A stretch of DNA of 14,969 bases from contig CAMVGI010000007.1 in the NCBI GenBank assembly GCA_947166955.1, forward strand, positions 1 through 14,969. Direction: 5' to 3'. Of the stretch, positions 1 to 14,969 are shown one piece after another. Made by a program: the position numbers and the translations under genes. The notes under the pieces are model-generated. The model saw only the letters and a program-made list of their open reading frames with translations, made no database searches and had not been told where the DNA came from. Numbering within the stretch: position 1 is the stretch's first letter; the number at the start of each line of letters is the position of its first letter. Source of the DNA: an uncultured Clostridia bacterium. GTDB lineage: Bacteria; Bacillota_A; Clostridia; Oscillospirales; Oscillospiraceae.

Positions 1-48
1 CATGCTCGCCGCTTTACCGGCGTAGGTAAATTCGTAGCTGTGATACAT
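1..48 (-). CDS. N-terminus of probable distal tail protein (Dit-like), runs off the window
   Basis: Only the first 16 codons are present. They start at ATG 48-46 and encode a peptide beginning MYHSYEFTYAGKAAS. A good ribosome binding site (GGAGG, 62-58) lies nine bases upstream of the ATG. The gene follows the tape measure gene directly, which is where siphoviruses of Gram-positive hosts normally encode the distal tail protein that caps the tail tube and holds the baseplate. The aromatic-rich N-terminus (Tyr-His-Ser-Tyr-Glu-Phe) fits such proteins but is too short to prove it, so function is inferred mainly from gene order. The region between it and the tape measure stop contains a terminator and an alternative hairpin that covers this ribosome binding site. 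Confidence 0.6.
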   Translation of the reverse strand, partial: MYHSYEFTYAGKAASM

Positions 49-57
49 TTCCACTCA

Positions 58-90
58 CCTCCGTTTCGTTTTTTTTATTGAAAACGGAGG
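58..90 (-). promoter_or_regulatory. Alternative hairpin that would sequester the Dit-like gene's ribosome binding site
   Basis: On the minus strand CCTCCGTTT (90-82) is perfectly complementary to AAACGGAGG (66-58), which contains the GGAGG of the downstream gene. The loop is 15 nt. The upstream arm is the same sequence that forms the 3' arm of the terminator hairpin, so the two structures exclude each other. The pairing is seen directly; a regulatory effect is inference. Confidence 0.45.
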
Positions 91-107
91 CGCGTTTGCG
101 CCTCCGT
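81..107 (-). terminator. Intrinsic terminator after the tape measure gene
   Basis: On the minus strand a 10-bp perfect stem (ACGGAGGCGC, 107-98, with GCGCCTCCGT, 93-84) closes an AAAC loop and is followed by a short T run (84-81). It starts inside the tape measure stop codon. The U tract is short, so termination is probably partial and some transcripts continue into the next tail gene. Its 3' arm can alternatively pair with the ribosome binding site of the downstream gene. Confidence 0.7.
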
Positions 108-3100
108 CAATGGTATAGATCGCGCTTCATCACGCGAAGGATCTCGTTGACCATCTCTCTTGTGACCTGAACGTGCTGCTGCACGGTCTCCGCGCTCGCG
201 CCGTTGATGGTCGTGTCGCCAAACTGGATCGTCACGGGCGCGTTGCTGCTCGTAACCGTGCTGACCGACTGCGGCGCGCCGCCGATAAGCTGCTGCCGAA
301 TGTCGCTCGGCGCGTTCATTGCCGCGCCCTGCAACTTATTCATCCGTTCCAGAAGCCCCGTCACCCTGTCCGCCATCTGCTCGGTCAGCACCCACTCATG
401 GTCTTTGAGAAGCGCAAACTCCTCGTTCTCCTTGGGCGTGCCGCCCACAACGCCTCCGCTGTGGAAAATGCCGAACTGCGGATAAAGCGGCTGGCCGTTC
501 CAGTACCAAACGCCGTTGCGCCGCTCGATGCTGCCGCCGACAATTCCCTCAAGCCGTTCGGCGAGCCGGACGTTCGCGTCCTCCAAACGCCGCCGTTCCT
601 CCGCCGAAGCGTCGAACCACGCCTCGGAGTTCGCCTTCATCTGCTGCACGATGCCGGCTCCCGCCTGCTCTCGCCAGCTTTGGCTCTCCTCTCCGTGCTC
701 TCCGGTTCTGCCGACCGTCAGATTGACGCCGTTTTCTCCGCTCATGCTCTCGATCTCCGCCTTCACGCCGGCAAGCGCCTCCTGATAGCTGCCGCCGAAG
801 CGCTCCAGCGCGGCGATCGCGTTGTCGACCGCCTCCTCGATCTCGCTCTGGAACGAGCTTCCCATCTCATAGTTCCACTCGCAAAGCTGGTCGCGCAGCT
901 TCTTGTAGTCGCCGGCGATCTCGTTGTTGAGATAGTCCATCGCCATGCGGTAGAGCTTTTCCGTTGAGGAGATGGAGTCTTTGAGAATGTCGATCTCGCT
1001 GTCCTTCTCCTGCTCGTAGGCTTTCTGCATATCGTCCAGCGCGTCCTCGGTCTTGGAAACCATGCGCTCGGACTGTGCCTCGTTGATCTCGTCTTGGAGC
1101 TTTGCCATCTCCTCGGCGATGGAGGCGCGCTCCGCCTTTGCCGCGCGGCTGTCGTCCAGCGAAAGCGCGTCATATTTGGCCTGCAGCTTGGCAAGCTCCT
1201 TCATGCGCTGCGCCATTGACTTTTGATAGTCGTTCTCGTCCTTCGCCAGCCGCAGCGCCTCCTTGCGCTGGTTGATGATCTCGGCGTATGCCTTCTTCAT
1301 CTCCTCCAGCGCCTCGATCTGCTGATTCGTGCGGTCGCGCAGCATGTCCATGATGTACTTGAGCAGATCGTCCAGCCCATTCTTCATGTCTTCGAGCGAC
1401 TTCTTGAACGCGCCCGTTTCCTTGCCGATGCTCTGCACGGCAACCTCCGCGAGATCGCGGATCGTGTTGATGTTGTGCAGCGCCGCCGCGTACTGCTCGT
1501 CCGTCAGGTCGAGCATCGCGAGGTTTGCGTACACCAGCCCCCATGTCGCGTCCGTCGCCTCGCTCGTCGCGAAGATGATCTGGTTAAGGTCTTCGATCGA
1601 ATCCTTTTCGATTGCCTCCTCCAGCCGCTTGACGTAGGTAAACGCCTGTTCGACCGCCATCTGCCGCGTCTTCGCGGCGATCACGCTCTGGATAGTCTCT
1701 TCGTTGATGACCAGAAGCCCGTTCTCGTCGCGGAGATACTGCATATACTGCTCGCCAAGCTGCAAGATGGACTGATAGGTGTCGATCGAGATGAAGCCGC
1801 CGCTTTCCGCGTACTCGTCCGCCGCGCTGTGCAGCGTCTCATACACGCTCTGGATCTCGTCCACCGCGTCATGGGCTGCGGATGCAATCGCCTTGAGGTT
1901 GTCGACAATGCTCTGCCTTGCCGCGCGAATGGTGTCGCGCACGTCCCACCAGGTCTGCGACCCCTCCTTGTTGGCGTCGTTGAATTTGGTGATGTTGTCG
2001 ATGATGCCCTCAGTGTCCTTAATGAGTCCATTGGTTGCTTCCTGCGCGTTGTCGTACTTGCCGAGGATGTTGACGGACATGTCCGCCATCGTCTCATACT
2101 TCGTCAAATCGCTCGTCGCCAGCTCGTTGAGGTGTTCAAGATTGCGGATGTAAAGGTTATTCGCCTGCGCGTCATAGTCCACCTCAAAGCCGAGCTTCTG
2201 GAGCTTTTCAACGCCTTCGGCGATCGCCTTGCGCCGCTCCTCGTTGAGATTGTGCAGCGCCGCCTGCTCGTCCTCATAGACGTCCACGAGCGACTTGTGG
2301 ATCTTGATTTGATCCCACAGTCCGTCCGTGCGCCCCAGCTTGCCGTTCAGCCTTTCCGCTTCCTCCTGCGCGTCCTCAAGGCGCTTGATCGCCTCCCGGA
2401 AGCGGTCGATCTCGGCAAAATACCTGTCCGTGTCCTTCTTGGACGAACCCGTGCTGCCGCTGCCACTGCCGCTTCCGCTCGCCTTCGGCACGCTGACCGT
2501 CACCTCCGGCAGCTCCACCTTCAAATCGTCCGTGAAGCCCTCCAGAAGCATGTCCTGATAGCGCTTCATCGCCATACCGTACTGCGTGGTCGCCTTCATG
2601 CCTGGGCTTGCGCTCGCTTCGAGCTTCTGCATCTGCGCGAGAATTTGCATCCGCTTTCCTGCAATGCCCGCCGCGTTCGCCATCTGAATGAGCGTCGCGA
2701 TCGTTCCGGCGTTCGCTGTAGCAAAATCGGTCGTCGCGATCTTCGCCTCAAGCTGCTTCTTGCGCAGCGCTTCGATCGCGGTGATGTCCGCGTTGGTCGC
2801 GCCGATCTCACGCAGCTTTTGCTCGACAACGCTCCACTCGGCGTCCGCCAAGCCAAGCGCCGCGACCTTCGCCTCAAGCCGCACGAGCCGCAGGCGGGAT
2901 TCGACCACCTCGTCCGCGTTCGTCACGCCGATCTTTTCCAACATGACCTTCACAAGCTCGGCGTTGCCCTCGCGCAGCATGTCGAGCACCGTCGTCGAGT
3001 TCATAAACTCGCTCGCCAGCGCGTCAGCCGCAGCCTGTGCCTCCTCCATGGAGGAAGCGGAGTCCATCATCACCTTGGCAAAGTTCTCATAGGTCTCATA

Positions 3101-5154
3101 GTCGCCGAACACCTTGCCGATCTCGGCAAGCGTGTCATTTGTTATCGTGCCTTCCTTGCTGAACTCCTGCAGCGCCTTGCTGAGCTTATCCACCTTGCTC
3201 TCGGCGTCGGCGAACTTCTCCGCCATCGTCGCGATGCTCGGATTATACTCCGTCAGCTCTTGCAGCTCCGCAACCAGCCTTCCAAGCTCGTCGCCGCTAC
3301 CGGCCTCCAGAATCGCTTCGTGAATCTCATGCAGCCGCTCCGCAAACTCCTCCGCGTCCTTGTTGTTGGCGTCAAATGTCGTCTTGTCGCCGAACACGCC
3401 GAGGAACAGTCCCTTTTGGTCGTATGCCTGATAATCGGTGCTCTTGTCCTTCTTCGCCTTCTTGATGACGCTTTGAACGTACTTGTCAAGCTCCTGATCG
3501 GACAAGATTTCGCCGTTCGGAAGGATCGGCGTCACGACAAGCGCGCTCTCGCCCTGCTGGATCGTCTTTGAGAGCACCGTCATTCGATCGCCGACCTGCG
3601 CGTTGGCGTCGTGCGTCTGCACCTTGCCGAGGTTGGCGTTGGTCACTTCCACCACGCGCCGGTCAAGAAGATCGACATTACCGCCGTGCGCATAGATTTC
3701 TCTGGACTTAACGCTGTACCTGTCGAGCACGTCGAGCAAGCCCTTGATCTTGCCTGCCTCGTCCTCCGCCGCGTCTCCCGTTCCTCTGAGCATATCGGCA
3801 AGCTCGTCCTTCGGAATATCCTCCGTGATCAATCCAAGCTCTCTGAGATATGCGTTGAACTCGGCGATCTTCTCGTTGGTGAGGTCTGCTTCCGTTTCAA
3901 AGAAACGCCCGAAGATGGAGTCGCGCGCCGCTTCGGGATCTCGCAGCACCGCAATGCGATCAAGCGCAAGGTCAAGCTCGCGGATCAGCCCAGCCGACTC
4001 CGGATCGTCCGGATCGAGCGCGCTTCGCAGCTTGATCGCCTCGTCCTGCAAGTCGACCATCCGCTCCAGCGCGACGTCCATAGAAGCCTGATACCCGTCA
4101 GCCGCCGCCTTGAACGACTCCTTTTCTGCGTCCGTCGCGGCGGCAGCGCCGTCAGCGACTGCCTTGTCAAACGCTTCCTTTGCGGCCTTGTAATCTTCGA
4201 CCACAGCCCTAAGTCCGCCCGCGCCGGTGTACTTCTGTTCAAACTCCGCATCGGAAAAGCCGGAATAACCAGCATACATCATTTCAAGGCCGCTGTCATT
4301 CAGCCAGTTGCGCGCATCGCCCGCCGCTTTCTCATTGACCTCGCGCCGCTTCGCGGCAATCAGGTCTTTCTGAAGCTGGATCTGCTGATCCAAAAGCTCA
4401 TTCTCGCGCTCCAAGCGCCGAAGCTCCTCGCTCTCCACAATGGAAATCGTTCCGCCCTCGCGCAGCGCGCGCAGCTCAGAAAGTCTGGCGTTATTGTCAT
4501 CCAGCTTGTCATCAAGCTCGGAAAGCTCATCTTGCAAATTCGCAAGGTCTGTCTGCAACTGCTCCAGCGTCGGATGCGCCGCCTCGTACATTTCCTTGAA
4601 CTTCTTACCCGCCGTAACAAGCAGGGGAATAAGCATCATAAGGAGCGAGATCCAGCCCATCGGCGTTTTGAGCATCAGCAGCGCCGTCTCCTTGAGTGCA
4701 AGATTATAGCCCTGCTGCGCGCCGGTCGCCGCGATCGTCGATGCTGTTTTGGCGTCCTCCGCTACCTTACTCGCAAGATATTGCAAAACGGACTCCGCAA
4801 GCTCACCGCGAAGCGCGCCGGTCGCAATCGCGTTTGCGATCGTCGCCTCGGTCAACCGATCCGTCTCTTTCAGATTGAGCGCCTTTGCAAGCGTATTGGC
4901 CTTGATGCTCATTTCTTCCGCAAGCTGTTCCACCGTGTAATTCTGTCCGGCTGCCGTCAGCTTGGTAAAGTTCAAAACCGCCTCACGCTGTTGCTGATTG
5001 AGCGCAAGCTGGCTCAGCGCTACCTTTTGCTGCGCCGCGTCAAGACTTACGAGCTGCGCCGCGTACGTTGCCTGCGCCGCGCGCGTATCATCGTAAACGA
5101 TGTTTGCGGCGCGGATGGCGTCCACAGTAGGTTTAATTGCCAATCCATTCGTAA
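107..5154 (-). CDS. Tape measure protein, C-terminal exon
   Basis: This open frame of about 1,680 codons is the second part of the tail tape measure protein, which sets tail length and is ejected with the DNA. Numbering from the TTG at 5143, it has a hydrophobic segment at about 154-178, charged heptad-like coiled coil at about 190-270, and a Gly/Ser-rich linker near 885-900. A long Lys/Glu/Gln-rich coiled coil covers about 1240-1430. A typical tape measure tail near 1560 includes FHSGGVVGG and EEFALLKDHEWVLT. The only start a gene caller would find is TTG 5143, with no ribosome binding site. The frame is open upstream to a TAA at 5179-5177, and the proposed 3' splice site falls at 5155|5154. 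It is best read as an exon joined to the frame at 6349-9174 after intron removal. A distal tail gene follows. Confidence 0.88.
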
Positions 5155-5155
5155 C

Positions 5156-5174
5156 TTCGTGAAGCCACCACGAA
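5156..5174 (-). other. Intron 3'-terminal hairpin (P9-type) before the 3' splice site
   Basis: On the minus strand TTCGTG and CACGAA form a perfect 6-bp stem with a 7-nt loop. It ends one base before G5155. The next bases, UUACGAA (5154-5148), can pair over 7 bp (one G-U) with UUUGUAA (6345-6339) near the intron 5' end. That is the arrangement expected for P10, which positions the 3' splice site. It is part of the intron and not a terminator, as no T run follows. Confidence 0.55.
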
Positions 5175-5182
5175 AATTATCG

Positions 5183-5211
5183 TTGATTTCTACTTTTGTT
5201 AGTGATATAAT
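5183..5211 (+). promoter_or_regulatory. Sigma-70/SigA-type promoter of the intron cassette
   Basis: TTGATT (5183-5188) and a perfect TATAAT (5206-5211) are separated by 17 bp, close to the vegetative consensus. The site lies in an A+T-rich stretch: 5161-5220 is about 33% G+C by eye, against about 67% at 3601-3660. It is about 31 bp upstream of the zinc-ribbon gene start and points against the phage structural genes. This would allow expression independent of the late operon, for example during lysogeny; that last point is inference. Confidence 0.8.
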
Positions 5212-5241
5212 CCATAGCAAGAAGAAAGGAGCGTGTGTTCT

Positions 5242-5934
5242 ATGGCATTGATCGTATGTCCTGAGTGCAGCCAGCAGGTGTCATCCGCAGCGGCGACTTG
5301 CCCGCGCTGTGGCTTTCCGATTGCAAGCCACCTGAAAGAACAGGAACAAAAATCCTACCATCAAAAACTGCTTTCACAGGTCGCGATGTTCCCGCTCTCC
5401 TCCGAAACGCCAATGGCAAGAGTCTGCGCAAAATGCGCCGAACCTTATTTCTACAATCCAGTCCATAAGGACAACGATACGCCCATGTGCGAATGTAATG
5501 CGCCGTCCGTTGAAATCGACATCTCACAGGAGAAAATGAGTGACGTAGCCGGCGTTCTTACAACTGACGTCGATATTTTTGAACGTCTCGTATTTCCTCG
5601 CAACATCGGCGATAAAGCGTCGCAAGAGTATAAGGCATACGTCAACAGTCTATACGGGCAACTGAACAGAAGTCTCGCGCTGCGCGGCGAACCGCCGCAC
5701 GAACCACCAGCGCCGCTCATGGATATAATAGACCGCTCCATGTGGAAGCCGATCGAACGCGCCGCGCAGAAAGAGCCGCCGCGAAATGTTCCAACCTGTC
5801 CCGTCTGCCACTCCGCAAACCTCTCTCGCATCTCAGCATCCAAGAGCTTCCTCAAAATCGCAACATTCGGTCTTGCCGGAGCCGGAGACGTCGGGAAAAC
5901 GTGGAAATGCAACAACTGCGGAGACAAATTTTGA
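5242..5934 (+). CDS. Zinc-ribbon protein encoded antisense inside the intron
   Basis: This 230-aa protein has three Cys clusters. A ribbon at C6-x2-C9 with C20-x2-C23 forms the N-terminus (CPECSQQ..., CPRCGFP). Cys pairs follow at C62-x2-C65 and C83-x-C85. A C-terminal ribbon has C186-x2-C189 and C223-x2-C226. The C-terminal layout (CPVCHS, a hydrophobic Gly-rich stretch, then GKTWKCNNCGDKF) is common in uncharacterised Firmicutes zinc-ribbon proteins. No catalytic motif is recognised, and there is no HNH, GIY-YIG or LAGLIDADG signature, so it does not look like a homing endonuclease. ATG 5242 is preferred because AAGGAG (5226-5231) is ten bases upstream; an in-frame GTG at 5233 is too close to that site. 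It has its own promoter, opposes its neighbours and is A+T-richer, so it looks like an acquired moron-type gene. Its role is unknown. Confidence 0.85.
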   Translation: MALIVCPECSQQVSSAAATCPRCGFPIASHLKEQEQKSYHQKLLSQVAMFPLSSETPMARVCAKCAEPYFYNPVHKDNDTPMCECNAPSVEIDISQEKMSDVAGVLTTDVDIFERLVFPRNIGDKASQEYKAYVNSLYGQLNRSLALRGEPPHEPPAPLMDIIDRSMWKPIERAAQKEPPRNVPTCPVCHSANLSRISASKSFLKIATFGLAGAGDVGKTWKCNNCGDKF

Positions 5935-5943
5935 GGAATACAA

Positions 5944-6096
5944 ATGCTGTTCTTACTCATTGTCCTTATCTTTATTCTCGCTCCGATCACTGACAAGATG
6001 GGATTCAAGTCACAATCAGAACAGTGGTTTGGCATATTCGCTATCATATTGCTGCTCCTGATTGTAGCGATAGGCATGGGAAGTTGTACTGCTTAA
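5944..6096 (+). CDS. Small membrane protein with two hydrophobic segments
   Basis: A 50-codon frame starts at ATG 5944, nine bases after the zinc-ribbon stop. GAGGA (5933-5937) overlaps that stop codon and sits six bases upstream, so the two genes are probably translated from one mRNA. The protein has hydrophobic stretches at residues 2-16 (LFLLIVLIFILAP) and 30-46 (FGIFAIILLLLIVAIG), joined by a short polar loop (DKMGFKSQSEQ). This predicts a hairpin of two membrane helices. No family is recognised. Its tight coupling to a zinc-ribbon gene suggests a two-component cassette. Superinfection exclusion or a host-interaction function is possible but speculative. Confidence 0.72.
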   Translation: MLFLLIVLIFILAPITDKMGFKSQSEQWFGIFAIILLLLIVAIGMGSCTA

Positions 6097-6138
6097 TGGT
6101 CTTTCCGGCTTGCGGCGACCAACCGCATATCATTTTTG

Positions 6139-6164
6139 ACAGCCTGCCCGTTTGGGCGGGCTGT
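6139..6164. other. Hairpin at the convergent edge of cassette and intron core
   Basis: ACAGCC (6139-6144) pairs with GGCTGT (6159-6164), and GCCC (6146-6149) with GGGC (6154-6157), around a GTTT loop. In plus-strand RNA the position between the two stems (T6145/G6158) is a U-G wobble, giving 11 continuous pairs. In minus-strand RNA the same position is an A-C mismatch. It lies 43 bp past the small membrane gene and just after P7 on the intron strand. It could be the cassette terminator, though it lacks a good T tail, or the intron's P9 stem, or both. Confidence 0.45.
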
Positions 6165-6348
6165 TGGATTTGGAGCACCCCATCGCGATCCGTAGACCGC
6201 GCCGACATTATGCTCTCTGAACCATCTCACGTTGCCGTGAGCTTGGCTGCGGATTACCGTTTTCGGCTTCCCGGACGAGGATGATCTAAACTCGCCGCTC
6301 CTTGCGGAGCCATGTTCGTCGGTTTTTCCAATACCCCCTTACAAACGG

Positions 6349-9174
6349 TCAAGCCGCTTGCTCGTTCCGTGTCACCACCGGGGTATAGGCGGGCGCAATT
6401 ACGGAACCCGTCACTTTGGGTTCACCCGCCGCTTTATTCAGTTGTGTAAATGCGGAAATAACGCCGCCGACAAACATGGTTCCGAAGATACCCAGCTTGT
6501 CAGTCAGCGCGTCGATGATGTCGGATAACGTCTGGAAGAACGCGAGCACCGCTTTCATGTCGTCGGTTTCAAGCATGTTCTGCGCGATACCCACCCACGT
6601 CTCCTTCAAGGCGTTCGCGCGGTACTGCACGCTGTCCATGACCTTCGCCATCTCGCGCTCGGCGCTGCCGGCGCTGTTCTCCATCTTCTTCATGGCATCC
6701 GCCGCCTGCGAGAAGTTAGAAAGAATGGCGCTGCCAACCTGCGCCTGCCGCTTGCCGAAGAGCGCTTCGAGAAGCTGCGCGCGATTCTTGTCGGTCAGCT
6801 CATCCCAGATGTCCGCGATGTCCTGTAAGATCGCGTAGGTCGAGCGATAGGCATTCGGATCGCCGACCTCAAAGAGGCTCACGCCCTTACCGCCGTTGCT
6901 CGCGACCTTCGTGAGGTCTGCGATCTTGCCGGTGAGGATCGCGACATCCTCGCTGTATTCCTCGGTCGATTCGTCGTAGCCGCGAATCCGCATGGAAAGC
7001 GTCTTGAGCGCGTTGCCCGTGGTCGCCGCGTCGCGCGTGATCTCAACCGCAGCCGTTGCCAGCGCGATCGTCTCCTCAAACGAGTTGTTCGCCGCCGACA
7101 TTGCGCTCGATGCGCGCGTCATCACCTCAACCAAGTCCTTGTTGCTGACGGCAAACTTGTTTCCGATCTCGTTGATCTTGGAGATGATGCCGTCCAGCGT
7201 GTCATTGACGTCCACACCGTACGCCTTGATGATGCTGACCAGTCCGTCCGTCGCCGTCTGCTGATCCATGCCGGGAGACACAGCGGCAAAAATGGCGCTG
7301 TTTTCCGCGAGCTTCGCGGCGTTCTGCAAGGCATATCCGAGTCTCGCCCATTCCGCCGTCTGCGAAATAACCGCCTCGGTCGTCACGTTGAGCTGCTTCG
7401 CCGTCTCGTTCGCACTCTTGTAAAACGCCTCGTACTCCTCGTTCGTTGCTTTCGTCACCTTGCGCAGGTCGATCATCGCGGTATCAAGGTCAACAACCGT
7501 CTGGATGCCCTGCCTCAGATACCGAAGCGCACGGAACAAAAGCGTCGTCGCGCTCACCCATTCAAGCACCTTGCCGAGGTTGTTCTTGAGGATGTCGCCA
7601 AGCGACTGCACATTCTTGCCGGCGGCCTTGACGTCGCTCTTGAACTTGTTGAACTCTGCGCGCCACTTCGAGAGATCTCCGGCGTTGTTCACGCGATCGA
7701 GATTGACCAAAAGCTGCTCAAACTGCGCGTTGAGTCCCTTATCCGTTTTCAGCGCGCTCCACGTCCGTCCGACCGTCAGCAGATCCGCCTTTGCTTTTTC
7801 GATATTCGGGATCAGCTTTTCATCGCGAACGTCCATGTTCTGCGCCTGCGTCAGCGCCGCCATCTCGGTATTCACCAGCGCAAGCGTCTGCCTGAGCCTG
7901 TTGTACGTCTCGATCTTTCGATTGGCGTCCTGCTCGTTGTTCACCGCAGCGCTGAGCGTGCGAAGCTGATCCATATTCGTCCGCAGCGTTTCAGTCGGGT
8001 GAACAAGATTCTGAAAGCGTTTATACGCAGTGCCGATCTGCGATGTCATAACCGACATGCTGCTGTTGATCGTCTCGATCGTCGCGTTAAGCTCCTGCCC
8101 CGCCTTAAAGGAGCCGACGTCGCCCTTCAATCGGTCAAACTGATCCGCAAAGCTCGTCAGGCTCTTGCTGTCGAACGCCGTGGAAAGCTCTGCGCGCAGA
8201 TCCTCGATGCGCTTTTCAAAGTCGCTCGTCAAAAGTCCGGTCGCCTGCAGCTTCTTTGCGTAGGCGTCCAGCTCGCTTGAGTAATCTGCGTTGACCTGCC
8301 ACACCGTCTTGGTGCGCAGCTCCGTTGCAACATGCTCCGCCTTGGAATATTCCGTAGCAAGCCGTTCAAGCGCCTTGATCTGCGCATCAATGTCCGCCTG
8401 CTGAGATTTGCTCAGCGCGCCGCTTTGTCCTCTAAGCTGCTCAATCGAAGCGGAGATTGCCTGATACCGCTTGTTCAGTTCGTTCAGGTGGTCTTCCCCG
8501 ACCACGCCGTTTGCGCGCGTCAGACCTTCATACCGTGCCTTGACGTTTGCAAGCTCCGCTTCCAGCTTGGTAAGAGATGCCGTGCGCTTATCGGCTGCCG
8601 CCTGCTCCTTCCTTGCGGCGGCGTCGCTTGCCGCATTGAGCTTTTCGATGTTCAGCGTGACGTCCTTTACGACCTCGCTGACCTTTTTGCCGTCCTGCGC
8701 ATACTGCTGCGTCAGCACGACCTCCTTGCCAAGTGCATCGCGACCGGAGATGTCAAGCTGAAGCAAACGCTCCTTCTCGCGCCCGACCTTCACCCACTGC
8801 GCATGGATTTTGCCGACCTGTACGTCCATTCCCGTCAGATTCCGCGTCATGGACTTCATCAGATCCGAACTTGCGTCGATGCCGCTCCCACTCATGGCCT
8901 CGCGCAGCATCTTCTTCGCGTCGCCAGTCACCTTCACACCGATGTTCACAGGCTCCACATGGATATTCGAGATCTGTCGCGAAATCTCGCTCTGCATCCG
9001 CGATGCGGCATTACCGTCCAGCGTCACGCCGACCTTGATGCTGCTCTTCTGATTGATCTTCTCCGCGATGGACGGAAGCTGTGCCGAAATCCGCTGCGCT
9101 GACGCTTCCTCGTCCGCCTCAAGCCGTGTTCTGACCACTACCATCAAATCGTCGTTTTCAGCCAAGCTCCTCAC
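6349..9174 (-). CDS. Tape measure protein, N-terminal exon (TP901-type core)
   Basis: This 941-codon frame holds the N-terminal part of the tail tape measure protein. The first 560 residues are helical and Ala/Glu/Lys-rich. Residues about 560-760 match the phage minor tail / TP901 tape measure domain, with LDTAMIDLRKVTKATNEEY, AEWARLGY, ALATAAVEITRD and TLSMRIRGYDESTEEY. A hydrophobic Gly-rich stretch (LGIFGTMFVGGVISAF) lies near 895-910. The frame ends at TGA 6351-6349. If the intron is removed near 6381, the last 11 codons are intronic and the chain continues into the 107-5154 frame. The start is uncertain: GTG 9174 overlaps the upstream stop as GTGA, while TTG 9165 gives a more typical MAENDDL. 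Both have poor ribosome binding sites, so translational coupling to the gp10-like gene is likely. Confidence 0.9.
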   Translation of the reverse strand: MRSLAENDDLMVVVRTRLEADEEASAQRISAQLPSIAEKINQKSSIKVGVTLDGNAASRMQSEISRQISNIHVEPVNIGVKVTGDAKKMLREAMSGSGIDASSDLMKSMTRNLTGMDVQVGKIHAQWVKVGREKERLLQLDISGRDALGKEVVLTQQYAQDGKKVSEVVKDVTLNIEKLNAASDAAARKEQAAADKRTASLTKLEAELANVKARYEGLTRANGVVGEDHLNELNKRYQAISASIEQLRGQSGALSKSQQADIDAQIKALERLATEYSKAEHVATELRTKTVWQVNADYSSELDAYAKKLQATGLLTSDFEKRIEDLRAELSTAFDSKSLTSFADQFDRLKGDVGSFKAGQELNATIETINSSMSVMTSQIGTAYKRFQNLVHPTETLRTNMDQLRTLSAAVNNEQDANRKIETYNRLRQTLALVNTEMAALTQAQNMDVRDEKLIPNIEKAKADLLTVGRTWSALKTDKGLNAQFEQLLVNLDRVNNAGDLSKWRAEFNKFKSDVKAAGKNVQSLGDILKNNLGKVLEWVSATTLLFRALRYLRQGIQTVVDLDTAMIDLRKVTKATNEEYEAFYKSANETAKQLNVTTEAVISQTAEWARLGYALQNAAKLAENSAIFAAVSPGMDQQTATDGLVSIIKAYGVDVNDTLDGIISKINEIGNKFAVSNKDLVEVMTRASSAMSAANNSFEETIALATAAVEITRDAATTGNALKTLSMRIRGYDESTEEYSEDVAILTGKIADLTKVASNGGKGVSLFEVGDPNAYRSTYAILQDIADIWDELTDKNRAQLLEALFGKRQAQVGSAILSNFSQAADAMKKMENSAGSAEREMAKVMDSVQYRANALKETWVGIAQNMLETDDMKAVLAFFQTLSDIIDALTDKLGIFGTMFVGGVISAFTQLNKAAGEPKVTGSVIAPAYTPVVTRNEQAA

Positions 9175-9707
9175 CGTCCTTTCTTAGTAATTACCTGCAA
9201 GCCCTGCCGCCTAAGTCCTTCCGCAAGTGCTTTCGCGGCTTTCCCGCCGCGCAGGACTTTTCGCGTCTTTTCGACAAACGGACGCGCCTTTGCGTCCGGC
9301 CAGTAATCGTAACCGTATCCGCTCGGATTGTAGATGCCGTACTCAACAAGCCCTGCGATACTCTCGTCACCTGGCGTCGTCGAGTATCCGCCAACGCCGT
9401 CGATCGGACGCAGGCTCACGCCGTTTTTATACGGATTCGGCGGCGTATCGTTCTCGACGTACAGCGCGCCGAGCTTGAGCGAGGCGTTGTTGATGACAAG
9501 GTTGTGCTCCGTGTCCAAAAGACCGCCGCGTGCGCCGCGACGGACATAATGCTTCGGCTTGTACTTGTCGTACACCTCGCTTTGAATGGCGGCGTGCTCG
9601 ACGTCGGCCACCTCATCCAGCACCTCGCCGGACAATGCGTCGTTCACCATCGGACGCAGTTTTTGATTGGCATATTTCAGCGCCTCCGAAATGGACATTG
9701 CTTTCAT
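9171..9707 (-). CDS. HK97 gp10-like tail/neck protein
   Basis: The 178-aa product starts at ATG 9707, eight bases after AAAGGAGG. It resembles the HK97 gp10 family seen in many Firmicutes phages. An early helix contains EVADVEHAAIQSEVYDKY, then a YVRRGARGGLLDTEH strand, a middle part ending in LVEYGIYN, and the family-like C-terminus ARPFVEK...ALAEGLRRQGLQV. Members of this family act at the head-tail interface or in tail completion. A position immediately upstream of the tape measure gene, rather than upstream of the tail tube gene, is less usual for the family. Its stop overlaps the tape measure GTG by 3 bases, indicating coupled translation. Confidence 0.7.
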   Translation of the reverse strand: MKAMSISEALKYANQKLRPMVNDALSGEVLDEVADVEHAAIQSEVYDKYKPKHYVRRGARGGLLDTEHNLVINNASLKLGALYVENDTPPNPYKNGVSLRPIDGVGGYSTTPGDESIAGLVEYGIYNPSGYGYDYWPDAKARPFVEKTRKVLRGGKAAKALAEGLRRQGLQVITKKGR

Positions 9708-9729
9708 CGCGCACGCCTCCTTTCGATCG

Positions 9730-10365
9730 TTATTTCACGAGCTTCAAGCCCGCCTTGACAACCGCGTCACGCAGCGCGTCCGGCTCAGTTCCTTCCGCTG
9801 CCTTGGCGAGCTTCGCGGCATAATCCATCATCGCTTCCGCGTCGATCTCGCTCACCTTTTCAGTAAGCGCGTTCAAAAGCTCGCGCGCGGCGTCGGCCGC
9901 AGCGCTCACGCTCTTGCCGCTCCCATTCAGCTCACGCGCCTTGCGCCACTCGACGGCGCTCTGCGCGAGGAACACAAGCTCGCTCATCATCTCGCGGTAG
10001 CCGCCGCCGGAAAAACCGTCGAGATTCAGCGCGACATACAGCGCATCCATCGCGTCGAGATCAAGCTGGCTTTCGCCGCCATCCTTCGCGCGCACGGAAA
10101 GCGCAGGCAGATCCGTACACATCTGAAGAATTGTCGCGCGCAGCATCGGCGTAAAGTATTCCGGGCGATACTCGCCGCGCTCGTCAAAGCATCCGATCAG
10201 GACACGCGCGATAAACGCGGATTTTTCAGCCGTCGACAAATGCGTGCGGATCGTCACGATGACATCCTTGCCGTCCTCCAGACGCAGGTGCGCCTCCGCA
10301 GTGCCGCTCGGCTTTGCCTCCTTGAGATACGTTCTCACCGTATCCACAGAAATTTTCTTGCTCAT
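9730..10365 (-). CDS. Phage tail-module protein, possible tail assembly chaperone
   Basis: This 211-aa protein starts at ATG 10365, which overlaps the PhoH-like stop in the four-base ATGA arrangement. Its ribosome binding site (GGAGG) lies inside the end of the preceding gene. The N-terminus (MSKKISVDTVRTYLKEAK) is followed by a short strand-rich segment (AEAHLRLEDGKDVIVTIRTHLS), and the rest is mostly helical with Ala-rich stretches. There are no Cys clusters, signal peptide or membrane segments. It lies between the tail tube and tape measure genes, where siphoviruses encode tail assembly chaperones, and an acidic, helical protein of this size would fit. I see no slippery sequence or second frame for the usual -1 frameshift product. 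The chaperone assignment is from position only. Confidence 0.55.
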   Translation of the reverse strand: MSKKISVDTVRTYLKEAKPSGTAEAHLRLEDGKDVIVTIRTHLSTAEKSAFIARVLIGCFDERGEYRPEYFTPMLRATILQMCTDLPALSVRAKDGGESQLDLDAMDALYVALNLDGFSGGGYREMMSELVFLAQSAVEWRKARELNGSGKSVSAAADAARELLNALTEKVSEIDAEAMMDYAAKLAKAAEGTEPDALRDAVVKAGLKLVK

Positions 10366-11114
10366 TCCTTATCCTCCATGCTCTTTTGAGCGATTACAAA
10401 ATTGAGATCGTCCGCCCTCTGGCTGATCCAGCCGCGATGATTGACTACGAGCTTGCACACCGCCGTTCGCTCGTCGCCGGCAAACCAATTGAGATAATGC
10501 ACAAAACCGCTGTGCTCAGGGTTTTTATAAAGATCGTTCTGCCCGTCGTGTCCGATCACGATGACCTTGCAGCTATCGTGCATCCGCGTGAGCACCTTTT
10601 TCAGCTCGTCGAAGTAGTAGTTTTGCGCCTCGTCGATGATGACGACCTGCTCCTCGAAGTTCGCGCCGCGCAAAAACGTGTGTGTCATACAGCGGATATA
10701 CGCCGTGCCGTTCTTTTCGTTCAGAATATCGCCGAACGCCGCCGTGTTCATGTTCACGCCGATTTTTTCCAGCGCCTCATAAAACGGCTCAAAGTACGGC
10801 TCCGACTTCTCTTCGATCGTGCCTTTCAAATATCCCTGCTTCTGCTCCTGCGTTGGCGAGGCAATATAGGAGATACCCTTGTAGCGCCCATATCGGCAGA
10901 GAAGATCGGCCGTCGCCGTCGCGATCAGCGTCTTGCCGGTGCCTGCCTTTGCGTTGCAAAAGACGATGTTCTTATCTCCGCTCCAGATAGCGTCGCGAAA
11001 CGCGATCTGATACTCGTCGAGCTTGAGTCCGTAAAACGGATGGTCTGCAAGCGTCTGCGGCGCTTTTTCCTTTGGCGCGTCCTGCACCGTGTTGGGAGCA
11101 CTCTTTCGTGCCAT
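10362..11114 (-). CDS. phoH: PhoH-like P-loop ATPase
   Basis: The 250-aa product is a PhoH-family ATPase, related to the N-terminal half of SF1 helicases. Visible motifs are a Walker A, NAKAGTGKT (54-62); the PhoH motif THTFLRGANF (144-153); a Walker B with DEAQ, VVIIDEAQN (157-165); and a sensor-like VIGHDGQND (186-194) followed by an Arg-bearing segment near VVNHRGW. PhoH proteins are common in phages. An RNA- or DNA-associated ATPase role is assumed, but phage functions are poorly defined. The start at ATG 11114 has AAGGAG overlapping the ClpP-like stop. It forms an unbroken run with the ClpP-like and RuvC-like genes and overlaps the next gene by 4 bases. Confidence 0.9.
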   Translation of the reverse strand: MARKSAPNTVQDAPKEKAPQTLADHPFYGLKLDEYQIAFRDAIWSGDKNIVFCNAKAGTGKTLIATATADLLCRYGRYKGISYIASPTQEQKQGYLKGTIEEKSEPYFEPFYEALEKIGVNMNTAAFGDILNEKNGTAYIRCMTHTFLRGANFEEQVVIIDEAQNYYFDELKKVLTRMHDSCKVIVIGHDGQNDLYKNPEHSGFVHYLNWFAGDERTAVCKLVVNHRGWISQRADDLNFVIAQKSMEDKE

Positions 11115-11127
11115 GCGCGATCACTCC

Positions 11128-11769
11128 TTAAAGAATAGTGTCGAGATCGGTCACGATCTCATCGGCAATGCCAAGCTCGATCATCTCGTCGCTGAACAGG
11201 AACCAGTCGCGGCGATAATTCTTGTCAAAGACCTCCTCGTCGATCTTCGTCACGCTGAGGATGTACTTCTTCACGCGCCGCTCAAGCTCCTTGGTAAATT
11301 CAAGGTTATCCAGCATCTTGCCGATGCTTCCGATCGCACCGGAGGAACCGTCGTGAATAAGACAGCTCGTGTGCTCGAAGATATATCGCCGATGCCCCGC
11401 CATCAAAAGCAGTCCGCCGGCGCTGTAAACGCGGCCGAGACCGATGGTGTAAACCGGCGTCTTGGAAAGGCGGATCGTGTCGATAATGTTCATCACAACG
11501 TCCACGCTGCCGCCGTCCGAATTGATCAGGATGCGAATGGGCTTGCGTTTCTCCGGCTCGATGCCGCGATCCTCGCGGTTCCACTTGCGGATGTAGTGCG
11601 CGATGTCAAGCGTGCCGTCCTCGATGTCGCCGTTCCACTCGATCTCGCGGTTTTTAAGCCCGCGATAATATTCAAGCATGGCCGGTTCGGGGAGATGCGT
11701 GTCCATCAGCTCGGAAACGTCGATGAAGTCCTCCTCCATCTCAAAGCCCTTGTTCTTGTCGTTCATCAT
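11128..11769 (-). CDS. clpP: ClpP-like serine protease
   Basis: The 213-aa protein has the ClpP/crotonase-like protease fold signature. It has an oxyanion-type strand, ILINSDGGSV (80-89); the nucleophile in VYSAGGLLLMAG (Ser116); the catalytic His in LIHDGSSG (His139); and a likely Asp in RRDWFLFSDEMIELGIAD (Asp188). The last segment matches the ClpP C-terminal 'F.S..EA.E.GL.D' pattern. The usual ClpP Pro in INSPGGSV is Asp here. Phage ClpP-like proteins often process capsid or portal proteins, but this one lies among tail genes, so its target is open. A strong AGGAGG lies eight bases before ATG 11769; ATG 11766 is equally possible. It lies 12 bp after the RuvC-like gene. Confidence 0.9.
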   Translation of the reverse strand: MMNDKNKGFEMEEDFIDVSELMDTHLPEPAMLEYYRGLKNREIEWNGDIEDGTLDIAHYIRKWNREDRGIEPEKRKPIRILINSDGGSVDVVMNIIDTIRLSKTPVYTIGLGRVYSAGGLLLMAGHRRYIFEHTSCLIHDGSSGAIGSIGKMLDNLEFTKELERRVKKYILSVTKIDEEVFDKNYRRDWFLFSDEMIELGIADEIVTDLDTIL

Positions 11770-11781
11770 AATCGCGTCCTC

Positions 11782-12327
11782 CTATTGCTCTTTGATTTCG
11801 CACACTCCTTCGGAAGTGATGCTGATATTGTGCAGACAGTAATGCCCCAGCATAATGCTGTCCGCAAGGTTATCGTCCTCCGTCTCGATGCCGTAGACGT
11901 TCTTTGCCGCCTGAATCGAGAGGATCTTGGACGTCTTTTTGCCGCTTTCGATCTCGGTCACGTTCGCCTTGATCTCCTTGCTTGTCCTACCCCTTGCCTT
12001 GCAAAAGCTCTGCCACTGCGCCGGTGGAACCAAACCGTAAAGGTATTCGTTCTTTTCGCAAAGATTGACGAGTACGCCTTGGAGCTGAGCCAGTCTCTTA
12101 AAGGACTGCACATTCCTGCGCAGTTGAATGTCCTCCAGGAAAACCGCATCGACGCCCTGCTTGCGTATCACTCCATCCAGCAATGCTTCGATTTGCAAAA
12201 CAGCCTGTTCAAACGTGCATTTTTCGCTCGGATACGACCACACACCGTAATCGAGCAGTTTCTTCTTCTCATAATCGAACACCGACCATGCGCCGTTGCG
12301 CGCCTGATCGACCGCCAAAATCTTCAT
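11782..12327 (-). CDS. ruvC: RuvC-like Holliday junction resolvase
   Basis: The 181-aa protein has an RNase H-like fold signature of RuvC. The first strand carries the metal-binding Asp7 (ILAVDQARNGAWSV), a second acidic residue is Glu65 in DAVFLEDIQL, and a C-terminal acidic cluster contains Asp151, Asp152 and Asp156 (ETEDDNLADSIMLGHY). The length fits phage RuvC-type resolvases, which cut branched DNA before or during packaging. A Lys/Arg-rich middle part (SFCKARGRTSKEIKANV) is a plausible DNA-contact region. ATG 12327 follows GAGAAGGA. Only 18 bp separate the start from a strong terminator, so expression depends on readthrough or on an upstream promoter that I did not identify. Confidence 0.87.
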   Translation of the reverse strand: MKILAVDQARNGAWSVFDYEKKKLLDYGVWSYPSEKCTFEQAVLQIEALLDGVIRKQGVDAVFLEDIQLRRNVQSFKRLAQLQGVLVNLCEKNEYLYGLVPPAQWQSFCKARGRTSKEIKANVTEIESGKKTSKILSIQAAKNVYGIETEDDNLADSIMLGHYCLHNISITSEGVCEIKEQ

Positions 12328-12345
12328 TCCTTCTCACCTCATGCC

Positions 12346-12372
12346 AAAAAAGAGAGGGCTTTCGCCCTCTCT
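12346..12372 (-). terminator. Strong intrinsic terminator between tail tube block and enzyme block
   Basis: On the minus strand a perfect 9-bp stem (AGAGAGGGC, 12372-12364, with GCCCTCTCT, 12359-12351) closes a GAAA tetraloop and runs into six T's. It begins right after the stop of the 110-aa gene. This is the clearest terminator in the window and should sharply lower transcription into the RuvC/ClpP/PhoH genes relative to the tail tube gene. Confidence 0.9.
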
Positions 12373-12705
12373 TCATTTCTCTGCGTTCGCGGTATCCGCC
12401 GCATCCGGCGTTTCCTCCGCGATCGGTGCGAGCGCCACGGCGCTCTTACCATTGTGCTCGCGGTAGATCTCTCCCAGAAGCGACCGCACGCTCTCCGTGT
12501 ACCCTTCCGTGCGGAAAAAATCGACGCCGCGTTTGCGAAGCGCGCGATATGCGCGTTTCGCGTCGCGGTCTGTCTTGTAGTCCATCAGCACGGTAAGAAT
12601 GTAGTAGTGGTCGAGCGTGTCCGTATGCACGCGCCAGCTCTTCGTCTTCTCACAGACGTAGCACGTCTCATACATGGCTCCGCACACGCTGCACGCGCGC
12701 TGCAT
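12373..12705 (-). CDS. Small Cys-rich (zinc-finger-like) phage protein
   Basis: The 110-aa product starts at ATG 12705, six bases after GAGGAGG. Near its N-terminus are two Cys pairs, CSVC (5-8) and CYVC (15-18), spaced as in a small zinc-binding knuckle. The KSWRVHTDTLDHYYILTVLMDY segment and an Arg/Lys-rich helix (DAKRAYRALRKRG) follow, then an Ala/Pro/Glu-rich tail. Proteins with this Cys head and KSWR-like segment occur next to tail genes in Clostridia phages, but no function is established to my knowledge. It lies 12 bp after the tail tube gene and just before a terminator, so it is probably made at high levels with the tail tube protein. Confidence 0.7.
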   Translation of the reverse strand: MQRACSVCGAMYETCYVCEKTKSWRVHTDTLDHYYILTVLMDYKTDRDAKRAYRALRKRGVDFFRTEGYTESVRSLLGEIYREHNGKSAVALAPIAEETPDAADTANAEK

Positions 12706-12717
12706 TGCCGCCTCCTC

Positions 12718-13500
12718 TTACTCGTTGAAGAGGATGTAGCACAGCTCCGCGTCGTCGGAGCAGTAGTCCTTGAGCGCGGTGAAGCCGAACGGATGCGTAC
12801 CCTCGGTCGTGAGCGTAATGGAGAAGTTGTTGTCGATCTTCGCCTTCGGGAAGACGATCACACCGGCGCGCTTGCTCGCGGGATTGCACACATCCGCCGC
12901 GAGGATGTCGACGATGTACTCGGCGGCCTCGGCGAAGTTCTCGCTGCCGTCAATGACCTTGACGGCGCTGTCGGTCTCGTACTCGTACAGAACGCCGATC
13001 ATGGTGCCGGTGAAGCTGTCGGGCAGAGTAACGACCTTGCCGGAAATGCTGGCGTCGCCGGCCTCCGCGCCGATGGCAATGGTATCGGCAATGGTCTTGT
13101 CCTCGGCGAGAACGTAGATCTTCGCGGGTGCGGTCTTCGGCGTATGGGTAAGCGTCGCGGTCTTGGTCGCAGGATCGCCGGAGGTAACGACCTTCAGCGT
13201 CTCGAAGGCCTTACCGGTCAGCTTGTTGCTGGCGTCCGCCACGTCGACCTCGGTGCCGAGCTGAGAGGCCATCAGGTCGAGGGACAGAAGCGAAGCCTCA
13301 CCGGAGAAGTTGACGCCCTTGGCGGTGTCGAAACGGGCAAGCAGCGTGCCGTAAGCATCGGTCTTGTCCGTGCTCTCGCCGGTGAACTCGATCTGCGGGT
13401 TCGCGATGCTCGTCAGGGTGAAGTCGACGTCGCCGCTCGTCAGATTGACGCGGGTAACGCGGCGAACCTTGTCGATAATGAAGTTAGTTGCATTGAACAT
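12718..13500 (-). CDS. Major tail (tube) protein
   Basis: The 260-aa protein is strand- and Thr/Ala-rich, as tube proteins are. It starts MFNATNFIIDKVRRVTRV and has FSGEASLLSLDLMASQLGTE at about 65-84. The C-terminus has RAGVIVFPKAKIDNNFSIT and HPFGFTALKDYC, resembling tail tube or 'structural' proteins of Clostridia phages. A middle insertion (about 105-165, TLTHTPKTAPAKIYVL and following) looks like a surface-exposed strand domain. Start at ATG 13500 with AAAGGAAG upstream. It follows the 244-aa gene after 54 bp containing a hairpin with a T run, and is followed by the Cys-rich gene and a strong terminator, an arrangement that suits a highly expressed structural gene. A decoration or other structural role cannot be excluded. 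Confidence 0.72.
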   Translation of the reverse strand: MFNATNFIIDKVRRVTRVNLTSGDVDFTLTSIANPQIEFTGESTDKTDAYGTLLARFDTAKGVNFSGEASLLSLDLMASQLGTEVDVADASNKLTGKAFETLKVVTSGDPATKTATLTHTPKTAPAKIYVLAEDKTIADTIAIGAEAGDASISGKVVTLPDSFTGTMIGVLYEYETDSAVKVIDGSENFAEAAEYIVDILAADVCNPASKRAGVIVFPKAKIDNNFSITLTTEGTHPFGFTALKDYCSDDAELCYILFNE

Positions 13501-13527
13501 GGTTACATCTTCCTTTCATTGTGTGAT

Positions 13528-13547
13528 AAAAAGAACCTCTCGGCTCT
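13528..13547 (-). terminator. Weak terminator-like hairpin upstream of the tail tube gene
   Basis: On the minus strand AGAGCC (13547-13542) pairs with GGTTCT (13537-13532), with one G-U, around a GAGA loop. It runs into five T's. It begins 8 bp after the stop of the 244-aa gene and ends about 30 bp before the tail tube start. The stem is short, so it may be an attenuator or an mRNA end/processing site rather than a full terminator. Confidence 0.45.
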
Positions 13548-13554
13548 CAGTTTG

Positions 13555-14289
13555 TCATTTCAGATCTCCCATCCAGTCAAGCTGGCTCTTGGTGATCCGC
13601 TTGACGTCCACGTTGCCGGCATAAATACCGCTCATCGTGTAGTCGACGCTTTTGACTTTCTGCACGCGCGCAACGGCGTCCATAAACGCGCCGATCGGCA
13701 AATTCCACGCTTCAAAAAAGCCGTACTTGAACTCCACGCAATTCGTCATCGCGGAGATCAATGGCATGAGAAGAGAACCATACGGCTTTTTTGCCGCCGC
13801 CATCAGCTCGTCGCGGTCATCCTCGATCATAATGTCGCGCGTGGAGTCGTTGTATCCGGTATCCACGTTCTTTGTGAAACGGTGGACGGCGCGGAGATAA
13901 CCGGTGAGACTTGCGTGGATCGCGCGGTCGATAACAATTCCGTCCGCATTGCGCAGCACGATCTCCTGCGTCTTGGTATTCACGACCGGCTGGAAACTCG
14001 AAACATCCAGTCCGGGAAACACAATAGAACAATCCTGTTTCTGTGCCGCACCGAAAAGCGAGACGAACAGTTCAAACTCGTCCATCTGCTCCCAGTAGAT
14101 ATGCAGCGCGTCCCAGATCGCTACCTTCTGGTCTGCAGGCGTCGCCGTCAACGTGCGCACCAGCGCGAAATAATCGCGCTCGCCGTATCCCTCGATCTCA
14201 TCGAGCGTCGGCTGGCGCACCGTAATGCCGCCGCCAATGTCGCACGGTCTGCCCCGCAGCAATCGCAAGGCGTCAAAGCTATTGTTCAT
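13555..14289 (-). CDS. Conserved phage structural-module protein of unknown function
   Basis: The 244-aa protein starts at ATG 14289, whose A is also the last base of the upstream stop (TGATG). GTG 14292 is an alternative start three bases earlier, and GGCGG lies upstream. The product begins with a strand pair (GGGITVRQPTLDEI), continues with helices (GERDYFALVRTL, WDALHIYWEQMDEFELFVSLF) and ends in TMSGIYAGNVDVKRITKSQLDWMGDLK. Proteins with the same pattern ('PT..EI...GE..Y', 'DEFELF', 'GIY.GN.D...I....L.WMG') are common in Clostridia siphophages near the tail tube gene. Position and acidic helical character make an assembly or chaperone role conceivable, but I do not recognise a characterised function. 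Confidence 0.7.
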   Translation of the reverse strand: MNNSFDALRLLRGRPCDIGGGITVRQPTLDEIEGYGERDYFALVRTLTATPADQKVAIWDALHIYWEQMDEFELFVSLFGAAQKQDCSIVFPGLDVSSFQPVVNTKTQEIVLRNADGIVIDRAIHASLTGYLRAVHRFTKNVDTGYNDSTRDIMIEDDRDELMAAAKKPYGSLLMPLISAMTNCVEFKYGFFEAWNLPIGAFMDAVARVQKVKSVDYTMSGIYAGNVDVKRITKSQLDWMGDLK

Positions 14290-14786
14290 CACAGATTTTC
14301 CGCCTTTCGATTGACTTCGTGAACCATGTAGCGCATCTGCCAGCCGGAGTATCCATCGGCAAAGCGCACTTCCTCAGCGCCTTGGATCTGGACGAATCCG
14401 TATCCGAAGAGCTGCCCGTCCGTCCGGTTGAGGAGCTGGTCGATCTCGTCAGCAAGAAGATCCGCGCGCGAGCCTTGCAAAAGGTCGATCTGGTCGTCGT
14501 TGCAGATGACCAGCACGACCATATCCGTCTCTTTCACGACGTTGCTGTCCGCGCCGCGAATGGAAGAGCGCATCGCGATGAAGTTCTTGTCGATCTGCTG
14601 CGTGCCGGGTACATAGAAGTGCGTCTTAATGAGATCCTTCGCGGGGCTTTTGCTGCCCGTTCGGATATTGTCAAATTCCAGTACGTTGTCTCCGGTGTTC
14701 ACCAGAAGATTCACAACGCTCTGGTTTTGCAGCAGCGCTTTCTTCAAAGCCTGCTTTTGGTCGATGATGCTCTTATAGTGAGCCAC
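14289..14786 (-). CDS. Possible tail terminator/completion protein
   Basis: The 165-aa protein starts at GTG 14786 (MAHYKSIIDQKQALKKAL), eight bases after AGGAGG at 14800-14795. A GTG at 14795 overlaps that site and is rejected. An N-terminal helix precedes alternating strands and helices. The protein ends in GYSGWQMRYMVHEVNRKAENL, a terminal strand like those of tail completion proteins. There are no Cys clusters or membrane segments. Lying just ahead of the tail tube gene fits a tail terminator or head-tail joining role, but the assignment is mainly positional. Its stop shares one base with the next start, so translation is coupled. Confidence 0.6.
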   Translation of the reverse strand: MAHYKSIIDQKQALKKALLQNQSVVNLLVNTGDNVLEFDNIRTGSKSPAKDLIKTHFYVPGTQQIDKNFIAMRSSIRGADSNVVKETDMVVLVICNDDQIDLLQGSRADLLADEIDQLLNRTDGQLFGYGFVQIQGAEEVRFADGYSGWQMRYMVHEVNRKAENL

Positions 14787-14799
14787 AGTCCGCACCTCC

Positions 14800-14969
14800 T
14801 CACCACTCGACCACGCGGATCGTCAGCTCCGCCGTCGAGCCGAGCGTGTCGCTCACGGCGCGCACGGTGAGCACAGCGCCGACAAAGCGCTCGTCCGTCG
14901 CGGCGCGCAGCGCACGGCAGTAGGCGGGAAGGCGTTCGTCGGGGTCGAGCGACGGAATGACGATGGCCG
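14800..14969 (-). CDS. C-terminal end of an unrecognised phage gene (partial)
   Basis: A frame enters from the window edge and ends at TGA 14802-14800, giving 55 codons. The peptide contains AIVIPSLDPDERLPAYC, then RAATDERFVGAVLTVRAVSD, and ends in TAELTIRVVEW. The Leu/Val/Arg alternation suggests terminal beta strands. The stop codon lies directly before the AGGAGG of the next gene, so the two are in one operon. By position it should be a head-tail connector or minor structural protein, but nothing in the fragment identifies it. Confidence 0.6.
   Translation of the reverse strand, partial: AIVIPSLDPDERLPAYCRALRAATDERFVGAVLTVRAVSDTLGSTAELTIRVVEW

Follow-up and report, generated by a model that had tools for sequence, protein, structure and literature searches.

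An antisense zinc-ribbon gene in a predicted group I intron of a phage tape measure gene, and its possible part in superinfection exclusion

The window, by which we mean the whole 14,969-nucleotide stretch of DNA analysed, is a fragment, with phage late genes on its minus strand. One of them, the tape measure gene (TMP), is split in two by a group I intron on the same strand. The open reading frame (ORF) at 6349-9174 (minus) matches PhageMin_Tail (PF10145, 3.1e-23) and the tape measure group phrog_4211 (2.5e-65), and the ORF at 107-5143 (minus) matches the end of phrog_4211 (1.2e-23). From these matches and the joining of the frames, the 5′ exon was placed at 6424-9174 (minus; 917 codons, with PhageMin_Tail at residues 586-807) and the 3′ exon, which begins NGLAIKPTVDA, at 107-5149 (minus). 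The joined exons form a single open frame of 2,597 aa with one stop, at its end, and read ...NKAAG/NGLAIKP... across the joint. The intron between them has predicted ends at 6423 and 5150, both set by hand, and a length of 1274 nt (5150-6423, minus). The last bases of the 5′ exon, GGCGGGU, find their pairing partner GCCCGCC at position 30 of the intron, whose final base is G.

The catalytic core occupies 6136-6423 (minus), as positioned by the frame join and by alignment. Six introns were aligned, namely those of the window and of loci L002, L021, L036, L017 and L060, and helices P3 (6318-6322/6202-6206), P6 (6236-6241/6226-6231), P7 (6211-6215/6173-6177) and P8 (6195-6201/6184-6190), all on the minus strand and including the P3/P7 pseudoknot, showed 92.7% of cells paired, with changes on both sides in 21 of 39 pairs. 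None of 500 shuffles scored as high, and sliding the partners against each other gave only 34.8-46.4% pairing. For instance, the P3 pairing CCGAC/GTCGG appears elsewhere in the alignment as TCACC/GGTGA and CTACC/GGTAG, while the row of L060 fits P3 poorly. P1, formed by exon positions 6424-6430 with 6388-6394 (minus), was left out of this count. At the curated threshold, neither the window nor L001-L007 had an Rfam match (RF00028 included), and the group I model recognised the window's intron weakly and in part, with 16.4 bits where the cut-off is 50 (E 0.32). Despite this weak score, the interruption is, judging from covariation and the frame join, a genuine group I intron. An SmY-like Rfam match at 6086-6163 was discarded as a chance match to a GC-rich hairpin (6139-6164), which is read as the intron's P9. 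In L004, a differing hairpin was seen by eye at the matching place, and some 280 bases more than in the window, at about 7000-7100, separate P7 from the P6 region.

Between this hairpin and the 3′ exon, a gene cassette lies on the plus strand, antisense to the TMP. Its promoter, TTGATT-17-TATAAT with an extended -10 element (TGN), stands at 5183-5211 within 62 bases of the 3′ exon and is followed by the ribosome-binding site AAAGGAG (5225-5231) and by a gene for a 230-aa zinc-ribbon protein with Cys clusters (ZR; 5242-5934). A 50-aa ORF with two hydrophobic stretches (5944-6096) is tightly coupled to ZR, in that the GAGGA ahead of it overlaps the ZR stop codon. The sequence-only reading had described promoter, cysteine-rich ORF and coupled short ORF correctly, and its intron is confirmed as well, but the intron is larger than the interval given there, which ended at 6164 with the hairpin. 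Likewise, its G+C values counted by eye were accurate (33.3% at 5161-5220, 40.0% at 5941-6000 and 66.7% at 3601-3660), but the low values are local, since the whole cassette (5183-6100) has a G+C content of 49.8% and ZR itself 53.1%. No sense-strand homing endonuclease gene was found in the window's intron in the ORF list or with Pfam.

ZR consists of a variable N-terminal part (about residues 1-180) and a conserved C-terminal ribbon (about residues 181-230). Comparison with the ZR of L002 gave 47, 38 and 104 differences at codon positions 1, 2 and 3, respectively, and a dN/dS of about 0.12; this value comes from the L002 comparison because the other comparisons were saturated at synonymous sites. 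By this codon comparison, ZR is under strong purifying selection as a protein, which excludes that the stretch is conserved solely as intron RNA. The short ORF is poorly conserved: only its first residues are shared with L002, no counterpart was seen in the three plus-strand frames after ZR in L004, and family searches returned nothing better than E 0.07. The proposal that the two proteins form a conserved pair is thus not supported, ZR being the constant member. The N-terminal CxxC...CxxC ribbon of ZR resembles PF10571 (22.1 bits, cut-off 29), PF13240 (21 bits, cut-off 25) and phage groups such as phrog_6586; these matches span only about residues 1-40, both Pfam ones are sub-threshold, and the C-terminal ribbon with its hydrophobic loop is not what they cover. 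Neither a nuclease-like domain (Pfam, phage groups, structure search) nor a predicted membrane helix was found in the window's ZR. An AlphaFold model built from 15 sequences had a mean pLDDT of 79.4, with the C-terminal loop below 50. In the structure search, neither the PDB nor the viral set gave a hit at E ≤ 0.001; the rows in its table, zinc knuckles, were not used.

Homologues of ZR do exist. A protein search with the window's ZR found 13 relatives, and a search with the shorter member from L006 found 406 proteins, which have a C-terminal ribbon of about 50 residues in common and very different N-termini. Some members are short, such as P0092 and P0109 (82 aa), and the C-terminal residues are conserved across 43 ZR proteins. 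Loci with genomic context were drawn from scans of viral and genome contigs. The resulting census comprises 50 loci, with the window included and each contig counted once (L018, L019, L022-L024, L032 and L033, from contigs already represented, add no further loci), which form 44 groups at 90% identity. ZR lies antisense at the TMP in 42 of the 50 loci and in 38 of the 44 groups, which marks it as more than random cargo. Classes were assigned by hand: ZR lies between both TMP halves in 34 loci, at the 3′ half only in seven (L015, L041, L043, L046, L051, L052 and L056; in L041 the 5′ half stands in a non-fitting order) and at the 5′ half only in one (L016). Weaker assignments of the 3′ half are those of L060 (by size and position), L039 (by an 84% DNA match to L046) and L047 (weak match, 1e-4). 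In the remaining eight loci (L014, L027-L029, L038, L040, L054 and L058), ZR lies elsewhere. In L054 it is encoded in sense (3742-4176, plus) directly upstream of an unsplit TMP, and a fragment resembling ZR's own C-terminal coding sequence was seen just ahead of it.

In addition, 22 whole records were searched with a ZR profile whose members, those of the window and L006 excepted, had been collected without genomic context. It matched 26 times in 19 records, always at the TMP insert or, in L074, against the 3′ exon (12 positions checked by script, 14 by comparison of coordinates). L073, L076 and L078 had no ZR match and an unsplit TMP; of these three, only L073 is closely related. Among annotated phages, no protein matched ZR, and a DNA search found one record, the human faecal phage MT837120 (L017; outside the 50-locus count). 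Its TMP carries the window's intron type, and a ZR-like C-terminus lies antisense at 7356-7667 (minus), about 2 kb further on.

With the unsplit TMP of L054 as reference, the ends of the 5′ halves mostly fall at residues 470-503 and the starts of the 3′ halves at 483-527; L042, L057 and L036 deviate from this common insertion region. At their 5′ side, the introns fall into several unrelated-looking sequence types, one in the window, L002, L004, L021, L036 and L060, another in L006, L007, L020 and L048, a third in L034, L049, L050, L059 and L062, and further types beside these. L030 gave a group I match (19.5 bits, E 0.016) beside the first type. An Rfam E-value scan of L004, L006, L007, L013 and L015 found no group I match, nor did one of stretches from L050 and L006; by motif and alignment, the remaining introns (L006, L013, L015, L050 and kin) are probably group I as well. 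Combined, these data show that many distantly related phages have a member of this one protein family at the same place, antisense and immediately next to the 3′ splice site. The TMP 3′ half of L030 (398-7456) and L053 (4408-7717) appears to be spread over several ORFs, unlike that of the close relatives L035 and L020/L052, by sequencing error or decay.

The promoter recurs upstream of ZR. In 17 of 35 loci, the 120 bases ahead of the gene contain TTGNNN-16 to 18-TATAAT, compared with a mean of 0.5 and a maximum of 3 in 300 dinucleotide shuffles, and TATAAT alone is present in 25 of 35 compared with 10.0 in shuffles. A looser best-score test against plain shuffles gave values ≤ 0.05 in 10 of 37 loci (median 0.32), and our claim is based on the stricter, spaced pattern. 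Together with the frame join, the covariation and the census, this promoter count supports the earlier proposal that the intron is a landing site for independently expressed genes of opposite orientation. That proposal had missed the fixed place of ZR by the 3′ exon and the fact that its variable half moves together with the adjoining TMP segment.

This joint movement was observed in three close pairs of loci, in which the ZR N-terminus and the first 67-80 post-intron TMP residues were replaced as one block, while the ZR C-terminal ribbon and the remaining TMP were not. In the L018/L019 pair (contigs of L006/L007), the TMP 3′ halves are alike until 74 residues from their start, unlike across the splice site, promoter and ZR N-terminus, and 95% identical again from the C-terminal ribbon. 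The flanks of L020/L053 agree to 99.4% over 7.5 and 5.5 kb, and between them the start of the 3′ half (80 residues) is replaced along with ZR and its neighbours. In L041/L043, with flanks of 92% and 99%, the replaced block takes in 67 residues from the start of the 3′ half as well as the ZR N-terminus, and a 68-base patch at the exon start escapes replacement. Given in the order TMP body, ZR C-terminus, TMP head and ZR N-terminus, the identities are 93, 92, 25 and 19% for L006-L007, 85, 92, 45 and 44% for L041-L043, and 96, 52, 24 and 16% for L020-L053. For the more distant phages L074 (against L006: 52, 54, 65 and 56%) and L015 (against L041: 35, 54, 59 and 62%), the order is reversed, with the TMP head and the ZR N-terminus being more alike than the other two parts. 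A clean exchange was found in 3 of the 14 pairs compared; L030-L035 is partial (TMP head 70%, then the ZR middle lost), and L039-L046 has kept both TMP head and ZR N-terminus. The window itself is not among the exchanged loci; the counterpart of the segment in question is formed by the first 80 codons of its 3′ exon (4910-5149, minus).

Across 35 of 37 loci (L035 and L039 left out), Mantel tests correlated the ZR N-terminus with the TMP head (r 0.224, p 0.0005; 0.214 with the TMP body removed), compared with 0.079 (p 0.12) for the ZR N-terminus with the TMP body and 0.057 (p 0.14) for the ZR C-terminus with the TMP head. The correlation of ZR N-terminus and TMP head is small. Orphan C-terminal ribbons without an N-terminal part lie at L020:9206-9355, L020:10179-10322 and L042:11102-11230, as expected from repeated replacement at a conserved anchor. 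Polymorphic toxin/immunity cassettes likewise combine a conserved part with an exchanged specificity part and leave orphan modules behind. ZR shows the same modular exchange and orphans, with the difference that its partner is structural and that no toxin activity is implied. Adjacency alone could produce a block exchange, and a single recombination tract could move the neighbouring TMP head and ZR N-terminus without any functional tie, but neither the variability of the ZR N-terminus nor the gene's staying in place is explained by adjacency. The joint exchange thus suggests that ZR and the neighbouring piece of TMP may be a matched pair.

The inserts range in size from below 1 kb (L036, L062) to about 15 kb (L031), and several hold ZR nearly alone (L036, L050, L062). 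In 16 bounded inserts, 29 antisense and 21 sense ORFs of at least 100 aa were found besides recognised ZR, whereby the antisense ones still include the ZR of L030 and L035 and one in L042. For a sample of the cargo, 76 proteins were hand-picked from 114 ORFs plus six others, some from loci with one TMP half. Among the best 25 of 49 Pfam families in this sample were AAA_15/21, Peptidase_S24 with HTH, DUF2513, BRO, NYN, GmrSD_N, ToxN, AIPR and IS elements. Ten proteins preselected as defence-like were searched with PADLOC at 1e-5, and six of them matched: AbiQ (6.6e-30) and NsnA (1.2e-41) in L034, AbiU (4.3e-23), NsnB (7.4e-61) and NsnC (1.1e-11) in L055, and NsnB (7.8e-74) in L026. Unlike ZR, this defence-like cargo lies on the sense strand. 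Furthermore, SLATT/DUF4231 was found in L056 and, below the cut-off, a PemK-like protein in L020. A recurring antisense neighbour of ZR is an HExxH protein (HEFTH-like setting), encoded at L025:8533-9231, L030:8180-8857, L041:8704-9450, L042:9286-10020 and 10354-11091, and L057:8556-9308, for which Pfam gave no convincing match.

With the anatomy of the locus firm, we infer its function as follows. By analogy with known exclusion systems, we tentatively propose that the prophage expresses ZR as the partner of the TMP segment next to it, with homotypic superinfection exclusion as the most likely purpose. ZR would have its own promoter drive its expression in the prophage, and its N-terminal part would recognise the TMP segment encoded beside it. 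As a cytoplasmic zinc ribbon, ZR would, as we suggest, meet the TMP as the latter enters; recognition, in the cytoplasm or at the membrane, would bar the DNA of phages arriving with the same segment from entering. Splicing would take the ZR gene out of the TMP message and thereby preserve the essential TMP. The partner gene would be physically tied to its target, so that ZR and TMP segment recombine together, and more defence-like and toxin-like genes would have accumulated at the same intron site. More broadly, and again with less than even confidence, antisense ZR, in the intron of the very TMP that it would recognise, may form with the TMP segment a widespread, nested and inseparable specificity pair, which is exchanged as a block and divides temperate phages into exclusion groups based on the TMP.

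According to the consulted parts of the literature, exclusion by Ltp of phage TP-J34 and by gp15 of HK97, both from long-tailed phages, is escaped through changes in the TMP (PMC3952083, PMC10883804). On this basis, an exclusion factor would be the simplest reading of a prophage protein that is paired with a TMP segment, and the superinfection-exclusion role raised in the sequence-only reading stands as an analogy through this TMP link. The likeness proposed here is one of function, namely a prophage protein whose specificity resides in the incoming TMP. Going by the same passages, Ltp is encoded in the lysogeny module, whereas ZR is a zinc-ribbon protein encoded inside the TMP. Lysogeny of the ZR phages is likely. 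An integrase is present in 21 of 22 records of relatives; this would be expected of temperate phages but does not single them out, as all 14 control genomes have one too and the records may include host DNA. For TMP introns, the passages on ICP1 (PMC10448857) describe splicing in this phage and a TMP often interrupted by homing endonuclease genes. As far as these passages go, both cases have a group I intron of the self-splicing type in the TMP, but the passenger of the ICP1-type introns is a homing endonuclease gene, and that of the introns described here is ZR, which runs antisense from a promoter of its own and is tied to the 3′ exon. Such an antisense gene in a TMP intron was not found described in the one open-access library that was searched.

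The exclusion reading has to be weighed against several others. The eight loci with ZR elsewhere count against it, and the sense ZR of L054 fits late expression better; the modest outcome of the looser promoter test, the small Mantel correlation and the negative results for a membrane helix and a structural match in the window's ZR also speak against it. The intron may instead be a neutral landing site, in which ZR is one of many accessory genes collected harmlessly and is exchanged with the TMP head through adjacency between conserved recombination anchors. That the cargo is varied, partly defence-like and spread over both strands (29 ORFs antisense, 21 sense) speaks for this explanation, and the nearest conserved anchors are indeed the TMP body and the ZR C-terminus. 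However, it leaves unexplained why one family recurs in the same place (38 of 44 groups at the TMP), why ZR is common to introns of unlike sequence and why the inserts of L036, L050 and L062 hold ZR almost alone, and we consider it somewhat less likely than exclusion. The pairing of ZR with a TMP segment, as indicated by joint exchange, would also be expected of a dedicated chaperone or assembly factor acting on that segment during tail building, and the sense ZR immediately upstream of the unsplit TMP in L054 is in line with such a role. Nevertheless, late transcription would oppose an antisense gene with its own promoter in the late message, and the record of L073 has a related, unsplit TMP without a ZR match; this explanation seems unlikely to us.

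Two further explanations appear more remote. As the conserved promoter is directed toward the intron core, the antisense transcript rather than the protein might act, by pairing with the core and restraining splicing and TMP expression in lysogens. The strong purifying selection on the ZR protein and the C-terminal residues conserved in 43 proteins argue against this, making it improbable. Least probable of all, ZR could be a DNA-binding homing factor that aids the spread of the intron. The use of one TMP insertion region by introns of unlike sequence is consistent with homing, but no nuclease-like domain was found in ZR, and the short 82-aa members P0092 and P0109 are too small for one.

If the exclusion reading is true, it would provide a reason for keeping a group I intron: thanks to the intron, a structural gene that is essential and the gene for its specific counterpart can occupy opposite strands of a single locus, so that both change together. 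Furthermore, it would define a large and readily recognised set of superinfection-exclusion genes in prophages of Firmicutes-like hosts and indicate which part of the TMP is open to recognition. The TMP intron is also marked as a gathering place for defence genes, as illustrated by the L031 insert of about 15 kb.

Several other features were noted in the loci. Near ZR, zinc-ribbon ORFs with predicted membrane stretches lie at L045:9573-10256, L057:6903-7891 and L080:5238-5579. In L007, a 478-aa sense ORF (9031-10467, minus) without a clear Pfam match splits the TMP upstream of the ZR insert and is absent from the near-identical L006. A second TMP insert is present in L001-L003, and its sense ORF in L002 (8196-9125, minus) matches DUF2726 (8.8e-10) and perhaps encodes a homing-type nuclease. 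Transposase genes lie within the TMP inserts of L037 (IS110-type, 8406-9599) and L047 (OrfB/TnpB-type, 11139-12248).
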